Positions 1 through 64,000 of a stretch of 64,000 nt of DNA are shown here, in pieces; the first letter of the stretch is position 1; each line of letters begins with the position of its first letter. Source of the DNA: Burkholderiaceae bacterium. GTDB taxonomy: Bacteria > Pseudomonadota > Gammaproteobacteria > Burkholderiales > Burkholderiaceae_B. The stretch lies in contig JAMNXR010000001.1 in the NCBI GenBank assembly GCA_023653055.1, positions 186,001-250,000 on the forward strand. Direction: 5' to 3'. The notes under the pieces were generated by a model. It was not told where the DNA came from. It worked only from the letters and a program-made list of their open reading frames with translations, and made no database searches. The position numbers were made by a program, and so were the translations under genes.

Positions 1-698
1 GTATCCCGGTGGCGGATCTGACCTCGGGTTTGTTTTGCGCAATCGGCACCTTGGTTGCTCTGCTCGAGCGTGAGGAATCCGGCGAGGGCCAGTGGGTACA
101 GTCCTCGCTCTTGCAGGCGCAGGTCTGGATGATGGATTTCCAGATCATGCGTTGGTTGATGAATAAAGAAATCCCCGGTCAAAGCGGCAACGACCATCCC
201 ACCAGCTCGCCGACAGGTGTGTATACGACTTCGGATGGCTATATCAACATCGCCGCCATGGGTACAGAAATGTACGTGCGTCTGGCCAATGTACTGGGCT
301 TGCCAGAACTGATCGACGATGAACGGTTTAAAACCTTGCAACTACGGGCTAAAAATCGTCCTGCGCTCAATGCTGCCATCAATGCCCGCACCCAGCAGGA
401 AAACACTGAGTTTTGGATCGACTTGTTGAACAAGGAAGGCGTGCCCTGTGGTCCGATCAAAAACGTGCAGCAAACCATGGAAGATCCTCAGGTCATGCAC
501 CTGGGCATGGCTAAAAAGCTCCAGCATCCCAAGCTTGGCGAAATCAGTGTGGTGGGACAGCCCGTCATCATGAGCCGCTCCAAGCGCGAGGTGTTTGTGG
601 CAGCCCCAGATCGTGGCGAGCACAACAAAGAAGTATTCGCCGAGTTTGGCATCAGCGCGGCTCACATCGAAGAGCTCGCTCGTGAAGGTGCGATTTAA
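1..698 (+). CDS. CaiB/BaiF family CoA transferase, 5' end outside window
   Basis: C-terminal part (about 231 residues) of a class III CoA transferase, which moves CoA between acyl-CoA and a free carboxylic acid. The frame is already open at base 3 and reads I-P-V-A-D-L-T-S-G, the segment that sits mid-protein in this family, so the start lies upstream of the window. The GVPCGPIKNV segment near residue 145 of the visible part is the usual C-terminal family signature. The TAA stop overlaps the GTG proposed for the GntR regulator, and an enoyl-CoA hydratase follows, so the three probably form an acyl-CoA catabolic operon. The substrate cannot be read from sequence. A second, full-length family member is at 18429-19607. 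Confidence 0.9.
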   Translation, partial: IPVADLTSGLFCAIGTLVALLEREESGEGQWVQSSLLQAQVWMMDFQIMRWLMNKEIPGQSGNDHPTSSPTGVYTTSDGYINIAAMGTEMYVRLANVLGLPELIDDERFKTLQLRAKNRPALNAAINARTQQENTEFWIDLLNKEGVPCGPIKNVQQTMEDPQVMHLGMAKKLQHPKLGEISVVGQPVIMSRSKREVFVAAPDRGEHNKEVFAEFGISAAHIEELAREGAI

Positions 699-1569
699 GT
701 TGGATAAGCCAGGTATCACCACAACGGTATATACGTCCAGACGGGAAGCCACGTCGGGGCGGCGCGGCGCGGCGGGTAAAACTGCAGCGACAGGCTTAGC
801 GGGTAGCGCCTTTGGTTCGCTCAGCGCGTTTGGCCAGGCCAAGCCTGCCTCCACGGTTTCAGCGTTTGATAGTCTCGGTCGCCCGGAAAATCTCCCGGAC
901 GAGATTGCCCAGCAATTACGCGCACGTATCCTAAATGAAAGCCTCGCGCCAGGTCAGCGTCTGCCGACCGAGCAAGAACTCGGCGCGCAGTTTGGCGTTA
1001 GCCGAAATGTCGTGCGCGAAGCCATTGCGCGGCTCAAGCTCACGGGTTTGGTTGAGACGCGTCATGGAGTGGGTACATTTGTCTGTGCGGACATTGCCTT
1101 ACGTCCGTTTGAGGTGTCCCACGATGATTTGCTGGACTTGTCACAGCTGATCCATGTGCATCAGCTGCGCATTGAGATCGAATCGGGGGCGGCGGCCTTG
1201 GCGGCGACGCATCGCACTGCGGGACAACTCGAAACACTTCGCCAGTCGCTCAAGCGTCTGGAGCAACATGCTGATGATTGGGAAGCGGCAGCGCACACGT
1301 CGGTGGATTTTCATCTGGCGGTTGCGCATTGCGCCAACAACCCGTACTTTGTGCGCATCATGGGTCACTTGAGTCATGTGATCCATCATGCTGTGCGCAC
1401 GTTTAGATTTAGAACGATTGGCACGACCCGCGTGGAAGAAATTGAGAACGAGCATGAGAACATTGTCGATGCGATCGCACGACGGGACTCGGCAGGCGCT
1501 CGCCTCGCAATGCGCACCCATTTAGAAACCGCTATGGCACGTTATCGAACATTACTAGGAGACCTTTGA
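688..1569 (+). CDS. GntR-family (FadR/FCD subfamily) transcriptional regulator
   Basis: DNA-binding regulator. The winged helix carries LPTEQELGAQFGVSR followed by NVVREAIARLK, and the C-terminal FCD ligand domain keeps the acidic/His positions expected for metal or ligand binding (VDFHLAVAH, EHENIV, RTHLE). I choose GTG at 688, which overlaps the stop of the upstream CoA transferase; TTG at 700 is equally possible and the true start may be later. From 688 the protein is about 293 residues and has some 60 Ala/Gly/Ser-rich residues before the winged helix, longer than usual. It probably controls its neighbours, the CoA transferase and the hydratase, in response to an acyl-CoA or organic acid. 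That role is inference from position. Confidence 0.85.
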   Translation: MRFKLDKPGITTTVYTSRREATSGRRGAAGKTAATGLAGSAFGSLSAFGQAKPASTVSAFDSLGRPENLPDEIAQQLRARILNESLAPGQRLPTEQELGAQFGVSRNVVREAIARLKLTGLVETRHGVGTFVCADIALRPFEVSHDDLLDLSQLIHVHQLRIEIESGAAALAATHRTAGQLETLRQSLKRLEQHADDWEAAAHTSVDFHLAVAHCANNPYFVRIMGHLSHVIHHAVRTFRFRTIGTTRVEEIENEHENIVDAIARRDSAGARLAMRTHLETAMARYRTLLGDL

Positions 1570-1571
1570 AA

Positions 1572-2387
1572 ATGACGACTACCAGATTGTTGCAGGGCGA
1601 AATCACAGACAGCTTGATCATCGAGAAAAGAGGGGCTGTGGGTTGGATCACGTTTAATGATCCCGCAAAACACAATGCCATGTCTTACGACATGTGGGCG
1701 GCCTTGCCCGGCATCATCAAGATGTTTGAAAACGATGAAGAAATCCGCGCAGTCGTCTTGACGGGCGCAGGTGGCAAGTCCTTTGTCAGCGGTGCCAATA
1801 TTTCCCAGTTTGAAAAACTGCGCACCGCAGCAGATGCGGTTGCTGAGTACGAGCGCGTCGGTGAAGAAGCCCAAGGCTCGATCTACAACTGCACCAAGCC
1901 TGTGATTGGTCGTATCGACGGCTACTGCATCGGTGGCGGCTTGAATCTGTCCTTGTGCTGCGATATCCGTATTGCTTCGGATGCCAGCTCGTTTGCGATC
2001 CCCGCAGGTCGTCTGGGTCTGGGCTATCGACTGACTGCGATCCGCAACCTGGTCAGCACTGTCGGTGCGCCACAAGCACTGGATATCATGTTGTCTGCAC
2101 AGCGCTTTACTGCACAAGAAGCCAAAGCCAAAGGCCTGATTCAGCACCTGGTGCCCGTCGCTGAGTTGGACAAGGCAGTGGATGACTATCTGGCGAAAGT
2201 CGTCGCAAATGCGCCGATCACGCTGCGCGCCGGTAAAAAAGCGATTCGCGAATTTCAGAAAGTGCCCCCACACGTCGACGTCGAAGGCATCAAGCAGATG
2301 GTCTTGGCATGTTTCGCCAGCGACGACTATCAGGAAGGCAAGCGTGCGTTTGCTGAGAAGCGTACGCCGGTGTTTCGTAATAAGTAA
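1572..2387 (+). CDS. Enoyl-CoA hydratase/isomerase family protein
   Basis: Crotonase-fold enzyme of 271 residues. The oxyanion-hole segments are visible as SGANISQFEK (near residue 75) and GYCIGGGLNLSLCCDIRIAS (near 115-135), with AGRLGLGY following. Family members hydrate enoyl-CoA or carry out related isomerase or hydrolase chemistry, so the exact reaction is open. ATG 1572 is preferred over an in-frame TTG at 1566 because AGGAGA at 1557-1562 is well spaced for it. It starts 2 bases after the regulator stop and is closed by a terminator, so it ends the operon with the CoA transferase and GntR genes. Confidence 0.9.
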   Translation: MTTTRLLQGEITDSLIIEKRGAVGWITFNDPAKHNAMSYDMWAALPGIIKMFENDEEIRAVVLTGAGGKSFVSGANISQFEKLRTAADAVAEYERVGEEAQGSIYNCTKPVIGRIDGYCIGGGLNLSLCCDIRIASDASSFAIPAGRLGLGYRLTAIRNLVSTVGAPQALDIMLSAQRFTAQEAKAKGLIQHLVPVAELDKAVDDYLAKVVANAPITLRAGKKAIREFQKVPPHVDVEGIKQMVLACFASDDYQEGKRAFAEKRTPVFRNK

Positions 2388-2432
2388 TGCTGCGATACTC
2401 AGCGCCTCTGGGTGTTGAGTCTAGGCAAGAAG

Positions 2433-2462
2433 GCGCCTGCTTGATACAGGCGCTTTCTTTTT
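2433..2462 (+). terminator. Rho-independent terminator after enoyl-CoA hydratase gene
   Basis: Perfect 7-bp stem GCGCCTG / CAGGCGC with loop CTTGATA, followed by TTTCTTTTT. It ends the CoA transferase-GntR-hydratase transcript. Confidence 0.85.
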
Positions 2463-2519
2463 GAGTACTTGTACTAGCGATTTTTTTTACGCGTTGAAAC
2501 ATAGGCGGTTTTAAGTCTA

Positions 2520-3284
2520 ATGGTTTTAGATCTGTGGCATCAGCTGTTTCCTTCGATCCCTGTATTTATTTTGATGTGCGCAACGGTGTTGTTGGCTGGG
2601 ACCATCCGTTCTTTTACGGGATTTGGCGGCGGGCTGGTGCTCGCGCCATTTTTCAGTTTCTTTATGTCACCCGCCGATTTGGTTGTGGTGGTGTTGTTAC
2701 TTAACTTTGTGACGTCGGTGCAGTCCTTGCCTGAGACGTGGAAAACCACGCCGTGGCCGGTGGTCTGGTCCTTGGTGGTGCCCTCCTTGGTCGGTGTGCC
2801 GCTTGGAGTCTGGTTGATCGAGGTGCTCGATCCAATGATGATTCGTCGCGTGATTGGTTGCACGGTGGCGATTTTGGCTGCGATCATGTTGGTGGGCTGG
2901 ACCTATAAGGGGCCCCGTGGCCGTCTACAGGCGTGGGTCGTGGGCGTGACCTCAGGTGCCTTGACTTCGCTGGCGGGTGTCGGCGGACCACCCCTGGTGG
3001 TGTATCTACTCAGTGACAAAACCCTCAGCCCTCAGGTTGTCCGTGCATTTTTTATGATGTTTTTTGCAATCGCTCAGATTACAACAATCACATTTTTTGT
3101 CTTTAAAGACTTGGTCAATTTTTCTCAGATTGTGTATACGGTTTCGTTTATCCCGGTCTATATCGTCTCGACTCTGCTGGGGACGTATTTGTTTCACAAG
3201 GCTTTAAAGGGCAGCGCGCATTTGATTCGGCGGCTGTCGTTGTGGTTTTTGCTGGTGGTGGGAGTAGCGACGCTGGCGGTTTGA
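2520..3284 (+). CDS. TauE/SafE family (TSUP) membrane permease
   Basis: Integral membrane protein of 254 residues with about eight hydrophobic segments. The two characteristic repeats are seen: FTGFGGGLVLAP near residue 35 and TSLAGVGGPPLVVYL near 150. Family members export or import sulfite, sulfoacetate, taurine-derived or other small organosulfur or organic anions across the inner membrane. The ATG at 2520 has AGGCGG 11 bases upstream. It is a single gene, separated from the hydratase by a terminator and followed by the AT-rich DUF3800 islet. No neighbour reveals the substrate. Confidence 0.85.
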   Translation: MVLDLWHQLFPSIPVFILMCATVLLAGTIRSFTGFGGGLVLAPFFSFFMSPADLVVVVLLLNFVTSVQSLPETWKTTPWPVVWSLVVPSLVGVPLGVWLIEVLDPMMIRRVIGCTVAILAAIMLVGWTYKGPRGRLQAWVVGVTSGALTSLAGVGGPPLVVYLLSDKTLSPQVVRAFFMMFFAIAQITTITFFVFKDLVNFSQIVYTVSFIPVYIVSTLLGTYLFHKALKGSAHLIRRLSLWFLLVVGVATLAV

Positions 3285-3365
3285 TGGTGGTTGGACATGA
3301 ACGAATGAATCGTAGTCAAATACATACTTATATGTTCATCGAAACAACACAAGGGAAATATCGAA

Positions 3366-4142
3366 GTGATGGATCCCTCGGACACACTATGTAAGCAAAT
3401 CGCTTCGACAACGTATAGTGGCTATGTAGTCTATGTAGATGAGAGTGGTGATCACAGCCTCATATCTATTGACCCAGACTATCCAATCTTTGTTTTGTCT
3501 TTTTGCATTTTTCAAAAGAAAGAATATACGGAGAAATTGACGCCGCTAATTCGAAGACTTAAGTTTGACACCTTTGGGCATGACATTGTCGTCTTACATG
3601 AGTCGGACATTCGACGTAAGAAAGGTGCTTTCTCAAAACTTTCCAAGGAGCCTAGAGAAAAATTTTTGAATGCACTAAATGAAATCATCAGTTCTACCTA
3701 TTTCGAACTAATAGCTGTAGTAATCGATAAGCGCAGGTTGACGGATCGCTATAGTCATCCTGCGCACCCCTACCATCTTGCGCTTGAGTTTGGTCTAGAG
3801 CGTATTTATCGTTTTCTTAAACGAGCTGAACAAGATAGTGCACTGACTCATATTGTGTGTGAGGCACGAGGCGCCAAAGAAGATGCTGAGTTGGAGTTGG
3901 AATTTCGTCGTATTCGTGACGGAGAAAATTTCTTTAATTGTCAATTGCCATTTGATCTTGTTATTGCAGACAAAAAAACAAATTCGGAAGGTTTGCAGCT
4001 TGCAGACTTAACCGCACGGCCAATTGGTTTAAGCGTACTTCGACCTAGCCAGGCTAATCGTGCAGGGGATGTGCTCAATGCTAAATATTATCGTGATAGA
4101 TCTGGAGGTCACTTAGGCAGTGGGCTGAAAGTATTCCCATGA
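3366..4142 (+). CDS. DUF3800 domain-containing protein
   Basis: Protein of 258 residues with the DUF3800 hallmarks: YVDESGD near residue 23 and the C-terminal LQLADL near residue 212, acidic positions that suggest an RNase H-like metal-dependent fold. The biochemical role of the family is not established; members are common in mobile and defence-associated regions. Start is GTG 3366 or ATG 3369; AAGGGA at 3351-3356 fits the GTG better. Base composition is clearly more AT-rich than on either side (runs such as AAATTTTTGAATGC), and codon use is unlike the flanking housekeeping genes, which suggests horizontal acquisition. No partner gene sits next to it. Confidence 0.8.
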   Translation: MMDPSDTLCKQIASTTYSGYVVYVDESGDHSLISIDPDYPIFVLSFCIFQKKEYTEKLTPLIRRLKFDTFGHDIVVLHESDIRRKKGAFSKLSKEPREKFLNALNEIISSTYFELIAVVIDKRRLTDRYSHPAHPYHLALEFGLERIYRFLKRAEQDSALTHIVCEARGAKEDAELELEFRRIRDGENFFNCQLPFDLVIADKKTNSEGLQLADLTARPIGLSVLRPSQANRAGDVLNAKYYRDRSGGHLGSGLKVFP

Positions 4143-4328
4143 GCGGGTTGTAGGAGTCAGAAAGCAGAAGGGCCCCTGTAATAACAGGAGCCCAACGCCG
4201 GCCGCGTAGTCGCAACCCACTTATAGATATTCTAATTTATACGGCGTTGCTTAGCAACAAATACGAGCCACAGTGTATCTTCTGTTCTGTACAGGCCTGT
4301 CTGTGATGTGTTGATGCATAATTCACCT
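4143..4328. other. Structured non-coding gap after DUF3800 gene
   Basis: No gene seen. At 4170-4193 there is a 10-bp imperfect stem (GGGCCCCTGT / ACAGGAGCCC, one C-A mismatch, loop AATA) with no T-run on either side, so it is not a normal terminator. GGGTTG at 4145-4150 and CAACCC about 60 bases later could close a larger stem around it. A small palindrome GTTGCTTAGCAAC lies near 4245-4257. The stretch marks the right edge of the AT-rich islet. Confidence 0.45.
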
Positions 4329-5276
4329 ATGAAACACAAAGTTCTCTTAATCGGCGGCAACGGTCAGGTCGGTTATGCACTGAAATCCTCTCTTCAGATT
4401 CTGGGCGAGGTAGTGGCCTGTACGCGTGCTGAGCTAGATTTGAGCATAGCGGGTGCTGTTACTGGCGCTGATGGTGGTATTGCAGACTGTCCAATCTCAG
4501 CACTCGTGTCTCGCGTCAAGCCAAGCATCGTCATTAACGCAACGGCCTACACCGCCGTCGATCGCGCCGAAACGGAGACTGAACTCGCACACACAATTAA
4601 TGTCGTCGCGCCTGGCTTGCTTGCCAAGGCTGCTCACGCAGCGGGCGCATGCATGGTGCACTATTCCACGGACTATGTATATGCCGGGACAAAACAGTCA
4701 CCCTATGTTGAAACGGACGAGACGCAGCCATTGTCGGCCTATGGTCGCAGCAAGCTCGCGGGCGAACGTGCCGTTGCAGAAGCCTGCCCGAGACACTTGA
4801 TTTTTCGGACAAGCTGGGTTGTGGGCGCGCACGGTGGAAACTTTCTAAAGACCATGCTCAAGCTCGCACAGGAGCGTGATGCGCTGAGAGTAGTGGCCGA
4901 TCAGGTTGGCGCGCCGACCTCGGCGGCTCTGATCGCCGAGACAACGACGCAGATTTTGGGTGTGATTGCGGGACAATCCGCAGACGATCCGCGCTGGGGT
5001 GTCTATCACCTGACTGCGGGTGGCGTGACCAACTGGCACGCGTATGCGCGCTATGTGATTGCGCAGGCGCGTGCAGCAGGTTGGCCGATTAGAGTCGCGG
5101 ATGAGGCGATTGTGGCGATCCGGACTGAGGACTATCCGGTGGCCGCAACGCGGCCGATGAATTCTTGCTTGGATACGAGCAAGGTACGTGCGGCGTTTGG
5201 TGTGAATTTGCCGGACTGGCGGGTGGGGGTGGATGAGGTGTTGTTGGCGCTTAAGCGGGATAATGGACAACTATGA
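4329..5276 (+). CDS. rfbD: dTDP-4-dehydrorhamnose reductase
   Basis: Last enzyme of dTDP-L-rhamnose synthesis: NADPH reduction of dTDP-4-dehydro-L-rhamnose for O-antigen or core glycan. The Rossmann motif GGNGQVG is at residues 8-14, STDYVYAG near 120, and the catalytic Y-x-x-x-K as YGRSK near 140. ATG 4329 gives the usual short N-terminus; in-frame GTG 4308 and ATG 4314 would add residues absent in relatives. It overlaps waaC by ATGA, so it is translationally coupled to LPS core genes. rfbA, rfbB and rfbC are not in the window, so the substrate must come from elsewhere. Confidence 0.93.
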   Translation: MKHKVLLIGGNGQVGYALKSSLQILGEVVACTRAELDLSIAGAVTGADGGIADCPISALVSRVKPSIVINATAYTAVDRAETETELAHTINVVAPGLLAKAAHAAGACMVHYSTDYVYAGTKQSPYVETDETQPLSAYGRSKLAGERAVAEACPRHLIFRTSWVVGAHGGNFLKTMLKLAQERDALRVVADQVGAPTSAALIAETTTQILGVIAGQSADDPRWGVYHLTAGGVTNWHAYARYVIAQARAAGWPIRVADEAIVAIRTEDYPVAATRPMNSCLDTSKVRAAFGVNLPDWRVGVDEVLLALKRDNGQL

Positions 5277-6238
5277 CCACTAAAATCCTCATCGTTCGCA
5301 CTTCCTCGCTTGGCGACTTGATCCACATGTTGCCTGCGATCTCTGACATCGCGCGGTATGTGTCGGATGCGCAGATCGATTGGTTGGTTGAGGACAGTTT
5401 TGCGCAGATTCCTGCCTGGCATCCTGCTGTCAACGAGGTGATTCGTGTAGCGCACCGCCGCTGGCGCAAAGCCTGGTGGTCAGCCGAGGTACGTGCGGAA
5501 CGCCGGACGTTAGAACAAGATCTGCGTGCGCGTCGTTACGACATCGTGCTGGATATGCAAGCGTTGTTGAAATCCGTTTGGCTCACGCGTATGGCGTCTG
5601 GTATCAAACACGGTCTTGGTTTTACTTCTGCGCGAGAGCCTCTCGCGTCATTCTTTTATGATGTCCGTCATCGTGTGAAATTTTGGCAACCCGCAGTGAC
5701 GCGTCAGCGAGAGTTGGCGGCGGCGACATTTGGTTACACCTACGAGGGCGAACCTGACTTTGGTTTGCATGCGTTCGAGGACGAGGCACGGGTATTGCGG
5801 ACGCACGAGGATGCCTATGCCGTGATCATGCCCTCGGCTAGTCGTGATGACAAGCTCTGGCCTGTCGAGGATTGGCATGCGGTGTTTGATCATTTAACTG
5901 AGCAAGGCCTACAGCTTAAGATCCTGTCGGGTAATGACGCTGAGATGCGTCGGGCTCAAGAGCTGGTCGCGGGTCGTTCTAATGCCCTGGTACTACCGCG
6001 TATGGATTTGACCGAAGCGGCACGTTGTTTAGCTGGATCTAGGCTAATGGTCGGTCTGGATAGTGGATTAACGCATCTCTCGGCGGCCTTGGGTCGCCCC
6101 ACAATTGGTATCTACAAGGCGTCAACACCTGTCAGAACCCCTCTGGTTGGTTCTAGCTTTACTGCAAGCCTGGGTGATCGAGGTAAATCTCCCACTCAAG
6201 AGACAGTTTTAGGTGCATTGATCGACGCTCTGCGCTAG
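5273..6238 (+). CDS. waaC: Lipopolysaccharide heptosyltransferase I
   Basis: GT9-family glycosyltransferase of 321 residues adding the first L-glycero-D-manno-heptose to Kdo of the LPS inner core at the cytoplasmic face of the inner membrane. The N-terminus KILIVRTSSLGDLIHMLPA is diagnostic. The C-terminal nucleotide-sugar site shows VGLDSGLTHLSAALGRPTIG. It overlaps rfbD by 4 bases and lies 9 bases before waaA, in line with an LPS core operon rfbD-waaC-waaA. Confidence 0.95.
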   Translation: MTTKILIVRTSSLGDLIHMLPAISDIARYVSDAQIDWLVEDSFAQIPAWHPAVNEVIRVAHRRWRKAWWSAEVRAERRTLEQDLRARRYDIVLDMQALLKSVWLTRMASGIKHGLGFTSAREPLASFFYDVRHRVKFWQPAVTRQRELAAATFGYTYEGEPDFGLHAFEDEARVLRTHEDAYAVIMPSASRDDKLWPVEDWHAVFDHLTEQGLQLKILSGNDAEMRRAQELVAGRSNALVLPRMDLTEAARCLAGSRLMVGLDSGLTHLSAALGRPTIGIYKASTPVRTPLVGSSFTASLGDRGKSPTQETVLGALIDALR

Positions 6239-6247
6239 TATCTCGCC

Positions 6248-7735
6248 ATGGCACAACAGGCATATACCCTCCTTTTGAGATTGCTGTCCCCCCTGATCTG
6301 GGGTTGGATGGTTTGGCGTGCTCGGCGCGCGGGCGGTGACTGGCAGATTTTCTCGGCCGATCGCTTTGCTTCCTATGCGCTCCCCTGGGATGGCGAGGCG
6401 CCGGTCTGGGTGCATGCGGTCAGTCTCGGTGAGACGCGTGCAGCGCACTCTTTGATTGTCTCTTTGTTGTCGCGCGGTGATCGTGTGCTGCTGACTCACA
6501 CTACCCCGACAGGACGTGCCGAGGGTGCAAAGTTATTTGCTGCGGAGATCGCAACGGGTCAGTTGCGACAACAATGGCTGCCCTATGATTTTCCAGGTGC
6601 GACGCGCCGATTTTTTAAGCACTATCGACCCAGACTGGGCATCCTGATTGAGCGCGAGGTGTGGCCCAATCTATTGGACCAGGCCCAAGCAGCGGATGTG
6701 CCGATGATCTTGGCCAGTGCGCGATTTTCTGAGCGTGCGCAGACCCACGTGCAGCGCATTGATCAAGTTTTCTTAAGCCTCATGCGTGATACCTATGCCA
6801 GTATCGATCTGGTGTTGGCGCAAACCGAGGATGACGCACGCAGGTTGTTTGAGGTCGGCGCAACCAACGTCCAGATTGTCGGCAACTTAAAGTTTGATGT
6901 GGTGTTACTCATCCTTGCTGTGGATGCGGGTCGTACTTGGCGACAGCGTTTGACGCGCCCCGTCATCTCAATTGCGAGTACGCGTGAGGGCGAGGATGCG
7001 ATGTTCGTTTCTGCGATCAAACAGCAGTTGACCCATCCAGAGGTCATGCCTGAGGATTACTCGGCACATGCAGTACATTTTGATCCGATTTTGACGCCGA
7101 TGCCTGTCGCGGAAACTGAGCCTACGGGTGCAGCTTCTATGACGTCTCCTACTCCTTCGCCCTACCCGCTGCCTGCGTCACCACCACCCCTGTTTTTCTT
7201 GATCCCACGTCACCCTCAGCGGTTTGACGAGGCGGCTGCACTACTAGAGCAGTCAGGCTTAAGTTTTGTGCGGTGGTCGGCTATTCGTCACAATACGCAG
7301 GCCGATCGTGAGTTGTCGGATGTGCGGGTGGTGTTGGGCGATACCTTAGGTGAGATGCCGTTCTTTTACGCAGCGAGTGATGTGGCGATTGTGGCGGGTA
7401 GTTTTGCACCTCACGGCGGTCAAAATCTGATCGAAGCTTGCGCCATCGGGACGCCTGTGATCGTAGGGCCCTTTGCGCGTAATTTTGCGGATGCAGTGCA
7501 GGGCGCGGTCGCGGCCGGTGCGGCGATTCAGATTCAACGCTCGGAACTCGTAGACCCTGCCTTGCGCGCGGTGGCGACCGCACTCAATTGGCTCAAGGAG
7601 CCAGAGGCGCTCAGCGAGCGTGGCCGTTTAGGTCAAGCGTGGGTTGGCTTGCATACGGGCGCGACGGCCCGTATTGTGCAGCATATCAACGAGTTTGAAG
7701 TTGCACGGGACCAAGCTTTGCAGCGTCTGCATTAA
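6248..7735 (+). CDS. waaA: 3-deoxy-D-manno-octulosonic acid (Kdo) transferase
   Basis: Membrane-anchored GT30 enzyme that transfers Kdo from CMP-Kdo to lipid IVA. There is an N-terminal hydrophobic anchor (residues 1-25), WVHAVSLGETRAA near 55-65 with the family's essential acidic position, SASTREGE-like IASTREGED near 240, and the C-terminal GGQNLIEACAIGTPVIVGP nucleotide-binding segment. At 495 residues it is about 70 longer than the E. coli enzyme. The extra length is a Pro/Thr/Ser-rich insertion at about residues 262-316 (SPTPSPYPLPASPPP) before LIPRHPQRF. The 3' end overlaps a small convergent gene by 50 bases. Confidence 0.94.
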   Translation: MAQQAYTLLLRLLSPLIWGWMVWRARRAGGDWQIFSADRFASYALPWDGEAPVWVHAVSLGETRAAHSLIVSLLSRGDRVLLTHTTPTGRAEGAKLFAAEIATGQLRQQWLPYDFPGATRRFFKHYRPRLGILIEREVWPNLLDQAQAADVPMILASARFSERAQTHVQRIDQVFLSLMRDTYASIDLVLAQTEDDARRLFEVGATNVQIVGNLKFDVVLLILAVDAGRTWRQRLTRPVISIASTREGEDAMFVSAIKQQLTHPEVMPEDYSAHAVHFDPILTPMPVAETEPTGAASMTSPTPSPYPLPASPPPLFFLIPRHPQRFDEAAALLEQSGLSFVRWSAIRHNTQADRELSDVRVVLGDTLGEMPFFYAASDVAIVAGSFAPHGGQNLIEACAIGTPVIVGPFARNFADAVQGAVAAGAAIQIQRSELVDPALRAVATALNWLKEPEALSERGRLGQAWVGLHTGATARIVQHINEFEVARDQALQRLH

Positions 7736-7859
7736 GCGGCACAGGCAGTCGATTCGCGGCAGTACGTCCGGCCTCTGAGCGAGGCGTGCCAAACCAGCCT
7801 TGGCCGAGACCAAAGACACCCAGATTAATCAACAGCAAAATAATAAAAACGGCTCTCAT
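7686..7859 (-). CDS. Small single-pass membrane protein downstream of coaX
   Basis: Encodes 57 residues: MRAVFIILLLINLGVFGLGQG is one hydrophobic helix at the N-terminus, followed by a polar Pro/Arg-rich tail. ATG 7859 is preceded by a very good AAGGGG with a 7-base spacer, which supports real translation. It is downstream of birA-coaX on the same strand, a place where related genomes often carry a short membrane or SPOR-type protein; I see no SPOR domain here. Its last 50 bases overlap the 3' end of waaA on the other strand. Function unknown. Confidence 0.6.
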   Translation of the reverse strand: MRAVFIILLLINLGVFGLGQGWFGTPRSEAGRTAANRLPVPLNADAAKLGPVQLQTR

Positions 7860-7905
7860 ACACAGACCCCTTATGGGCGCACTGTAATGGGCGATGGCAG
7901 CGGAG

Positions 7906-8682
7906 TCAAACGTGTGTGCTTTGCAACACACGCGCCAGACCATCTAACACCGGGTGAGCGATAAATTTGATGTCCAGCGGGGACAGCATGCGGCGGACTT
8001 CTTTTTCAACTTCGGGCCAGCCTCCGCCACTCACACAGAGTGTTGGCGCTACACCAAAGCGTTGACGAGTGATTTCACACTGGCGCCAGACTGCGCCTGT
8101 TTGCGCGGCGACAACGCCTGTGGCGATGGCTTGCAAGGTGTGCGTGGGATAGTCCGAACCCACACCACTCGCCAGGGGCAGGTTTGCGGTGCCTTGGGCC
8201 AGTGACTGTCGCATTAGCGCGGGGCCCGGCAAGATCAGGCCACCCTCAAAACGTTTTTCTGGGCTGAGCGTGTCGATGGTCGTCGCAGTTCCAAAAGTCG
8301 CCAATACCAACGGGGGATGTGCTTTAGGAAAATGACCGGAGACCCCAAGCATGGCGGCCCAACGATCGGCACCGAGTTGTTCGGGCTGTTCATAGCCGTT
8401 TTGAACATCGAGCTGAGTGGCAGCAGGGGCATTCCAACTGAGCTGGCAGCTGGCGGCTTGGAAGACCTCGACCAGCATCTCTGCCACCACGCTGCCAGCG
8501 ACATTGACCCCCATGGCGGCACGCGGCTGCATCGGCAAACTGGCCATCCATTTGCGCAAGCGCTCAGGAAGCTGTGCCAAAGGATTGAGGGCGATCGCGT
8601 GGACAGCGGCCTCGCGCCCGAGGCTTGGGTGATACCAACCGAGTTTGAGCCGACTGTTGCCAACGTCTAGCAAAACGATCAT
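7906..8682 (-). CDS. coaX: Type III pantothenate kinase
   Basis: First step of CoA synthesis, ATP-dependent phosphorylation of pantothenate. The 258-residue protein has the ASKHA-fold phosphate motif DVGNSRLKLGW at 6-16, GADRWAAMLG near 105 (substrate-binding acidic residue) and FGTATTID near 130. Type III enzymes are insensitive to CoA feedback. Its ATG overlaps the stop of birA by 4 bases (ATGA), the usual birA-coaX pair of Burkholderiales; in Bordetella this fused or paired locus was historically linked to toxin expression (Bvg accessory factor). Confidence 0.95.
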   Translation of the reverse strand: MIVLLDVGNSRLKLGWYHPSLGREAAVHAIALNPLAQLPERLRKWMASLPMQPRAAMGVNVAGSVVAEMLVEVFQAASCQLSWNAPAATQLDVQNGYEQPEQLGADRWAAMLGVSGHFPKAHPPLVLATFGTATTIDTLSPEKRFEGGLILPGPALMRQSLAQGTANLPLASGVGSDYPTHTLQAIATGVVAAQTGAVWRQCEITRQRFGVAPTLCVSGGGWPEVEKEVRRMLSPLDIKFIAHPVLDGLARVLQSTHV

Positions 8683-9566
8683 GGTGTCCCTTTATGTGGG
8701 TGCGCAGGGCGAATCGAGACATCGCCCACTAACACGGGTACTACGCCTGTTTCCGTCATCACGCGTAGGCGACCAAGTGCATCAGTCCCTTGCGCGATGC
8801 CTTGATGGAGAATAATGCCCTGGTCCATCACTTGCACGGATTGTCCAGCGAGTGCGTCGACTATATCAAAAGAGTGTGTAAAAGCTGTGTAACCGTTTGC
8901 CGCGTAGTCGTGCAGGGCGCGTTGCCAGGCTTGGGCGACGTGCGCGACGAGGTTTGCGGGGTGAATAGAGCGACTGCAAGCGTGTTCGATTTGACCTAGA
9001 TCGGCAATCTCTCGACCGAGTTGCGCGCTCAGTGCTGCCGCGCCATGCAGGTTGAGTCCCATCCCCAGGATCACCGTGGAGGAGGGGGCGGTTTCTATCA
9101 ATAGCCCGGCAAGCTTGGCGCCATGCCACTGTAGATCGTTAGGCCATTTGAGCTTAAGAGGCGCTAGCGTTGGATCATCTGGCTGTGTGCCCATTAAGGC
9201 TCTCAACGCGAGACAAGTGGCAACACCGAGTGCGGGCGCAATACCTGGCAGCTGTGCCAAGGGAATTTCTGTCGCAAAGGCGCAGGAAAACATCAGTGTG
9301 GAGCCGGCCTCGTTGGTCCAGGGGCGGCCGGCACGACCTTTGCCGGCAGTTTGCAGATGCGCGCCGAGGAGCCAGGGACGCGGGGGTGTTGTTTGTTGCG
9401 CTCTGCCACGCTGAGCACGCACTGAAAGATCGGTATTGGTCGAGCCGGTACTGCTGACCCAATCGATAGCGCCAAAGCCGGGCAGAGCCTCTGAGAGTAT
9501 CCCGATAAAGTCCTCGGGACTCGGAAAGGCGGGGTTGGGTCGGTCGTGGGCGGAAGGGCGCATCAC
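8679..9566 (-). CDS. birA: Biotin--[acetyl-CoA-carboxylase] ligase
   Basis: Activates biotin with ATP and attaches it to the biotin carboxyl carrier protein. Seen: QTAGKGRAGRPW near 72-83 (the biotinyl-AMP loop, with GKGRAGR in place of the common GRGRRGR), KWPNDLQW near 140, and a C-terminal SH3-like cap. There is no N-terminal helix-turn-helix, so this is a monofunctional (class I) ligase and not a repressor. It is 295 residues with a start at 9566, and MRPS one codon later is possible. Translationally coupled to coaX and divergent from the Mla operon. Confidence 0.93.
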   Translation of the reverse strand: MMRPSAHDRPNPAFPSPEDFIGILSEALPGFGAIDWVSSTGSTNTDLSVRAQRGRAQQTTPPRPWLLGAHLQTAGKGRAGRPWTNEAGSTLMFSCAFATEIPLAQLPGIAPALGVATCLALRALMGTQPDDPTLAPLKLKWPNDLQWHGAKLAGLLIETAPSSTVILGMGLNLHGAAALSAQLGREIADLGQIEHACSRSIHPANLVAHVAQAWQRALHDYAANGYTAFTHSFDIVDALAGQSVQVMDQGIILHQGIAQGTDALGRLRVMTETGVVPVLVGDVSIRPAHPHKGTP

Positions 9567-9644
9567 CTGATTTTACGGGGTGAATTATGATGGAAGGAAT
9601 CAGTCTAAATAAAAGTCGTATTTTTTGACGGATTCCATGGTTTT

Positions 9645-10868
9645 ATGGCGCTTACTCCACCCCCCGCATCCCCTCAGGCTTCTGCGCCTGCAGCCCGTAC
9701 GCCGCGCAGTCCTGCGGCACGTTCGGTGACAAGCGCGGTGACGAGCGCTGCAGCCGGCGCCAAGACCAACGCTGCAAGCGTGACGATGGTTGGTGGGCGA
9801 TGTGTGTTGAAAGGAGACTGGAACGTGCAGGCCTTTGCCGTTAAGGGCGAGGTCGGCCGGCTCAGAAAAGCCTTGTCAACGGCGCAGGCAGTAACAGCTT
9901 GGGATCTCTCCGAAATTGGTTTGCTGGATGCCGTAGGCGCGCAGTTGCTTTGGACCCACTGGATACAAAAAATCCCCGCGGGCACCCAACTGACCTCAGG
10001 TCAGCAGGCGCTGTTTGATATTTTGGCGGAACACCCCTTAGAAGAAGTGCCTCCTGCGCCCCCAAGAGATTGGCTGGCATGGGTGCTGGCCATCGGGACA
10101 GGTCTGTTTGTCATCGCCGAGCATGGTCGCAAGTTATTGCTGTTGCTCGGTGGTTTTATCTTGGACTTTGCCAAGCTGTTGCGCCACCCGCTGCGCGGAC
10201 CTTGGCGTGAGATTTCTGCGCAGGTCTATCGTGTGGGCACACAGGCCTTGGGCATCACGGCATTAGTGGGTTTTTTGATCGGCGTTGTGTTGTCCTACCT
10301 GTCTGCACAGCAGCTTGCGGTGTTTGGTGCGGGTCAGTTCATCGTCAAGCTATTGGGTATCGCCACGGTGCGCGAGTTGGGCCCTGTGTTGGCTGCGATT
10401 TTGGTGGCGGGACGATCTGGCTCCTCGATTACGGCGCAGATTGGTGTGATGCGCGTGACGCAAGAACTCGACGCCATGCAGGTCATGGGGATTTCTCAAG
10501 GTCAGCGTCTGATTTTGCCGCGTGTAATTGCCTTGGCGATTGCGATGCCGTTGCTGGTTTTGTGGACCGATGCAATCGCTCTGCTGGGCGGCATGTTGGC
10601 GGCAAAGTGGCAGCTCGGCCTGTCGATGCAATGGTTCTTTAGCGAGTTGCCAGATGCGGTGGGCTTGACCAATTACAAGATCAGTTTGATCAAAGGGGTG
10701 ACCTTTGGTGCGTGGATCGCGTTGATTGCCTGCCACTTTGGTTTGCGCATCGAGCCCAACACGGAGAGTTTGGGCCGCGGGACAACAGCCTCGGTGGTAA
10801 CTGCGATTACGGGTGTGATTTTGATCGATGCCTTGTATGCCATCCTGTTTAATGAGATGGGGATTTGA
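9645..10868 (+). CDS. mlaE: MlaE-type ABC permease with fused N-terminal STAS (MlaB-like) domain
   Basis: Inner-membrane permease of a phospholipid (Mla/MCE) ABC transporter. Residues about 1-50 are an Ala/Pro/Ser-rich linker. Residues 50-115 look like a STAS domain (VLKGDWNVQAF, TAWDLSEIGLLDAVGAQLLW), the role of separate MlaB in E. coli. From about 130 the MlaE permease follows with GTQALGITALVGFLIG and VRELGPVLAAILVAGRSGSSI. The 407-residue fusion is about 150 longer than E. coli MlaE. It is the first gene of the operon with mlaF, mlaD and an auxiliary lipoprotein, and its stop overlaps the next start (TGATG). Confidence 0.9.
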   Translation: MALTPPPASPQASAPAARTPRSPAARSVTSAVTSAAAGAKTNAASVTMVGGRCVLKGDWNVQAFAVKGEVGRLRKALSTAQAVTAWDLSEIGLLDAVGAQLLWTHWIQKIPAGTQLTSGQQALFDILAEHPLEEVPPAPPRDWLAWVLAIGTGLFVIAEHGRKLLLLLGGFILDFAKLLRHPLRGPWREISAQVYRVGTQALGITALVGFLIGVVLSYLSAQQLAVFGAGQFIVKLLGIATVRELGPVLAAILVAGRSGSSITAQIGVMRVTQELDAMQVMGISQGQRLILPRVIALAIAMPLLVLWTDAIALLGGMLAAKWQLGLSMQWFFSELPDAVGLTNYKISLIKGVTFGAWIALIACHFGLRIEPNTESLGRGTTASVVTAITGVILIDALYAILFNEMGI

Positions 10869-11719
10869 TGATGGACACGCCTGTGGTCGATCCTGACATT
10901 GCCAAGACTGAGGTGACGGACATTACGGTGCCACCCATCATTGAGGTGGACAATCTCACGACAGCTTTTGGGACACATGTCGTTCATCAGGATTTAAATT
11001 TAAACATTTACCCCAAGGAAATTCTTGCCTTGGTGGGTGGTTCGGGTTCGGGTAAGACAACGTTGTTGCGACAGATATTGGGTCTGGATCGCCCGAAAGC
11101 GGGTGTTGTAAAAGTGTTTGGCCGACCCGTACACGATTATGTGGGCGCTGAACGCGTGGATCTGACACACCGTTGGGGGATGTTGTTTCAAGCGGGGGCA
11201 CTGTTTTCTGCCTTGCCAGTGTTTGACAATATTGCGCTGCCTTTGCGTGAGATGCACAATCTGCCCGAAGATTTGATCCGTGAGGTCGTGTTGATGCGAC
11301 TGAGCTGGATGGGCATGACAGCCAGGGATGCGGCGTTGATGCCCTCGGATCTCTCGGGCGGCATGATCAAACGTGTGGCCTTGGCACGTGCCCTAGCATT
11401 GGATCCCGAATTGTTATTTCTCGATGAACCGACCGCGGGTTTAGATCCGCAACGCGCGGACGAATTTGTCGAATTGATCCGTGCGTTGCATCATGAGCTT
11501 GGATTTACTGTCGTCATGGTGACGCATGATCTCGATACGATCGCAGCGTTGTCCACACGCGTGGCGGTGTTAGCGGAAAAGAAAGTGTTAGTAGAAGGCA
11601 CGCTCGAAGAAGTGATGAAGGTTAAACATCCTTTTCTCGATGCGTTCTTCCATGGCGAGCGTGCGGTGCGTGCGTTTGGCGTGAATAATCTCAAGGAACA
11701 GAATCATGGAAAACCGTAG
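10868..11719 (+). CDS. mlaF: Mla-type phospholipid transport ATP-binding protein
   Basis: ABC ATPase energising the MlaE permease. Walker A GGSGSGKTT near residue 57, signature LSGGMIKRVALARAL near 160 and Walker B LLFLDEPTAGLDP near 180; the H-loop is in VTHDLDTI. LSGGM instead of LSGGQ is usual in this subfamily. ATG 10868 overlaps the mlaE stop by one base; ATG 10871 is also possible. The 3' end overlaps mlaD by 14 bases, so all four genes should be co-transcribed. Confidence 0.94.
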   Translation: MMDTPVVDPDIAKTEVTDITVPPIIEVDNLTTAFGTHVVHQDLNLNIYPKEILALVGGSGSGKTTLLRQILGLDRPKAGVVKVFGRPVHDYVGAERVDLTHRWGMLFQAGALFSALPVFDNIALPLREMHNLPEDLIREVVLMRLSWMGMTARDAALMPSDLSGGMIKRVALARALALDPELLFLDEPTAGLDPQRADEFVELIRALHHELGFTVVMVTHDLDTIAALSTRVAVLAEKKVLVEGTLEEVMKVKHPFLDAFFHGERAVRAFGVNNLKEQNHGKP

Positions 11720-12671
11720 TCATGCCCTCTTGGCGGGACTATTTACGCTGCTGCTGGTGATCGCTGCAGCAGTGACAGCGATTTGGGTGAGCAAGCAAAA
11801 TCTGCCGCGCATTCCCTATGAGCTGATTGCGACTTCGCCTGTTACGGGGCTGTCGGTGCAGTCGAATGTCCGCTACCAGGGTGTGCCGGTCGGTAACGTA
11901 GAGTCCCTGCGGTTTGTGCCAGAAGAGCCTGGCAAAGTATTCATTTTGATTGGCATTGATCCGAAAACACCGATTACCGATGCTACGTGGGCAGAAATTG
12001 TGATTGCCGGTGTGACGGGAATTTCAAACGTCGAGTTGCGTGATGATGGGAGCTCGACGAAGCGGCTTGTGTCTACGGCTAACGACATACAGCAAATCCC
12101 GATTCGACCTAACTTTCTTGATCGTTTGATATCACAGGCCTCTGCGATGGCGCCAGCTGTTGAGGGCTTGTTGGAGAGTATTAAAAAAATCTCCAGTGCT
12201 GAAAATATCGAAGCATTGAGTACAACGTTACAAAATGTGGCGTCTTTATCTGATCAGCTTAAACGCTCAATGGTGTTGCTTGAGCCTGGACTTGCCAAGG
12301 TGCCGGCGCTGATTGATGGGCTGACGGTCACGGGTAAGCGTGTCGATGAGGCTGTGGTGGATGTGCGTAAGCTCACACTTTCTGCACAGAAAACGCTAGA
12401 TAGCTTTAATGCACCCGGCGGCCCCATGGTGCAGGTGTCCCAGAGCCTCAAAGATATTCGCGAGGCGGTCGCGCAGCTGCGGGTGTCCACGCTACCAGAC
12501 CTATCGATGTTTACGCTGAGCGCGACCGATGCGTCGCAAGCCTTTACGCAAACGGCACGTCAATTAGGACAGTCCCCCCAGTCGCTGATTTTTGGCGCCC
12601 CACGTTCTAAAGCGGGTCCTGGCGAGCCCGGGTTTGCAGGTTTTGGCGCCGCAGGGCGCTTAGGAGATTGA
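11706..12671 (+). CDS. mlaD: MCE/MlaD-family periplasmic lipid-binding protein
   Basis: Membrane-anchored MCE protein of 321 residues that forms the periplasmic lipid channel of the transporter. One N-terminal helix (ALLAGLFTLLLVIAAAVTAI, residues 7-26) is followed by the MCE core, seen as GLSVQSNVRYQGVPVG near 50 and ITGVTGISNVELRD-like IAGVTGISNVELRDD near 100. The long C-terminal part (residues 150-290) is helix-rich with heptad-like spacing. AAGGA precedes the ATG. It overlaps mlaF by 14 bases, and the auxiliary lipoprotein gene starts 1 base after its stop. Confidence 0.93.
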   Translation: MENRSHALLAGLFTLLLVIAAAVTAIWVSKQNLPRIPYELIATSPVTGLSVQSNVRYQGVPVGNVESLRFVPEEPGKVFILIGIDPKTPITDATWAEIVIAGVTGISNVELRDDGSSTKRLVSTANDIQQIPIRPNFLDRLISQASAMAPAVEGLLESIKKISSAENIEALSTTLQNVASLSDQLKRSMVLLEPGLAKVPALIDGLTVTGKRVDEAVVDVRKLTLSAQKTLDSFNAPGGPMVQVSQSLKDIREAVAQLRVSTLPDLSMFTLSATDASQAFTQTARQLGQSPQSLIFGAPRSKAGPGEPGFAGFGAAGRLGD

Positions 12672-12672
12672 G

Positions 12673-13293
12673 ATGAAGAATTTGACGGGATTGACCATGA
12701 TCCGCTTCGCGGCAACGCTAGGCCTTGTCAGCATGCTGACGGCCTGCGCCCTGGGGGATCGTGCAACGGCACCGATGCAACTCGATTTGGGTGCGGGGGC
12801 GCCTGCAGCTGCGACAGCATTGCCGGAAATGCCGCCGATCGCGGTGCCCCCCGCAAACTCTGCCTCGCTGCTGACCGAGACGATGGTCGTTTGGCGGGTG
12901 GGGGATCAAGGTCAACCGCAAGCGTTCGCGACCTACCGTTGGGTGGCGCCGCCTGCACGTCTTGTCACGCAACGCATTGTGGATCGTCTGTCTTTGCAGG
13001 GCGCTGTTCTGCAGCAAAATATTGGCGGCGAGGTGCCGCAACTGCGTTTAAATCTCCAGCGTTTTGAACAAACGTTTTCTGCGGATGGCGCCTCAAGTCA
13101 GGCGCAGTTGACACTGCAGGCCGTGCTGATGCGCGGCGCTGTGGTGGTCGGTCAGCGTTTAATCAATATTCGCGTGCCTGCCGCGACACAAGATGCACCA
13201 GGTGGCGCATTGGCATTGCGCACGGCAACCGATCAGGCGGCGGAGCAAGTGGCACAATGGCTGATGAGTTTGCAGGGACTGAAAACGCGTTGA
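12673..13293 (+). CDS. ABC-type transport auxiliary lipoprotein
   Basis: Lipoprotein of 206 residues: N-terminal signal with the lipobox LTAC near residue 24, so the mature protein begins with acylated Cys. The rest fits the ABC_trans_aux family (PF03886) found with Mla/Pqi-type MCE operons, with VWRVGDQGQPQAFATYRW near 75 and LRLNLQRFEQTF near 120. It likely sits on the periplasmic side and helps to hand lipids between membranes; that is family knowledge, not read directly. GGAGATTGAG lies just before the ATG, and this is the last gene of the operon. Confidence 0.85.
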   Translation: MKNLTGLTMIRFAATLGLVSMLTACALGDRATAPMQLDLGAGAPAAATALPEMPPIAVPPANSASLLTETMVVWRVGDQGQPQAFATYRWVAPPARLVTQRIVDRLSLQGAVLQQNIGGEVPQLRLNLQRFEQTFSADGASSQAQLTLQAVLMRGAVVVGQRLINIRVPAATQDAPGGALALRTATDQAAEQVAQWLMSLQGLKTR

Positions 13294-13358
13294 GTTTCAG
13301 TGCAGTTTTGATGTGATGCTAATGTGATGTTTTTTATTTAATTTTTACACGTGGATTT

Positions 13359-14003
13359 ATGCCTGCTCATACAGAAAATACGAGTTTTGATGGCCTGGCT
13401 GGCATCATTGATTGCGCGATCGATTGGCCTGAGGGTGTGCCGACTGGGTGGGCGCTTATTTTGCATCCCAATCCCTCGCAAGGCGGGACACGAGACAACA
13501 AAGTGGTGACGACGTTGTCACGCGCCTGTGTCCAACAAGGTCTGGTAGCGCTGCGTCCCAATTTTCGCGGGATTGGCGCCTCGGGCGGTAGTTTCGACCA
13601 CGGAAAGGGAGAGCTACAAGATATGGCGGCGCTGGTCGAGCAATTTCGAGTGCGCTATCCCGAAATCGCGGCCAAGCCCTGGGTCTTGGGAGGATTTTCT
13701 TTTGGGACCTCGATTGGGGTGCAGTTGTATGCGCAGTGGCAAAAGCTCGAAAAAAACCTGCCCAACATTGTCATCTTGACAGGGTCAGCGGCCTTACGGT
13801 TTCGTCATAGCGAAGCCAGCGCGCCTGAGGATACGTTAGTGATTCACGGCGAGCTCGACGAAGTCGTGCCACTGTCCGAGGTGATGGAGTGGGCGCGTCC
13901 GATTGGTATGCCTGTGGTCGTGATTCCCGAGGCAGGACATTTTTTTCACGGCAAATTACTGGTGTTGCGCCAATTGGTGCAGACGCGTCTGAAAGCCTTG
14001 TAA
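13359..14003 (+). CDS. Alpha/beta hydrolase (COG2945-like)
   Basis: Cytoplasmic alpha/beta hydrolase of 214 residues with no signal peptide. Nucleophile elbow GFSFG near residue 112 (G-x-S-x-G), acid in HGELDEVVP near 165 and catalytic His in PEAGHFFHGKL near 190. LHPNPSQGGTRDNKVV near residue 30 is typical of the COG2945 group, predicted esterases or peptidases with no settled substrate. It stands alone between the Mla operon and dacC. Confidence 0.85.
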   Translation: MPAHTENTSFDGLAGIIDCAIDWPEGVPTGWALILHPNPSQGGTRDNKVVTTLSRACVQQGLVALRPNFRGIGASGGSFDHGKGELQDMAALVEQFRVRYPEIAAKPWVLGGFSFGTSIGVQLYAQWQKLEKNLPNIVILTGSAALRFRHSEASAPEDTLVIHGELDEVVPLSEVMEWARPIGMPVVVIPEAGHFFHGKLLVLRQLVQTRLKAL

Positions 14004-14090
14004 ATATGCTTTGTAAATATCGTTTCAGCGGCATGCCTTGCGGGATGCCCGAGCCTATAATAGAACTGTTTATGACAGTGAGTCCCTCTT

Positions 14091-15395
14091 ATGCCTAACC
14101 GCCATCTGTGCGCCGCCCGACGCAGCATCTTCTCGGTCGCAATTGCTGCAGTGATGACGCTTGCTGCACTGACTGCAACAGGTTTCGCGCCTGCCTGGGC
14201 GCAAAAAACGCCCAAGGACAATACGCCACCTGCTGCAGCACCTGCCACACCTTCGAGTGCAGCAAAGGCGGCAACAATGCCGTCGCCGGTGACACCCATT
14301 CAGGTCGGTGAGCTGTCTGCGGTCCCGGCGCCTGCGATCGCTGCCAAGGCTTGGATCACGATGGATGTGACGAGTGGTCAGATCGTTGCGTCCACCAACC
14401 CCGACATGAAAATCGAGCCCGCCTCATTGACTAAAATCATGACGGCCTATGTTGCGTTTAATGCGCTCAAAGAAAAACGTATCGCATTAGATCAACAGGC
14501 TAATGTGTCTCAGTTCGCCTGGAAAACACGTGGTTCACGGATGTTTATTGAGCCACGTAAACCGGTCACAGTCGATGAGTTGATCAAAGGCGTGATTATC
14601 CAGTCGGGCAACGATGCCTCAGTCGCTTTAGCGGAGGCAGTCTCGGGGAGTGAGTCTGCCTTTGTGTCGACCATGAACGAAGAAGCCCGACGCATGGGCA
14701 TGACCAATACCGTTTTCATGAACACAACGGGTCTGCCTGATCCGCAACACGTCACTACAGTGCGAGATCTGGCAACGATCGCGCGACGGATGATCAGCGA
14801 TCATCCTGATTATTTTCCGTATTACGCCATGCGTGAGTTCACCTACAACAAGATCAAACAATCTAACCGCAATCGTTTGCTGTGGGCGGATCCGTCCGTG
14901 GATGGCATGAAAACCGGACATACGGACGCAGCGGGGTACTGCCTGGTGGCCACCGCCAAGCGTGGCGATCGACGTGTGATCACGGTGCTGGTGGGCTCTG
15001 ACAGCATGGCGACGCGCGCAGAGGAAAGCCTCAAGCTGTTGAACTGGACCTTCCAAAACTTTGAGACGGTCAAGCTGTTTGATCAGACACACGCCGCGGT
15101 TGACGCAGAAGTCTGGCAAGGCAAGGTCGATTCCACCAAGCTAGGCGTCTCTGAGCCGCTGTGGGTCACGGTTCCGCGTGGCAAGGCGGGTGAGGTTAAG
15201 CCGATCGCCAAGCATCCTGATCCATTGTTTGCACCGCTGGCCAAGGATGAGCGCGTAGGCACGCTGACGCTGATGCTAGGGGACAAGATGCTGTTGACAC
15301 GACCGCTGCTGGTCCTCGACCCTGTCGAACGCGCTGGTTTCGTGGGTCGTACGGTTGACTCAGTCAGATTGTGGTTCCGCAAAAAACCTGAGTGA
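14091..15395 (+). CDS. dacC: D-alanyl-D-alanine carboxypeptidase (PBP5/6 type)
   Basis: Periplasmic low-molecular-mass penicillin-binding protein that trims the terminal D-Ala from peptidoglycan pentapeptides. A signal peptide ends near AWAQ (residue 39). Active-site motifs: SLTK near residue 115, SGN near 173 and KTG near 278 (MKTGHTDAAG). The C-terminal beta domain (LMLGDKMLLTRPLLVL) and a terminal basic amphipathic segment (VDSVRLWFRKKPE) fit membrane docking. 434 residues. A TATAAT box lies at 14056-14061, but I find no clear -35. dat follows 26 bases later, so D-alanine released or used by both may link them. Confidence 0.93.
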   Translation: MPNRHLCAARRSIFSVAIAAVMTLAALTATGFAPAWAQKTPKDNTPPAAAPATPSSAAKAATMPSPVTPIQVGELSAVPAPAIAAKAWITMDVTSGQIVASTNPDMKIEPASLTKIMTAYVAFNALKEKRIALDQQANVSQFAWKTRGSRMFIEPRKPVTVDELIKGVIIQSGNDASVALAEAVSGSESAFVSTMNEEARRMGMTNTVFMNTTGLPDPQHVTTVRDLATIARRMISDHPDYFPYYAMREFTYNKIKQSNRNRLLWADPSVDGMKTGHTDAAGYCLVATAKRGDRRVITVLVGSDSMATRAEESLKLLNWTFQNFETVKLFDQTHAAVDAEVWQGKVDSTKLGVSEPLWVTVPRGKAGEVKPIAKHPDPLFAPLAKDERVGTLTLMLGDKMLLTRPLLVLDPVERAGFVGRTVDSVRLWFRKKPE

Positions 15396-15421
15396 TTCTT
15401 TTAAAGATAGGATAGCGAATA

Positions 15422-16306
15422 ATGGTTCAGAACATGTTGATCCAAGGTATATCGGGTGATCCGATCGTCTATTTGAATGGTGTGTTCGGACCGCTATCCG
15501 AAGCCAAAATTTCGGTGCTCGATCGTGGCTTTATTTTTGGCGATGGGGTGTATGAGGTCGTGCCGATCTATCACGGCAAACCGTTTCGTATGGCACAACA
15601 CCTCGCACGCCTAGAGCGCAGCCTGGCCAAGATCCATATTCAGCAGCCCATGACAAAGGCGCAGTGGGAGGGTCTGGTCAATGACCTCGTCGCCAAAGCG
15701 CCCGACGATACCTGCATGGTTTACATCCAGATTAGTCGTGGGGTTGCCAAGCGCGATCACGGCTACCCCTCACCCGCCGTGAAGCCCACTGTGTTTGCCA
15801 TGGTCTCTCCAATGTCGCCACCGAATGCCGAGCTGCGTGCAAAAGGCGTGCGTCTGGTGAGTCTCCTTGACGAGCGTTGGTTGCATTGCGATATCAAGTC
15901 TGTTTCGCTACTCGGCAACGTGCTCGCCAAACAAGCTGCGGTCGATGCGGAAGTGGATGAGGTGGTTCAGTTCCGTGATGGCAACTTGACCGAGGGCGCG
16001 ACGTGCAACATCTGGGTCGTCCAAAACGGCAAGGTGATCGCACCGTTGAAAAATAATTTGGTACTCGAGGGCATCCGTTACGGTTTGTTTGAAGAGCTCT
16101 GTGCCGAAGTCGGCGTCCCCTTTGAGTTGCGTGTCGTGTCTGAGGCAGAAACCCGCGCTGCAGATGAGTTACTGATGTCGTCAGCCACCCGTGAGGTCCT
16201 GCCAGTCGTAGAGCTTGATGGCAAACCCGTCGGCTCAGGCAAAGCGGGTCCGGTCTATCAAAAACTACGTGCGGCGTATGATGCCCGCATCGCGGCATTA
16301 GCGTGA
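15422..16306 (+). CDS. dat: D-amino acid (D-alanine) aminotransferase
   Basis: PLP fold-type IV transaminase of 294 residues, likely interconverting D-alanine and 2-oxoglutarate with pyruvate and D-glutamate. Family motifs: YLNGVFGPLSEAKISVLDRG near 20-40, GDGVYEV, the catalytic Lys in CDIKSVSLLGNVLAK near 160, and EGATCNIW near 195. It follows dacC closely and precedes ybeD-lipB, the usual order in Bordetella relatives. A branched-chain class IV enzyme is less likely given the GDGVYEVV start region. Confidence 0.9.
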   Translation: MVQNMLIQGISGDPIVYLNGVFGPLSEAKISVLDRGFIFGDGVYEVVPIYHGKPFRMAQHLARLERSLAKIHIQQPMTKAQWEGLVNDLVAKAPDDTCMVYIQISRGVAKRDHGYPSPAVKPTVFAMVSPMSPPNAELRAKGVRLVSLLDERWLHCDIKSVSLLGNVLAKQAAVDAEVDEVVQFRDGNLTEGATCNIWVVQNGKVIAPLKNNLVLEGIRYGLFEELCAEVGVPFELRVVSEAETRAADELLMSSATREVLPVVELDGKPVGSGKAGPVYQKLRAAYDARIAALA

Positions 16307-16363
16307 CGCGCTTTTCTTGAGCGCTTGCGCATGACGCACCTAAAAACATAGGTAGAAAATCAA

Positions 16364-16636
16364 GTGACTATTCCTGAAAACGAATCGCTGATTGAGTATC
16401 CGAGTGCCTTTCCCATCAAAGTGATGGGAAAACAAGATCCCGAGCTCGCGCAGGTATTAACAGCACTTGTGCTCGAATTTGATCCTGCCTTTGATCCTGC
16501 GACGGTCGAGATGCGCCCGAGTAAGGCCGGCAACTATATGGGGTTGACCTTTACGGTGAATGCTACCTCGCGCGAGCAACTCGATAACTTGTATAAAGCC
16601 CTGCACGGACACCCGATGGTGTCGATCGTGCTGTGA
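16364..16636 (+). CDS. ybeD: DUF493 (YbeD) family protein
   Basis: Small cytoplasmic protein of 90 residues with an ACT-like alpha/beta fold, seen in [30 protein letters not shown] and HPMVSIVL. It uses a GTG start at 16364. The family is conserved beside lipB in proteobacteria, but its molecular role is not settled; a link to lipoate metabolism or gene regulation is suggested only by neighbourhood. It is 22 bases upstream of lipB. Confidence 0.9.
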
Positions 16637-16658
16637 TCAGCCAAGCATCTTGAGCCGC

Positions 16659-17333
16659 ATGTGGTCGCGCCCGACGCCGTACGAGCCTGTTTGGCGTGCC
16701 ATGCAGGCTTTTACAGAAGCACGTACGCCAGAGACGCCAGATGAGATCTGGCTCGTTGAACACGAGCCCGTCTACACCCTTGGTCAGGCCAGCAAGCCCG
16801 AGCATTTGCTCAATACCGGAAAAATCCCTGTGGTCCAAACGGATCGCGGCGGCCAGGTGACCTATCACGGTCCCGGTCAAGTGATGGCGTATATCCTCGC
16901 AGATCTCAAACGCTCTGGCCGATATATCAAGGCCATGGTGCATCAAATCGAAGACGCAACGATTGAGACGCTGAGGATGTACGGCATCGAGGATGCTTGC
17001 CGCAAAGAAGGCGCACCTGGCGTGTATGTGCCTCTACGCAAGTCACAATCCGCTGAGGCAATCGCTGACTCAGCCTCGGATCCCGCATCTTTTCCAGTCG
17101 AGCTCGCCAAAATCGCCGCCTTGGGCATCAAGGTGCGTAACGGCTGCACCTACCATGGCATGGCACTCAATGTGGACATGGATCTGAAGCCCTTTGAGGG
17201 CATTAACCCTTGTGGTTATGCGGGCTTGCAGACGGTGTGTATGGCGCAATATGGCGTCAAGGCCAGCTGGGACGAGGTCGCGCAAACATTGTCCCAACAA
17301 ATTGTAAGGTTCTGTGGTTTATCCGTGGTTTGA
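16659..17333 (+). CDS. lipB: Octanoyl-[acyl-carrier-protein]:protein transferase
   Basis: Moves octanoate from ACP to the lipoyl domains of 2-oxoacid dehydrogenases and GcvH. Motifs: [17 protein letters not shown] near 27-43, [12 protein letters not shown] near 63-74, the catalytic Lys in [12 protein letters not shown] and the catalytic Cys in [11 protein letters not shown] 16659 is used; TTG 16650 would add three residues. The strand between the substrate loop and the catalytic Lys carries an insertion ([15 protein letters not shown], about residues 128-142) longer than in E. coli. lipA follows after 70 bases. Confidence 0.94.
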
Positions 17334-17403
17334 GACGCGTCCGCGGGTAAAATGACTATTCACTATTATTGAACGGCTGGGCGCACAAACGTCCACGTAC
17401 ATC

Positions 17404-18405
17404 ATGTCCACACAACCTGAACAAACCTCGGTCGCCGCAGCTCCTGCAGCAGCGCCCTACGATGCGACTCAAAAACAGAAATCGCAGGCCAAGACCTCGC
17501 GGATTCCGATCAAGGTCGTTGCGGCCGAGCGCTTGAAAAAACCGGACTGGATCCGTGTCAAGGCCGCGCCTGCAGGCTCCAGGTTTTACGACATCAAGCG
17601 CATCTTGCGCGAGCATAATTTGCACACTGTGTGCGAAGAAGCCTCTTGCCCCAACATCGGCGAGTGCTTTGGTAAAGGCACGGCAACCTTCATGATCATG
17701 GGTGACAAGTGCACCCGTCGTTGTCCCTTTTGCGATGTGGGTCATGGTCGTCCCGATCCACTCGACGTCGACGAACCCGTCAATCTTGCACGCACCATCG
17801 CCGCACTCAAGCTGACCTATGTGGTGATCACTTCCGTGGATCGTGATGATCTGCGTGATGGTGGCGCGGGCCATTTTGTGGAGTGCATTCAAAAAGTACG
17901 CGAGCTCTCGCCAGAGACACGTATCGAGGTCTTGGTGCCTGACTTCCGTGGTCGCTTGGATCGCGCGCTCGAGATTCTGGATGGTGGTCCACCCGATGTG
18001 ATGAACCACAATCTCGAGACCGTGCCACGCTTGTATAAACAAGCCCGTCCCGGTTCGGACTACATGCATTCGCTCAAGTTGCTTCAGGAATTTAAAAAGC
18101 GCCACCCCAATACCCCGACCAAGTCCGGTCTGATGTTGGGTCTGGGCGAGACTGACGAGGAAATCCTGCAGGTCATGCGCGACATGCGTGCGCATGATGT
18201 TGAGATGCTAACCATCGGCCAGTACCTGCAGCCTTCAGAGCACCATTTGCCGGTCTTGCGTTACGTGCATCCTGATACCTTCAAGATGTTTGAACGTGAA
18301 GCGTATGCGATGGGTTTTCATCATGCCGCGGTTGGGGCCATGGTGCGCTCTTCGTATCACGCGGACGAGCAGGCGCATGCGGCGAGTTTGAGTGCGGCTG
18401 GGTAG
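17404..18405 (+). CDS. lipA: Lipoyl synthase
   Basis: Radical SAM enzyme that inserts two sulfurs into the octanoyl chain made available by LipB. It has the auxiliary cluster motif [12 protein letters not shown] (C-x4-C-x5-C) near residue 78 and the radical SAM motif CTRRCPFC near residue 103, both with all cysteines. [13 protein letters not shown] near 240 is also typical. It is 333 residues, with an N-terminal Ala/Gln-rich extension of about 30. A TAAAAT-like box lies in the 70-base gap after lipB, so it may have its own promoter as well as read-through. Confidence 0.96.
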
Positions 18406-18428
18406 GCGTCAAAGGCGTCACGCACACC

Positions 18429-19607
18429 ATGCAGCTTCAAGGTATTAGAGTCGTAGACCTTACGCGGATTTTGTCCGGTCCGTTTTGTACGATGTTTCTG
18501 GCCGACATGGGTGCTGAGGTCATCAAGATCGAGGACCCTAAGGGGGGGGATCCGGTGCGTCAGCAGGGCGAGGCCCCCAATGGCTACTCCTATTATTTTG
18601 CCTCCTTTAATCGCAATAAACGTTCGATTACGCTGGATTTGCGCACCTCAGAGGGCAAAGAGATTTTGCGTGCGTTGCTCAAGACCGCGGATGTAGTGGT
18701 CAACAATTATCGTCCGGGCATTATGGACAAGATGGGTTTTGGGCGTGAGGCGCTGTCACAGATTAAGCCTGATCTAGTCAGTTGCAATGTCACAGGCTTT
18801 GGCCTGGATGGTCCGTATGCGGATCGGCCTTCTTTTGATTTTGTCGCGCAAGCCATGAGTGGCTTTATGAGTGTGAATGGTGCGGCCAATGCGCCGCCGA
18901 TGCGCGCTGCCCCTCCAATCTCGGATTTGATTGCGGGCTCCTATGCGGCGATGGGTATTTTGGCGGCCTTGGTCAGGCGTGCGCGCACGGGCCAGGGTGA
19001 GGAGGTCACGACCTCGCTGACCGATGGTTTGACCAGCATGTTGGCGTTTTTGGCGACCAATTATTTTGCAACTGGGAAATTGCCTCTGCGCACAGGTAAT
19101 GATCATGCGCTGGCCTCACCGTATGGCTTGTTTGAAGCCTCGGACGGACAGGTTGCGATCGCACCCAGTAACGACACGTTTTATTTCAAACTCTTGGCCG
19201 CGCTTGATCTGGAGCATTTGCGAGAGCACCCTGAATTTGCGAACAATGCCTTACGCTTTGCCAATCGTGAGGCGATCAATGCGGCGTTGAACGAAAAGGT
19301 CAGACAAAAACCGATCGCGCACTGGATTGAAAAGCTTAATGATGCGGGTATCCCGTGCGGGCGTGTGCTCAATATCGGTGAGGTGTTTGACGATCCACAG
19401 ACGCAACACCAGCAAATGCGCTTGACGATTGAGCATCCGCAACACGGTCGGCTGGATGTGTTGGGATTTCCGATCAAGTTTTCTGATGAGCCTTGCCAGA
19501 TCCATCGTCCACCTCCGGATTTGGGCGTGGATAATGAAGCGGTACTCGGTCAGCTCGGGTTCAATTTAGAGGCGATTGCCTCTCTTAAAAGCCGCGGGAT
19601 TGTGTAA
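18429..19607 (+). CDS. CaiB/BaiF family CoA transferase
   Basis: Full-length class III CoA transferase of 392 residues. The N-terminus MQLQGIRVVDLTRILSGPF is standard, NYRPGIMDKMG carries the conserved Arg, and the catalytic Asp lies in the usual region (DLIAGSYAAMG near residue 172). It starts 23 bases after lipA and is followed by an HMG-CoA-lyase family gene; this CoA transferase plus lyase pairing suggests activation of a dicarboxylic or branched hydroxy acid to its CoA ester and then C-C cleavage. The actual acid is not known. Confidence 0.92.
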   Translation: MQLQGIRVVDLTRILSGPFCTMFLADMGAEVIKIEDPKGGDPVRQQGEAPNGYSYYFASFNRNKRSITLDLRTSEGKEILRALLKTADVVVNNYRPGIMDKMGFGREALSQIKPDLVSCNVTGFGLDGPYADRPSFDFVAQAMSGFMSVNGAANAPPMRAAPPISDLIAGSYAAMGILAALVRRARTGQGEEVTTSLTDGLTSMLAFLATNYFATGKLPLRTGNDHALASPYGLFEASDGQVAIAPSNDTFYFKLLAALDLEHLREHPEFANNALRFANREAINAALNEKVRQKPIAHWIEKLNDAGIPCGRVLNIGEVFDDPQTQHQQMRLTIEHPQHGRLDVLGFPIKFSDEPCQIHRPPPDLGVDNEAVLGQLGFNLEAIASLKSRGIV

Positions 19608-19646
19608 TATTCAATTCATTATTCGACTCTTTTTTCGAGACTCACT

Positions 19647-20591
19647 ATGTCAACGCAATCCAAAAATTTTGTGACTGTCACCGAAGTCGGGACCCGTGAT
19701 GGTTTTCAGGCTGAGCCAGAGTTCATCGCAACAGCCAACAAGGTCGCGACGATCAACGGACTCATCGATGCTGGGGTGCGTAGCATTGAGGCAACGTCGT
19801 TTGTTTCACCTCGCGCGCTTCCCCAACTAGCCGATGCAGCCGAGGTGTTGGCCCAAGTACATCGCAATCCAAACGTGCGTCTCGCCGTGTTGGTGCCGAA
19901 TGCGCGTGGCGCCGAGCGTGCCGCAGCCGCCAAGGCCGACATGATGGTGGGCTTTATTTCCGCAAGCGAAAGCCATTGCAAGACGAATCTGAATAAGTCC
20001 ATCGATCAGGCGATTGCGGACTTTGCCGAGGTGGTGCCGATTGCCCGTCAGTGGGATATCCAATTGCGTGGTGCAGTGGCGACGGCGTTCGGTTGCCCGT
20101 TTGAGGGTGAGGTGTCACTCGACAATATCTTAAAGATTGTCGGTTCCTACGATGCACACGGTATCCGTAATATTACGTTCGGCGACACCACTGGTATGGC
20201 CACGCCGCCTGTGGTGACACGCGTGGTCGATGCTGTGCGCAATAAATATCCAGACATGGAAATCGCTCTGCATTTCCACAACACACGTGGCGTCGGTCTG
20301 GCTAACGTGATGAATGGCTTGCAACTCGGCGTGCGTGAGTTTGAGTCATCGATTGCTGGCTTGGGCGGCTGTCCGTTTGCACCAGGTGCGACGGGCAATA
20401 TTTGCACCGAAGACTTGGTCTATCTGCTCGAAGAGTGTGGTTACGAGACTGGGATTGATTTAGAAAAACTCATTGGCGTGGCCAAGCAAGTGGAGCAGAT
20501 GATGGGTCGTCAGTTGCCCGGCCAAATGATGAAGGCCGGGCCCAGGCTCAAACTGATGTCGCTCGACTCTGTGCGTCGCGCGGTAGGTTAA
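19647..20591 (+). CDS. Hydroxymethylglutaryl-CoA lyase family protein
   Basis: DRE-TIM metallolyase of 314 residues. The N-terminal active-site motif EVGTRDGFQAE is at residues 12-22 (E..T/L RDG), metal-binding HFHNTRG is near 210, and the mobile loop Cys is in GLGGCPFAPGATGN near 245. Members cleave HMG-CoA to acetoacetate and acetyl-CoA, but many bacterial paralogues act on other 3-hydroxy-3-methylacyl-CoA substrates. The pairing with the CoA transferase upstream suggests a catabolic role. It ends 4 bases from the end of the convergent aldehyde dehydrogenase gene. Confidence 0.9.
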   Translation: MSTQSKNFVTVTEVGTRDGFQAEPEFIATANKVATINGLIDAGVRSIEATSFVSPRALPQLADAAEVLAQVHRNPNVRLAVLVPNARGAERAAAAKADMMVGFISASESHCKTNLNKSIDQAIADFAEVVPIARQWDIQLRGAVATAFGCPFEGEVSLDNILKIVGSYDAHGIRNITFGDTTGMATPPVVTRVVDAVRNKYPDMEIALHFHNTRGVGLANVMNGLQLGVREFESSIAGLGGCPFAPGATGNICTEDLVYLLEECGYETGIDLEKLIGVAKQVEQMMGRQLPGQMMKAGPRLKLMSLDSVRRAVG

Positions 20592-20595
20592 AACC

Positions 20596-22077
20596 TTAGT
20601 ACTTGCGAATAAAGGGATCGGGCATGTCGAGGTCACTCGACATCCAGACACTCTTGGTCTCAAGGTATTCCTTGACAGCCTCGATGCCGCCTTCGCGACC
20701 GATGCCGCTATCTTTGTAGCCACCAAATGGCGTCGTGTAGCTGGTCGAACGGTAGTTGTTGACCCAGACGGTACCGGCTTTGACGCGCTCTGACATCATC
20801 AGTGCACGATGCAAACTCTTGGTCCAGATGCCCGCAGCCAATCCAAAGCGAATGTCGTTGGCGATGCGGACGGCATCTTCTTCGTCTTTGAATTTAATCA
20901 CTGACAGCACCGGTCCAAAGACCTCTTCTTGTGCAATGCGCATGTCATTGGTGACATCCACAAAAATCGTGGGCTCGACGAATTGACCGCAACCGTACTC
21001 AGGACCTTTGGGCGCATTGCCTCCAAACACGCAGCGTGCACCCTCGGCTTTGGCGATGTTGATATAGCTCACCACCTTGTCGTACTGGGGCTTGGTCGCG
21101 ACTGGACCCATCTGGATATCGGTGCGTGCGGGATCGCCGAGTTTTGCTTTGCTGGCGATCGCGATCAGGCGCTCGATCATTTCGTCATGGATGTTTTCCT
21201 GCAGCAGCAGACGTGAGCCAGCCATACAGGTTTGACCGCCGGCGGAGAAAATACCCGTGATGATGCCGTTGGCGGCGCGCGTCAGATCGGCATCGTCAAA
21301 CACGATGTTGGGAGACTTGCCGCCGAGCTCAAGTGAGACACGTTTGAAATGCTGAGCCGCCAACATGTTGACCTTGCGGCCGCCTTCGTCGCCACCCGTA
21401 AAGGCGATACGGGCGACGTCTGGGTGAACCACGAGTGGCTCGCCCACTTCGTGACCAAAACCAGTGATGACGTTGAACACGCCGGGAGGAAAGCCAGCTT
21501 CACGGAACAGCTCTGCCAGCACAAACAGAGAGACGGACGTATGCTCGGAGGGCTTGGCGACAATGGTGTTGCCGGCGCATAGCGCGGGGCCGAGTTTCCA
21601 CGCGGTTAGTAGTAAGGAGGAGTTCCAAGGAGTGATAGTACCGACCACGCCGATCGGTTCATAGCGGATGTAGTTAAACACCTTGGGTTTGTCCATGGGC
21701 ACAACAGCGCCTTGGATCTTGTCGCACAGTCCACCGTAGTAGTAAAAGTACTTGGCAACGTAGCGAACCTGGCCGCCGACTTCGCTGCGCAGTTTGCCGT
21801 TATCGCGACTTTCGGCTTCGATGAGTGCATCGGCATGCTTTTCAATCAAGGCACCGAGTTTAAACATCAGCATGCCGCGATCACTGGCGGACATTTTGCC
21901 CCAGGGACCTGACATGGCGTCCGAGGCGGCTTTAACGGCACGATCGACATCGGCTTTTCCCGCACGAGGAATCAGCGCCCAGGCTTCGCCTGAAAAGGGA
22001 TCCAATGACTCAAACCATTGACCGGTCAGTGGGTCGACCCATTCGTTATTGATGAACAATTGATGTTTTTGCTGCAT
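20596..22077 (-). CDS. NAD(P)-dependent aldehyde dehydrogenase
   Basis: ALDH-superfamily enzyme of 493 residues oxidising an aldehyde to the acid. PWNSSLLLTAWKLGPALCAGN (near 150-170), the catalytic Glu in LELGGKSPN (near 250) and the catalytic Cys in GGQTCMAGSRL (near 285) are present. The coenzyme loop reads FTGGDEGGR where most relatives have FTGSTEVGR, an unusual variant. The substrate is not obvious. In principle it could oxidise the 2-oxoglutarate semialdehyde made by the sugar-acid operon at 25.5-28.6 kb, but it lies outside that operon and lacks the shared promoter. Confidence 0.92.
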   Translation of the reverse strand: MQQKHQLFINNEWVDPLTGQWFESLDPFSGEAWALIPRAGKADVDRAVKAASDAMSGPWGKMSASDRGMLMFKLGALIEKHADALIEAESRDNGKLRSEVGGQVRYVAKYFYYYGGLCDKIQGAVVPMDKPKVFNYIRYEPIGVVGTITPWNSSLLLTAWKLGPALCAGNTIVAKPSEHTSVSLFVLAELFREAGFPPGVFNVITGFGHEVGEPLVVHPDVARIAFTGGDEGGRKVNMLAAQHFKRVSLELGGKSPNIVFDDADLTRAANGIITGIFSAGGQTCMAGSRLLLQENIHDEMIERLIAIASKAKLGDPARTDIQMGPVATKPQYDKVVSYINIAKAEGARCVFGGNAPKGPEYGCGQFVEPTIFVDVTNDMRIAQEEVFGPVLSVIKFKDEEDAVRIANDIRFGLAAGIWTKSLHRALMMSERVKAGTVWVNNYRSTSYTTPFGGYKDSGIGREGGIEAVKEYLETKSVWMSSDLDMPDPFIRKY

Positions 22078-22233
22078 GTCTGTCTCTCTGACATAGGTTT
22101 TTAGGCAGGCGTCAGTATAGGCAAAGTTTTTCTATTTTTTCAGTGAGCCTGATGCTGGGTGGGGATTCGGGGCTGGATGCTTTAAAGTATGGATTGTTGA
22201 TCTAATTCGATTTGATTTGAAAAGAGGTGAGTG

Positions 22234-22812
22234 ATGTCGTTTTGCACCGCGTGTGGCACTAAAAACCCAGCAGATGCTCGCTTCTGTCGTGCCTGTGGGC
22301 ACGCAATGGAGGTACCGAGTGACACGTTGTCGGTTACACCGAGCACGCCTGTCGCCTCTCCGCCACCAGAAGCACCTAAGGTCACCGCGCCTCCGATCCC
22401 AGATGCCGCACCCGTCAAGCTCAAGGCTTTTGACAATCCAGCTGAGCTCTGGAAAATGTATTTTTACGTCTCTTTTTTCAATATCGGGGCGTATTTTCTG
22501 ACAAATTCAGCGGTAGAGTTTCTGGAGGACAGCGGTGGCTTTCTCAGTATTCCGATGGGCTTATTTGTGCTGTTTATATCAGCGTTCATGGGGTTCGCGT
22601 ATTGGTTGATTAAAAAGCAAGCCGTGGATAAGGGTCGGACACTTTGGCTCCTACCCTTGATTGCGTGGCAAGTGTATGCCTATCTTGACGGGCTCTCAGG
22701 TTTTGATCCCGGCGTTGCCGAGTCAAGCTTTGATTACTACGATGCGTATCTCTCAGGGATCCCGGAGACGATTATTTTGATCAGACTGTTTCTTGCGCTG
22801 CGTGAACGCTAA
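22234..22812 (+). CDS. Zinc-ribbon membrane protein
   Basis: Protein of 192 residues. The N-terminal zinc ribbon has four cysteines (CTACGTK at 4-7 and CRACGH about 12 residues later), then a Pro/Thr/Ser-rich linker (residues 25-65), then about three hydrophobic helices in residues 85-185. ATG 22234 has GAGGTG close upstream. No enzymatic motif is visible. Proteins with a DZR ribbon followed by membrane helices are common and mostly uncharacterised. The stop overlaps the convergent lysE-type gene by 4 bases. Confidence 0.75.
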   Translation: MSFCTACGTKNPADARFCRACGHAMEVPSDTLSVTPSTPVASPPPEAPKVTAPPIPDAAPVKLKAFDNPAELWKMYFYVSFFNIGAYFLTNSAVEFLEDSGGFLSIPMGLFVLFISAFMGFAYWLIKKQAVDKGRTLWLLPLIAWQVYAYLDGLSGFDPGVAESSFDYYDAYLSGIPETIILIRLFLALRER

Positions 22813-23411
22813 GTTAACAATACCGGCACCATCGATAGAATCAGTAATAGTGCCATGACTCTATTAAAAATCTGTCGCTGTTGCGGCTTGGAGAGTACGC
22901 GTTCGAGTCGGGTGCCCAGTAAGACCCACAAACTTAGGCAAGGCAAGTTGATCGCGGTAAACATCAAACAGGTCGCAAAAATAAATGTATTGGACGCATC
23001 GATCGGCATGTAATTACTAAAGTAGGTAATCGCCATCAGTAGCGCTTTTGGGTTGACCCATTGAAACAGGGCGGCGCCAATAAATCCTAGCGGCTGGCCT
23101 TTTGTTTCACCACGCTTTAGCGGTGTCTGATTAAAGGCGATTCGCCAAGCCAGATAAAGCAAGTAGCAAAACCCCACTACTTTCATGATCTGATAGCCAA
23201 TCGGAAAGACTCGAAAAAGTTGGTCAAGACCGGCACCAATCGCGAGTAGCATCACCAGGTGTCCCGACGAAATCCCCAGCATGTGTGGAATCGTACGTGG
23301 AAAGCCGAAATTGACGCCCGAGCTGAGCAACATCATGTTGTTTGGGCCGGGTGTGATGGAGGAGGCGAAGGCAAACATCGCCATCGCCATCACTATTTGC
23401 CAATCAATCAT
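22809..23411 (-). CDS. LysE/RhtB family amino-acid exporter
   Basis: Inner-membrane exporter of 200 residues with six predicted helices. The N-terminal SITPGPNNMMLLSSG (near residue 18) is the family motif; the WVNPKALLMAITYF segment is near 115. It overlaps the upstream pdxA-like gene by 4 bases (ATGA), so it is in that operon and under the same LysR-type promoter. That suggests export of a product or analogue tied to the pathway; the substrate is unknown. Confidence 0.88.
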   Translation of the reverse strand: MIDWQIVMAMAMFAFASSITPGPNNMMLLSSGVNFGFPRTIPHMLGISSGHLVMLLAIGAGLDQLFRVFPIGYQIMKVVGFCYLLYLAWRIAFNQTPLKRGETKGQPLGFIGAALFQWVNPKALLMAITYFSNYMPIDASNTFIFATCLMFTAINLPCLSLWVLLGTRLERVLSKPQQRQIFNRVMALLLILSMVPVLLT

Positions 23412-24433
23412 TGGCGCCAGGCTTTACCCATGCGCGCCGCAATCTGAAAGGCTTGCCAGGTTGCTTCAACGCTGGCCTGACCTTTGCCAGCGATATCGTA
23501 GGCGGTACCGTGTGCGGGTGTGGTGATCGGGATTGGCAGACCACCTTGAACGGTAACGCCTCTTGAAAAGCCGAGTAGCTTGATCGCGATTTGTCCTTGG
23601 TCGTGATACATGGTGACGATCGCCTGATACTCGCCCGCCTGGGCTTTTAAGAAAATCGTATCCGCCGGGAAGGGGCCGTGGAAGGGCGTGTCGGTTGGCC
23701 AGTGTTTCGCCTGAAGTGAGGCGACCGCAGGCGCGATGATGTCTATTTCTTCGCGACCGCAAGAGCCGCCATCTCCGCCATGTGGATTGAATGCTGCAAT
23801 CGCGATCTTGGGTGTTTCAAAGCCGCTCGCAAGCAGTGCCTTGTAGATGAGCTCCGAAGCTTGCTCGATGCGCTCTTTGCTCAGGTACTGGGCGACATCC
23901 TTGAGAGGGACATGTGAGGAGATGCGTGAGGTCCAAAGATTGCCGAGCGTATTGAACTCACAGAAATAACCCGTCACACCTAAGTGTTCGGCAAAGTGAT
24001 GCAGTTCGTCTTCGTGCTGCATGCCACCCATTTTCATGGCTTGCTTATTTAGGGGTGCAAAGCAGATCGCATCGACATGTCCTGCCAGGGTGGCGTCCAT
24101 GCAGGCATCCAATATTTTTAAAACAGACCGACCGTTTAACGCGCTCACCTGACTAACGGTGACGTCCTGTGGATCAATCGACTGAAGCGTTAAAAAGGCG
24201 GGTAAATGTTGCTCGGGACGATGGCGGACGTTCTCAAAAGAATCGACCTTCGTAGTAGGCACGGTGACATTTGCAATTTTTTGGCCCTGCTCCCATAGCC
24301 AGCGGTCACCGGCAATCACGACATTCGCTGATGCGCAGACAGGATGCTGCGCAAGCAAGCGAGCGATCAGTTCGGGACCGATGCCAGAAGGATCGCCGAG
24401 CGTCAGGACGACAACGGGAAGGTCGTTTTGCAT
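23408..24433 (-). CDS. PdxA-family dehydrogenase (PdxA2-like paralogue)
   Basis: NAD-dependent metal enzyme of 341 residues in the 4-hydroxythreonine-4-phosphate dehydrogenase family. TLGDPSGIGPELIAR at 11-25, metal-binding His residues in LHHFAEHLG, SSHVPL and MYHDQGQ, and NPHGGDGG near 245. APLNKQAMKMGG in place of the APVHK seen in true PdxA points to the PdxA2 branch, whose known members act in acid-sugar catabolism (for example D-threonate or D-erythronate phosphate). No DUF1537 kinase is near. It is the first gene of an operon with the LysE exporter and is divergent from the LysR gene; its promoter shares an operator with the bug operon. Confidence 0.85.
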   Translation of the reverse strand: MQNDLPVVVLTLGDPSGIGPELIARLLAQHPVCASANVVIAGDRWLWEQGQKIANVTVPTTKVDSFENVRHRPEQHLPAFLTLQSIDPQDVTVSQVSALNGRSVLKILDACMDATLAGHVDAICFAPLNKQAMKMGGMQHEDELHHFAEHLGVTGYFCEFNTLGNLWTSRISSHVPLKDVAQYLSKERIEQASELIYKALLASGFETPKIAIAAFNPHGGDGGSCGREEIDIIAPAVASLQAKHWPTDTPFHGPFPADTIFLKAQAGEYQAIVTMYHDQGQIAIKLLGFSRGVTVQGGLPIPITTPAHGTAYDIAGKGQASVEATWQAFQIAARMGKAWRQ

Positions 24434-24460
24434 GTGTATCTCTTTTGCTTGGATCCACCT

Positions 24461-24525
24461 ATTCTAGGTAATAAATCAATTCCAGTAAAATGAAACTTGA
24501 TCATTGATTGATATCTAAAAGTTAT
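24461..24525 (-). promoter_or_regulatory. pdxA promoter with LysR-type operator (copy A)
   Basis: Read on the minus strand: dyad at 24511-24525 (ATATC-taaaa-GTTAT on the plus strand, a T-N11-A site), -35 TTACTG at 24483-24488, a 16-base spacer and -10 TAGAAT at 24461-24466. The implied start is near 24454, so the dyad centre is near -64, the standard LysR recognition-site position. Positions 24485-24525 match 28674-28714 at 34 of 41 bases without a gap. The dyad also lies 23-37 bases before the LysR start, allowing autoregulation. Confidence 0.75.
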
Positions 24526-24547
24526 CATTAAAAATGAATGTCCTCTT

Positions 24548-25483
24548 ATGACAAACTACTCCCATACCTTATTAAATCGACTGCGAATGCGACAGGTATC
24601 GCTCTTGTTGAGCATTCAAGAGCACCGGACATTACGTGCGGCCGCCCACGTGATGGGGATGACTCAGCCCGCCGCCACCAAAATGTTGCATGAGCTTGAG
24701 GATGCGTTAGGCACAAAGATTTTTGACCGTACGGGTAGAACTCTGACCTTGAATCTCGCAGGCAAGACTGTTCTTGGCTTCTTTCAGGGTTTGCGCGGGA
24801 GTCTAGAGTCTCTGGCGCGCGAACTCGACGCTATGCACACGGGTATTCATGGATCGCTATCGATCGGTAGCATTATGGCGGCTTCGCCTGCGATCTTGAC
24901 GGATGCCTTGATTGCCATGCGTCGATCCTACCCGATGTTATCGATCAATATTTCAACGGGGACGAGCGATGTGTTGATTGAGGCGCTCAACCAAGGCGAT
25001 TTAGATTTAGTGATTGGCCGTATCGTCAGTGTCAAAAATGAGGATTACGCGTTTCGACCTATTGCCAATGAAGTGTTATCTGTCGTGGGGGCCGCCAATC
25101 ATCCACTGGCTGGAAAGTCCAGGGTCACGCTAGAGAGCCTACACAAGTACCCCTGGATTCTCCAAGGGCCTGGCAGTCCAATGCGTGCAGTGATCGAGCG
25201 TGAGTTTCGTGATCAGCACTTGGCTTTGCCGACTAATTTGATCGAGACGTCCTCCATCCTGACGACCGCAGATATCGTGACGCGGACAGATATGATTGCT
25301 GTCATTCCTGAGTCTGTCGCGGCGATTTTTGCCGATAGCGGTCGCATCAAGGTGCTGCGCTATCGGATCAAGAACACGCTCGATCCTTATGGCAGCTTAA
25401 TTAAGCGGGATCGGCCAAGTTCGCCAGCAACACAAGCGTTTTTAACGATGCTACATCCTCAGGACTCAGTGCTTGAAGCGTGA
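24548..25483 (+). CDS. LysR-family transcriptional regulator
   Basis: Regulator of 311 residues. N-terminal winged helix: LRAAAHVMGMTQPAATKMLHEL near 30-50 followed by FDRTGRTLTLN; the C-terminal periplasmic-binding-like effector domain runs from about residue 95 (GSLSIGSIMAA) to the end. It is divergent from the pdxA-like operon and convergent with the kdaD-rhmD-bug operon. The two operons share a promoter/operator block, so this protein is the best candidate to control both. In Burkholderiales, LysR genes beside Bug receptors often sense an organic or sugar acid. Confidence 0.9.
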   Translation: MTNYSHTLLNRLRMRQVSLLLSIQEHRTLRAAAHVMGMTQPAATKMLHELEDALGTKIFDRTGRTLTLNLAGKTVLGFFQGLRGSLESLARELDAMHTGIHGSLSIGSIMAASPAILTDALIAMRRSYPMLSINISTGTSDVLIEALNQGDLDLVIGRIVSVKNEDYAFRPIANEVLSVVGAANHPLAGKSRVTLESLHKYPWILQGPGSPMRAVIEREFRDQHLALPTNLIETSSILTTADIVTRTDMIAVIPESVAAIFADSGRIKVLRYRIKNTLDPYGSLIKRDRPSSPATQAFLTMLHPQDSVLEA

Positions 25484-25518
25484 CAAAAGCTGAGTCTTGC
25501 AGCTGGACCCGCCGTGGC

Positions 25519-26442
25519 TTATTTGCCCCAGCGAAAGACCATGGGGTCGAGTCGTTTTGCCGTTTCAATCAAGCCATTGCGGACCACAGGATGCATGGCA
25601 GGGAAGGGGTGACGCGAAACCTCGGCGTCGATGATGCCACCCGCTTTCATGAGTGCTTTGGCTGACAAAATGCCGCCTTGGCGATTTTCGTAATTGATCA
25701 AGGGCAACCAGCGTGTGTACGCATCGATCGCTTGCTCACGCTTGCCAGCAAACCAGGGATCCATGATTTGACGGATACCATCTGGGTAGCCCCCACCTGT
25801 CATGGCGCCTGTGCAACCTGCTTCGAGATCGGGCAGCAGTGTGATGGCTTCTTCACCATCCCACGGCCCTTCGATTGCCGCACCACCGAGTTTGATGAGC
25901 TCACGCAACTTACTGGCTGCACCGGCAGTCTCAATTTTGAAATAAGAAACATTAGCGATTTCGGTCGCCATCTTTGCTAAGAACGCGGCGGGCAGGGTCG
26001 TGCCGCTGACAGGCGCATCTTGAATCATGATGGGGATGTCAATTGCATCAGAAACCTTTGCAAAAAATTCGTAAATGTTTTGCTCTGGTACGCGAATTGT
26101 TGCGCCGTGGTACGGCGGCATTACCATCACCATTGAAGCACCCAGATCTTGCGCGCGTTTGCTGCGTTGTGCACAAATCAGTGAGCCGTAGTGTGTCGTC
26201 GTGACGATGACAGGTACGCGCCCTGCGACGTGCTCAAGAATCTCTCGGGTCAGGAGGTCACGCTCATCATCAGAGATAGAAAACTGTTCGGAGAAGTTTG
26301 CCAGGATGCACAAACCTTGGGAGCCCGCATCAATCATGAAATCGACACAGCGCTTTTGACTGGGTAGATCCAGTTCGCCAGACGCTTTGAAGATCGTCGG
26401 AACAACGGGAAATACGCCTTGATATCTAGGGTGTGCCGCCAT
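25519..26442 (-). CDS. 2-keto-3-deoxy-L-pentonate dehydratase-like DHDPS-family enzyme
   Basis: TIM-barrel class I lyase of 307 residues (DapA superfamily). GVFPVVPTIF at 9-18, GLCILANFSEQF near 43-54 and the Schiff-base Lys in YFKIETAGAASKL near 170 are very close, from memory, to Azospirillum L-2-keto-3-deoxyarabonate dehydratase, which makes 2-oxoglutarate semialdehyde. PWDGEEAITLL and TGAMTGGGYPDG also fit that enzyme. The gene begins 3 bases after the rhamnonate dehydratase-like gene and ends the bug operon. Aldolase activity on a related 2-keto-3-deoxy acid is the alternative. Confidence 0.82.
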   Translation of the reverse strand: MAAHPRYQGVFPVVPTIFKASGELDLPSQKRCVDFMIDAGSQGLCILANFSEQFSISDDERDLLTREILEHVAGRVPVIVTTTHYGSLICAQRSKRAQDLGASMVMVMPPYHGATIRVPEQNIYEFFAKVSDAIDIPIMIQDAPVSGTTLPAAFLAKMATEIANVSYFKIETAGAASKLRELIKLGGAAIEGPWDGEEAITLLPDLEAGCTGAMTGGGYPDGIRQIMDPWFAGKREQAIDAYTRWLPLINYENRQGGILSAKALMKAGGIIDAEVSRHPFPAMHPVVRNGLIETAKRLDPMVFRWGK

Positions 26443-26445
26443 GAT

Positions 26446-27618
26446 TTACTCGATGATGTTGAAGTCTTTGAGAAACTCGGTCTTCAGTGTGAGTCCGAGC
26501 CCAGGAATGTTGTCGTCAAGCTGGATAAAACCATCTTTGGCAACAGGTTCACCATCAAAGATGTAATAGAACAGTTCGTTACCGACTTCGACGTCGAACA
26601 TTGGAAAGTACTCACTCATTGGCGAGGCGAGTGTGCTCATCGTCAGATGATAGTTATGCATCTGACCGGCATGAGGAATCACCGGAACGCTATAAGCTTC
26701 GCAGAGCGCATTGATTTTATGTGCAGCAGTAATACCACCGACGCGGTTCGTGTCGTATTGCACAACAGAGACAGCTTTGCGATCGAGTAGTTGCTTGAAG
26801 CCGTAGAGAGAAAACTCATGTTCTCCCCCTGAAATCGGGATGCTGGTCAGTTGATTGAGCTCAGCGTAGCCATCGATATCATCAGCGATGACCGGTTCTT
26901 CTAGCCAACGTGGCGCATATTTTTCCAGCTTGGGCAGCATGCGTTTTGCGTATTCCAGGTTCCAGCCCATGTAACACTCAAGCATGAGGTCCGTATCGTC
27001 ACCGATGACTTCGCGGACAGCGGCAACGGATTTGAGGTTTTCGACTACACCTAGTTGCAGGTGTGCAGGACCGTAGCCAAAGCGCATTTTGAAGGCTTTG
27101 AATCCTTGGTCAAGAAAGGTTTGCGCTTCCTTTTGCATTTCATTTAAGTCGGTGCGGTAGAGCTTGGAGTAGTAGCAGGGGATTTTTTCTTTGGTGCGAC
27201 CGCCGAGCAATTTAAAGACCGGCTTATTGACGCTTTTGCCAAGGATGTCCCAGATAGCGAGGTCGATGGCAGAGATCGCCGCCATGGTGACGCCTTTGCG
27301 ACCCCAGGCATGTGTACCGCGATACATTTTTTGCCATAGGTATTCATAATCCCAAGGGTCTTCGCCAATCACCATGGCCGCGAGATATTCATCGATGATG
27401 GCTTTGGCAATCTTGGGCGCGAGTGCGACGTTACCGAGACCGACAATTCCGTTGTCGGTCTCGATTTCGACCACCGTCCACGAATGGAAACGGAAGGTAC
27501 TCATGGTTTCATTTTTTGAGTACACCAAGTCCATGGCGTTTGAGCAAAAGTTACCCTGAGGTGGGACGGTTTTTCCCTTCCATTCAAACACGCGGGCGCG
27601 GACGGCTTTGATCTTCAT
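26446..27618 (-). CDS. rhmD: L-rhamnonate dehydratase-like enolase-superfamily enzyme
   Basis: Mg-dependent sugar-acid dehydratase of 390 residues, mandelate racemase subgroup. Motifs shared with the RhmD family: [12 protein letters not shown] near 85, [12 protein letters not shown], acidic metal-ligand candidates in LECYMGW, WLEEPV and SGGEHEF, and the catalytic His region [10 protein letters not shown] near 320. RhmD-type enzymes accept L-rhamnonate and also L-mannonate, L-lyxonate and D-gulonate. Together with a keto-deoxy-pentonate dehydratase next door, L-lyxonate is an attractive substrate, but that is inference. AGGAAGTG precedes the ATG. It lies between bug and the kdaD-like gene. Confidence 0.85.
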
Positions 27619-27648
27619 AAATACACTTCCTGTGCAGCTTTTTAAAAA

Positions 27649-28611
27649 TTAATTGACTTTAATGTTGTTCTTTTTGATCACGTCGGCATAGCGTTTGTTT
27701 TCAGAATCGTGAAACGCTTTGAATTGTGCTTGTGTCATAGGCTGAATCGTTGCGCCGATGGTTTCAAGACGTTTGGCGGTGTCGGGCATGTTGAGCACTT
27801 TATTCACATCCGTATTGACTTTGTTGATCACCGCGGCAGGTGTATTGGCGGGCATATAGACGCCATACCAGGCACTCATCACCAAGGGGACGCCTGCTTC
27901 TTTCATCGTGGGTGTGTCGGGCAGTTGTGGGTTGCGTGCGTCGCTCGCAACACCGAGTGCTTTGAGTTTGCCCCCACGGATCTGAGGCAATGCTGAGGAC
28001 ATGGTTTCGAAAGCGTATTGAACCTGTCCGGCGATCAGGTCAACCATGGCAGGACTGCTGCCTTTGTAAGGAACGTGAACGGCATTGACGCCAGCCAGAT
28101 CTTTAAAGAGTTCGGCCGCGATATGTTGTGTGCTGCCTGCACCGCTCGAAGCAAAGTTCAGTTGACCGGGTTTGCTCTTGAGCAGTTTAACGAGGTCTTG
28201 CACGCTGTTCACGGGACTATTGGCTGCGACAACGAGTACGTTAGGCACGGAGCCGGTAAAAGCCACGGGGATCAGATCTTTTGCGTTGTCGTAGTTGAGC
28301 TTGAGCAGATGCGGTGCGATGGCTTGCGCGGTGGACACGCCCATCAACATGGTTTGGCCATCCGTTGATTTGGCCGTCACGTCAGCCGCAAGAGTGTTTG
28401 AAGCGCCGGGCCTGTTTTCGACCACCACGGTTTGGCCCCACATCGGTGTGAGTTTGTCCGCTACGGCTCGGGCCATCTGATCTGTACCACCGCCGGGCGA
28501 GGCGCCGACGAGTAATTTAACGGGCTTTGTTGGCCAGTCTTGTGCCAAGGTCGGGGCGCTAAGCGATACGGTGAGGCCAAACAACAACGCATTGATAAGT
28601 TTTATTTTCAT
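27649..28611 (-). CDS. Bug-family (TctC-like) tripartite tricarboxylate transporter receptor
   Basis: Periplasmic substrate-binding protein of 320 residues. A signal peptide ends near APTLAQ (residue 24). The Bug hallmarks are WPTKPVKLLVGASPGGGTDQMARAV and VVENRPGASNTLAA. Such receptors bind organic acids, with carboxylate contacts through the loop residues; many Burkholderiales copies are orphans without tctA and tctB nearby, as here. It is the first gene of the operon bug-rhmD-kdaD, so it may deliver or sense the sugar acid that the two enzymes use. The ribosome site GGAG is inside a hairpin (see separate entry). Confidence 0.92.
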   Translation of the reverse strand: MKIKLINALLFGLTVSLSAPTLAQDWPTKPVKLLVGASPGGGTDQMARAVADKLTPMWGQTVVVENRPGASNTLAADVTAKSTDGQTMLMGVSTAQAIAPHLLKLNYDNAKDLIPVAFTGSVPNVLVVAANSPVNSVQDLVKLLKSKPGQLNFASSGAGSTQHIAAELFKDLAGVNAVHVPYKGSSPAMVDLIAGQVQYAFETMSSALPQIRGGKLKALGVASDARNPQLPDTPTMKEAGVPLVMSAWYGVYMPANTPAAVINKVNTDVNKVLNMPDTAKRLETIGATIQPMTQAQFKAFHDSENKRYADVIKKNNIKVN

Positions 28612-28648
28612 GGGGGGTCTCCAGATTCCGTTATTGGACGAACCCCCA
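28612..28648 (-). promoter_or_regulatory. 5'-terminal hairpin covering the bug ribosome-binding site
   Basis: On the minus strand the leader reads GGGGGTTCGTCC, then a 13-base loop, then GGAGACCCCCC directly before the ATG. GGGGGT pairs with ACCCCC and UCC with GGA, which would hide the GGAG site. The predicted transcript start (near 28643) is at the first G of this stem, so the hairpin would be the very 5' end of the mRNA. Confidence 0.5.
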
Positions 28649-28649
28649 C

Positions 28650-28714
28650 ATACTAGAAGTTGAATTGATTCACGTAAAATGAAATTTAATGATGAATTGA
28701 TAACTAAAGGTTAT
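28650..28714 (-). promoter_or_regulatory. bug operon promoter with LysR-type operator (copy B)
   Basis: Minus-strand promoter: dyad ATAAC-taaag-GTTAT at 28700-28714 (T-N11-A), -35 TTACGT at 28672-28677, 16-base spacer and -10 TAGTAT at 28650-28655. The dyad centre is near -64 from the implied start at about 28643. The arrangement is base-for-base equal in spacing to the pdxA promoter at 24461-24525, with 34/41 identity across 28674-28714. The dyad here is more perfect than in copy A. Confidence 0.75.
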
Positions 28715-28731
28715 TGATTTTGTTGCAATAG

Positions 28732-29274
28732 TTAGTCACGCTTCCACAGCGAATCGGGATGTTGCGCGGCTTGATTCAAACAACGAGCCAAAACAAACAA
28801 CAAGTCCGAAAGTCGGTTGAGGTACTGCTGTGGCAACGGACCCATGGGTGTCTCGTGATGCAGGGCCACCACCGAGCGTTCGGCGCGTCGGCAGACGCTT
28901 CGGGCAACGTGCGCAAGCGATGCAGTGCGCGTGCCACCGGGCAAAATAAATTCCTTGAGTGGTGCGAGCCGCGCATTAAAGATGCTGAGCTGCTCATCCA
29001 GATACGCGACTTGTTCGGCCTTCATCAAAAAATAGCCAGGTACGGCGAGCTCGCTGCCGAGGTCAAACAATACGTGCTGCGCGGGGGCGATTGCCGAAGC
29101 AATGTCTGCGGGCACGTCGTCGGAGAGCAATACGCCTAGACAGCTATTGAGTTCGTCCACATCTCCCATGGCTTGCACGCGCGCACTGTCTTTGGGTACA
29201 CGTGTGCCGTCACCCAGGCCCGTTGAGCCATCGTCTCCGGTCCGGGTTGCGATGATCGAGAGTCGAGTGCTCAT
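28732..29274 (-). CDS. pduO: Cob(I)yrinic acid a,c-diamide adenosyltransferase (PduO type)
   Basis: ATP:cob(I)alamin adenosyltransferase of 180 residues making adenosylcobalamin. The ATP-binding N-terminus IATRTGDDGSTGLGDGTR (residues 8-25) and the helix CRRAERSVVAL near 130 are diagnostic. It lies 39 bases after the hslU stop on the same strand, so it may be read from the hslVU transcript, and it is upstream of the bug promoter. No cobalamin riboswitch is visible before it. Confidence 0.92.
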   Translation of the reverse strand: MSTRLSIIATRTGDDGSTGLGDGTRVPKDSARVQAMGDVDELNSCLGVLLSDDVPADIASAIAPAQHVLFDLGSELAVPGYFLMKAEQVAYLDEQLSIFNARLAPLKEFILPGGTRTASLAHVARSVCRRAERSVVALHHETPMGPLPQQYLNRLSDLLFVLARCLNQAAQHPDSLWKRD

Positions 29275-29313
29275 AAAAGTCCTAGGAGTGTGAGGGGCGT
29301 TGAAAACGTATTG

Positions 29314-30645
29314 TTAGAGTACGTAGCGCGCAAGGTCTTGACTGGCGGCGGCTTCTGCAAGCTTGTCGTTCACATAACGCGCATCAATCACGATGGTTTG
29401 ACCGCTGCTGCTGGTGGCATCAAAGGACAAGTCTTCCAACAACTTTTCCATCACCGTATAGAGTCTGCGAGCACCGATGTTTTCAGTACGCTCGTTGACC
29501 TCAAAGGCGAGTTCTGCGAGCCGCGCCACACCTTCATCGGTAAAGTTCAGGTGCACAGACTCGGTGGCGAGCAGGGCGGTGTATTGCTTGGTCAAAGAGG
29601 CGTCGGTATCGCAAAGAATCTGCACAAAATCCTTGGCCGTCAACGAATCGAGCTCGACGCGAATGGGAAAACGACCCTGGAGCTCAGGGATCAAGTCAGA
29701 GGGGCGCGAGAGGTGAAAAGCACCGGAGGCGATAAACAAAATGTGATCGGTATGAATCATGCCGTACTTGGTGGTGACGGTTGTGCCTTCAACCAAGGGA
29801 AGTAGGTCGCGCTGCACACCTTGGCGTGACACATCGGCGCCGCCAGACTCTTGGCGCGCAGCGATTTTGTCGATCTCATCCAGAAACACAATACCGTGCT
29901 GTTCCACTTTTTGAATCGCGACGGTTCGGATATCTTCTTCGTTGACACGTTTTGCAGCTTCTTCGTCTACTAACAGCTTGAACGCTTCTTTGACCGTCAT
30001 TTTGCGAGACTTCGTTTTGTCGCGCGACAGTCCTGCAAACATGCCCTTGAGTTGCTCGGCCATGTCTTCCATGCCCGGTGGGGTCATGATGTCCATTTGT
30101 GGTGTGGGCTGTGCGACTTCGATGTCAATCTCTGTCGCGTCGAGATGCCCCTCACGCAAACGTTTACGAAAGGTTTGACGTGTTGCGGTTTCTTCGCGAA
30201 TCGGTGAGCCATCTGCCGCGCGTGGCGGTGTGAGCAAGACGTCGAGAATGCGGTCTTCTGCGGAGTCTTCGGCGAGCGTGCGCACACGCTTCATTTCATG
30301 TTCACGTGTTTGTTTGATTGCGATCTCAGCGAGGTCACGGATGATGGTATCGACGTCACGACCGACATAGCCGACTTCTGTGAACTTGGTGGCTTCGATT
30401 TTGATGAAGGGTGCGTCGACGAGCTTGGCGAGTCGGCGAGCGATCTCGGTTTTTCCCACGCCGGTGGGGCCGATCATCAGAATATTTTTTGGATGGATCT
30501 CATGGCGCAAAGGTTCGGCCACTTGCTGACGGCGCCAGCGGTTGCGCAAGGCCACGGCGACGGAGCGCTTGGCACGGTTTTGGCCGACGATGTATTTGTC
30601 CAGTTCGGACACGATCTCGCTAGGGGTCATTGTCGATGCTGACAT
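29314..30645 (-). CDS. hslU: ATP-dependent protease ATPase subunit HslU
   Basis: AAA+ unfoldase of the HslUV (ClpYQ) protease, 443 residues. N-terminal [14 protein letters not shown], Walker [16 protein letters not shown] near 60, Walker [13 protein letters not shown] near 250, sensor residues toward the C-terminus and the terminal tail ARYVL that docks into HslV. An intermediate I domain lies between residues 110 and 240. It starts 2 bases after the hslV stop, so the two are co-translated and work as a HslV dodecamer with HslU hexamers. Confidence 0.97.
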
Positions 30646-30647
30646 GC

Positions 30648-31184
30648 TTATTCCAGTGTTTCAATCAGGTGCTGTTGATTGGTATAGATACAAAGATCGC
30701 CAGCGATTTCGAGTGACTGCTTAACGATGACCTCAGGCGCAAGTTCGGTGTGGCGCAACAATGCCATCGCCGCGGATTGCGCATAGGCGCCGCCGGAACC
30801 AATTGCAGCTAAACCATTTTCGGGTTCGAGTACATCGCCGTTACCGGTGAGGACCAGTGTGTGCTCGCGATCGGCCACGATCAACATGGCTTCGAGGCGG
30901 CGCAGAACGCGGTCGGTACGCCAGTCGCGGGTGAGTTCGACCGCAGCACGCATCAGATTGCCTTGATGTTTTTCGAGCTTGCCCTCAAAACGCTCTTGGA
31001 GCGTAAAAGCATCGGCTGTCGCACCGGCAAAGCCTGCGAGAATTTTGTCATGATAAAGACGGCGGATTTTGCGCGCAGTCCCTTTGATGATGATGTTGCC
31101 AAGCGTGACTTGACCGTCTCCGCCAAGTGCAACGCGATTGCCGCGTCGGACGCAAACAATAGTGGTGCCGTGAAACTGTTCCAT
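30648..31184 (-). CDS. hslV: ATP-dependent protease peptidase subunit HslV
   Basis: Threonine peptidase of the HslUV protease, 178 residues. ATG 31184 gives [10 protein letters not shown], a short propeptide whose removal exposes the catalytic Thr; [10 protein letters not shown] and the second protease-fold motif [14 protein letters not shown] (near 125) are present. A longer in-frame start at 31268 would add 28 residues without any family counterpart and is rejected. A terminator separates it from dksA upstream. Confidence 0.97.
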
Positions 31185-31262
31185 ATGCGTGACCTTCAGT
31201 GCTTGTATAGGTGCTTGTCTCAAAAATAAATACCGAGCTGCGATGTTCACTATAAAGTGAAA

Positions 31263-31292
31263 GGGCACACTCGTGGTGAAGCAAGTGTGCCC
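31263..31292 (-). terminator. Hairpin terminator between dksA and hslV
   Basis: Perfect 9-bp stem GGGCACACT / AGTGTGCCC with a 12-base loop. On the minus strand it is followed by TTTCACTTT, a weak U-tract, so it probably attenuates rather than fully stops the dksA transcript. Confidence 0.6.
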
Positions 31293-31339
31293 TCTTGGGG
31301 AAATGGATGCAGACTAAACGCAGGCTTTACATCCAGGTA

Positions 31340-31921
31340 TTAGTCACCAAACATTTTCTGTCGCATTTCCCGACGCTCTTGTGCTTCGAGAGAAAGGGTT
31401 GCAGTCGGGCGTGCAAGCAGGCGACGCAAGCCAATCGGTTCACCTGTTTCTTCGCACCAACCGTACTCACCACCGTCGATACGCACGATGGATTGCTGTA
31501 CCTTTTTCAGCAGCTTGCGCTCACGATCACGTGTGCGTAGCTCGAGTGCGTGCTCTTCTTCGATCGTGGCGCGGTCAGCCGGATCAGGTACAAATTGCGT
31601 TTCGCGCAAATTTTCCGTTGTGGCGCCTGCGTTGCTGAGGATCTCTTGCTCGAGTTGTCTGAGACGATCACGGAAAAAGCCGAGCTGACGCTCGTTCATG
31701 TAATCGGACTCAGGCATTTTCAACAACTCTGCCTCAGTGGGCAAATTGTTTTCTGACATGTCGCCAGTACTCACAGGCTTTTTTTGTACCGCTTTGGTGG
31801 CAACAGCGGGTGTTTTTGCCGGTGCGGGTGCTACTTTTTTAGCGGCCGCAGCCTGTTTGGATACGGGGGCTTTTGCTGCAGTCGCCTTGCTTGCTGCGGG
31901 TTTTGCTGCCTTGGTTACCAT
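31340..31921 (-). CDS. dksA: RNA polymerase-binding transcription factor DksA, zinc-ligand-poor form
   Basis: Stringent-response factor that works with ppGpp in the RNA polymerase secondary channel. 193 residues from ATG 31921, which has GGAG 8 bases upstream; a GTG three codons earlier lies inside that site and is rejected. The coiled coil holds DPADRATIEEEHALELRTRD with the acidic tip. The zinc finger reads YGWCEETGEPIG ... ATLSLEAQER: only one of the four cysteines of E. coli DksA remains, so it cannot form the usual zinc site. Residues 1-50 are a Lys/Ala/Pro-rich extension absent in E. coli. It follows a COG0523 metal GTPase by 45 bases. Confidence 0.93.
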   Translation of the reverse strand: MVTKAAKPAASKATAAKAPVSKQAAAAKKVAPAPAKTPAVATKAVQKKPVSTGDMSENNLPTEAELLKMPESDYMNERQLGFFRDRLRQLEQEILSNAGATTENLRETQFVPDPADRATIEEEHALELRTRDRERKLLKKVQQSIVRIDGGEYGWCEETGEPIGLRRLLARPTATLSLEAQERREMRQKMFGD

Positions 31922-31966
31922 TAAAAACACTCCATTAATTAAGCTCAGCGCAAGAGCGCAGAGGGA

Positions 31967-33145
31967 CTACTTGGCCAGGCACTGCTCCAGACCTTTGGTA
32001 AAGATTTCTTGGGGCAGTTTGCGTCCGATAAAGACCATTTTGGTGTTCTTTTTTTCGTTCGCGAGCCAGGGTTTGCCGGGTTCGGCACCCATCAACATAT
32101 GGACGCCTTGAAAGAGCATCCGTTTATTAATGCCTTTCATATAAAGAATGCCCTTGTAGCGCAACAGATCGGGTCCGTAGACTTGAACCACGCCGCCGAG
32201 AAATTCCTCGAGTCGTTCTGGATCAAAGGGCTTGTCTGACTTGAAAACAAACGCACCGATGTTGTCGTTGTGCGCGGGTTTGGCGTGCGAGTGACCATGG
32301 TTGTGGTCAGGATTGGTGCAGGTCGCAGCATCATGATCATGGCCGTGATCGTGGGCATGTGCGTGATCGTGTCCATGGTCGTGCCCGTGCTCATGATCGC
32401 AGTGTCCATGATCGTGGTCGCAATGGCTGTGATCATGGTCATGATCATGCGCAGCATCGGGATGATCGTCGGCCAGGAATAGCGGGTCGATGTCTAAAAT
32501 AGTGTTGAGATTAAAGCCGCTGATATCGATGATCTTTTTCAGATCGGTATCGCCGAAATTGACGGCCTCGATCGCCGCACGCGGGTTCATGTTGACGATG
32601 CGGCGACGCAGCGCAGCGTACTCGGCCTCAGTCACCAGATCTTTTTTGGAAATCAGAATGCGATCTGCGAAGCCGACTTGTTTTTGGGCTTCTTCCTGCT
32701 CATCGAGCGTTTCCATGCCGTGTTTGGCATCGACGATCGTCACAACCGCGTCAAGGCGGTAGTACTCGGCAATGTCATCGTCCATGAAAAACGTTTGGCA
32801 AACCGGACCTGGGTTGGCCATGCCGGTCGTCTCAATAATCACACGTTCAAATTTAAGCTCACCGCTTTCGTGGCGCTTGCGCAGGTCAATCAAGGTGCGC
32901 ATCAGATCGCCACGCACGGTGCAGCAGACGCAGCCGTTGGACAGCTCGATGATTTCCTCTTCCTGATCTTGGACGAGTAGCTCGTTGTCGATGCTTTCGG
33001 GTCCGAATTCGTTTTCGATGACCGCGATACGCTTACCGTGGTACTCCGTCAGAATACGTTTTAAAAGCGTGGTTTTTCCTGCGCCGAGAAAACCGGTGAG
33101 GATGGTGACGGGGACCATTTGGTCGATACTGCGAGGGGAGCTCAT
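31967..33145 (-). CDS. COG0523 (CobW/YjiA/ZigA-like) metal-chaperone GTPase with His-rich segment
   Basis: G3E-family GTPase of 392 residues. Walker A GFLGAGKTT at residues 18-26, the metal-binding CxCC motif in NGCVCCTVRGDL near 70, and the SKKD nucleotide-specificity motif near 165. Residues about 230-295 are a long His/Asp-rich stretch (repeats of HDHDH and HGHDH), followed by the CobW C-terminal domain. Members hand zinc, cobalt or other metals to client proteins. It is next to a DksA lacking most zinc ligands, which suggests, but does not prove, a zinc-economy theme. Dyads in its upstream region are listed separately. Confidence 0.92.
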   Translation of the reverse strand: MSSPRSIDQMVPVTILTGFLGAGKTTLLKRILTEYHGKRIAVIENEFGPESIDNELLVQDQEEEIIELSNGCVCCTVRGDLMRTLIDLRKRHESGELKFERVIIETTGMANPGPVCQTFFMDDDIAEYYRLDAVVTIVDAKHGMETLDEQEEAQKQVGFADRILISKKDLVTEAEYAALRRRIVNMNPRAAIEAVNFGDTDLKKIIDISGFNLNTILDIDPLFLADDHPDAAHDHDHDHSHCDHDHGHCDHEHGHDHGHDHAHAHDHGHDHDAATCTNPDHNHGHSHAKPAHNDNIGAFVFKSDKPFDPERLEEFLGGVVQVYGPDLLRYKGILYMKGINKRMLFQGVHMLMGAEPGKPWLANEKKNTKMVFIGRKLPQEIFTKGLEQCLAK

Positions 33146-33391
33146 GATCAGGTTGACTTCAAAAACGGGTAAAAAAGCAGGGCATTAGGCGAGTGATCAG
33201 ACCCAAAGCGAACGCCGGATTACAGCACAGCCTAAGCCTTCCGGCAAACATTCTAATGATTTAGGCTGACATGAAAATGTCATCTGAATCTGATCGCCAA
33301 TTTAAACAACATAATCTTATATGGGGTGAATGAGCCAAATTTCAAGCCCCAAACAAGCTGCGAAGGGTTGAAAAAACATAACTATATGTTT
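33146..33391. other. Gap between xerC and COG0523 gene with three dyads
   Basis: No gene seen. (1) 33267-33282: TGACAT-gaaa-ATGTCA, a perfect 6-bp palindrome suited to a dimeric repressor. (2) 33228-33268: CAGCCTAA and TTAGGCTG as 8-bp arms of a 41-base stem-loop. (3) 33372-33393: AAAAACATA-acta-TATGTTTTT, perfect 9-bp arms that overlap the xerC stop and could be a weak terminator or an operator. None matches the Zur consensus as I know it. Confidence 0.5.
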
Positions 33392-34375
33392 TTATTCGCT
33401 TTTTCTTCCGGCGCGCGGGTGCGCGGAATCGTAAGCTTTGGCTAAATGCTGGAAATCCAGCTTGGTATAGAGCTGAGTCGTAGAAATATTGGCATGGCCA
33501 AGCATTTCTTGAACGGCCCGTAAATCTTGTGCAGATTGTAAAACGTGGCTGGCAAAACTATGACGCAAAACGTGCGGATGGACATGCGTGGGCAAACCCG
33601 CCAGTTTGACCAGCTTTGTCAGTTGGCTTTGTACAACACGCGGGCTGATTCGAGCACCGCGCACGCCGATAAAAAGGGCTGCGGTATCGGTTTCGCTTGC
33701 GCGTGTTTCCTGCCGAGGGCGGGCAAATTGGGGACGGGCCTCTAGCCAGCGCACCAAACACTCTAGGGCCTGGGTGCCGATTGGGACACTGCGGCGCTTA
33801 CCACCTTTGCCCAAAACGTTGACCTCACGGTCGCTTAAGTTGATCCAGCCTGCGGAGCTATAGGTTTTACTGTGTGTGTAGTCGATGTCGAGACCGACGA
33901 GTTCGGAGAGTCGCAACCCACTTGAGTAAAACAGTTCGAATATGGCGCGGTCACGTAGCGAGGCTGGGTCGGTCATTGTGACCAGCGCAGGCGCCTCCAG
34001 AAGCGCCTGCGTTTGATCAACCGAGAGTGCCTTGGGTAGGCCACGTGCGGCCTTTGGGGCACGTACATCCGCCGCAGGATTGGTCGACATTTGGCTCTGC
34101 GGACTCCACCATTTATAAAAGCCTCGCCAGGCAGCAAGCATGCGCGCCAGGCTGCGGGCACTGTGTCCCTGGCCGTGCAGACGGGCGAGAAAATGCCGGA
34201 TGTTTCCGTTGACGAGCTGATCGAGCGCTTTGCCATCGGCAAGCGTGACGAGCTGTTGCAGGTCACGCCGATAGGCCGAAAGGGTATGCGCGGAGTAGCG
34301 ACGGTTGACCTCAAGGTACTTAAGCCAGGACGTGACAGGATCGGAGGAGTCTGGCAGCGTTGGCGAGGCAGACAT
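33392..34375 (-). CDS. xerC: Tyrosine recombinase XerC
   Basis: Site-specific recombinase of 327 residues that, with XerD, resolves chromosome dimers at dif during division. N-terminal SAM-like core-binding domain to about residue 115; catalytic residues R (FYSSGLRLSELVGL), K (GKGGKRRSVPIG), H-x-x-R (HVLRHSFASHVL), H (MLGHANISTTQLY) and the nucleophile Tyr in TQLYTKLDF are all present. It is 14 bases after DUF484, the usual dapF-DUF484-xerC order of proteobacteria. Confidence 0.95.
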   Translation of the reverse strand: MSASPTLPDSSDPVTSWLKYLEVNRRYSAHTLSAYRRDLQQLVTLADGKALDQLVNGNIRHFLARLHGQGHSARSLARMLAAWRGFYKWWSPQSQMSTNPAADVRAPKAARGLPKALSVDQTQALLEAPALVTMTDPASLRDRAIFELFYSSGLRLSELVGLDIDYTHSKTYSSAGWINLSDREVNVLGKGGKRRSVPIGTQALECLVRWLEARPQFARPRQETRASETDTAALFIGVRGARISPRVVQSQLTKLVKLAGLPTHVHPHVLRHSFASHVLQSAQDLRAVQEMLGHANISTTQLYTKLDFQHLAKAYDSAHPRAGRKSE

Positions 34376-34389
34376 ACGGGGCAGCGTGC

Positions 34390-35079
34390 TCAGGCGTCGT
34401 CGGCTGCGCGCAGCACGGTGCCGGCGGGCTTGAGACGTGAAAGTGTTGAGCTGGCGAGGATGCTAACGGTTTGCAGAAATGCCACACCCATGTCGGGACC
34501 AAAGCGCTCGGGATCGTCCGAACCTAAGACCAACAAGCCAAAGGCGGGTTGCCCCACCGCAGATCGGAGCGGCAGCACCGCGAGCGAAGCAGGTTTAGCG
34601 TGCAGCCAGCTCGCCGGGGTGAGGGAGGTATCATTGCCACAGTAAGGATTGACGAGACTATTGGCGTAAGTGTGTACTTCTTCACCTACGGGAGCGCCAA
34701 CACCTTCGGCGGGCAAATCAAGCCCCCAGACGCGCAGGGCAACTTCTTGAAGGTTGAATTGTTCGGCCAGACCTAATGCGACTTCGCCAGGCAAGCGCAA
34801 GTTCGATTGCTCGCCCAACATGCGCACGCACCAGCGATTGAGCTTGTCTGTGGTGATCTCATTCAGCGCGGCGTTACGAACCAAGTCCGCCAGTCTGAAT
34901 TCAAAGTCGCGCAGCCGCTCACGCAAGGTCATGATCTGACGCTCACCGAGAGAAATGGTGCGCGCCTGATGTGGATGGGGGACCTCAAGCGTAGAAAATA
35001 ACTCCGAGTACTGGACAAAAAACTCTGGATGTTCTTGGAGAAATTTGGCGACAGTGTGAGGATGCAGTGAGTCGGTCAT
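34390..35079 (-). CDS. DUF484 family (GAF-like) protein
   Basis: Cytoplasmic protein of 229 residues. The N-terminal [19 protein letters not shown] and [19 protein letters not shown] (a helical, coiled-coil-like segment at 40-75) are the DUF484 signature; the C-terminal part is GAF-like ([27 protein letters not shown]). The function is not known. It is coupled to dapF (ATGA overlap) and precedes xerC, an arrangement conserved widely. Confidence 0.9.
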
Positions 35080-35984
35080 GGCGTGTGACTAAAAGAAGAA
35101 GGGATAGAGGCGACCAGGCGATCAATGTCGATGGTGCTGGAAAAAACGGTGGTGGCAGGACCCGTCATACGCATCTGATCCCCATGGGTAGCAATGGTGA
35201 GCCAGCCGCCATGGGTACGAATGCGAACGGGGGCGTCCAGTAGGCCTCGGCGAATACCGGCTGCAACCGCTGCACAAGCGCCTGAACCACAAGCGAGTGT
35301 TTCGCCGGCACCACGTTCATAGACGCGCAGATGGGCGGTGTGACGATCGACGATTTGCAAAAAGCCAGCGTTGACGCGGCGTGCAAAACGGGGGTGTGAT
35401 TCGATCAAGGGGCCGATGATGGATACGGGTGCCGTATCGACGTCATCCACAATCTGAACCGCATGAGGATTGGAAATGGCGACAGCAGATAGCCAGACGG
35501 TGATTTCGCCAAGACTGGTATGCGTATGAAGAGGGAGCGCGTACAGCGTGTCCTGTCCCTCGAAACGCGTGGCGAGGTCTGTCACATCAAAAGGGAGGGC
35601 CTCAGGAATGAAGCGGGTCTCACCCATATCGACCACCACTTCGCCATTGGGCATCGCCTCAAGCGTAATCAGTCCAGTCGAGATCTCTGCCCGCAAGGGG
35701 TTACGCGAAGACAGTTTTTGCTCATGGACAAACTTCACGAAGCAACGCGCGCCGTTACCACAGTGCTCGACTTCGCTGCCGTCAGAATTGAAAATCCGGT
35801 ACCGGAAGTGCGCCTCGGGATGAGAGGGGTGTTCGACCAGTAATATCTGATCGCAGCCAATGCCGAATTGGCGGTGGGCGAGGGCGCGAGCACGCTCTGC
35901 AGTCATTTCAATGGGTTGGCGCACCCCATCCAAGACCACAAAGTCATTGCCGGCGCCGTGCATTTTTGTAAAGTTCCAAATCAT
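35076..35984 (-). CDS. dapF: Diaminopimelate epimerase
   Basis: PLP-independent racemase converting LL- to meso-diaminopimelate for lysine and peptidoglycan. The two catalytic cysteines are in EHCGNGARC near residue 75 and in ACGSGACA near 230. ATG 35984 ([17 protein letters not shown]) matches the family start; ATG 36002 would add six residues. It is divergent from metK; the space between holds the metK leader. Confidence 0.95.
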
Positions 35985-36002
35985 GAAGGGATTATCCCCC
36001 AT

Positions 36003-36031
36003 TTGTTTGTTGTTTTGGCTTAAAATAATAT
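36003..36031 (+). promoter_or_regulatory. Putative metK promoter
   Basis: TTGTTT at 36003-36008, a 17-base spacer, and TAATAT at 36026-36031. A start about 7 bases downstream falls at the 5' edge of the SAM-II-like element. Part of it overlaps the dapF upstream region. Confidence 0.5.
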
Positions 36032-36035
36032 TTAA

Positions 36036-36125
36036 GTCGCTGAGTTAACCGACAACTTGCGGGGCGACGGTGTTGGACAAATGCTGAAATGCTGCGTCAA
36101 CACAAAAATAAATCCGCTAAAGCGT
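36036..36125 (+). promoter_or_regulatory. SAM-II-like riboswitch before metK, with an extra hairpin
   Basis: Stem P1 GTCGC (36036-36040) / GCGAC (36064-36068) encloses TGAGTTAACCG and CTTGC, close to the SAM-II loop TGATTTAACCG...TTGC as I know it. After a hairpin GTGTTG (36070-36075) / CAACAC (36098-36103), AATAAATCCGCTAAAG follows, matching the 3' SAM-II block ATAAAT..GCTAAA. A pseudoknot GCGG (36059-36062) with CCGC (36114-36117) is possible, as SAM-II needs. One conserved T is G here, and the hairpin is an insertion relative to the minimal fold. Likely represses metK at high SAM; the 95 bases to the ATG hold two more stems (GGTGC/GCACC, CTGGC/GCCAG). Confidence 0.68.
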
Positions 36126-36218
36126 CGCGCCCAATCCAGCGTCTATTTAGGTGTCGGTTCGGGGTGCAACGCACCTCCTTAACCTCACCTCTGGCCTTGC
36201 CAGAATTAGGACGTGATC

Positions 36219-37388
36219 ATGGCTACAACTTCTTCAGACTATCTCTTTACCTCCGAATCCGTTTCTGAAGGTCACCCTGACAAGGTCGCTGACCAAGTCT
36301 CTGATGCGATCTTGGATGCGATTTTTACCCAAGACCCCCATGCACGTGTCGCAGCTGAAACGCTTTGCAACACAGGTCTGGTCGTATTGGCCGGTGAGAT
36401 CACCACGACCGCTAACGTTGACTACATTCAGGTTGCGCGCGACACCATCAAGCGTATCGGCTACGACAATACCGACTACGGGATTGACTACAAAGGCTGC
36501 GCCGTCTTGGTGGCCTATGACAAACAGTCTCCCGATATCGCCCAGGGCGTGGATCGTACGTCTGAGGATTATCTCAATCAAGGTGCAGGCGACCAGGGTT
36601 TGATGTTTGGTTACGCATGTAACGAAACCCCTGATTTGATGCCTGCCCCAATCTGGTACGCACACCGTTTGGTGCAGCGTCAAAGCGAGTTGCGCAAAGA
36701 CGGCCGCCTGCCTTGGCTGCGTCCTGATGCAAAATCACAGGTCACGTTCCGTTATGTCGATGGCAAGCCTGTCGAAGTCGATACTGTTGTGTTGTCGACA
36801 CAGCACGCACCAGAGATTTCGCAAACTGCGATTCACGAAGCGGTGATCGAGGACATTATCCGTCCAAGTTTCCCCGCTGGTTTGTTGACCCCAAAGACAA
36901 AGTTCCTGATCAACCCAACCGGTCGTTTTGTGATCGGTGGACCCCAGGGTGATTGCGGTCTGACCGGTCGTAAGATCATTGTTGATACCTACGGTGGCGC
37001 ATGCCGTCACGGTGGTGGCGCGTTCTCCGGCAAGGATCCTTCCAAGGTTGATCGCTCAGCCGCCTATGCCGCACGCTACGTAGCTAAAAACATCGTGGCC
37101 GCTGGTTTGGCGAGCAAGTGCGAAGTGCAGGTGAGCTATGCGATTGGTGTGGCAGAACCCATCAACATTACGGTTGACACACATGGCACAGGCGTTGTGT
37201 CGGACGAGAAATTGTCCAAACTCGTGCGCGAGCATTTTGACCTGCGTCCTAAAGGCATCGTCAATATGCTTGACCTGTTGCGTCCGATCTACAGCAAAAC
37301 TGCCGCATACGGTCACTTTGGTCGTAGCGAGCCCGAGTTCAGCTGGGAAGCCACTGACAAGGCTGCTGCATTGAAAAAGTCCGTCTAA
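36219..37388 (+). CDS. metK: S-adenosylmethionine synthetase
   Basis: Makes SAM from methionine and ATP. 389 residues. [21 protein letters not shown] at the N-terminus (catalytic His in GHPDK), [12 protein letters not shown] near 125 (the signature hexapeptide region) and [19 protein letters not shown] near 270 are intact. ATG 36219 has AGGA 7 bases upstream; GTG 36213 is rejected. It is preceded by the SAM-II-like element and followed 1 base later by a DUF1289 gene in the same transcript. Confidence 0.97.
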
Positions 37389-37389
37389 G

Positions 37390-37659
37390 GTGACGACGCA
37401 ACCACCGTCATTAAACTGGGATGAGGCGCCTGAGGGTGCTTCATCTCAAGCTTCTGGTCAAAAATTAGAAGACATTACAAATGGCGCGGATTCGCCTTGT
37501 GTGGCGATTTGCTCCACTTTGTTTGATGATGTGTGTCGTGGCTGTGGCCGAACAGTGATGGAGGTCTCGAACTGGGTCTTCATGAACACTGAGGAAAAGC
37601 ACGCAGTCTGGGTAAGAATCCGCGCAGAAGGTTATCCGCGTAAGTCAGGGGCAACCTAA
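37390..37659 (+). CDS. DUF1289 domain protein (Cys-rich, Fe-S-type)
   Basis: Protein of 89 residues. A disordered Ser/Gly-rich N-terminus of 35 residues precedes the DUF1289 core SPCVAICSTLFDDVCRGCGRT, whose four cysteines probably hold a metal or Fe-S centre, then the conserved WVFMNTEEKHAVW. GTG 37390 starts 1 base after the metK TAA, so it is coupled to metK. Function unknown. A bidirectional terminator follows. Confidence 0.85.
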   Translation: MTTQPPSLNWDEAPEGASSQASGQKLEDITNGADSPCVAICSTLFDDVCRGCGRTVMEVSNWVFMNTEEKHAVWVRIRAEGYPRKSGAT

Positions 37660-37683
37660 AGCATAAGATCCCAAAGAAATATG

Positions 37684-37730
37684 ACGTAAAAAAACAGGCA
37701 CTCAATTTCTGAGCACCTGTTTTTTTACGT
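37684..37730. terminator. Bidirectional terminator between metK-DUF1289 and the dehydrogenase gene
   Basis: Long nearly perfect hairpin: ACGTAAAAAAACAGG, CA bulge and CTCA pair with TGAG, CA and CCTGTTTTTTTACGT around loop ATTTC. A- and T-runs flank the GC core on both sides, so it can stop transcription from either strand. Confidence 0.9.
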
Positions 37731-37744
37731 CTGTTTACTTCTGA

Positions 37745-38659
37745 TTACTTTTCTTTCTTTTCTGACAAAGTGTCGCCGGCTAAGGCTTCGGACAACTTGG
37801 CGATTGCCGTGTGGTCCTGACCGGGTCCGAGCATTTGTGCGCACGAGGCCCACATTTCACGACATAACGACGAAAAAGGTGTCGGTGTGTTGGTATCGCG
37901 ACCAATACCGAGCGCAATGCTCAGATCCTTGACCATCAGGTCCAGACCAAAGCCAGCGTTGTATTGACCCGACAGCACAAACTGTTTGAATTTCTTCTGC
38001 GTGGAGTTGTTCATCCCCGTTGAAGAATTCAGTACATCGACCATGGCTGAGGGATCCAGACCAAAACGCTTGCCGATCAGCAGGGCTTCGACGCCGATCA
38101 AAAAGCCGCCAGCCGACACCAGGTTGTTTAGGGCCTTCATGGCATGCGCAGAACCGACATCACCGGTGGGCGTGATGGATGTACCCATGCAAACCAATAC
38201 GGGACGCACGCGCTCAAGCAGTTCGGCGCTGCCGCCGAACATGATGGCGAGTTCACCAGTTTTGGCACGTGGCACACCACCTGAAACCGGTGCGTCAACC
38301 AGGTGACCCTTGGCGGCTGTGACGAGCTCAGTTAAAGCACGCGTAATCGTGGGTACGCCAGAGGTCATGTCGATGACGACTGAGCCTGGGCGCAAGCCAG
38401 CCAACACGCCATCCGGACCTGTGAGTACCGCTTCAAGAATGTTGCTGGTGGGCAAAATCGTGACGATGAGCTCAGAGGCGGCGGCCAGTGCGCGGTTAGA
38501 GGCGGCGACAGTGCCACCGATTTCCTTGGCAAAGGCTTGGGCTCGCTCTTTTGAGGCGTCAATCACTTGGAGTGGGTAGCCAGCTTTGTGCAGCAGGGAG
38601 GCCATCGGCCATCCCATGCTGCCTAAGCCCACAAAACCGATCGTGGGCAGGGCGCTCAT
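37745..38659 (-). CDS. Beta-hydroxyacid dehydrogenase, 3-hydroxyisobutyrate/tartronate-semialdehyde reductase type
   Basis: NAD(P)-dependent dehydrogenase of 304 residues. Dinucleotide motif GFVGLGSMGWPMA at 8-20, substrate-binding VDAPVSGGVPRAKTGELA near 120 and the catalytic Lys in HAMKALNNLVSAGGF near 172. The family reduces small beta-hydroxy acids or semialdehydes; the true substrate cannot be fixed. It overlaps the start region of the upstream CMD-like gene by 4 bases (ATGA), so the two are one operon. It ends with a charged SEKKEK tail. Confidence 0.88.
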   Translation of the reverse strand: MSALPTIGFVGLGSMGWPMASLLHKAGYPLQVIDASKERAQAFAKEIGGTVAASNRALAAASELIVTILPTSNILEAVLTGPDGVLAGLRPGSVVIDMTSGVPTITRALTELVTAAKGHLVDAPVSGGVPRAKTGELAIMFGGSAELLERVRPVLVCMGTSITPTGDVGSAHAMKALNNLVSAGGFLIGVEALLIGKRFGLDPSAMVDVLNSSTGMNNSTQKKFKQFVLSGQYNAGFGLDLMVKDLSIALGIGRDTNTPTPFSSLCREMWASCAQMLGPGQDHTAIAKLSEALAGDTLSEKKEK

Positions 38660-39201
38660 TTCTTAACTGCCTTTTTTGCAGCTGCTTTTTTGGCAGGCGC
38701 TTTAGCGGCAACGGCGTCAACAGCAGCTGGCTTAGCGGCGGCGACTTTTTTAGCTGCGGCTTTCTTGGCCGTCACTTTTTTCTTTGCGGCTTTAGCAGCG
38801 GCTTTTGTGTAGGCGCCTTCTTCTTCGAGTACTTGGTTGGCGGCTTTGAAAGCATCCAGACCTGCGGGGATGCCACAGTAGACGGTCGCGTGTAGCAACA
38901 CTTCTTTGATTTCTTCGACGGTCACGCCGTTGGCCAGCGCGCCTTTGACGTGCAGCTTGATTTCAGCGGAACGGTTCAGTGCAGTCAACATGGCCAAGTT
39001 GAGCATGCTGCGTGTCTTGCGGCTCAGACCGTCACGGGTCCAGGCATAGCCCCAGCACCACTCGGTGGTGATGTGCTGAAATGCCATGGTGAAGTCGTTG
39101 GCTTTGGCAATGGAGCCGTCTACGTAATCGGCGCCGAGTACGGCACGACGAACTTCTAAGCCTTCTTTGAACAATTGCGCAGTTTCGCTTTTAGCAGACA
39201 T
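38656..39201 (-). CDS. Carboxymuconolactone decarboxylase family protein with Lys/Ala-rich tail
   Basis: Residues 1-125 form a CMD/PcaC-like domain: LEVRRAVLGADYVDGSIAKA, WGYAWTRDGLSRKTRSMLNLA and HVKGALANGVTVEEIKEVLLH, typical of 4-carboxymuconolactone decarboxylase (beta-ketoadipate pathway), but no other pca genes are near. Residues about 130-181 are a histone-H1-like low-complexity tail of Lys, Ala and Pro (repeats like AAKKA and PAKKAAAKK) that the enzyme does not need. GGAG precedes the ATG. The downstream partner is a beta-hydroxyacid dehydrogenase. The tail is odd and may bind nucleic acid. Confidence 0.87.
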   Translation of the reverse strand: MSAKSETAQLFKEGLEVRRAVLGADYVDGSIAKANDFTMAFQHITTEWCWGYAWTRDGLSRKTRSMLNLAMLTALNRSAEIKLHVKGALANGVTVEEIKEVLLHATVYCGIPAGLDAFKAANQVLEEEGAYTKAAAKAAKKKVTAKKAAAKKVAAAKPAAVDAVAAKAPAKKAAAKKAVKK

Positions 39202-39350
39202 TTAAGGCTCCAGAATCAGTATGATCAAAAGTAAATAAAGTAAAACGTGTAAATAAATGTGTAAGACACACCACGAATGGCCTTGATTGTCTGCGCTTGT
39301 CTTTACCTGTGTCAAGCGAGAATCATCGATATGCCTATAAAGGAGAAAAT

Positions 39351-40154
39351 ATGAATCTGCCCCAATATGAAATTTATGCGTTGCGCTATGCGACGATTCA
39401 ACAACGGATGCGCCGCGAAAACTTCATTGCGCAGGATCCGCACGATGAACCGATGCCGATGGATTATTTTGTCTGGCTCATCCGTGATGGTCAGCGCAAT
39501 ATTTTGGTCGATACGGGTTTCAATGCACGACAAGCGCAGGAGCGCGGGCGCACACTCCTGCGCTGCCCGATTGGCGCACTGTCTTTACTCGGGCTCGCAC
39601 CAGAGGATATCGAGGACGTCGTGTTGACGCATTTGCATTATGACCATGCGGGCAATATCGATTTGCTTCCGAATGCACGTTTTCATGTTCAAGAGGACGA
39701 GGTTGATTACGCTTGCGGCAAGCACATGTGTCATGGACTGTTTCGTCACGCCTACGATGTGGAAGACGTGGTGAGCCTCGTGCGTCGCGTCTATGCGGAG
39801 CGTGTGCATTTCCATCAGGGTCGTGTTGAGCTGGCGCCAGGCATTGAGTTGATCAAAATAGGGGGGCACACAAAAGGCCTGCAATCTTTGCGTGTGCATA
39901 CCGCGCGGGGTTGGGTGGTACTGGCCTCGGATGCCAGCCATTTTTATGAAAATATGGAAAGGCCTTCGCCGTTTCCGATTGTGTTTCATGTGGGCGATAT
40001 GGTGGCCGGCTATGCGACGTTGCGTGCCGCGGCCGCTTCAGCACAACACATCATCCCCGGGCACGATCCTCTGGTGCGGGCGCGTTACCCCTTCCATGGT
40101 AAGCCAGAGGACGATATTGTGGCGTTGCACGTGCCACCCCAGACAAACACCTAA
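39351..40154 (+). CDS. Metallo-beta-lactamase-fold hydrolase (AHL-lactonase-like)
   Basis: Zn-dependent hydrolase of 267 residues. HLHYDHAGN near residue 88 is the HxHxDH motif; further ligands are in GGHTKGLQ and SDASHFYEN, and IPGHDP near the C-terminus. Short N-terminal lead and overall shape resemble N-acyl homoserine lactonases (AttM/AiiA type), yet many such proteins act on other esters or lactones. AGGAG lies 5 bases before ATG 39351; an upstream in-frame start at 39297 lacks a good site. Divergent from the CMD-like operon. Confidence 0.88.
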   Translation: MNLPQYEIYALRYATIQQRMRRENFIAQDPHDEPMPMDYFVWLIRDGQRNILVDTGFNARQAQERGRTLLRCPIGALSLLGLAPEDIEDVVLTHLHYDHAGNIDLLPNARFHVQEDEVDYACGKHMCHGLFRHAYDVEDVVSLVRRVYAERVHFHQGRVELAPGIELIKIGGHTKGLQSLRVHTARGWVVLASDASHFYENMERPSPFPIVFHVGDMVAGYATLRAAAASAQHIIPGHDPLVRARYPFHGKPEDDIVALHVPPQTNT

Positions 40155-40210
40155 GGCCTAAATCTTGAGGGGTTGACGGGTAAACCCTATCGCAAGCGCC
40201 AAAAAAGGGC

Positions 40211-40317
40211 TACAATAGATGTGCTTTTGAGGAGCGTTGCGACGGGTCAAGGCCCGCCAGGCTCATTAGCTTTCCCACGTTACCGTCGGCCATTTTGCCG
40301 ACCTTAACGGCGCTCAC
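40211..40317 (+). promoter_or_regulatory. SAH riboswitch before ahcY, with -10 box
   Basis: TACAAT at 40211-40216 is the likely -10. From 40229 the sequence gives GAGGAGCGTTGCGACGGG and CCCGCCAGGCTC, then a second hairpin (GTCGGC/GCCGAC) and ACGGCGCTCACC: the known SAH riboswitch blocks in order. P1 pairs GAGCG (40232-40236) with CGCTC (40311-40315). The family senses S-adenosylhomocysteine and turns on its hydrolase. The switch ends 86 bases before the ahcY ATG. Confidence 0.9.
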
Positions 40318-40402
40318 CCAATCCTGCCAAGCAGCGATTGCGGTGGTGCTCAATACACAGCCGTTCAATTGTTGTTCCGCGGGCATAACGGAGCTTATAA
40401 AC

Positions 40403-41818
40403 ATGAACGCTGTAAAAGAAAAATTTGCTGACTACATCATTGCTGACATCAACCAAGCTGATTTTGGTCGTCGCGAGATCGCGATTGCTGAAACAGAAAT
40501 GCCTGGTCTGATGGCCACACGCGAAGAATTCGCCAAGACCAAGCCCTTGAAAGGCGCCCGCATCACAGGCAGCCTGCACATGACGATTCAAACCGCTGTG
40601 CTGATCGAGACCTTGCAGGCACTCGGCGCTGAAGTCCGCTGGGCTTCTTGCAACATCTATTCCACCCAAGACCATGCTGCTGCAGCGATCGCTGCAATGG
40701 GCACGCCTGTGTTCGCTAAAAAAGGTGAGTCACTGGTCGAGTACTGGGACTACACACATAAGATTTTTGAATGGCCCGGCGACAAGCAAGCCAACATGAT
40801 TTTGGATGACGGTGGCGACGCCACACTCTTGTTGCACCTCGGTACAAAAGCTGAGAGCGACCTTTCGGTCTTGAATAACCCAGGTTCCGAAGAAGAAGTC
40901 GTCCTGTTTGCCGCCATCAAAGCGCAGATCAAAAAAGATCCTAAGTGGTATTCCACACGTCTGGCTCAAATCAAGGGCGTGACCGAAGAAACAACCACAG
41001 GCGTGTTGCGTTTGTATCAGATGTCGAAAAAAGGCGAACTGGCCTTTGCCGCCATCAACGTTAACGACTCCGTGACCAAATCAAAGTTTGACAACTTGTA
41101 CGGCTGCCGCGAATCGCTGGTCGATGCGGTCAAGCGTGCGACAGACGTCATGATCGCAGGCAAGGTTGCTGTGGTCGCAGGTTATGGCGATGTGGGTAAG
41201 GGTTCGGCACAAGCCTTGGCCGCGTTACGCGCGCAAGTCTGGGTCACCGAAGTCGATCCAATTTGCGCACTGCAGGCAGCAATGGAAGGCTTTAAGGTTG
41301 TGACGATGGAAGAAGCTGCAGATAAGGCAGATATTTTTGTCACAGCGACTGGCAACTATAACGTCATCACACGCGCCCACATGGATCGTATGAAGGACCA
41401 GGCCATTGTTTGTAACATCGGTCACTTCGACAACGAAATCGACGTCGTGGGTATCGAAGACTTGCAGTGGGAAGAAATCAAGCCACAAGTCGACCACGTG
41501 ATTTTCCCTGACGGCAAGCGCATCATCTTGTTGGCCAAGGGCCGTCTCGTGAACCTCGGCTGCGGCACGGGTCATCCTTCGTTCGTGATGTCTTCTTCGT
41601 TCACAAATCAGACAATCGCTCAGATCGAGCTGTTCTCACGTAACGAACAGTACACGTCGGGTCAGGTCTATGTGTTGCCTAAGCATTTGGACGAAAAAGT
41701 CGCACGTCTGCACCTCAAAAAGATTGGTGCAAACTTGACGACCTTGACACCACAGCAAGCCGCTTACATCAGCGTCAAGCAAGAAGGTCCTTTCAAGGGC
41801 GATGCTTACCGTTATTGA
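40403..41818 (+). CDS. ahcY: Adenosylhomocysteinase (S-adenosyl-L-homocysteine hydrolase)
   Basis: NAD-dependent reversible cleavage of SAH to homocysteine and adenosine. 471 residues from ATG 40403. The substrate domain has [21 protein letters not shown] and [18 protein letters not shown]-binding [13 protein letters not shown] is near 260, [10 protein letters not shown] near 340, and the C-terminal [12 protein letters not shown] is the family ending with the conserved Lys and Tyr. An upstream in-frame start at 40295 lies in the riboswitch and is rejected. It feeds homocysteine to the pathway whose metF is three genes on. Confidence 0.97.
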
Positions 41819-41886
41819 TCAGCCCTCTTTGAACGGCTGTGATGAATCGTTGTTAATAAGCGATTGCAGTAATAGGTTGAAAGTCA

Positions 41887-41919
41887 GGGTTGCAAGCTGG
41901 ATTTCCTAGTTTGCAACCC
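41887..41919 (+). other. Intercistronic hairpin between ahcY and the holin-family gene
   Basis: Perfect 9-bp arms GGGTTGCAA / TTGCAACCC, extended by G-U, C-G and U-A pairs inside, loop about 9 bases. No U-run follows, so it is not a simple terminator. It may be an mRNA processing or stabilising element that lowers expression of the downstream genes. Confidence 0.6.
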
Positions 41920-41944
41920 AATGTAATGTTCACCGGAGATTGTC

Positions 41945-42283
41945 ATGACTTGGTTGCTCGTCTGGATATTAAATGCGGTGACATTACTGATCGTTGCCTA
42001 TGTCTTGCCCGGAATTACGGTGGCCAGTTTCTGGTCCGCCATGATTGCGGCATTAGTCTTGGGTCTGATCAATATGTTGGTCAAACCCATCCTTATTTTA
42101 TTGACCTTGCCCATCACGATTGTGACGCTGGGTCTGTTTTTACTCGTGATCAACGCACTGATGTTCTGGCTCGCCGGCTCACTCCTGAAAGGCTTTCAGG
42201 TCAATGGTTTTTGGTGGGCGGTCGGCGGAGCGCTGTTTTATAGCGTGATCTCCGGGTTCTTGACGAGTCTAATCCAACAATGA
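41945..42283 (+). CDS. Phage holin family 4 (YvlD/PF04020-like) membrane protein
   Basis: Protein of 112 residues with four hydrophobic helices (WLLVWILNAVTLLIVAYVLPG; AALVLGLINMLVKPILILLTL; TIVTLGLFLLVINALMFWLAG; WWAVGGALFYSVISGFLTSLI). The NMLVKPIL segment is the family signature. Despite the name there is no phage around it. In Burkholderiales this gene sits between ahcY and metF; here it overlaps metF by ATGA. Its function is unknown; the constant context suggests a link to one-carbon metabolism or the membrane. Confidence 0.85.
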   Translation: MTWLLVWILNAVTLLIVAYVLPGITVASFWSAMIAALVLGLINMLVKPILILLTLPITIVTLGLFLLVINALMFWLAGSLLKGFQVNGFWWAVGGALFYSVISGFLTSLIQQ

Positions 42284-43125
42284 ATTTCCAAGCGACGCCG
42301 GCGTTTAGCCTCGAGTTTTTCCCTCCACGCGACGCTGCGGCTCAGCAGCGGCTGGTTGAGGGCGCCAAGCAAATGTTGGTCATTGAGCCACACTATGTCA
42401 GTGTGACGTTTGGTGCAGGCGGTTCGACCCGAGACGGCACGTTGGATACCGTGCGGACGATGCGCTCGCTTGGCTGCGACGCCGCGCCGCATTTGTCGTG
42501 TATTGGTTCGTCGCGGGAAGAGCTCAAGGGCTTATTACAACGCTACCGCGAGGAAGGCGTTCGCCGGATTGTGGCCTTGCGAGGCGATATGCCTTCTGGG
42601 ATGGGAGCGAGTGCGGCCGGTGCGCTACATCACGCAAGCGACTTGGTTGAATTTATCCGCCAGGAATCGGGTGATTGGTTTCACATCGAGGTCGCGGCCT
42701 ATCCTGAAATGCATCCCCAAGCCCTGGGTCCCGAGAAAGACCTGACGCACTTTGTTAACAAAGTGCGTGCGGGTGCAAATAGTGCGATTACGCAATACTT
42801 TTTTAATGCGGATGCATATTTTGATTTTGTCGATCGCGTCCAGGCCAAGGGGATCGATATCCCGATCGTGCCAGGCATCATGCCCATCACCAACTACACA
42901 CAGTTGATGCGGTTTTCAGAAATGTGTGGTGCCGAAGTACCGCGCTGGATTCGCCTGCGTCTGGCGGATCTCGGTGACGACAAAGAATCGATCCGTGCGT
43001 TTGGTGCCGAGGTGGTGACGCGTCTGTGCGAAACGCTACTGGACAATGGCGTGCCCGGTTTACATTTTTATACGCTCAACAATGCCGAAGCGACCTTGTC
43101 GATTTGGCGTGGGCTGTTTCGCTAG
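42280..43125 (+). CDS. metF: 5,10-methylenetetrahydrofolate reductase
   Basis: FAD enzyme making 5-methyl-THF for methionine synthase. 281 residues. SLEFFPPRDAAAQQRL at 10-25 (catalytic Glu in EFFPP), SVTFGAGGSTRDGT near 41, LRGDMPSG near 103, QYFFNADAYFDF near 175 and PGLHFYTLNNAEAT near 260. It is at the end of the SAH-riboswitch transcript ahcY-holin-metF, so flux into homocysteine and the methyl donor are co-regulated. Confidence 0.96.
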   Translation: MNFQATPAFSLEFFPPRDAAAQQRLVEGAKQMLVIEPHYVSVTFGAGGSTRDGTLDTVRTMRSLGCDAAPHLSCIGSSREELKGLLQRYREEGVRRIVALRGDMPSGMGASAAGALHHASDLVEFIRQESGDWFHIEVAAYPEMHPQALGPEKDLTHFVNKVRAGANSAITQYFFNADAYFDFVDRVQAKGIDIPIVPGIMPITNYTQLMRFSEMCGAEVPRWIRLRLADLGDDKESIRAFGAEVVTRLCETLLDNGVPGLHFYTLNNAEATLSIWRGLFR

Positions 43126-43142
43126 AGAGTTCTCTAACGCGG

Positions 43143-43763
43143 CTATACCGGCGGTGGTGCTTGTATCCAGCCGCTAGGTGTCACAATGGCGTCGAGAGGA
43201 TAGTCATGTTCCTCTGGCTGATGCCCCGCTTCTTCTTCGATTCGGGCTTGATCCCAAGCAATGCCAATCGTGGTAAACGCTTGACCCCGTTCATTGATTT
43301 GAGCGAGTGTGCGGTCGTAATAGCCACCACCGTAGCCAATCCGTGCACCCAGTTCCGTAAAACCAAGGGTGGGGACGAGCAAAACGGTAGGTTGTAAGAC
43401 TTCTCCTCGTAAAGGCTCAAGCACGCCAAAGGCGCCGCGCGCCAGAGGGTCCTCCAGTTTCCAAGCGTGAAACTCCAGCGGAGCCTGCTTTTTGACAACA
43501 ATGGGTAGGGCGATCGTGACACCCATTGCGTGCAGTTTTGCATAGAGGGGGCGCAAGTCGGGTTCGCCGTCGAGTGGCCAAAAACCGGCAACTATTTCAG
43601 GCTCAGTGTGTCCAACTTGAGTGCGTGCCAAGCGTCGAGCCTCAAACCAGCTCAGCAGAGTGGCACACATTGTCGCGTTGCCGTGTTGGCGTTCGGCAAC
43701 AGGAATGCACTCTCGTAGGCTACGAAGCCGCATACGAAGCAGGTCTGCGCTATTCTTTGACAT
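43143..43763 (-). CDS. ygfA: 5-formyltetrahydrofolate cyclo-ligase
   Basis: Converts 5-formyl-THF to 5,10-methenyl-THF with ATP, salvaging folate beside metF. 206 residues. Motifs: LVPTLGFTELGARIGYGGGYYDRTL near 130-155 and IGIAWDQARI near 170. It is convergent with metF (17-base gap) and divergent from slt (51 bases). In E. coli 6S RNA lies upstream of this gene; the short gap here leaves no room for it. Confidence 0.93.
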   Translation of the reverse strand: MSKNSADLLRMRLRSLRECIPVAERQHGNATMCATLLSWFEARRLARTQVGHTEPEIVAGFWPLDGEPDLRPLYAKLHAMGVTIALPIVVKKQAPLEFHAWKLEDPLARGAFGVLEPLRGEVLQPTVLLVPTLGFTELGARIGYGGGYYDRTLAQINERGQAFTTIGIAWDQARIEEEAGHQPEEHDYPLDAIVTPSGWIQAPPPV

Positions 43764-43814
43764 ATACCGTAGCAGTTGCTAACTCATTGTTGTAAATGTT
43801 GTTCAAAGGCATGT

Positions 43815-46019
43815 ATGTACACAAGCGTAAAGTATCAGAATATCCGCTTTCAGCTCCGCGGCTGGGTCGCTGCAGTGGCCTGTAGCGGCGCCGTCGTCAC
43901 TTTACCGGTCGTGGCGCAAACCCAGCCTTCAGGCGTAGAGCAATTTGTGCTGAAGGCAGATGGCAGCATGAGCCCTGTCAATAGCGCTTCTCAAGGCGCC
44001 TCTGTTGCCACGCCTAAAACCGGTGCGAGCGTCGCAAATACTGCCACAAGTCGTGCAACGAATAGTGCCATCAGTACGGCAACAAGCCCAGCGACCAATC
44101 CAGCTACGAATCCAGCCACGAATCCCAAAGACACAATCGCCGCCTCGGAAAATACGCCTGCTGCTAAAGCGGTCGCCGCAGCACGTCAGGCGGTGAACAG
44201 CAAACAGTTCGCTCAACTCGCGAGCTTTGTGCCTCAGGCGCGCGGAGATGTGTTGGCGACGTATCCTGAGTACTGGTTTTTGCGCACGCAACTTGGCCTT
44301 TATAGGTCGCCGAGTGTCGCACAAAATCTTGAACAGTTTCTTGAAAAAAACAGGGATGCGTATCTCGCAGATCGCTTGCGAGGCGAATGGGTGCTGGCGG
44401 CTGCGCGCAGCGGGGACTTTGTCACGGTTCGGAGTCTTGGGCCCGTACTCAATCCGAGTAATCAAGTGTTGTGCGCGCAACTTGAGGCCAAGCATATGGG
44501 CGGTCAGCGCGCTACAGCAGCGGAGGCGATGAAGATTTTTGTCCCCTTTGGTGCATGCTGGAAGTTATTTGATCAGCTGGTAGCGGATCGTGTGCTGACC
44601 AATGCTGAGTTGATTCCCTATTTGCACGAAGCGATTGAAAATAATAAGTTGCCGGATGCGCGCCGTTTTGCCGTCTACGTGTTTGACACGAATGAAATGG
44701 CGGCCTATGACGCGATGTTAAAAAGTCCTGCCGCCTGGTTAGCGACACAAACTGCCTTGGGTTCGACGCAGCGCAATGAGATCATTGCAATCGGTCTCGC
44801 GCGTTTGGCACGCACGGATTTGGCGGCTACAGAAGCGCTAGTCAACAAGAAATGGAAAAATCTGTTGCCAAAGCAATATACGCAATGGGTATATGGGCAG
44901 ATGGCCTTGGTGGCGAGTATGAGCCTCGACCCACGCGCCTATCAGTGGTATCGCGAGTCGGGTTCAGTGCGCCTGTCGGATAACAATGAAGCCTGGCGTG
45001 TGAGAATGGCGCTGCGTCAACCTAAGATCGATTGGAAGTGGGTGATGCAAGGCATCGATACGATGCGCGAACCTCAACGCAGTGATCCGACGTGGGTGTA
45101 CTGGAAGGCGCGCGGTCTCGCTGCAACCGGTAAAAAATCTGAAGCAGAAAAAGCCTATGCATCGATAGCGGCGGACTATAGTTTTTATGGACAGTTGGCC
45201 GCCGAGGAGTTGGGTCGCACGATTAGTGCACCTAAGCGTCCAGAGGCGGTGACGGAGAAAGAGTTGGCGCAAGCCCGCGCCAATCCCGGCTTGCAGCGTG
45301 CGGTCACGTTGTTTAAAAGAGGCTGGCGTCTTGAGGCGGTGCCGGAGTGGAACTTTACGTTGCGTGGCATGACGGATCGTCAGTTATTGGCCGCTTCTGA
45401 ACTCGCGCGTCGTGAGAGTATTTACGATCGTGTGGTCGTGACATCGGGACGAACCAAGGACGAGGTGGACTTTACCCAGCGCTTTGTCGCGCCTTTTGAG
45501 GGACGGGTGAGTGCACAAGCGCGTGAGGTCAATGTTGAGCCCGCGTGGGTCTACGGTTTGATTCGACAAGAGTCGCTGTTTATCATGGATGCGCGTTCAC
45601 ACGTCGGCGCCTCGGGCTTGATGCAGCTGATGCCGGCGACCGCAAAGTGGATGGCTAAAAAAATCGGCTTGACGAATTTCACGCCAAATAGTGTGAATGA
45701 TTTTGATACCAATACGAAGTTAGGGACAAGCTATTTGAGTATGGTGCAGTCTGATCTGGGTGGTTCACAGGTGTTGGCGAGTGCGGGATATAACGCAGGT
45801 CCTGGCCGGCCCATGCTTTGGCGTTCAAAACTGGATGCACCCGTAGAGGGAGCGATTTTTGCTGAAACCATCCCATTTAACGAAACCCGTGATTACGTTA
45901 AAAAAGTGATGTCTAACGCGACGTATTATGCGGCCGTCTTTTCTGGCAATCCTCAGTCGCTCAAGCAGCGTCTGGGACAAATTGAGCCACGACCATATGG
46001 TCGTTCACCTCTGCCGTGA
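43815..46019 (+). CDS. slt: Soluble lytic murein transglycosylase
   Basis: Periplasmic Slt70-type enzyme of 734 residues that cleaves peptidoglycan with 1,6-anhydro formation. A signal peptide ends near PVVAQ. Residues 40-115 are an Ala/Thr/Asn-rich low-complexity linker with tandem repeats, then the helical superhelix (120-540), then the catalytic SLT domain: [21 protein letters not shown] (catalytic Glu), [10 protein letters not shown] and [12 protein letters not shown] 43815 has AAAGG 5 bases upstream. The stop overlaps the cca start by GTGA. Confidence 0.94.
44091..44126 (+). repeat. Three tandem 12-base units inside slt
   Basis: GCGACCAATCCA, GCTACGAATCCA, GCCACGAATCCC in tandem, encoding N-P-A-T repeats; the preceding 60 bases are a more decayed version ([13 protein letters not shown]). 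In-frame unit size allows copy-number change without disrupting the gene. Confidence 0.7.
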
Positions 46020-47104
46020 CGGTGGTTGCGGATCCTGCCTTGACGGGTTTGCAGGTCTACATCGTGGGTGGAGCGGTGCGTGATGCGCTGTTGGGTCTGG
46101 CGGCAGGTGACCGTGATTGGGTCGTGGTGGGCACCACACCTGAGGAAATGGTTGCGCGCGAGTTTATCCCCGTCGGGGGCGACTTCCCAGTTTTTCTTCA
46201 TCCTCGTACCAAAGAGGAATATGCGCTTGCACGGACCGAAAGAAAGTCGGGGCGTGGTTACAAGGGCTTTACCTTTTACACGGGCGCGGATGTCACCCTC
46301 GAAGAAGACTTAAAGCGTCGTGATTTGACGGTCAATGCGATGGCACAGTCGATGGCGGGCGACTTGATCGATCCACTCAATGGCCTGAAAGATTTGCAGT
46401 CACGCGTGTTTCGCCATGTCGGTCCTGCGTTTGAAGAGGATCCTGTGCGGATTTTGCGACTAGCGCGTTTTGCTGCACGCTTGACGGACTTTTCTGTGGC
46501 ACCTGAAACACTTTCAGTCTGTCAGCGCATGGTGTCGACGGGTGAGGTAGACGCATTAGTGCCTGAACGTGTCTGGCAAGAGTTGTCACGTGGTCTCATG
46601 AGTGACAAGCCCTCGCGGATGTTGGCAATTTTGCTGGAATCTGGTGCGAGTGCGCGCGTCATGCCTGAGTGGCACCATACCGTTCGGGTGGCGCAGTTGG
46701 TGGATGCGGCTGCAAGCTTGCCGCTGAGTGCACGCTATGCGTTGTTTTGTCTCGATACACAGGCGCGTGCGGAGTTGGCCAAGCGTTTGAGAGTACCCAC
46801 TGAGTGTGTAGACGTCGCGCGCTTATTGCCGGTGGTGCTGGCGGGAATGGCCAGGTGCACACCCGAGGACACGCTGTCCTTAATTGAAACCTGTGATGCG
46901 ATTAGAAAACCAGAGCGGTTTGATTTGTTGTTGGAAACAGCAAGTCTTGTAGAGGTGTTTGATGCGCAATGGTGGCGACTCAGCCTTCAAACCGTCTTGT
47001 CCGTCGATGCGGGCGCAGCAGCCCAAACGGCATCCGAGCCCGCACGAATCAAACAGGTGGTGCGAGCTGCGCGGCTAGCTGCCCTGAGCGATCGCTCTGA
47101 CTAA
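46016..47104 (+). CDS. cca: CCA-adding tRNA nucleotidyltransferase
   Basis: Class II nucleotidyltransferase adding or repairing the tRNA 3' CCA. 362 residues. [25 protein letters not shown] contains GGxVRD and the D-x-D catalytic acids; the [16 protein letters not shown] and [21 protein letters not shown] segments follow. There is no C-terminal HD domain, so it is shorter than the E. coli 412-residue form. GTG 46016 overlaps the slt stop; GTG 46022 is an alternative. The 3' end overlaps the convergent methyltransferase by 56 bases. Confidence 0.93.
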
Positions 47105-48272
47105 AGCCACTGAGGGGAAGCGTCATGCCTCGACCGAGTGCAATGACTTTAAAGAGCTCACCCATTTCTGCTTCGGAAATTAGCTTTTGCACAGCGGCAT
47201 AGGTTTGCGCACGCTGTTTGGGTTCAGGATGTTCGATTTGTTGTTGTGCATAGGCTTCAAGCAGCTGAGGGAGTCCGGCATTCAATAAGAAACGCGCTTG
47301 GGATGTATAGCCTAAGACGTCCAGGCCACTTTGTTGTGCTGCCTCGGCGATGGCGGTGAAATCAACGTGTGCGGTAATGTCTTGCAGACCAGGCGCTAAA
47401 AAAACATCATCGTGGCTGCGGTGTTGGATATGACACATCAGGGTGCCACGCTGTCGCTGCGGATGGTAGTACTCATGACGCGGAAAGCCATAATCAATCA
47501 GCAGGGCTGCACCGCGCGTGAGCCAGCGACCGAGGTCGTGAATCCATGCTTCAGCTTGTACGTTGATTTCAGAGCTGTAGCCGGGCAGCGCAGGCATGCG
47601 CGCGCGAACGGTGGCAGCAAGCTGGGGTGAGGCAGGCTTGTCTAAAAAGGCAAAACCCGCGTCGTGCGATACCACACCACGTTCCATTACCTCGCCTTGG
47701 TCAGACCAGGTAAAGAGCTCAACGGGCATGGCATCGAGGAGCTCATTGCCCACGACGCATCCGACAAAGCTTGTCGGAGGTGTCTCTAGCCAAGAGACGC
47801 GGTCACCCCACTCAGACAGACGTTGTTGCTGCCGCTGTTTGAGGTCGGCCGACACTTCAAGAATGTTGTAGCGAACATCCAGACCCTCTGCGTGCAATGC
47901 ACTGAGAAGGTCATTGGCGAGCGCGCCACTGCCTGCACCAAACTCCAGCACCTCGAGGGTATTGGTTTGACGCAAAATTTCTGATACCTGACGCGCGAGT
48001 GTTTGTCCGAACAAAGGTGTGAGCTGAGGGGCGGTGATGAAGTCACCGCTGAGTGTTGTAGCGCTGGAGCTAGTACTAGGCGCATCGGCAAGCTTGGCAT
48101 TGCCGGCGGCATAGTAGCCAAGTCCAGGTGCGTAGAGCGTGTGATGCATCCAGACACTAAAAGGCAGCCAGCCACCTGCTTGCTGGATCTGCAGATGCAA
48201 AAAAGCGCTGACGCGCTGAGTGTGACTCAGTGCGTCAGCGCTTACCGAGATCGCTTGATTAGCGGCGACCAC
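47049..48272 (-). CDS. SAM-dependent methyltransferase (NDUFAF7/DUF185 family)
   Basis: Class I methyltransferase of about 407 residues. [11 protein letters not shown] and [12 protein letters not shown] near residues 31-57, the SAM loop [15 protein letters not shown] near 115, and [16 protein letters not shown] near 175 are the family pattern. The mitochondrial NDUFAF7 homologue methylates an Arg of respiratory complex I; the bacterial target is not known. GTG 48272 overlaps the rhlE stop by 14 bases and gives an N-terminal helix similar to relatives. TTG 48200 is the other option. With the GTG start, the rhlE terminator hairpin lies inside this coding region. No ribosome site is clear, so coupling to rhlE is likely. 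Confidence 0.8.
48199..48242 (-). terminator. Strong rhlE terminator within the methyltransferase 5' coding end
   Basis: 18-bp stem (AGCGCTGACGC plus ACTGAGT against ACTCAGC plus GCGTCAGCGCT on the minus strand), one C-A mismatch, 3-base loop and TTTTTT directly after. Read from rhlE it is a textbook terminator, 17 bases past the stop. It encodes the residues [15 protein letters not shown] of the proposed methyltransferase. Confidence 0.88.
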
Positions 48273-50016
48273 CGTCAAAGTTAAAACCACGACGTGCACC
48301 TGCCGCAGCGCGTGGAGCGCCAGGGCGTGCTGCACCGCCTGCACGCGCAGGACCATCACCGCGTGGCGCAAACGTCTTGCCACCCGGTGCGGCTGCACGA
48401 GGGGCAAACTCACGACCGGGGCGTGCTGCAGGCTTGCCTGCATAGGCTGGACGGTCTGAAGGTGCGCGATCGCTACGGTGCTCAAAAGGACGACCCTCGC
48501 CACGTGTGCTGGCGAATGGATTGTCGCTGCGAGCGGCCTGGGGACGATCACCGCGTGGTGCGTAAGCGGGCTTGTCACCACGTGGGGCGAACGTACGCTC
48601 ACGGTCACCAAAGGGCTTGTCGCCACGTGGTGCGTAAGCGGGTCTGTCACCGCGCGGTGCGAAAGATTTTTCGCCACGATCGGCATAGGGTCTGTCACCG
48701 CGTGGCGCGCCACTTGGTGCATCGCCACGGGGAGCAAACGTACGCGGCTCGCTGCGGCCAGCGGAGTAACGGTCGTTGCTGCTGCCGAAGCGGTCACCAC
48801 TACGGTCGTTGCTCCAACGGTTTGGCTTTTTGCCGCCCGCACCGCGTGACGCACCTTCGGGGCGTGCGCTTGGTGTGCGCTGTGGCTCAAGGCCGGCGAT
48901 CACGCCAGGTGGAATGGTGTTGCCGATGAAGTGTTCGATACGGCGGACTTTATGACGCTCGCTGTGGACAGCCAAGGTAAAGGCTGCGCCATCGCGACCG
49001 GCACGACCGGTACGACCAATACGGTGCACGTAGTCTTCAGGTTGCATCGGCAAATCGTAGTTGATCGCGTGGCTGATGGCCTGAACGTCAATACCGCGTG
49101 CGGCAACGTCGGTGGCAACCAAGACACGGACACGGCCGTCTTGCACTTCAGACAAGGTGCGTGAACGCTGGCGCTGGTTCATGTCGCCATGAAGCGCCAT
49201 TGCTGAGAAACCGCTGTCGGCAAGGTGTTCGGCCAGATCGTCTGCGCCGCGTTTGGTGGCGGTGAAGATAATGGCCTGGTCCATCGACACGTCGCGCAAG
49301 AGATGGTCAAGCAGGCGCAGTTTGTGGCCGGCGTCATCTGCGTACAGCAGTGTTTGTGTGATGTTGGCGTGACGATCTGACTGTGAGGTCATTTCGATAC
49401 GCTGTGGATCGCGCATCATGCGTGCGGCGAGCTTGGCAACGGTGCCATCCAGCGTTGCTGAGAACAGCAAGGTCTGGCGTGACTCGGGGCAACGGTCAAC
49501 GATGGTGTTAATGTCGTCGATGAAACCCATATCGAGCATGCGGTCGGCTTCGTCGAGCACCAAGGTGTGAACGGTCGACAAGTCAACGCGGCGGGCCTGC
49601 AGGTGATCCAGCAGACGGCCAGGTGTCGCCACCAGCACGTCAACACGACGTGAGAGTGCTTTGAGCTGGGCGCCGTAAGGCATGCCACCGACAACGGTCG
49701 CAACACGCAGATCGTCCAGGTTGCTACCGTACATTTCGGTGGCTTCGCTGACCTGCATGGCGAGTTCGCGAGTGGGGGTGAGCACCAGCACTTGGACGCC
49801 ACGGCCTTTGTTACCAGGCTTGTGCGCGATTTTGTTGAGTGCGGGCAGCATAAAGGCGGCGGTCTTGCCGCTGCCTGTCTGGGCGGACACCATCAAGTCG
49901 GCACCGGCCAAGGCTGCTGGAATCGCAGACATCTGGACGGGTGTCGGCGTGGTGAAGCCGGTACGTTCAATGGAAGACAACAAAGCGGGGACGAGCCCCA
50001 ACGAATCGAAGGACAT
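48259..50016 (-). CDS. rhlE: DEAD-box ATP-dependent RNA helicase RhlE with long RGD/RGG-rich tail
   Basis: RNA helicase of 585 residues. The core shows GFTTPTPVQ (Q motif), AQTGSGKTAAF (I), PTRELAMQ (Ia), VLDEADRMLDMGF (II), SAT (III) and HRIGRTGRAGRDG (VI). From about residue 375 a tail of roughly 210 residues is built of repeats such as FAPRGDRP and YAPRGDKP, rich in Arg, Gly, Asp, Pro, probably an RNA-binding disordered region. ATG 50016 has AAAGGA nearby; a longer in-frame start at 50115 is rejected. The tail DNA is free of stops in other frames on both strands. Confidence 0.94.
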   Translation of the reverse strand: MSFDSLGLVPALLSSIERTGFTTPTPVQMSAIPAALAGADLMVSAQTGSGKTAAFMLPALNKIAHKPGNKGRGVQVLVLTPTRELAMQVSEATEMYGSNLDDLRVATVVGGMPYGAQLKALSRRVDVLVATPGRLLDHLQARRVDLSTVHTLVLDEADRMLDMGFIDDINTIVDRCPESRQTLLFSATLDGTVAKLAARMMRDPQRIEMTSQSDRHANITQTLLYADDAGHKLRLLDHLLRDVSMDQAIIFTATKRGADDLAEHLADSGFSAMALHGDMNQRQRSRTLSEVQDGRVRVLVATDVAARGIDVQAISHAINYDLPMQPEDYVHRIGRTGRAGRDGAAFTLAVHSERHKVRRIEHFIGNTIPPGVIAGLEPQRTPSARPEGASRGAGGKKPNRWSNDRSGDRFGSSNDRYSAGRSEPRTFAPRGDAPSGAPRGDRPYADRGEKSFAPRGDRPAYAPRGDKPFGDRERTFAPRGDKPAYAPRGDRPQAARSDNPFASTRGEGRPFEHRSDRAPSDRPAYAGKPAARPGREFAPRAAAPGGKTFAPRGDGPARAGGAARPGAPRAAAGARRGFNFDGGRR

Positions 50017-50378
50017 GACTTTCCTTTTGGCCAGATAGTGGCCATGTGACGCAGCCCGGAGAATTGGTAGACCGGCGGTAGTCGGTTGAATCGAGCATCG
50101 TGCCGACCGAATCAACCGAACGTCTGGGCTGTAGATCCATCTATCTGGATCACACTAGCTGCCCACGAAAGGAAAGGAGGTCAGGAATCGATGATGTGAA
50201 GCCGAAATTTAGGTTGTTTGCCTATTTTCAGACTTATGCACTTTCTTGTGCAGCGGTACGTTATACCAAAGGTACGGTTAAAACCACAAAACCAGCGGTA
50301 ATTTATACACAAGCACTTTTTGTACAGAGCCCGAATACTAACCTATTTTTTGCTTCGGGTATACCCTTTACGAAAAAA
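50017..50378. other. Long rhlE upstream region
   Basis: No convincing gene. It lies between the 3' end of ung and the rhlE start. On the minus strand a TATAAA box occurs at 50302-50307, CGTACC occurs twice around 50250-50280, and CCCGAA/TTCGGG (near 50330-50360) could form a weak stem after ung. If transcription starts near the TATAAA box the rhlE leader is over 250 bases, a length seen for cold-shock helicase mRNAs. Confidence 0.4.
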
Positions 50379-51125
50379 TTATGCTTTCCAGTCAATTACT
50401 TGGAGATTGTGTTGCGCCAACCAATCATTTGCCAAGCGAAAATGATCGCAACCCACAAACGGTGTCGGGGGTCTGCGCGCCGAGAGCGGTGAGGGGTGAT
50501 TGGCCATCAAAATCAGATGGTCGCCCTGTCCAGAAATCAGTGCGCGCTTGGCTTGGGCATGCGCCCCCCAGAGCATGAACACTTTGGGTGAGGCGTCGCA
50601 GGCGACCGCAGAGATGAGTGCATCCGTCACGGTTTCCCAACCGGCCCGAGCATGCGACGCGGGTTGACCATCTTCGACAGTCAGGCAGGTATTGAGTAGC
50701 AGTACCCCCTGTTGTACCCAGGGTGACAAATCGTTTTTAAGGAGGTTGGACGCCAACACAAGTTCGGAAGGATCGGTTGGGTATTCGCGTTCAATCTCTT
50801 GCAAAATATTGCGCAAGCTAGGTGGACGTTTAAATCCATCTGGGACCGAAAAGGCGAGACCTTGCGCTTGCCCGGGGCCATGATAGGGGTCTTGACCCAG
50901 AATCACGACCTTGACGGCGTTCGGCTGCAGGGTATCGAGCGCACGCAAAGGACGCGCGGGATAGATGATTGCGCCTTGCGCGAGCCGCGTTTGGAGCATG
51001 GACGAGAGACTGTCGAGTGCTCCGCGAACTGGCGCAGACTCTAAACATGACCGCCAAGCGAGCGAGACGCGCTCTAGATGCGCCCAGAGCAAGGCGTCTT
51101 GGAGCTGGTTACTCTGCGGCAGCAT
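50379..51125 (-). CDS. ung: Uracil-DNA glycosylase
   Basis: Family 1 UDG of 248 residues that removes uracil from DNA. GQDPYHGPGQAQGLAFSV near 88-105 holds the catalytic Asp, LLNTCLTVEDGQPASHA is the substrate pocket, and NHPSPLSARR near 215 holds the catalytic His and the minor-groove loop. ATG 51125 is 16 bases after trpC; the longer in-frame start at 51221 overlaps trpC coding and is rejected. It is the last gene of the trp transcript here. Confidence 0.95.
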   Translation of the reverse strand: MLPQSNQLQDALLWAHLERVSLAWRSCLESAPVRGALDSLSSMLQTRLAQGAIIYPARPLRALDTLQPNAVKVVILGQDPYHGPGQAQGLAFSVPDGFKRPPSLRNILQEIEREYPTDPSELVLASNLLKNDLSPWVQQGVLLLNTCLTVEDGQPASHARAGWETVTDALISAVACDASPKVFMLWGAHAQAKRALISGQGDHLILMANHPSPLSARRPPTPFVGCDHFRLANDWLAQHNLQVIDWKA

Positions 51126-51141
51126 CTTTAAGGAAATATGT

Positions 51142-51930
51142 TTAGGCAAACAAACGTGCAAGCTCTGCGCCTGGATTGGGCGCGCGCATAAAGGCTTCGC
51201 CCACCAGGAAGGCATTGACATCGTTGTCGCGCATCAACTGTACGTCTGGAGGCGCCAAAATGCCGCTTTCGGTGATCACAAGCTTGCCGATGGGGATGCG
51301 CTGCAACAAATCGAGCGTGTTTTGAAGAGACGTTTCGAATGTGCGTAGATTGCGATTGTTGATCCCCAACAGCGAAGTGTTCATGTCCAGGGCGATCTCC
51401 AGTTCGTCGGCATCATGCACCTCTACCAGCACATCCATACCAAGTTCGTAAGCACACTCTTCAAACTCAGTGAGCTGTGTAGAACTCAAGGCGGAAACAA
51501 TCAGCAACACACAGTCTGCGCCCATCGCGCGGGCGGCAATGATTTGATAAGGATCAACGATGAAGTCTTTGCGTAACACGGGAAGTTTGCATGCTTCGCG
51601 CGCTTGACGCAGATAATCATCGTCGCCCAGAAAAAACTGTTTGTCTGTCAACACTGACAGGCAGGCAGCACCGTGCTCAGCATAAGACGCTGCAATTTCG
51701 GCGGGGATGAAGACCTCGCGCAGCACGCCTTTTGAAGGGGAGGCTTTTTTGATTTCTGCAATGACGCCAGGCTTGCCTGCAGCGACCTTGGTTTCGAGTG
51801 CTTTGCCAAAGCCACGGACATCTTTACGTGCTTTGGCTTCTTTGAGGAGCTCGGCTTCGCTGCGCACTTGACGCTCTGCTGCGACTTCTTGGGCTTTAAC
51901 GGCAAGGATTTTATTGAGGATGTCGCTCAT
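51142..51930 (-). CDS. trpC: Indole-3-glycerol phosphate synthase
   Basis: TIM-barrel enzyme of 262 residues for the fourth step of tryptophan synthesis. Conserved: [14 protein letters not shown] near 67-80 (catalytic Lys), [12 protein letters not shown] near 125, [21 protein letters not shown] near 190 and VITESGI near 215. ATG 51930 overlaps the trpD stop by ATGA. It has no fused trpF domain. Confidence 0.96.
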
Positions 51931-52955
51931 GCTGCATATTTCCGTGTGTGTGCACAAAAGGCTTCAAGCTTTTCGCGTGCGGCACCGCTCGCAATTGCTT
52001 CAAAAGCCATCTTAATCCCGTCTTGGATCGAAGCGGCATGGTTGCCCACATAAATAGCCAGTCCTGCATTAAAAGCCACAATGTCGCGAGCCGTGCCGGG
52101 CGTATTGCCAAGTGCTTGGAGCACATAGTCACGAGACTCTTCTTTGCTCGACACTCTAATGCTGCGATTGGAGGCCATTTGTAGACCGAAGTCTTCGGGA
52201 TGGATTTCGTATTCAGAGATAACGCCATCTTTGAGTTCGCCAACGAGTGTGCCTGCGCCCAGCGAGGCTTCATCCATGCCGTCCTTGCCATGCACAATCA
52301 TGACGTGTCGTGAGCCGAGTGACTGCAGCACGCGCACCTGTATGCCAACGAGATCTGCGTGAAAGACGCCCATCAGTTGATTGGCGGCACCTGCCGGATT
52401 GGTCAGGGGACCCAAGAGGTTAAAAATCGTGCGTACACCGAGTTCTTTGCGCACCGGTGCGATATTTTTCATCGCGCCGTGGTGTGCAGGGGCAAACATA
52501 AAGCCGATGCCCGTTTCCTCAATACATGCGGAGACTTGTTGTGGTGTCAATGTCAGGTTGGCGCCGAGCGCTTCGAGCACATCCGCGCTCCCTGACGATG
52601 AAGACGCACTGCGTCCGCCGTGTTTGGCGATGGGTACACCCGCCGCTGCAGCCACAAACATGGCTGTCGTAGAAATGTTGAAGGTGTTGCTCCCGTCACC
52701 GCCCGTGCCGCACATATCGACCATGTCTTGTGGATTGGCGACATGCACAGGTGTAGCGAATTCGCGCATGACTTTTGCTGCGGCGGTGATTTCGCCGATC
52801 GTTTCTTTTTTGACGCGCAAGCCCATCAGTAAAGCCGCGGCAATGGTGGGCGACATTTCGCCACGCATCAACATGCGCATGAGATGAAGCATCTCATCAT
52901 GAAAGATTTCACGATGTTCGATGCAACGGTGGAGTGCTTCGCTAGGCGTAATCAT
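51927..52955 (-). CDS. trpD: Anthranilate phosphoribosyltransferase
   Basis: Joins anthranilate and PRPP. 342 residues. The PRPP site [17 protein letters not shown] near 78-94, [21 protein letters not shown] near 110-130, and [23 protein letters not shown] near 155 are intact. 11 bases downstream of trpG and coupled to trpC. No glutamine amidotransferase domain is fused. Confidence 0.96.
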
Positions 52956-52966
52956 GAGACGCTATC

Positions 52967-53554
52967 CTATTTGGCCGCAAGCGGAGTCGCAGGCAGTTTG
53001 AGAAAGTTACGCAGCATCGCGTGACCGTGTTCGCTCAAAATCGATTCGGGGTGAAACTGTACGCCATAGATGGGTAATGTTTTGTGGCGCACGCCCATGA
53101 TTTCACCATCCGCGGTTTGGGAGGTGATTTCCAGGCAATCGGGAATGGTGGCGCGCTCGATGGCGAGAGAGTGATAGCGAATCACAGTAAAGGGCGAAGG
53201 CAGACCTTTGAACACATCGGAATCAGTGTGTGTAATCTCTGAGGTTTTGCCATGCATGATTTGCTGCGCACGGACAATTTTGCCACCAAACGCTGCGCCG
53301 ATGGCCTGGTGACCCAGACACACACCCAGGATCGGTACTTTGCCGGCGTAGCGTTTAATCACCTCTACGGATACGCCGGCTTCGGCGGGTGAGCAAGGGC
53401 CCGGTGAAATGCAGATGTGATCCGGTTTGAGCGCGTCGATTTCGTCGAGCGTAATTTGGTCGTTGCGGTAGACGCGCACGTCCTCACCGAGTTCGCCAAA
53501 GTACTGCACCAGGTTGTAGGTAAACGAGTCGTAGTTGTCGATCATCAATAACAT
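52967..53554 (-). CDS. trpG: Anthranilate synthase component II (glutamine amidotransferase)
   Basis: Class I amidotransferase of 195 residues supplying ammonia to Trp[15 protein letters not shown] at 7-20, nucleophile Cys in [11 protein letters not shown] near 80 and the His-Glu pair in [14 protein letters not shown] near 170. In some bacteria the same subunit serves p-aminobenzoate synthesis. It starts 23 bases after trpE. Confidence 0.96.
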
Positions 53555-53577
53555 GTTGTCTGTCCTGTTTTGGCGAG

Positions 53578-55116
53578 TTAGAACGGATCATCAAGACCGT
53601 TTTGCACTTGTTCTGCAGCACGTAAAACCGCGCGTGCTTTGGCTTCGGTCTCGAGCCATTCCATTTCGGGATCCGAGTCGGCCACGATGCCGGCGGCGGC
53701 CTGCACATAGAGCATGCCGTCCTTGATGATGCCAGTACGAATCGCGATGGCAACATCCATTTCTCCCCCATAGCTCAGGTAGCCGGCGGCACCACCGTAA
53801 ATGCCGCGACGCACAGGTTCGAGCTCATCGATCATTTGCATGGCACGCACTTTGGGTGCACCCGTCAGTGTGCCGGCAGGGAACGAGGCGCGAAGCACAT
53901 CCATGTTGCTCATGCCGGCTTCGAGTGTGCCCGTCACGTTGGATACCAAGTGCATGACGTGCGAATAGCGTTCGATCACCATCGTATCGGTGACTTTGAC
54001 AGAGCCGATCTTGGCAACACGACCGACGTCATTACGGGCAAGGTCAATCAGCATGACGTGTTCAGCGCGCTCTTTTGGATCGGCGAGCAGCTCTTCTGCA
54101 AGTGCGGCATCCTCCTCTGGCGTCGCACCGCGTTTGCGCGTACCCGCAAGTGGCCGAATCGTGATTTCTGTTTCCGCCTGCGTGCCGGAGGGGGCGTCTT
54201 CGGCAACGGGCAAGGCTTCTTGGCGCACCAAAATCTCGGGTGATGCACCGACAACTTGAAAATCACCAAAATTCCAGAAGTACATGTATGGCGAAGGGTT
54301 GAGCGAACGCAAGGCACGATAAAGCGAGAGCGGCGAGTCGCTAAAGGGTTTGGTGATGACTTGTCCAACTTGCACTTGCATCAGATCGCCTGCGGCGATG
54401 TATTCCTTGGCCCGTCGGACTGCGGCCAGATAGTCAGCCTTGGCGAAACTACGCTCTTCTTTGGTGACCACGCTTGCGTGGCTGTAAGGAATGTCAACGG
54501 GTTTACGCAGCTTGATCCGGAGTTCTTTGAGGCGTTTTTGTGCACGGCTAAAGGCTTCGGGCTCTGAGGGGTCTGCGTACACCATGAGGTAAATACGGCC
54601 AGCCAGGTTGTCCACAATGACAAGCTCGTCGGTTTGTAACAACAGGATATCTGGGGGGCCTTCGCCCATGCCGGCAGGATAAGGTTTGAGTGCGGGACCG
54701 AGCTTGGGCTCGATACTGCGAACCGTATCGTAACCAAAATAGCCCGCTAACCCGCCTGCAAAGCGCGGCATGCCTGGACGTAACGCGACCTTGAAGCGGC
54801 TCTGATATTCGGAGATAAAACTCAGCGGATCGCCTTCGTGGGTTTCGACAATGTTGTCGTCACGTAATAATGTCGTTTTGTTGCCACGCGCCTGGATAAC
54901 ATTGCGCGCAGGCAGGCCGATAAAAGAATAACGACCAAAGCGCTCGCCGCCCACCACAGACTCGAGCAGGCAGGAGTTTTTGCCTCCCTGCGGTCCGGTA
55001 TGCGCCAGTTTGAGGTAAATCCCCAAAGGGGTATCCAGATCGGCATACGTCTCGGCGATCAGTGGGATGCGGTTGTAGCCTTGGGCCGCGAGGGCTTTAA
55101 ATTCGATTTCAGTCAT
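53578..55116 (-). CDS. trpE: Anthranilate synthase component I
   Basis: Chorismate-using large subunit, 512 residues. [18 protein letters not shown] near 50-67 holds the LLES tryptophan feedback site. The catalytic C-terminal domain shows [33 protein letters not shown] near 360, [15 protein letters not shown] near 420 and [14 protein letters not shown]. It is preceded by a trp attenuator (55157-55316) and heads trpE-trpG-trpD-trpC-ung. Confidence 0.96.
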
Positions 55117-55156
55117 CTGTTCGGGCGGTTCTCGCAGTTAGCAGACCGGGTTTACC

Positions 55157-55189
55157 AAAAAAAAAGCCCGGCCATGGTTGGACGGGCTT
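55157..55189 (-). terminator. trp operon attenuator
   Basis: On the minus strand AAGCCCG / CGGGCTT pair around a loop that can itself fold (CCA/TGG), followed by nine Ts (55157-55165). It lies 56 bases after the leader peptide stop and 40 bases before the trpE ATG: the expected terminator of Trp-codon attenuation. Confidence 0.88.
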
Positions 55190-55244
55190 GGTTTGTATTG
55201 CTGGCTTGGAGGTTATAGCCTCGCGGCCGGAGTCAGACGAACCA

Positions 55245-55316
55245 TCACCCGGAACACAAACGCCACCAGCGCCACGAGGCGCGGGGAATGGCTTGGATGT
55301 GAGCGGGTGTGTTCAT
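55245..55316 (-). CDS. trpL: trp leader peptide
   Basis: A 23-residue reading frame from ATG 55316 to TGA at 55245 with Trp at 15, 17 and 18 (W-R-W-W). Three Trp codons within four, followed by a U-tract terminator before trpE, is the standard attenuation layout: ribosome stalling for lack of charged tRNA-Trp favours an antiterminator. The ribosome site is weak (GAGAG 13 bases upstream). It lies 38 bases after the gph stop, so it also acts on read-through from rpe-gph. TTGCAG nearby could be a -35. Confidence 0.82.
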   Translation of the reverse strand: MNTPAHIQAIPRASWRWWRLCSG

Positions 55317-55354
55317 CTGAAAATCTAAACTCTCAAAACCGTAATGAATGCGTT

Positions 55355-56038
55355 TTAGCGGGCTGCAACCCAAAGCGCTGCAGCATCTATGGATTCTACT
55401 ATAGCATCGACATCCAGAGTATGCACGCTCTGCCCTTCGTTGTAACCATAGGGGACGGCCAGGACTGAGCAGCCTGCTGCACGGGCCGACAAGGCGTCGT
55501 TGATCGAGTCGCCTACTGCACAGGTGCGGGCGGGGATTGAGCCAACCAGTGCGCAACCATGCAGCATCGGGGCAGGGTGGGGTTTGCGCTCGGCCAGGGT
55601 ATCGCCGCAGACAACGCCTTGCATAAAGCGCAACAGGCCGGTCCGTTCAAGCAACGGCATGGTGAACTCGGTGTTCTTGTTGGTCACCACCGCCATGTTG
55701 AGGCCCATGCTCTGGAGACGCTCAAGTCCGGGGATGACACCGTCGAAAATGATGGCGTTATCACCATTGATCTTGTGATACTCGGCGTAGTAGATGTCTC
55801 GACCGCGTAAAAACAGTGCTTCTGAGGCAGGTTTGCCGCCCTGAGCTGTTGCCAGAATACGGCGCATCAGATTGTCTGAGCCTTTGCCAATATAGGTGGA
55901 AATCTCGGCTTGCGGCATGGTCGCAAAATCTAGCTCGGTCAACATGGCGTTGACGGCGATCGCCAGATCGGGAATCGTGTCCATCAGGGTGCCGTCCAAG
56001 TCAAGCAGGACCGCATCGTAGGATTTGGAGGAGGACAT
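55355..56038 (-). CDS. gph: Phosphoglycolate phosphatase
   Basis: HAD-superfamily phosphatase of 227 residues that removes 2-phosphoglycolate. HAD motif I LLDLDGTLMDT at 10-20 (nucleophile and acid Asp), motif II VVTNKN near 115, motif III Lys in ERKPHPAPM near 150 and motif IV VGDSINDALSA near 175. ATG 56038 starts 1 base after rpe; a longer in-frame start at 56206 inside rpe is rejected. The rpe-gph-trp order is usual in beta- and gammaproteobacteria. Confidence 0.94.
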   Translation of the reverse strand: MSSSKSYDAVLLDLDGTLMDTIPDLAIAVNAMLTELDFATMPQAEISTYIGKGSDNLMRRILATAQGGKPASEALFLRGRDIYYAEYHKINGDNAIIFDGVIPGLERLQSMGLNMAVVTNKNTEFTMPLLERTGLLRFMQGVVCGDTLAERKPHPAPMLHGCALVGSIPARTCAVGDSINDALSARAAGCSVLAVPYGYNEGQSVHTLDVDAIVESIDAAALWVAAR

Positions 56039-56039
56039 T

Positions 56040-56753
56040 TTATTGACCTGTTTGTTGATCTGCGAGGGCGATTTGTTTGCGCATTTCTTGAATGACGTGG
56101 GCGTAGTCGGGCTGGCCAAAAATAGCGGAGCCTGCGACAAAGGTGTCAGCACCCGCCGCCCGGATAGCGCCGATATTGTCTGCCTTGACCCCGCCATCAA
56201 CCTCAAGGGCGATGGGCTGGCCGCCGGCTCGGGTATGGGCGTCGATCAGGGCGCGCACCTGACGCAGTTTGGTCAGCGTGCCAGGAATAAAGCTTTGACC
56301 ACCAAAGCCTGGGTTGACCGACATCAGCAAAATGATGTCAACCTTGTGCATCACATGTGCGAGCCAGTCCAGGGGGGTGGCGGGGTTAAAGACCAAGCCA
56401 GCCTGACAGCCATGGTCACGGATCAGCGAGAGGCTGCGATCAACGTGACGGGAGGCCTCAGGGTGAAAGGTAATGACGTTGGCACCTGCTTTGGCAAACA
56501 TCGGGATGAGGCTGTCGACGGGTTCGACCATTAAATGGACATCAATCGGGACTTGAACGTGTGGGCGAATAGCCTCACAAACCATAGGGCCGATGGTCAG
56601 ATTGGGTACGTAATGGTTGTCCATGACGTCAAAATGAATCCAGTCGGCACCAGCGGCCACAACATTTTTGACTTCTTCGCCCAGTCGGGCGAAGTCAGCG
56701 GATAAAATGCTTGGCGCGAGACGGGCCTTCGGTAAGGCTTGAGTTTCTGGCAT
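56040..56753 (-). CDS. rpe: Ribulose-phosphate 3-epimerase
   Basis: TIM-barrel pentose phosphate enzyme of 237 residues interconverting ribulose-5-P and xylulose-5-[17 protein letters not shown] near 14-30, [17 protein letters not shown] near 44-60 (metal His and Asp), [19 protein letters not shown] near 152 and [10 protein letters not shown] near 187. ATG 56753; TTG 56762 is rejected. Divergent from apaG. Confidence 0.96.
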
Positions 56754-56812
56754 GATGGTCAAGTCGCGAGTCTAGGTAACCCTCATTATTGCAGTTTTCT
56801 TTGGATGTGCTT

Positions 56813-57187
56813 GTGAAACCTTTTGAGCTCTCAGTTGTGGTCGAGCCGCATTTTGTACCTGAACAGTCTGATCCGGGTAAACAACAGTTTGTGTTCGCCT
56901 ACAAAGTGCGGATCACCAATATAGGTGAGCGGCCCGCGCAGGTGATCAGTCGATGCTGGATCATCGCAGATGGTGAACAAGGCGAGCATGAGGTGCGCGG
57001 CCTCGGTGTCGTTGGGCAGCAGCCTTTGCTTGCGCCAGGCGAGACCTTTGAATACGCCAGCGGCTGTCCGCTTAAAAACCCGGTTGGGACGATGCGCGGC
57101 AGCTACCATTGCGTCGGTGAAAATGGCGTGCCTTTTGAGGTGGATATTCCGGAGTTTGTTCTGGCAATGCCTCGCACTCTGCACTAA
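56813..57187 (+). CDS. apaG: ApaG family protein (DUF525)
   Basis: Small all-beta protein of 124 residues. GTG 56813 gives VKPFELSVVVEPHFVPEQSD, the normal family start; the in-frame TTG 56789 is rejected. ITNIGERPAQVISRCWII, GLGVVGQQPLLAPGETFEYASG and MRGSYHC are conserved. The role is not settled; in some bacteria it is linked to Co/Mg resistance and Ap4A metabolism. Divergent from rpe. Confidence 0.93.
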   Translation: MKPFELSVVVEPHFVPEQSDPGKQQFVFAYKVRITNIGERPAQVISRCWIIADGEQGEHEVRGLGVVGQQPLLAPGETFEYASGCPLKNPVGTMRGSYHCVGENGVPFEVDIPEFVLAMPRTLH

Positions 57188-57245
57188 GCTCTGTGTTGAT
57201 TTGCACTAACAATATGCTGCACTAAACATTGATTGAGATTGAACG

Positions 57246-58526
57246 ATGCAAAAAAGAGTGTTTCACCTCGCTTTGGCCACGATGCTGGTGCTGATTGCAG
57301 GCTGTTCGACAGTGTCAGTGCCCCCAGAGTCCGCTGAAAAGAGCGTGGCGGCACCGGAGGCGCCTTTGACGGTGCCCGGTATTGGCGCACTGCCCGATAG
57401 TGCGGCGCGTACGCTCCAAGGCAAGTTTGTAGCCGCAGGCTGGTCAGATTTGCCCGGTTGGAATAACGATGATTTGCGAAATGTTTGGACAGCGTTTGTT
57501 AGAAACTGCCGAGGTCTGATGCGCCCGACTTCGATCAATCTGGCGGGTCCGACGCGGGCAACACCTCAAGCCTGGCAGCCGGTGTGTGCCGCCGCCTTGG
57601 ACCCCAAGCGCGCGCCCGCCGCCAATGACTCTCAGGCTGTGCGTCGTTTTATTCAGACATGGCTGTCGCCCTGGCGCCTGCAAGGTGCTGATGGCAAGAC
57701 TGCCAGCAACATCGTGACGGGTTATTACGAGCCTCTGGTGAAGGGTTCGCGTACAAAAGGCGGCGCCTACCAGTGGCCGCTCTACACCGCGCCTGCTGAC
57801 TTGCTCACCATTGATCTCGGGCGCGTGTATCCAGAGCTTGCAGGCAAGCGCGTGCGTGGCAAACTCGACGGCAAGCGTGTCGTGCCCTACGATAGCCGTG
57901 CTGCGCTTGAGTCTTCAGGCCGTCGCCCCCCTGCGGTTGTATATGTCGATGATCCAGTCGACAATGCCTTTTTGCAGATTCAAGGCTCAGGGCGTGTGCA
58001 ATTACCAGATGGGAAAACGATTCGTGTCGCCTATGCCGATCACAACGGTCATCCGTATATGTCAATCGGTAAATGGTTAGCAGACAAGGGTGAAATCCCT
58101 CTGGCACAAACGTCCATGCAAAATATCCGTGCCTGGGCCAAGCGCAATCCTAATCGCGTCCAAGAAATGCTCAGCGCGAATCCAGCGTTGGTGTTTTTTC
58201 TGGAGGAGCCTGTGACGGACCCGGAAATCGGACCCAAGGGCGCCTATGGCATTCCTTTGATGGCGCAGCGTTCGATCGCGATTGATACCAATTTTGTCCC
58301 GCTCGGTACGCCGGTGTTTTTGGCGACCACGATGCCGTCGTCAAAGGACTCGCTCAACCGTTTAGTGTTTGCGCAGGATACGGGAACTGCGATTAAAGGC
58401 GCGGCACGCGCAGACTTTTACTGGGGGTTTGGTGAGGCCGCGGGCAATATGGCGGGCCGCATGAAGCAGCCCGGCCAAATGTGGGTCTTGTGGCCCAAGC
58501 AGGCTGGTCAGCCTACTGCGCGATGA
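57246..58526 (+). CDS. mltA: Membrane-bound lytic murein transglycosylase A
   Basis: Outer-membrane lipoprotein of 426 residues that cleaves peptidoglycan. Lipobox IAGC near residue 20. GYYEPLVKGSRTKGGAYQWPLY near 158-180, VQGSG-type IQGSGRVQLPDG near 238 and the catalytic Asp in QDTGTAIKGAARADFYWGFG near 378-397. The 3D double-psi barrel family GH102. 10 bases before the hydroxylase gene. Confidence 0.95.
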   Translation: MQKRVFHLALATMLVLIAGCSTVSVPPESAEKSVAAPEAPLTVPGIGALPDSAARTLQGKFVAAGWSDLPGWNNDDLRNVWTAFVRNCRGLMRPTSINLAGPTRATPQAWQPVCAAALDPKRAPAANDSQAVRRFIQTWLSPWRLQGADGKTASNIVTGYYEPLVKGSRTKGGAYQWPLYTAPADLLTIDLGRVYPELAGKRVRGKLDGKRVVPYDSRAALESSGRRPPAVVYVDDPVDNAFLQIQGSGRVQLPDGKTIRVAYADHNGHPYMSIGKWLADKGEIPLAQTSMQNIRAWAKRNPNRVQEMLSANPALVFFLEEPVTDPEIGPKGAYGIPLMAQRSIAIDTNFVPLGTPVFLATTMPSSKDSLNRLVFAQDTGTAIKGAARADFYWGFGEAAGNMAGRMKQPGQMWVLWPKQAGQPTAR

Positions 58527-58536
58527 AGACGGCGCG

Positions 58537-59703
58537 ATGAAAACGCCAATCGTCGTCTGTGGCACGGGTATCGTCGGGTTAGCCACCGCGCTAGGTTTTG
58601 CGCGTCGCGGTGAGAAAGTCACGTTATTGGGACCTAAACGCAGTTTCGAAGCGACCCACCCTGAGACGTTTCACGCACGCGTCTATGCGATTTCGCCTGC
58701 AAGTCAGCGTTTTCTTGCAGGGCTAGGGGTCTGGGATCTCATGGATGCCAGGCGGCTGACACCGGTCGAGGCGATGGAGATTCATGGCGATGGCGATGGC
58801 TTGCTCAATCTCAATGCTTGGCAGACGGCGCAAAACGAGCTCGCCTGGATTGTAGAGGCGCTCGAGATCGAGCGTGTGCTCACGCAAGCTGTGCAAATGT
58901 TTGGCGTGCCATGGATCCCTGAAACGTTTGGTAGCTATGCGCCGGGCCGTCTCACGACAGCGCAAGGTACGGTGTTGGAGGCCGAGTTGTTTGTGGCTGC
59001 CGATGGCGCGCAGTCCGCGTTGCGTGCAGCAGCAGGCGTGCCTGTGACCGTGCGGCCTTATGGCGCAACAGGTCTTGTTGCGCATTTCAATAGCGCACTG
59101 CCTCATCAAGGGACGGCATTGCAGTGGTTTACGTCGGAGGGTGTGTTGGCGTTATTGCCGATGCCAACGACTGCGCAGGGGCCTCAGGTCTCCATGGTCT
59201 GGTCGGCCAAGGACACGCTCGCTCGCGAAGTGTTGGCGATGTCCGCGTCTGAGCAAGGGCAATTTTTAAACAACAGGCTTGCTTGGATGACGGCATCGCG
59301 TCTCGGCAAGTTGACGATGCGGGGAGCATTACAAGGCTTTCCTCTAAGTTTGAATCAATCACCTATGGTGACCGACGGCCTGGTGTTAGCCGGAGATGCG
59401 GCCCATCGTGTTCATCCTTTGGCGGGTCAGGGACTGAATCTTGGTTTGGGCGATGTCGAGGCACTTGTTGATACCATAGCGGGCCGCGAATCTTTTCTTC
59501 GACCAGGCGATGCGATGTTGTTGAGACGGTATCGTCGCGCCCGCGCGGAGCCCGTGCTAGCCATTCGGTTAGTGACAGACGGTTTGTGCCGCTTGTTTGA
59601 AGCGCCCCAAGCCCCCGTGGCCTGGTTGCGCAATGCCGGCTTAAACATCGTCGAGCAGTTGCCGTTTGTTAAACGTTATTTAATTGCAGGTGCCTCTCGT
59701 TAG
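58537..59703 (+). CDS. UbiH/UbiF/VisC/COQ6 family FAD-dependent hydroxylase
   Basis: FAD monooxygenase of 388 residues, probably a ubiquinone ring hydroxylase. Dinucleotide motif VVCGTGIVGLATALGFARRG at 6-25, DG motif FVAADGAQSALR near 153, and GDAAHRVHPLAGQGLNLGLGDVEAL near 285-310, the UbiH family signature. Several paralogues exist in these bacteria, so which ring position it acts on is not clear. dsbC follows after 8 bases. Confidence 0.9.
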   Translation: MKTPIVVCGTGIVGLATALGFARRGEKVTLLGPKRSFEATHPETFHARVYAISPASQRFLAGLGVWDLMDARRLTPVEAMEIHGDGDGLLNLNAWQTAQNELAWIVEALEIERVLTQAVQMFGVPWIPETFGSYAPGRLTTAQGTVLEAELFVAADGAQSALRAAAGVPVTVRPYGATGLVAHFNSALPHQGTALQWFTSEGVLALLPMPTTAQGPQVSMVWSAKDTLAREVLAMSASEQGQFLNNRLAWMTASRLGKLTMRGALQGFPLSLNQSPMVTDGLVLAGDAAHRVHPLAGQGLNLGLGDVEALVDTIAGRESFLRPGDAMLLRRYRRARAEPVLAIRLVTDGLCRLFEAPQAPVAWLRNAGLNIVEQLPFVKRYLIAGASR

Positions 59704-59711
59704 GAGTTGTC

Positions 59712-60452
59712 ATGGTAAAGCGTTTCATTTTTGGTCTGACCGTATTGTGTGCCACCTCGTTGTGGACGGGTGCCTTTGCTCAGGGGGCTGCGGCCGCTCC
59801 GACTCAGCCTGTCACAACGGATGCCAAGTCCCTGGCGGTTCAAAAGTTGTTTGCACAGCGCTTTGACAACCCGGAGATTACGGCTGTGCGCCCGACGCCT
59901 TATGGTTTATACGAAATTCAATTGGGCCCAGACTTGGTCTTTACGGACGAAAAGGTCACCTTTGTGTTTGATGGCGTTTTAATTGATGCCAAAACGCGCC
60001 AGGATTACACGCGCGAGCGTATGGATGCGATTGCGCAAGTGCCGTTCAATCAATTACCTTTTGAGTTGGCAATGAAGCAGGTCAAGGGCGATGGCTCACG
60101 CCAACTCGCGATTTTCGAAGACCCCAATTGTGGATATTGCAAAGTATTGCGCAAGTCTTTGGGTGAAATCGATAATCTGACGGTGTATACCTTTCCTTTT
60201 CCTATTTTGTCGCCTGATTCGACGCAAAAAGTCAAAAACGTCTGGTGCGCAAAAGATCGCGCCGCGACCTGGGACGATTGGATGCTCAAGGGAAAGGTAC
60301 CTCCAACGATAGATTGTGAGGTACCGATCGAGCAAATGTTGGCCTTGGGTAAAAAGTTGATGGTGCGTGGCACGCCTGCTTTGTTTTTTGCGGATGGTAG
60401 CCGTGTGGGTGGAGCGATACCCAAAGCGGAAATTGAAAAACGCTTGAAATAA
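59712..60452 (+). CDS. dsbC: Thiol:disulfide interchange protein DsbC
   Basis: Periplasmic disulfide isomerase of 246 residues. A signal peptide ends near GAFAQ (residue 24). N-terminal dimerisation domain (residues 30-100), then the thioredoxin domain with FEDPNCGYCKVL near 138 (CGYC active site), a second Cys pair (VWCAKD and IDCEV), and cis-Pro GTPALFF near 222. AGGAG precedes the ATG. It isomerises wrong disulfides in secreted proteins. Confidence 0.95.
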   Translation: MVKRFIFGLTVLCATSLWTGAFAQGAAAAPTQPVTTDAKSLAVQKLFAQRFDNPEITAVRPTPYGLYEIQLGPDLVFTDEKVTFVFDGVLIDAKTRQDYTRERMDAIAQVPFNQLPFELAMKQVKGDGSRQLAIFEDPNCGYCKVLRKSLGEIDNLTVYTFPFPILSPDSTQKVKNVWCAKDRAATWDDWMLKGKVPPTIDCEVPIEQMLALGKKLMVRGTPALFFADGSRVGGAIPKAEIEKRLK

Positions 60453-60501
60453 TATACATTGTGTCGAAAATAACGTTAATGAGATTGAACCGGAGATAGA
60501 A

Positions 60502-61449
60502 ATGCGTATTGCTGTACTGGATGATTATTTGAAAGTGGCTAAAGGAATGGCCAACTGGGACGCGTTAAAAGCGGACATCACGTTTTTTAATGAATTTATT
60601 CAGCCTGACAAGATGGCTGAGACCCTCGCGTCATTTGATGTGGTGGTGGCGATGCGTGAGCGCTCTGCCTTTCCCGCTTCTTTGATTCAGGCGTTGCCAA
60701 ACCTTAAGCTGTTGGTCACGACAGGACTGCGTAACAATTCGATTGATTTGGATGCCTGCCGTCAAGCAGGTGTCGTGGTGTCAGGCTCTCCTGGTGACCC
60801 ACTGAGCACCGGTGCAACGGCTGAGCTCACATGGTCGTTATTGTTGGCGCTGTTTAAAAAAATTCCCCAAGAAGACGCCAATATGAGAAAGGGTCTCTGG
60901 CAGACTTCGATGCCGCCCACGATCAAAGGCAAGCGATTGGGTTTGTTGGGTGTTGGTAATTTGGGTCAGCAGGTTGGCCGTGTTGGCACAGCCTTTGGTA
61001 TGGAAGTGGTGGCGTGGAGTCCAAATTTGACGGCAGAGCGCGCCGCTGAGGCGGGTGTCAAGCTGGTGAGCAAAGAAGAGCTTTTCAAAACCTCTGATGC
61101 AATCAGTATTCACCTCGTGTTGAGCGACCGTACCCGTCAGATCGTCGATGCGGCAAGCCTTCACTTAATGAAGCCAACCGCGTATTTGGTCAACACCTCG
61201 CGTGCGGGCCTGGTGGATCTGGCTGCGTTGAAACTCGCATTAGAACAAGGCAAGATTGGTGGGGCAGGTCTGGACGTCTACGCGTCTGAGCCTGTCTTGG
61301 CAAATGATCCTTGGCGCCAAGTGCCGCGTACGGTGTTGACCCCGCATTTGGGTTACGCCACACCTGAAAACTTTGCCGTGTTTTATAAGAATGTTGTGGC
61401 CAATATCGAGGCCTTTGCTGCGGGTACCCCTACGCGAGTGCTGACCTAA
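60502..61449 (+). CDS. D-2-hydroxyacid dehydrogenase family protein
   Basis: NAD(P)-dependent dehydrogenase of 315 residues. Rossmann motif GLLGVGNLGQQVG near 150, catalytic Arg in VNTSRAGLVD near 233, Glu in DVYASEPV near 262 and His in LTPHLGYATPEN near 283. Substrate within phosphoglycerate, glycerate, hydroxypyruvate or similar cannot be chosen. It overlaps the next start by one base (TAATG). Confidence 0.9.
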   Translation: MRIAVLDDYLKVAKGMANWDALKADITFFNEFIQPDKMAETLASFDVVVAMRERSAFPASLIQALPNLKLLVTTGLRNNSIDLDACRQAGVVVSGSPGDPLSTGATAELTWSLLLALFKKIPQEDANMRKGLWQTSMPPTIKGKRLGLLGVGNLGQQVGRVGTAFGMEVVAWSPNLTAERAAEAGVKLVSKEELFKTSDAISIHLVLSDRTRQIVDAASLHLMKPTAYLVNTSRAGLVDLAALKLALEQGKIGGAGLDVYASEPVLANDPWRQVPRTVLTPHLGYATPENFAVFYKNVVANIEAFAAGTPTRVLT

Positions 61450-62522
61450 TGCAGCCTGTTTTACCGGTCCATATTGTCGCGCGCATTCTGCTGGTGTTAT
61501 TACTGGCAGCAGGCATCTATTTTTTTAGAGGCTTTTTGGTGCCGGTGCTGGCAGCCCTCATTGTGGGGTTTGCCAGCTGGCCGCTTTACTCTCGCTGGGT
61601 GAACGTGTGTGGCGGACGAACGACGCTTGCTGCGAGCGGTGCACTGGCTTTTATCACCCTTGTCCTGATTGTTCCGCTCTCAGCGGCACTCTATTTTGCG
61701 ATCAATGAGGTGACCCATTTATTAGTTTGGTTGATTGCCGCCAACAAAGAAGGGATGAGTGCGCCCGCCTGGATCTCCGCCCTCCCTTTGGTGGGCGAGC
61801 GTCTTGGTGGGTATTGGGACGAATATCTGGGGCAACCGCATGCCTTAGGCGGCATGGTTGAATTGGTCAGTGGTCAGCATATCGGCAACATTTATCGATT
61901 GATTCTGTCCACAACGGGCAACGTATTTCATATTTTGCTGACCGTGCTGTTTATGTTGATTACGTTGATGTTTGTCTATAAAGACGGACATCGTATGGTC
62001 GGTCAGTTAGATATTTTGGGTGAACGTGTACTGCCGCTGCGCTGGCAGCATTTATCGCGTGTGATTCCTGCCACGATTAGTTCGACGGTCACTGGAATGG
62101 GTTTAATCGCGATTGGTGAGGGCGTGGTGCTTGGCTCGGCCTATTGGATCGCGGGCGTGCCTTCTCCTGTGTTGTTGGGCGTGATCACCGCGGTCATGGC
62201 AATGATCCCCGGAGGGGCGCCTTTGGCGTGCGGGTTAGTTTCTCTCTACCTCGTGGGTTCGGGCGAGCCGTTGACCGGAGCGGCGCTGTTTGCCTGGGGC
62301 TCTATTGAGTTGTTTATTGTAGACAAGACCTTACGCCCTCGACTTGTTGGCGGCCCAGTCAAATTGCCATTTCTGCCAACGTTCTTTGGTTTGGTGGGCG
62401 GCGTGACAACAATGGGTTTTATCGGTCTTTTCATTGGGCCTGTCTTGATGGCCCTGATTGTTGCGTTATGGCGTGAGTGGGTGTTTGAGGTCCAGCAAAA
62501 GACCGAGCAGCCGCCCAGCTAA
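61449..62522 (+). CDS. AI-2E family transporter (PerM-like)
   Basis: Polytopic membrane protein of 357 residues with about seven to eight helices. The N-terminal helices (ARILLVLLLAAGIYFFRGF), a long periplasmic or cytoplasmic loop (residues 100-150) and the conserved PGGAPLACGLVSLYLVGSG and FFGLVGGVTTMGFIGLFIGPVLMAL segments fit the PF01594 family. Despite the name most members do not carry AI-2; many are Na/H antiporters or unknown. Coupled to the dehydrogenase; 4-base 3' overlap with the regulator. Confidence 0.88.
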   Translation: MQPVLPVHIVARILLVLLLAAGIYFFRGFLVPVLAALIVGFASWPLYSRWVNVCGGRTTLAASGALAFITLVLIVPLSAALYFAINEVTHLLVWLIAANKEGMSAPAWISALPLVGERLGGYWDEYLGQPHALGGMVELVSGQHIGNIYRLILSTTGNVFHILLTVLFMLITLMFVYKDGHRMVGQLDILGERVLPLRWQHLSRVIPATISSTVTGMGLIAIGEGVVLGSAYWIAGVPSPVLLGVITAVMAMIPGGAPLACGLVSLYLVGSGEPLTGAALFAWGSIELFIVDKTLRPRLVGGPVKLPFLPTFFGLVGGVTTMGFIGLFIGPVLMALIVALWREWVFEVQQKTEQPPS

Positions 62523-63166
62523 GGTTTTTTGTTTGCAGACAATAGGTCGGTGCCTTCAAACATCGTAATCAGCTCACTGAGGGATTTGGCTTGCATCTTG
62601 CCCAAGACCCGGGCGCGATGCAGTTTGATTGTGGCGGCAGCCGAACCACTGATTTCAGCAATTTCCTTGTTTGAACGTCCCGAGATAATCTCGCTGCAGA
62701 CTTCTTTTTCGCGCGGAGTGAGTCGCGCGTAGCGCTGCTGAATATTGAGTGAATGCAACAGCACGGCATGTTGTTCCGCGTCTTTGGCGAGTCCGCTATC
62801 GACCGCACGCAGTAGTGATTCCATTGAAAAAGGTTTGAGCAAGAAGTCCACCGCACCTTGCTTCATTGCCCGAATGATTTGCGCGGGAAGGCTTTCACCG
62901 CTAATAAAAATAATAGGCGTGCGCCATTTGTTGGCGATGAGCTCGGCTTGAACTTCGACGCCTGACTTGCCTGGCATATGCATGTCCAGCAATACGACTG
63001 CGGGTGAAACGGGGACCGCGCTTTTGAGAAAGTCATCAGGCGACTCATAGACGCTGACAGAGTAGCCTAAGCGCGAGAGCGTACCCGTCAGTGCGTGCCG
63101 AATAGACGCGTCATCGTCGATTAAATAAATGTGACCCGAGACAGAAGAATCGCCAGAGATATCCAC
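62519..63166 (-). CDS. FixJ/NarL-type response regulator
   Basis: Two-domain regulator of 215 residues. The receiver domain has LIDDDAS (acid pocket), phosphoacceptor Asp in VVLLDMHMPGKSG near 63 and Lys in DFLLKPFS near 113; the LuxR helix-turn-helix has LTPREKEVCSEIISGRSNKEIA and IKLHRARVLGKMQAKSLSELI. GTG 63166 is chosen because the receiver begins at once; an earlier GTG at 63247 adds 27 non-conserved residues. No histidine kinase is in the window, so its partner is elsewhere or it is orphan here. Confidence 0.88.
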   Translation of the reverse strand: MDISGDSSVSGHIYLIDDDASIRHALTGTLSRLGYSVSVYESPDDFLKSAVPVSPAVVLLDMHMPGKSGVEVQAELIANKWRTPIIFISGESLPAQIIRAMKQGAVDFLLKPFSMESLLRAVDSGLAKDAEQHAVLLHSLNIQQRYARLTPREKEVCSEIISGRSNKEIAEISGSAAATIKLHRARVLGKMQAKSLSELITMFEGTDLLSANKKP

Positions 63167-63358
63167 GCTGCACCGAATAATTATTGTGATGATACTAAGC
63201 AGAGCGCTAGATGAAACAGACAGCTTTGTTCGCCTAGTGATCCGCACGCTTACATATTGAAGCCGAACATTACAAAATTTTTCAACTTGTGGATATACGC
63301 CATGTGGCGGATGCGCCTAAGCGAAGTAAGTTTCAAACAGCTAGCGTATAAATACTAT
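63167..63358. other. Gap between the response regulator and phoD
   Basis: 192 bases without a convincing gene. It must hold the regulator's promoter on the minus strand and the end of the phoD transcript, but I find no clear terminator and no strong -35/-10 pair. Confidence 0.35.
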
Positions 63359-64000
63359 TTATATGCTGTGGATTTTGGTTTGCCCTGCTTCAACAGAAAA
63401 GCGCGCAAGTGTCATCGCCTCAGAATTCGGATCTCTGACGTTTTTAACTGCGCGCAACGTGGTGGTCATATTGTGTGGCGTGACGTCCACAACGCCATAC
63501 CCACGGTACTCGGCATTTGCAAAGACAAAATAAGGGCTATGGCGCAAAATTTCTGCAAGTGCAGCCTGCGTAGCGCCGTTGCGCGAGGAGATGCTTGTGC
63601 CGCAAAACTCTACCCCAACTGTTTGACTCTCGGGTTGGGCGTAGTTGGACAAAATCTGGCCTACCCAGTTTTGGTGGACGTCCCCCCCCAGTACAACCGG
63701 ATTTTGTAAGCGCGATGAGCGCATGGCATCAATGAGTCGCTGTCGAGCTACAGGGTAGCCGTCCCAACCATCGTTGGAGATGAAGCTAGGGGTGGTGCCT
63801 GCGTTGCGTGGACCAAGCAGGCTTTGTTGACCAATGACATTCCATGTTGACTGACTACGTTTAAATTGGCGTGTGAGCCATCCTTCTTGCTGCTCTCCGA
63901 GTAGCGAACGGTTATCTTGTGTCAGGAGCGCGCACTGCTCTGGATTGATCCGTGCACTGCCAAAACGATCCACTGGTGTGCACGCTTGACGATCCCGGTA
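63359..64000 (-). CDS. phoD: PhoD-family alkaline phosphatase, 5' end outside window
   Basis: C-terminal 213 residues of a PhoD-type metallophosphatase or phosphodiesterase. The frame runs out of the window (Y-R-D-R-Q-A-C-T-P at the edge). QEGWLTRQFKRSQSTWNVIGQQ, FISNDGWDGYPVAR and the metal-binding VVLGGDVHQNW near the middle are family signatures. Usually Tat-exported and periplasmic; the signal peptide is not visible here. The C-terminus carries normal beta-sheet segments. Stop TAA at 63359-63361. Confidence 0.9.
   Translation of the reverse strand, partial: YRDRQACTPVDRFGSARINPEQCALLTQDNRSLLGEQQEGWLTRQFKRSQSTWNVIGQQSLLGPRNAGTTPSFISNDGWDGYPVARQRLIDAMRSSRLQNPVVLGGDVHQNWVGQILSNYAQPESQTVGVEFCGTSISSRNGATQAALAEILRHSPYFVFANAEYRGYGVVDVTPHNMTTTLRAVKNVRDPNSEAMTLARFSVEAGQTKIHSI

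Follow-up and report, generated by a model that had tools for sequence, protein, structure and literature searches.

At LTTR divergent promoters, as described in the accessible portions of two sources, a recognition site lies near -65 and an activation site near -35 (PMC8407307, PMC5002191). The available excerpts of a further source give the site of PcaQ in Sinorhizobium meliloti as ATAACC-N4-GGTTAT and that of PA2206 in Pseudomonas aeruginosa as ATTGCCTGGGGTTAT (PMC3557286). In the open PMC literature, we found nothing joining LysR with PdxA, tripartite tricarboxylate and mandelate racemase, and no split operon with LysR in Burkholderiales. Judged by title, the same literature held nothing related on tandem or promoter duplication with an operon and LysR, and none of the work on LysR regulons with tricarboxylate transport in Burkholderia concerned the system described here.

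We analyzed a 64,000-nucleotide stretch of DNA, hereafter the window, from a freshwater bacterium of the genus Zwartia. Its LysR-type regulator resembles PcaQ-type LTTRs in that TF_pcaQ (TIGR02424) is its best NCBIfam match, but the score of 151.3 bits is half the PcaQ cut-off (303.8). The corresponding boxes of relatives, for example GATTACCTGGGGTTATC in locus L147, closely resemble the PA2206 site as it appears in the excerpts. In contrast to PcaQ, which is associated with protocatechuate genes, the predicted targets here are bug, PdxA-like, enolase-family, and DHDPS-family genes. From the sequence and its relatives, we propose with a probability of roughly 0.85 that these genes form a LysR-activated two-operon regulon, in which a former single operon was split and both parts inherited the operator.

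Results

The regulator gene, lysR (24548–25483, plus strand), encodes a 311-residue protein that matches PF00126 and PF03466 above cut-off, and it sits between two minus-strand operons, as the original prediction had stated. Operon 1 begins with a pdxA-like dehydrogenase gene (23408–24433, minus strand; PF04166). Its product scores 255.6 bits against TIGR00557, the general NCBIfam model for the PdxA of vitamin B6 synthesis, below the cut-off of 290.35, and 'pdxA' is therefore used here to mean a PdxA-family gene only. The second gene, for a LysE-type exporter (22809–23411, minus strand; PF01810), shares 4 bases with the 3' end of pdxA; this arrangement of exporter after pdxA recurs in G004, G031, G015, and G017 but not in G024, and thus in five of the six Zwartia genomes with the cluster. 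Operon 2, also on the minus strand, consists of bug, encoding a TctC-type solute-binding protein (27649–28611; PF03401), a gene for a dehydratase-like enzyme of the enolase superfamily, mandelate racemase group (26446–27618; PF13378/PF02746; solved relatives 3stp, 3ssz, and 3sqs), and a terminal gene for a DHDPS-family lyase/aldolase (25519–26442; PF00701). Stops flagged in the lysR genes of G015 and G024 turned out to be the normal gene end only.

Upstream of each operon lies a closely similar block. Positions 24485–24525 and 28674–28714 agree at 34 of 41 bases without gaps, confirming the match originally reported, and the repeat is longer than these 41 bases, with 48 of 65 identical between 24461–24525 and 28650–28714. 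When both intergenic regions were shuffled 1000 times with dinucleotide composition preserved, the best ungapped 41-base match averaged 22.2 and never exceeded 28. Apart from each other, the blocks match nothing in the 64 kb window at more than 23/41 bases, except that the bug block matches its own reverse complement at 25/41. Chance similarity is ruled out by these shuffles together with the blocks of relatives.

Block 1 (24461–24525, minus strand) is upstream of the pdxA-like operon, in divergent orientation to lysR, and is kept in five further Zwartia genomes; block 2 (28650–28714, minus strand) is upstream of bug and is kept in four. Both contain the T-N11-A dyad that had been placed near -64, the predicted recognition site, at 24512–24524 (centre 24518) in block 1 and at 28701–28713 (centre 28707), within ATAAC-N5-GTTAT, in block 2. 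The earlier reading overlooked a second conserved T-N11-A at about -43, a candidate activation site in block 1, which lies 21 bp from the first and occupies 24491–24503 (centre 24497) and 28680–28692 (centre 28686), respectively. These distances assume that TAGAAT (24461–24466) and TAGTAT (28650–28655) are the -10 boxes. Conservation was assessed over the best 80 of 242 named loci, which yield 77 distinct blocks. In this set, the T and A of the -64 box are kept in 76 blocks, the column of the -10 box conforms to TANNNT in 73, and the -43 T-N11-A is present by sequence in all 77; its A falls within the anchor core and its T outside. The anchoring in part determines columns 40–50 of the footprint. 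The architecture is constant across orthologues whose LysR proteins share 49–56% identity. The strings TTACTG and TTACGT that had been proposed to precede the -10 boxes by 16 bases are present, but a better -35 element lies one base upstream in each block, TTTACT (24484–24489) and TTTACG (28673–28678), giving a 17-base spacer. A promoter scan reported TTTACT-17-TAGAAT on the pdxA side and did not report the bug promoter; its count of 5 sites was no more than in shuffles (5.3).

The block is confined to the cluster within the genus and recurs before lysR in many other Burkholderiales genera, as borne out by the search of related genomes that had been suggested as a check. Of the 32 genus genomes, six have the block, and these are the six with the enolase gene; all 11 block sites are at the cluster, and the reversed control gave 0. 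The block is absent from a seventh LysR match in the genus, that of G029 (36% identity). The window genome contains the core plus -10 without mismatch at only two sites, blocks 1 and 2, none with one mismatch and four with two. Allowing up to three mismatches gave 55 places compared with 46 in the reversed control, so sites beyond the two perfect ones are indistinguishable from noise. A candidate third site (C15:6443), an ATAAC-type pattern with up to three mismatches, was rejected: it has neither second box nor core, and the reversed control also produced one.

At the family level, the 16-base core was found with at most one mismatch in 55 of the 268 genomes, of which 39 have this lysR and 16 lack it; a reversed 16-mer matched seven genomes. 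At this threshold, the core is missing from nine of the 48 lysR-bearing genomes. In the 16 core-match genomes without this lysR, neither a -64 box nor a -10 was found, and neither lysR nor the operon lies beside the core. Three of them have a -43 T-N11-A, its A contributed by the core, and in G110 and G111 only a bug paralogue (38–39%) is near it.

Gene order differs between Zwartia and its relatives. Of the 48 family genomes with this lysR, 36 have a single operon, bug-pdxA-enolase-DHDPS, separated by one block from the lysR that it faces. The divided layout around lysR is found in six, all Zwartia, and wherever both promoters are readable, in five of these, each operon part has its own block; four distant genomes have other layouts. 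Among the 76 named loci outside Zwartia (within the best 80 of 242), none is divided, 19 have pdxA adjoining lysR with no bug found between, as does G114, and in six more none of the operon's genes accompanies lysR. The 19 loci and G114 show that adjacency of pdxA and lysR is no hallmark of Zwartia, and they make it less certain which gene led the ancestral operon. The regulator is divergent from its target at the pdxA block and, in one-operon relatives, at bug, but not at the Zwartia bug block. In a LysR tree, from which G017 was omitted because a contig end truncates its lysR, the Zwartia proteins form one clade (100/100) among one-operon-type orthologues (five in the tree).

The two block copies are an old duplication that predates the split of the sampled Zwartia species. 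In a block tree built on 70 AT-rich bases, with supports taken from the unrooted tree, one split sets the 11 Zwartia blocks apart from the rest (90), and the pdxA blocks (99) and bug blocks (93) form two groups; Bordetella L135 and Comamonadaceae L183 were excluded from this comparison. We considered whether the operators might instead be independent, the bug block being old and the pdxA block recruited or converged upon with no promoter duplication. Each Zwartia set is about as near the best outgroup, Delftia L187 (68–71%), as it is to the other set, a pdxA gene adjoins lysR in some other genera too, and similarity is gone outside about 47 bases. Nevertheless, the mean identity between the sets (70.5%) exceeds that to the outgroups (60%), all 11 blocks group together, and in most family genomes with this lysR the single block has lysR and bug as its neighbours. 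An independent origin is thus unlikely. Ongoing gene conversion was also considered, but pairs from the same genome (66.5%) and from different genomes (66.3%) are nearly equal, giving no sign of it. The same switch on two neighbouring gene groups probably reflects an ancestral group that was broken in two, each part keeping a copy.

A further question is which protein uses the operator. The blocks could serve another regulator, or represent a promoter type of general use, with the nearby LysR incidental: our scans are blind to the bound protein, and a first look gave 17 LysR-like candidate places in the window genome, of which only the gene at 24548–25483 passes E 1e-40. Within the genus, however, the block occurs only together with this lysR and its cluster. 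The exact core is present in 34 family genomes, and in 33 it is upstream of this lysR. Furthermore, the operator half-sites co-vary with residues of the LysR helix: TCRC...GTGA half-sites accompany all 20 LysRs with N37/S41 and none of the 60 with G37/P41 (best 80 of 242 loci), although all 20 N37/S41 loci are from Achromobacter, so the co-variation is worth about one event. We therefore regard a different regulator as very unlikely. It is likewise very unlikely that only the lysR-side block works as an operator, with the bug copy in decay, since, although the window's bug block reads TCAATAACC where four relatives read TTGATATCC, this change leaves ATAAC-N5-GTTAT a perfect dyad, the five bug blocks retain both T-N11-A boxes, the -35 and the -10, and their mean identity between species (89.6%) is higher than that of the six pdxA blocks (81.8%).

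Discussion

Comparative evidence across relatives supports the claim of the original prediction that one LysR operator is common to the two operons, and the two-operon regulon itself is predicted from sequence. Both blocks would be copies of one LysR-type operator plus a sigma-70-type promoter. LysR may bind as a tetramer on the -64 and -43 boxes and, upon inducer binding, would activate the pdxA-lysE and bug-enolase-DHDPS operons. It would, in addition, cover its own promoter at the pdxA block and so may regulate itself. The ancestor most likely had a single operon, bug-pdxA-enolase-DHDPS, facing lysR with a single block. This operon would have been divided in the Zwartia lineage; because each part retained a block, both would remain under one regulator. 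The simplest candidate route is that lysR-block-operon was duplicated in tandem and the copies then lost complementary genes. Counting against that route, neither a lysR remnant beside the bug block nor a bug remnant beside the pdxA block was found in Zwartia past about 47–49 bases.

A broader interpretation is offered tentatively, as we find it somewhat doubtful. The locus might represent complete operon fission under one regulator, through tandem duplication and complementary loss, with the two promoters diverging in parallel across species. The copies may be tuned differently: one would serve uptake and dehydration/cleavage and the other the PdxA-like step and export, within an uncharacterised pathway of acid degradation that is widespread among Burkholderiales.

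The regulon is of an ordinary kind, though well supported, and its evolutionary record is clear in the relatives. The analysis provides a testable, precise operator model for an apparently uncharacterised LysR regulon of many Burkholderiales, and the locus would be a clean natural example of co-regulation surviving operon break-up. The LysR-operator pair, with helix residues co-varying with half-sites, could serve studies of LTTR specificity.

Set against LTTR divergent promoters, as far as the accessible portions of their descriptions extend, the Zwartia blocks are similar in having a T-N11-A at -64 and a second site at -43 beside the -35, and the pdxA block is likewise divergent from lysR, with a site that overlaps promoter-like sequence of lysR. 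Unlike in those descriptions, the Zwartia operator occurs twice, with one copy 3.2 kb from lysR before a non-divergent operon. The one-operon form found in Achromobacter, Bordetella, Variovorax, Delftia, and others shares lysR, the block, and the same four genes with Zwartia. It has one operon and one block where Zwartia has two of each, and most Zwartia clusters differ further in the LysE-type exporter that follows pdxA.

Locus organization and probable function

The host genome of the window (2.84 Mb) belongs to the genus Zwartia. Between 22.8 and 28.7 kb, a plus-strand lysR gene (24548-25483) is flanked by two minus-strand operons, as originally predicted. Operon 1 (22809-24433) comprises a pdxA-like gene and a LysE-type exporter gene, and operon 2 (25519-28611) carries bug, enolase-superfamily, and DHDPS-family genes. 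Of the best 80 of 242 named loci found to carry a relative of this LysR, those of Z. panacis and Z. vadi come closest to the window; an excerpt of PMC10535154 describes these species as freshwater-cluster members of the Alcaligenaceae.

The family names of the enzymes suggest that they degrade an acid imported via the Bug protein. The enolase-superfamily dehydratase-like enzyme has solved relatives (3stp, 3ssz, 3sqs), one of them named a putative galactonate dehydratase. The nearest solved relative of the PdxA-family dehydrogenase is D-threonate 4-phosphate dehydrogenase, and operon 2 also encodes a DHDPS-family lyase.

The gene at 22231-22812, convergent with the LysE-type gene and overlapping it by 4 bases, encodes a small protein carrying a zinc ribbon at its N terminus; its identity in three relatives (67-75%) is below that of its neighbours. 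The window has just 120 bases separating cobA from the bug block, a gap that holds a PrlF-YhaV type toxin-antitoxin pair in Z. panacis (L036:4067-4887, by a Pfam run) and in the relative G015 (L038:12095-12933, by similar reading frames only).

A probable duplicated operator-promoter block

Each operon is preceded by a putative operator-promoter block on the minus strand, the pdxA block at 24461-24525 and the bug block at 28650-28714. As predicted, 34 of 41 bases are identical without gaps, and the match extends to 48 of 65; over the same 41-base length, 1000 dinucleotide shuffles gave an ungapped match of 28 at best. Read on the minus strand, both blocks contain a T-N11-A box centred at -64, TTTACT or TTTACG, a 17-base spacer, and TAGAAT or TAGTAT. 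The original prediction had the last two hexamers right but set the upstream ones (TTACTG/TTACGT, followed by 16 bases) one base too far downstream. The TTTAC(T/G)-17 form fits the sigma-70 consensus better and was reported by a promoter scan for the pdxA promoter; the scan missed the bug promoter, and its site total was no higher than in shuffles. Transcription is predicted to start at ~24454 and ~28643.

A promoter-like lysR sequence, TTGATA-16-AAAAAT (24508-24535, plus strand), overlaps the -64 box, with scan site counts at chance level; such an overlap would be as expected for autorepression. Many relatives' lysR-upstream blocks (L136-L209) contain AATCAAT within the -35/-10 spacer, where the window has GAATTGATT and GAATCAATT. 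This motif is possibly a third regulator contact near -10.

Specificity of the block

A scan of 32 Zwartia genomes with the block pattern (up to three mismatches) returned 11 sites in six genomes, all at the cluster, and none with the reversed control; the enolase gene was found in these same six. One of them, G017, has its two sites on two contigs, and another, G024, shows one block because a contig end cuts its bug gene. In a seventh genome, G029, the LysR is more distant (36%) and the block is missing.

Across 268 family genomes, the exact 16-base core of the block occurs in 34, in 33 of them in front of the lysR orthologue. Allowing one mismatch gives 55 genomes, of which 39 also have lysR; all 16 without it were examined, and neither the -64 box nor the -10 was present in any. 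Conversely, in nine of the 48 genomes with lysR the core is missing even when one mismatch is allowed; several of the nine retain recognisable diverged blocks. In the window's own genome, core and -10 match perfectly at the two blocks only. The original prediction of a putative two-operon LysR regulon is supported in substance by these comparisons and by the relatives' layouts. In two genomes of one genus, G110 and G111, a common core 16-mer precedes a bug paralogue with no -64 box (L093:6974 and L094:6617, minus strand) and may belong to a different conserved element.

Origin of the divided layout

We surveyed all 48 family genomes with lysR at E <= 1e-60. In 36, lysR faces bug-pdxA-enolase-DHDPS as one operon, with a single block in between (deviating from the exact core in G039 and G215). 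The divided layout occurs in six, every one Zwartia; in G017 the two parts lie on two contigs, and their linkage is inferred. Bug is absent from first place in G114, lysR stands without operon genes except a distant bug paralogue in G120, and four distant genomes have other layouts. At the G120 locus (L042:7950-9000), the block looks as though it is decaying, having lost its -10 and some of the core. Among the best 80 of 242 named loci, all four from Zwartia are divided. The other 76 have all four operon genes on one side of lysR (45), part of the operon (25, including 19 where pdxA is present and no bug gene was found separating it from lysR), or none of it (6); within the stretch examined, none of the 76 has an enolase, DHDPS, or pdxA gene behind lysR.

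In the LysR tree, five Zwartia proteins form one clade (100/100) among one-operon-type orthologues; bootstrap is not fully settled, and the tree leaves the clade's place among them open. Given the layout counts and this tree, the divided layout is most likely derived. In the block tree, the 11 Zwartia blocks branch off as one set (90), within which the pdxA blocks (99) and the bug blocks (93) group apart; same-genome pairs are no closer than different-genome pairs. The duplication therefore appears to predate the Zwartia species sampled, the copies evolving apart. The block now adjoins both lysR and bug and in most relatives lies between them, which fits what duplication predicts. Tandem duplication of lysR, block, and operon, followed by complementary loss, would yield the Zwartia gene order directly; we infer this route, since no remnant genes were found beside the Zwartia blocks.

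Operon content behind the same operator has also changed within the genus. In G024 (L039:3559-9342), the lysR-side block is followed by dctP, an amidohydrolase gene, dctQ, dctM, pdxA, and another bug gene. Because this order puts a TRAP transporter set between block and pdxA, the putative operator there precedes uptake genes too.

Predicted regulator recognition and comparison with LysR-type systems

Variation in the LysR helix points to this LysR reading this box. Among the best 80 of 242 loci, all 20 LysRs with N37 and S41 face TCRC...GTGA half-sites, which occur with none of the 60 carrying G37 and P41. Judged from their boxes, these are the 20 Achromobacter loci, and the co-change amounts to about one event; G203, from a different genus, shares this helix and has a box of the GTGA type.

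For a phylogenetic footprint, we cut the lysR-upstream block from the same 80 named loci (mostly Burkholderiales, four Zwartia), anchoring each at its best core match, which gave 77 distinct blocks. The T-N11-A that had been predicted near -64 is kept in 76 of the 77, and the -10 TANNNT in 73. A second T-N11-A centred at -43, its A inside the anchoring core and its T outside, is present in all 77; no other column pair is kept in more than 51. The -64 and -43 boxes are 21 bp apart, or two helical turns. In the standard model of LysR-type transcriptional regulators, as given in an excerpt of PMC8407307, the recognition site lies near -65, and activation sites are found at the -35 and -10. Overall, the sequence comparisons make a well-supported case for a putative LysR-type regulon that is of a familiar kind but whose two-operon form is specific to its lineage.
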